Assembly: GCA_031265725.1 (NCBI GenBank)
Contig: JAISCH010000140.1
Span: forward strand, 1-5,509
Length of the DNA: 5,509 nt
Direction of reading: 5' to 3'
From: Propionibacteriaceae bacterium
Lineage (GTDB): Bacteria > Actinomycetota > Actinomycetes > Propionibacteriales > Propionibacteriaceae
This document shows, one piece after another, positions 1 through 5,509 of this stretch. How positions within the stretch are numbered: position 1 is the stretch's first letter; every line of letters begins with the position of its first letter. The notes under the pieces are model-generated. The model had not been told where the DNA came from and did no database searches. It saw nothing but the letters and a program-made list of their open reading frames with translations. The position numbers and the translations under genes were made by a program.

Positions 1-87
1 GACCGAACCGATCCGTAGTCGTCCGGTGGGTTGCCCAGTCAAGTCGGCGATCAACTCGAAATCTTTGTCCGGGTTGAAGACGGCCAA
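1..87 (-). CDS. Possible 5' part of an unidentified divergent gene, running off the left edge
   Basis: Read on the minus strand from a TTG at 87-85, the frame stays open to the window edge for 29 codons. It gives a protein-like sequence beginning (M)AVFNPDKDFELIADL and continuing TGQPTGRLRIGSV. Third positions are mostly G or C (about 20 of 28), better than in the competing open + frame, which ends in TGA near 110. I do not recognise a family. There is no ATG between the upstream in-frame TAA (141-139) and this TTG, and no clear ribosome binding site, so the start is uncertain. It would be divergent from the hydrogenase operon. It could equally be non-coding or a decayed gene. Confidence 0.3.
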   Translation of the reverse strand, partial: MAVFNPDKDFELIADLTGQPTGRLRIGSV

Positions 88-130
88 CGAGGATATTTTT
101 TTGCTCTGAGCGTAAAGGCCCGCTTGTCGC

Positions 131-143
131 CCTAAAATTTAGG
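131..143. promoter_or_regulatory. AT-rich 6+6 bp palindrome, possible operator
   Basis: CCTAAAATTTAGG is a perfect inverted repeat with 6-bp arms and a 1-bp centre. It lies in the AT-rich stretch between the possible divergent gene and the hydrogenase operon, a usual place for a dimeric regulator. A second, GC-type 10-bp palindrome (AAGCCGGCTT) follows at 157-166. No regulator is identified and a chance match is possible. Confidence 0.25.
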
Positions 144-185
144 AAATGGTGGGAATAAGCCGGCTTGGGCTGTTGTTGCATTGGT

Positions 186-235
186 GGGTCCGCGGCCATT
201 TATTGTTCCCCAAATGGTCGCGGGCCTTTCTATTT
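186..235 (+). terminator. Strong hairpin with T-rich tail: terminator or leader attenuator
   Basis: The arms 186-201 (GGGTCCGCGGCCATTT) and 212-227 (AAATGGTCGCGGGCCT) pair over 16 positions if G-U pairs are allowed, around the 10-nt loop ATTGTTCCCC. A T-rich tract, TTTCTATTT (227-235), follows directly. That is the shape of a rho-independent terminator acting on + strand transcripts. The minus strand has no T tract after the stem. No convincing + strand gene ends just upstream, so it either closes a transcript from left of the window or sits inside a hydrogenase leader as an attenuator. Confidence 0.55.
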
Positions 236-289
236 CCGGCCGTGAATAAGCAAAGGTGCCAACTAGCGACCGGGCTACGGCTCACTGCC

Positions 290-302
290 TGATTGCTATC
301 AT
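290..302 (+). promoter_or_regulatory. FNR/CRP-type site overlapping a possible extended -10
   Basis: TGAT-TGCT-ATCA (290-301) has the perfect inner core of the FNR/CRP-family site TTGAT-N4-ATCAA, with both outermost bases different. The same bases contain TGCTATCAT (294-302), an extended -10 (TGn plus TATCAT, one mismatch from TATAAT). No good -35 is seen 17 bp upstream. If both readings are right, a regulator bound here would cover the -10 and more likely repress than activate. Anaerobic or redox control would suit a hydrogenase, but this is inference from a short motif. Confidence 0.3.
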
Positions 303-368
303 CGGCGCAAGGGAGAGCAATGGCGCTGTTTCGACCAAATGGCAAAGCGCACGGATCGCCCCTCGTTG

Positions 369-375
369 AAAGGTG
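369..375 (+). promoter_or_regulatory. Ribosome binding site that decides the hyaA start
   Basis: AAAGGTG ends 5 nt before ATG 381, a good Shine-Dalgarno match and spacing. The earlier in-frame ATG at 339 has no SD at usable distance: the nearest purine-rich block, GGGAGAG at 311-317, is about 21 nt away. That block is instead placed for an out-of-frame ATG at 320. This favours 381 as the small-subunit start. Confidence 0.5.
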
Positions 376-380
376 TTCGC

Positions 381-1637
381 ATGTCGTATCAGATGGACGG
401 CTGGCAGGAGCCGACGCTGGGTGAGAACCTGGCCAGGGCGGGAGTCTCGCGCAAAGCGTTCCTCGCCTATTGCGGCTCGTTGGCGGCGATCTTCGCAGTC
501 GGGACGGGCACGCCGAAGGCGGCGGCCGCCGTTCCCGCCGAAGTGGTGGCTGACAAACTCGGCGCAGTGACCAAGCCGAATGTGGTCTGGTTGCAGTTGC
601 AGGAATGCACTGGCTGCATGGAGAGCACGCTGCGTTCCGGTGGCACCACCGTCGAGGAAGTGGTGCTCAATCTGCTCTCGGTGAACTACAACGAATTAGT
701 CATGGCCGCCGCTGGCGACGCGGCCAACAAAGCCTTGGACGACACCAACGCCGAGCCGCACATCCTGGTGGTGAACGGCTCGATCCCGACCAAAGACGGC
801 GGTATCTACTGCACCATCGGCGGCAAGTCCGCCGAGGAAGTGCTGCGGGAGTCCGCCGCGAACGCCTCCGCGATCCTGGCCGTCGGGGCCTGTGCGGTGT
901 GGGGATCGGTGCAGGCTTCCAATCCGAATCCGACCGGGGCGGTGGGAGTTGACCAGATCATCCGGGACAAGCCGGTCATCAATGTCGCCGGTTGTCCCCC
1001 CATCGGCGAGGTGATCACCGCGACCGTAGCTTACCTGTTGACCCATGACGACCTGCCGAAGACCGACGCCGAGGGGCGTCCGCTCTTCGCCTACGACCAA
1101 CGTATCCACGACTCCTGCCCGCGTCGGGCGCACTTCGACGCCGGACAGTACGTCCGCACTTTCGACGACGAGGGCGCGCGCAACGGCTGGTGCCTGTACG
1201 AAGTGGGTTGCAAAGGGCCGAGCACTTTCAGCGCCTGCCCGATAATCCAGTGGAATCTGCACACCAGTTGGCCGATCGGCGCTGGGCATCCCTGCATCGG
1301 CTGCACCGAGAAGGATTTCTTCGACAGATTCACCCCCTTCTATCAAGCCCTGCCCAATGTCACCGGGCTGGGAATAGAGGGCACCGCCGAGAAGATCGGC
1401 TGGGGCCTGGTCGGCGCCACCGTCGCCGGAGTGGGCCTTCATGCCGGTATCACAGCGATCAGACACGCCGCCAGCCGCAAGCCCAGTCATGACGGCGAGC
1501 CGTTGCAGGCGTTCGGGGATTCCGGGCCGGTGCCGCTGCCCGTCCCAAAGCGCAGTTATCAAGCGGTGGATACGGATGGCTCAGCGGTTGAGCAACCCAC
1601 CCCGGACTCAGCCGACCCCAGTGGAGAGGCGGAATAG
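381..1637 (+). CDS. hyaA: [NiFe] hydrogenase small subunit, group 1, membrane-anchored
   Basis: This is the electron-transfer subunit of a respiratory hydrogenase, 418 residues from ATG 381 (432 if ATG 339 is used). Visible parts, numbered from 381: a Tat-like signal with SRKAFL at 23-28 and a hydrophobic stretch to about 50; proximal [4Fe-4S] ligands C76, C79, C171 and C205; distal cluster ligands H243, C246, C271 and C277; medial 3Fe-4S ligands C286, C305 and C308, with Pro298 where a fourth Cys would make 4Fe-4S; and a membrane helix at about 338-360 that anchors the protein beside the cytochrome. G78 and S176 occupy the positions of the two extra cysteines of O2-tolerant enzymes, so this is the standard type. 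Two oddities are RK instead of RR in the Tat motif and a 58-residue Pro-rich, acidic tail after the anchor. hyaB starts 3 nt after the stop. The family call is secure; the subgroup is not resolved. Confidence 0.96.
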   Translation: MSYQMDGWQEPTLGENLARAGVSRKAFLAYCGSLAAIFAVGTGTPKAAAAVPAEVVADKLGAVTKPNVVWLQLQECTGCMESTLRSGGTTVEEVVLNLLSVNYNELVMAAAGDAANKALDDTNAEPHILVVNGSIPTKDGGIYCTIGGKSAEEVLRESAANASAILAVGACAVWGSVQASNPNPTGAVGVDQIIRDKPVINVAGCPPIGEVITATVAYLLTHDDLPKTDAEGRPLFAYDQRIHDSCPRRAHFDAGQYVRTFDDEGARNGWCLYEVGCKGPSTFSACPIIQWNLHTSWPIGAGHPCIGCTEKDFFDRFTPFYQALPNVTGLGIEGTAEKIGWGLVGATVAGVGLHAGITAIRHAASRKPSHDGEPLQAFGDSGPVPLPVPKRSYQAVDTDGSAVEQPTPDSADPSGEAE

Positions 1638-1640
1638 ACC

Positions 1641-3380
1641 ATGGCCGAGCGAGTAGTCATCGATCCCATCACCCGCATCGAGGGTCATCTGCGGATAGAA
1701 CTGGAGACGGACGGCAAGAAGATATCGAAAGCCTGGAGTGAGACCACTCAATTCCGTGGCTTGGAGACCATCCTGCTCGGGCGCGATCCGCGCGACGCCT
1801 GGGCTTTCACCCAACGTATCTGCGGAGTGTGCACCTCCGTCCACGCCATCGCGTCGATCACCGCCGTCGAGAACGCTATCGGCTCCAACCCGCCAGAACA
1901 GGCCCGGCTCATCCGTGACATGGTGATGGGCTCCCAGGAGATCCAGGACCATGTGATCCACTTCTACCATCTGCACGCGCTGGATTTCGTCAACGTCCCC
2001 GCAGCGGCGAACGCCGACCCGGCCAAGGCGGTCTCCTTCGCCAGAGCCATCGGCTCCACCTGGAAAGGCAACACCTTGGAGCGGATGACGGAAGTCCGTG
2101 ACACTGTCAAGGGCATTCTCGATTCCGGGCAGTTGAGCGTCTTCACTGGCGGATACTGGGACCATCCCGACTACCGGCTGCCGCCGGAGGCCAATTTGAT
2201 GGCGGTGGCACACTATTTGGACGCGCTCGAATTCCAGCGTTCGATGATCCGGATCGGTACGGTGTTCGGCGGCAAGAATCCGCACCCGAACTTCTTGGTC
2301 GGCGGGATGGCCTGCACTATCGACCCCAGCCACTCCGAGTCGATCAACCAGGTGCAGATCGACCAGATCGGGCAGTGGATAGCGGAAACCACTGAATTCG
2401 TGAAGACCTGCTATCTGCCGGATGCGCTGGCAATCGTCGGGGTCTACAAGGACTATTTCGATATCGGCGCGGCCCAGCCGAATTTCTTGGCGGTCGGCAT
2501 GGCCGGAGCCACCTATGCCGGCGATCCGGCCACCGCCCGGATAACGTCGGCCCACACCGAGGTGAAGCCGGGGGTATTGCTGGATGGCGACTACAGCACC
2601 GTCCATCCCTTCGATCCGCGCAAAGTGTCCGAATGGGTCACTTCGGCCTGGTACTCCTACCCGGATGGCGATATCGGCCTCACCCCGGACAAGGGCGAGA
2701 CCAACGTGGCCTACACCGGCCCCAAGCCGCCCTACACCTGGCTGGGCGACAACGAGAAGTACACCTGGTGCAAAGCGCCGCGTTACGACGGCAAGGTGGT
2801 GCAGGTCGGGCCGGTGGCCCGGGTCCTGTTGGCCTACGCCAGCGGGCACCAGCGCACCAAGGAGATCGTGGACGGCGCGGCGGCGACGCTCGGCATCAGC
2901 CTCAGCCAATTGAATTCGACTGCCGGACGCACGTTGGCCCGCGCCGTGGAGTGCGTCACCTCGACCGAGGCCTTGGCCGAGACCACTTTCCCCACCTTTG
3001 TGAAGAAGATCAAGGGTGGCGACATCAACGTCTTCGACGCAACCCGGTGGGAACCGGACTCCTGGCCCAAGCAGGCCTCCGGCTACTCCTTCGTAGAGGT
3101 CGCCCGAGGCAATCTGAGCCATTGGGTGAGCATCGAAGACGGCAAGATCAGCCGTTATCAAGCGGTGGTGCCGACCACTTGGCTGGCCGGTGGCCGTGAC
3201 GCCGGGGGCCAGCAGGGTCCGTACGAGGAATCACTGGCCGGTGACCAGAAGCATCCGCTGGTCGACGCGGCGCAGCCGTTGGAACCCTTGCGCACCATCC
3301 ACTCCTTCGATCCGTGCATGTCCTGCGCGGTACACGTCCTCGATCCGGATGGCCAAGAGCTCTTGGCGGTGTTGTCATGA
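1641..3380 (+). CDS. hyaB: [NiFe] hydrogenase large subunit, group 1
   Basis: The catalytic subunit splits H2 at the Ni-Fe(CN)2CO centre and passes electrons to HyaA; it should be exported together with HyaA. It has 579 residues, normal for the family. The N-terminal motif is RICGVCTSVH (59-68), giving ligands C61 and C64. The C-terminal motif is DPCMSCAVH (557-565), giving C559 and C562. After His565 there are 14 more residues (VLDPDGQELLAVLS), the tail removed by the maturation protease once nickel is in place; hyaD lies two genes downstream. The start is ATG 1641, with a purine-rich SD (GGAGAGGCGG, 1623-1632) inside the end of hyaA. The stop overlaps the hyaC start in ATGA (3377-3380). All four cysteine ligands are present and nothing looks broken. 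Confidence 0.97.
   Translation: MAERVVIDPITRIEGHLRIELETDGKKISKAWSETTQFRGLETILLGRDPRDAWAFTQRICGVCTSVHAIASITAVENAIGSNPPEQARLIRDMVMGSQEIQDHVIHFYHLHALDFVNVPAAANADPAKAVSFARAIGSTWKGNTLERMTEVRDTVKGILDSGQLSVFTGGYWDHPDYRLPPEANLMAVAHYLDALEFQRSMIRIGTVFGGKNPHPNFLVGGMACTIDPSHSESINQVQIDQIGQWIAETTEFVKTCYLPDALAIVGVYKDYFDIGAAQPNFLAVGMAGATYAGDPATARITSAHTEVKPGVLLDGDYSTVHPFDPRKVSEWVTSAWYSYPDGDIGLTPDKGETNVAYTGPKPPYTWLGDNEKYTWCKAPRYDGKVVQVGPVARVLLAYASGHQRTKEIVDGAAATLGISLSQLNSTAGRTLARAVECVTSTEALAETTFPTFVKKIKGGDINVFDATRWEPDSWPKQASGYSFVEVARGNLSHWVSIEDGKISRYQAVVPTTWLAGGRDAGGQQGPYEESLAGDQKHPLVDAAQPLEPLRTIHSFDPCMSCAVHVLDPDGQELLAVLS
3352..3367. repeat. 16-bp perfect palindrome at the hyaB-hyaC junction
   Basis: GCCAAGAGCTCTTGGC reads the same on both strands. 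It lies in the codons for the cleaved HyaB tail, 9 nt before the hyaC ATG. In RNA it could fold as a 6-bp stem with an AGCU loop, taking up the first bases of the hyaC SD (GGCGGTG, 3365-3371). A role in setting hyaC translation is possible but unproven; it may simply reflect codon choice. Confidence 0.3.
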
Positions 3381-4597
3381 CCGCCGCCAGCTCGTCCCAG
3401 ACTCATTCGCCCTCCCGGACGCTGGTGGCCGACGGGGCTTTCACGCTGGGCAGGCTGAGCGAGGGACGAGTGCTGGCGCTGGCGGCGGCATGTCCCAGCG
3501 GCAGCGCCGATCCGGTCGACCTGGCGACGGTGGCGGCGCTGCGGATCGAGCGCCCGGACCTTCCAGCGGCGGAAGTGGACGACGGCGATTTCGACCCGGC
3601 CAGCCCGGATCGCATATTCAGCCTGGCCCGGGTGAGGGCGTTCCCGCTGGACGACGGCCAGGACGCCGACTTGGTGGTGATGCGCGGCAATCTGACCAGC
3701 GTGTTGAAACGGGTGCGGATCAGCCACGAGGACCGGAGCATCGCGCGCCGGAACGCCGATTGGGTGTCCCGGCGCGGCTGGCGTCCGCTGGCAGTGGCCA
3801 TCGCCAAAGTTGGAGAGCACGATCAGGTCGGGGAATTCAGCCTGGAGGGCTTCGTCAGCATCGGTGACGGGAGCGAGCGCGGCTCGGCCAGCAACGGCCC
3901 CGCCGACTGGGCGCGGGTGAATGTCTGGTCGGTGTCGCTGCGCTACCAGCACTGGATCAATGTGGCGATGGTTTTCATCCTCAGTTGCACCGGCTATTTC
4001 ATCATGGACCCATTCTTCGGGCCGACCGCCCACACTGGGGAGGAGACCGGCTTTTTGATGGGCTGGATGCGGCTGATCCATTTCTCCGCTGGTTTCATCT
4101 GGGTGGTGATCGGGGCGACCAGGATCCTGTCGGCGTTCACCTCTCGTGACCGGCAGTTGCGCTGGACACAGATGTGGCCGTTGAAACACAAACAAGATCT
4201 GCGCAATCTCGGCAGAGTGGTCCAACACTATGCCCTCATCAAAGACGACTCGCCGCTATTCCTGGCACACAATCCGTTGCAGCAACTCACGTACACCTCG
4301 CTGTATCTGGCCTGCGGCCTGCAGATGACGACCGGGTTCATCCTTTACGGGCTCTATCACCAGGACAATCCCTTCTGGGCTTTCATCTCGACTCCGGCGC
4401 ACTGGTTCGGCATTCCTGGGATCCGGCTGTTCCACGCCATGATGATGTTCGGCCTGTGGGCATTCGTGATAATGCACGTCTATCTGGCTGTCCGCGCCGA
4501 CTCGCTGGAACGTCATGGCGGCCTGTCCTCGATGATCAACGGCGGCGTGTGGCTGCATCGCGGCGCGAAGCCGGTGGACGCTCCCGAGATCGGATGA
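3377..4597 (+). CDS. hyaC: Hydrogenase b-type cytochrome with N-terminal P-type-ATPase N-domain-like fusion
   Basis: The protein has 406 residues and two parts. Residues ~179-400 are the HyaC/HupC-type di-haem cytochrome b that takes electrons from the small subunit into the membrane. Four helices lie at about 191-210, 228-251, 304-325 and 350-374, with candidate haem ligands H192, H235, H353 and H367. Usual HyaC proteins are only ~220-240 residues. Residues ~17-165 are extra, soluble, and resemble the nucleotide-binding domain of P-type ATPases (closest by eye to the plasma-membrane H+-ATPase type). Matching blocks are VLALAAACPSGSADPVDLA (32-50), FPLDD (89-93), VVMRGNLTSVLKRV (100-113, at the KGAP position), WVSRRGWRPLAVA (129-141) and FSLEGFVSIGD (154-164). 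VADGAFTLG (17-25) looks like a decayed DKTGTLT. The phosphorylation Asp, TGD motif and pump helices are absent, so it cannot be a pump; a nucleotide-sensing or structural role is inference. The start is ATG 3377, overlapping the hyaB stop, with SD GGCGGTG 5 nt upstream. Confidence 0.93.
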   Translation: MTAASSSQTHSPSRTLVADGAFTLGRLSEGRVLALAAACPSGSADPVDLATVAALRIERPDLPAAEVDDGDFDPASPDRIFSLARVRAFPLDDGQDADLVVMRGNLTSVLKRVRISHEDRSIARRNADWVSRRGWRPLAVAIAKVGEHDQVGEFSLEGFVSIGDGSERGSASNGPADWARVNVWSVSLRYQHWINVAMVFILSCTGYFIMDPFFGPTAHTGEETGFLMGWMRLIHFSAGFIWVVIGATRILSAFTSRDRQLRWTQMWPLKHKQDLRNLGRVVQHYALIKDDSPLFLAHNPLQQLTYTSLYLACGLQMTTGFILYGLYHQDNPFWAFISTPAHWFGIPGIRLFHAMMMFGLWAFVIMHVYLAVRADSLERHGGLSSMINGGVWLHRGAKPVDAPEIG

Positions 4598-5142
4598 ACG
4601 GTCCAGTTGGCGACCCTGCCACCACCCCTGAAATTGCCCCCGCCATCGATCCTGACGGGCGGATGGCTGCGATAACCGTCCTCGGCATTGGCAATCCGAT
4701 CATGGGTGACGACGGGGTGGGGCTGTGCCTGCTGGCCGCCCTGCAGTCGATCCGCACTGATCCTGGGATCGAGTACGTGGACGGCGGCACCGGCGGCATG
4801 GAATTGCTGCCAGTGGTGCAAGACTCCACTCGGCTGCTCATCTTGGACGCGGTGGACGGGACGGAGCCGGGTGCGGTGAGGCAGGTAAGCGGCGACCAGA
4901 TTCCACGCCTGCTGCAGGCCAAGCTGTCCCCGCACCAAGTGGGCCTGCTGGATGTTTTCGCGGCGGCCCGGCTGCTCGGCAAAGAGCCGGAACTTGTGGA
5001 AGCGATCGGGATCGTTCCCGAATCAGTGGAATTGCGGCTCGGACTCACCGCGCGAGTGGAGGCGGCTGTCCCGGTTGCGGTCGCCCTGGCGGCTGACGTA
5101 CTGGATCAATGGCTCACCGACTCCGCGCTGAACCGGGAGTGA
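4594..5142 (+). CDS. hyaD: Hydrogenase maturation endopeptidase (HyaD/HybD/HupD family)
   Basis: This protease checks nickel loading of the large subunit and then removes its C-terminal tail; its target should be HyaB, cut after His565. The core matches E. coli HybD throughout: VLGIGNPIMGDDGVG (29-43), VDGGTGGMELL (62-72), LLILDAVDG (81-89), SPHQVGL (112-118) and GIVPESVELRLGL further on. The three nickel ligands of the family (Glu16, Asp62 and His93 in HybD) correspond to D40, D85 and H114. It has 182 residues from ATG 4594, which overlaps the hyaC stop in ATGA. That leaves 23 residues before the usual family start. ATG 4663 (MAAITVLGIGN) would give the canonical ~160-residue protein and has a GGGCGG right against it, too close for a good SD. 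I prefer 4594 because of the coupling overlap. Confidence 0.94.
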   Translation: MNGPVGDPATTPEIAPAIDPDGRMAAITVLGIGNPIMGDDGVGLCLLAALQSIRTDPGIEYVDGGTGGMELLPVVQDSTRLLILDAVDGTEPGAVRQVSGDQIPRLLQAKLSPHQVGLLDVFAAARLLGKEPELVEAIGIVPESVELRLGLTARVEAAVPVAVALAADVLDQWLTDSALNRE

Positions 5143-5143
5143 T

Positions 5144-5188
5144 GACAGTGAATACCAGGACAGCGAATACGAGGACAGTAAAGACGAT
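5144..5188. repeat. Three tandem 15-bp repeats after hyaD
   Basis: GACAGTGAATACCAG (5144-5158), GACAGCGAATACGAG (5159-5173) and GACAGTAAAGACGAT (5174-5188) lie end to end. Copies 1 and 2 agree at 13 of 15 bases; copy 3 agrees at 11 of 15 with each. They begin 2 nt after the hyaD stop, in the gap between convergent hyaD and hypA. No function is apparent, and no clear terminator is seen in this gap. Confidence 0.6.
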
Positions 5189-5192
5189 GTGT

Positions 5193-5246
5193 TCAATCCC
5201 GGTCGGATATGTCGAAGTCAGCAAAGGTCGCTTTGAATTCCCGGCC
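5193..5246 (-). pseudogene. Duplicated copy of the hypA 3' end beyond its stop
   Basis: Directly after the hypA TAG, the same minus-strand frame continues as GREFKATFADFDISDRD and ends in TGA (5195-5193). This repeats the hypA tail GREFEVTFADLDLED: 10 of 15 residues are identical and most changes are conservative. At DNA level 5211-5247 matches 5283-5319 at 32 of 37 bases, offset exactly 72 bp (24 codons). It has no start of its own, so it is a relic of a tandem duplication or a tail reached only by stop readthrough. Confidence 0.6.
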
Positions 5247-5319
5247 CTAACCTTCCGGCTTGCCCGTCGCCGAGTCCTCCAGGTCCAAGTCGGCAAAAGT
5301 CACTTCGAATTCCCGGCCC
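5211..5319. repeat. Imperfect direct repeat, 37 bp, period 72 bp
   Basis: The units are 5211-5247 and 5283-5319 with five mismatches; both end in GAATTCCCGGCCC. The second unit lies inside hypA and the first covers its stop and downstream bases. The period is a multiple of three, so the hypA reading frame is kept across the duplication. Confidence 0.75.
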
Positions 5320-5509
5320 CGGACCAACTCGCCAGCGGGGGTGCCGCAAACCGGACAGGTGAGCGCGTAGAACTCGTCTATCGCCTGCTCCGCCGCGCAA
5401 CCAGGACACCAGACCGCTGCGGCGACGATCTCCAATTCCAGCCGGGCACCCTGCAATCTGGTACCGGCGACGGCTATCGTCCAAGCCCCCTCCAAGGCAT
5501 CCGGGGATG
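5247..5509 (-). CDS. hypA: Hydrogenase nickel incorporation protein HypA, 5' end missing
   Basis: This is the C-terminal ~87 residues of HypA; the beginning lies beyond the right edge. HypA is a small cytoplasmic protein that works with HypB to deliver nickel to the hydrogenase large subunit. The visible sequence enters as SPDALEGAWTIAVAGTRLQG, followed by ARLELEI, which matches the end of the family's nickel-binding domain. The zinc loop follows with two CxxC pairs: CPGC (codons at 5408-5397) and CPVC (5357-5346). The tail GREFEVTFADLDLED is the usual last strand. The frame is open to the window end and the TTG at 5495 is internal, not a start. The gene ends at TAG 5249-5247, convergent with hyaD and 104 bp from its stop, so it belongs to a separate transcript, probably a hyp cluster to the right. 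Confidence 0.9.
   Translation of the reverse strand, partial: SPDALEGAWTIAVAGTRLQGARLELEIVAAAVWCPGCAAEQAIDEFYALTCPVCGTPAGELVRGREFEVTFADLDLEDSATGKPEG

Follow-up and report, generated by a model that had tools for sequence, protein, structure and literature searches.

The HyaC protein encoded in the window, the 5,509-base stretch of Propionibacteriaceae DNA analysed here, carries a P-type ATPase nucleotide-binding (N) domain fused to a hydrogenase b-type cytochrome, as confirmed by profile comparison together with the predicted fold. The initial annotation had proposed this fusion, and two of the checks that it had suggested, a profile search and a structure prediction on the extension, match the P-type ATPase N domain. 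We propose, at a probability of about 0.45, that the domain is a cytoplasmic ligand-sensing regulatory module whose remodelled pocket may accept a phosphate-bearing ligand.

Gene Organization

The window is one entire contig (G000:C127). Pfam and NCBIfam models identify the genes hyaA, hyaB, hyaC and hyaD, and the C-terminal part of hypA on the opposite strand. The genes and the parts of HyaC are as follows.

339..1637, + strand: hyaA, hydrogenase small subunit; may start later, at 381
1641..3380, + strand: hyaB, hydrogenase large subunit (Pfam/NCBIfam)
3377..4597, + strand: hyaC, 406 aa, hydrogenase b-type cytochrome preceded by a fused P-type ATPase N domain
3416..3874, + strand: N domain core, residues 14–166
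3875..3922, + strand: linker, residues 167–182, of low model confidence in the predicted structure
3923..4543, + strand: cytochrome b domain, residues 183–389, with four predicted membrane helices
4594..5142, + strand: hyaD, hydrogenase maturation protease (Pfam/NCBIfam)
5247..5495, − strand: hypA, C-terminal part, whose frame leaves the window (Pfam)

The hyaC gene lies directly 3′ of hyaA-hyaB, the operon place of a HyaC cytochrome, and its start overlaps the hyaB stop (ATGA). On the minus strand, hypA points towards the operon (5247–5509). At loci L020 and L021, hypA and hypB apparently precede hyaA and share its strand, as judged from open reading frames read by eye. A second, shorter large-subunit-like protein is encoded 3′ of hyaD at three loci (L017:8269-9465, L020:8285-9535 and L021:8127-9251); hydrogenase large-subunit models score far under their cut-offs there, and we take the protein to resemble HupK.

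Identity of the Two Domains

Residues 183–389 are, by sequence, an ordinary hydrogenase cytochrome b. TIGR02125 scores 130 bits on this region against a cut-off of 121.5, and PF01292 is the sole Pfam model above cut-off in the window's HyaC. Four histidines, H192, H235, H353 and H367, are invariant in the family and fall within predicted helices; presumably they are the putative heme ligands. Against the solved E. coli HyaC (4gd3_A), the fused-family profile gives a match of E 2.2e-30. Since this match begins only at position 179, the approximately 180 leading residues of HyaC are extra.

The profile of the extension scores 96.2% against ATPase N domains in hhalign, and 86.1% without self-selected rows. 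The match holds against ATPases chosen independently of the domain's own profile, shuffle controls score far under it, and the predicted structure of the extension has the N-domain fold. The nearest type is that of the proton pumps (IIIA), which agrees with the Pma1-like domain that had been named initially; one of the five motif matches to Pma1 listed at that time was misplaced. When 394 genomes of the class were searched in reverse with the domain profile, eight candidates being scored in most genomes, eight genes besides that of the window came up, seven of them P-type ATPases (one match, L103, judged from part of its alignment). Another of the eight, L101, is an 808-aa open frame that matches the N-domain profile with E 3.9e-4 and lacks DKTGT.

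Other searches give fainter signals. The window protein alone yields weak matches (E 0.038), and one-sequence matches to IRAK4 (E 0.22 or worse) were judged to be chance. Scanned whole, the window's HyaC, nine relatives and a Corynebacterium protein gave no Pfam match to the extension, and a Pfam scan of 17 family members gave just unrelated weak matches for it. Against PDB sequences, the family profile produced 12 matches with E up to 10, of which seven are P-type ATPases (best E 0.046) and none is Pma1. The best of these lies in another register, with DVVVMRGDL opposite HMA4 775–820, well beyond the N domain, and the same register appears with TIGR01525 in three of the 17 members. This placement was set aside because hhalign, MAFFT and the fold all put the stretch at KGA..RVLAVA. 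Compared with 17 individual ATPase N domains, hhalign gave 0.1 to 90.9%; the seven above 60% had all been found with the domain's own profile, and for the remaining ten the values were 0.1 to 30.5%. The N-domain assignment therefore rests on the joint profile and on the fold. No source pump can be named, as PF00122 has no match in the genome to which the window belongs, the completeness of which is 59.7%.

Distribution and Selection

Fifteen genomes among 96 relatives, the window's included, encode a fused HyaC, each without stops. Within the family (198 genomes), HyaC scores above cut-off in 27, and the domain is present in all 27 fetched loci, that of the window included, contrary to the absence from close relatives that the initial annotation had named as a refutation. 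These 27 genomes hold 28 matches above cut-off, the second copy in G217 lying outside the 27 loci. Eight more family genomes have weaker cytochrome matches, and the three that were fetched (L064–L066) lack the domain. When 396 genomes were sampled across the phylum, 97 gave a match; the best 29 loci from these (11 of them above cut-off) all lack the domain. E. coli HyaC has no N domain either, in keeping with the earlier statement that known HyaC/HupC cytochromes are without one. Searching 5.8 billion proteins for the proposed homologues of about 400 residues returned 14, 4 and 10 proteins in three runs, amounting to 27 different ones, all of 389–421 aa and with PF01292; two of them are labelled as Bifidobacteriaceae MAGs. 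Beyond Propionibacteriaceae, the fused protein is found in Corynebacterium (L021; P0019).

One branch of the cytochrome tree (SH-aLRT 97) splits 54 fused rows from 28 plain rows. The tree was built by a quick method without L064, L083 and identical domains, and its plain branches are long; it is compatible with a single origin of the fusion but does not prove it.

The domain is under purifying selection and is kept in one reading frame. Its dN/dS does not exceed 0.47 in any of ten pairs, and the three closest of these have values of 0.03–0.10. The start reads (A/G)TGA (ATGA or GTGA) at 17 of 17 loci, a count that is support rather than proof, as the starts were picked by script. A resemblance arising by chance, or an extension created by a wrong start site or an assembly error, could be argued from the weak matches of the window protein alone and from the window being a single contig of an incomplete genome. 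However, the same architecture occurs free of stops in 14 other genomes and in the 27 database proteins. Chance is rejected by the profile, shuffle and fold tests, and the artefact by the relatives' genomes, the dN/dS values (below 0.5 in 10/10 pairs) and the start overlap. Both are already refuted, with a negligible probability left to them.

The Predicted Remodelled Pocket

Pocket positions were read from six alignments, obtained with three MAFFT modes on two sequence sets. The residue counts derive from a pattern that missed L010, L012, L038, L039 and L059, after which 71 rows were reduced to the 51 that differ from one another in their last 300 residues. Residue roles in pumps, other than those of the Na,K-ATPase and KdpB sites, are taken here as general background. 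The aligned positions are listed below.

3509..3520, + strand: D45-P46-V47-D48, opposite D-P-I-D of the proton pump L099
3596..3616, + strand: P74 to I80, with P74-A75 in place of the pump P-F
3683..3688, + strand: R103-G104, for K-G of KGA, each in 51/51
3782..3784, + strand: R136 (51/51), where the pump motif RVLAVA has its invariant R

The pump P-F pairs with P74-A75 in all six alignments, and hhalign also sets A75 opposite the pump Phe; position 75 is Ala in 50 of the 51 fused sequences. Again in 6/6, R103-G104 stand opposite the K-G of KGA, R136 and A141 opposite the R and the A of RVLAVA, and G158 opposite a G further along. D45, P74, R103, G104, R136, A141 and G158 are invariant in all 51 sequences, and 50 of them have Asp or Glu at position 48. 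At position 80, a Lys in the pump, 49 of 51 have Arg or Lys and the window has Ile (3614–3616). An HMMER alignment with L098 differs, placing F72 rather than A75 opposite the pump Phe by way of a three-residue gap; position 72 is Phe in 22/51.

One report names Phe475, Lys501 and Glu446 among the ATP-docking residues of Na,K-ATPase (PMC5354106), and the proposed site of KdpB is described in another as comprising Phe377, Ser384 and Lys395 (PMC6255902). By alignment, the fused proteins appear to lack the two marks of a nucleotide binder, the adenine-stacking Phe (Ala in 50/51) and the KGA lysine (Arg in 51/51). With Ala in place of Phe, the adenine stacking of pumps has probably gone, while the invariance of R103, G104, R136 and D45 suggests that a charged pocket is kept. 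Thus, the nucleotide-sensing role put forward initially stands in part: the invariant charged residues agree with it, whereas the exchanges of Phe and Lys speak against it. It is possible that the domain binds a changed ligand. Alternatively, the invariant residues could serve to hold the fold or a partner rather than a ligand.

Predicted Membrane Topology

The charges of the cytochrome loops (K+R vs D+E) are 0 vs 3 in loop 1, 8 vs 4 in loop 2 and 0 vs 1 in loop 3, from which both ends of HyaC are predicted to lie inside. The HyaA leader contains RR at five of six loci (L016, L017, L019, L020 and L021) and RK (SRKAFL) in the window (381–560); the NCBIfam Tat model matched HyaA of L021 and not that of the window or L017. 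Since these leaders are twin-arginine-like, the catalytic dimer is likely exported. With the ends of HyaC inside, the N domain would be cytoplasmic, next to the electron outlet and across the membrane from the small subunit.

Proposed Function

Pumps work by transferring phosphate from ATP onto an Asp in their P domain. Neither DKTGT nor a P domain is present in the 406-aa HyaC, which is thus not a whole pump, and ATP hydrolysis by the pump route is impossible. As this chemistry cannot run, any effect of the N domain would come from binding alone. We propose that the domain, predicted to lie on the cytoplasmic side of the membrane and beside the electron outlet of HyaC, may bind a phosphate-bearing ligand in its remodelled pocket and would tune the passage of electrons from H2 into the quinone pool. 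More speculatively, and rather unlikely in this full form, a proton-pump N domain may have been recruited to gate, from the cytosol, the electron outlet of a respiratory uptake hydrogenase, sensing nucleotide, pyrophosphate or polyphosphate through a pocket rebuilt by the exchanges of Phe to Ala and Lys to Arg, so that H2 oxidation would answer directly to the phosphate-energy state.

The main rival to the cytoplasmic sensor is a domain that binds no ligand and acts as a cytoplasmic docking or assembly module, for example by tethering the hydrogenase to a respiratory partner or by aiding HyaC insertion. We regard this as a serious contender of somewhat lower probability. The missing adenine-stacking Phe fits it well, as does the domain dN/dS, which exceeds that of the cytochrome in 8/10 pairs; both also count against a ligand sensor, as do the exchange of the pump Lys for Arg, the Ile at position 80 of the window's HyaC and the pTM of 0.50 for the placing of the N domain on the cytochrome in the predicted structure. 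Conversely, the pump pocket or core positions that are invariant in 51/51, among them R103, G104, R136, D45 and P74, are more than a scaffold would need, and no partner gene is confined to fused-hyaC operons, in a comparison of five long loci only. We favour the sensor, the remodelled pocket of which would take an anion or a nucleotide.

Pump-like binding of ATP or ADP, tying H2 oxidation to energy charge as the initial annotation proposed, seems improbable. In its favour, the fold is retained, most of the aligned pocket positions are unchanged or changed conservatively, and the HMMER alignment offers F72 as a substitute for the pump Phe. However, A75 takes this place in all six multiple alignments and in hhalign, even F72 is a Phe in under half of the sequences, and the KGA lysine is replaced throughout.

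If the sensor reading is true, a pump-less N domain that selection maintains on a hydrogenase cytochrome would represent a new regulation of H2 oxidation at the entry to the quinone pool, with the ligand-binding module of a pump reused as a sensor. The domain of about 170 residues can be made alone, so its ligand and effect are directly testable.

Comparison with Known Systems

The initial annotation knew of no description of this architecture, and none of the N domain-HyaC fusion was found in the open full-text literature, a scope that leaves out most subscription papers and does not prove absence. In KdpB, the Phe and Lys of the proposed site, as given in the report cited above (PMC6255902), correspond to Ala and Arg in HyaC, KdpB itself being outside the alignment. 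With the N domains of three P1B heavy-metal ATPases, the HyaC profile match spans 44 columns only. The IIIA proton pumps (Pma1; TIGR01647; the bacterial L099, 1050 bits) differ from HyaC in having the P and A domains, the pump membrane part and DKTGT; their PF is PA in HyaC and their KGA is RG(D/N). Unlike the 406-aa HyaC of the window, the E. coli protein has 235 residues and consists of the cytochrome without the N domain. The two are nevertheless alike in the HupC-type cytochrome b domain (TIGR02125, PF01292; 4gd3 chain A) and in their operon place after hyaB.
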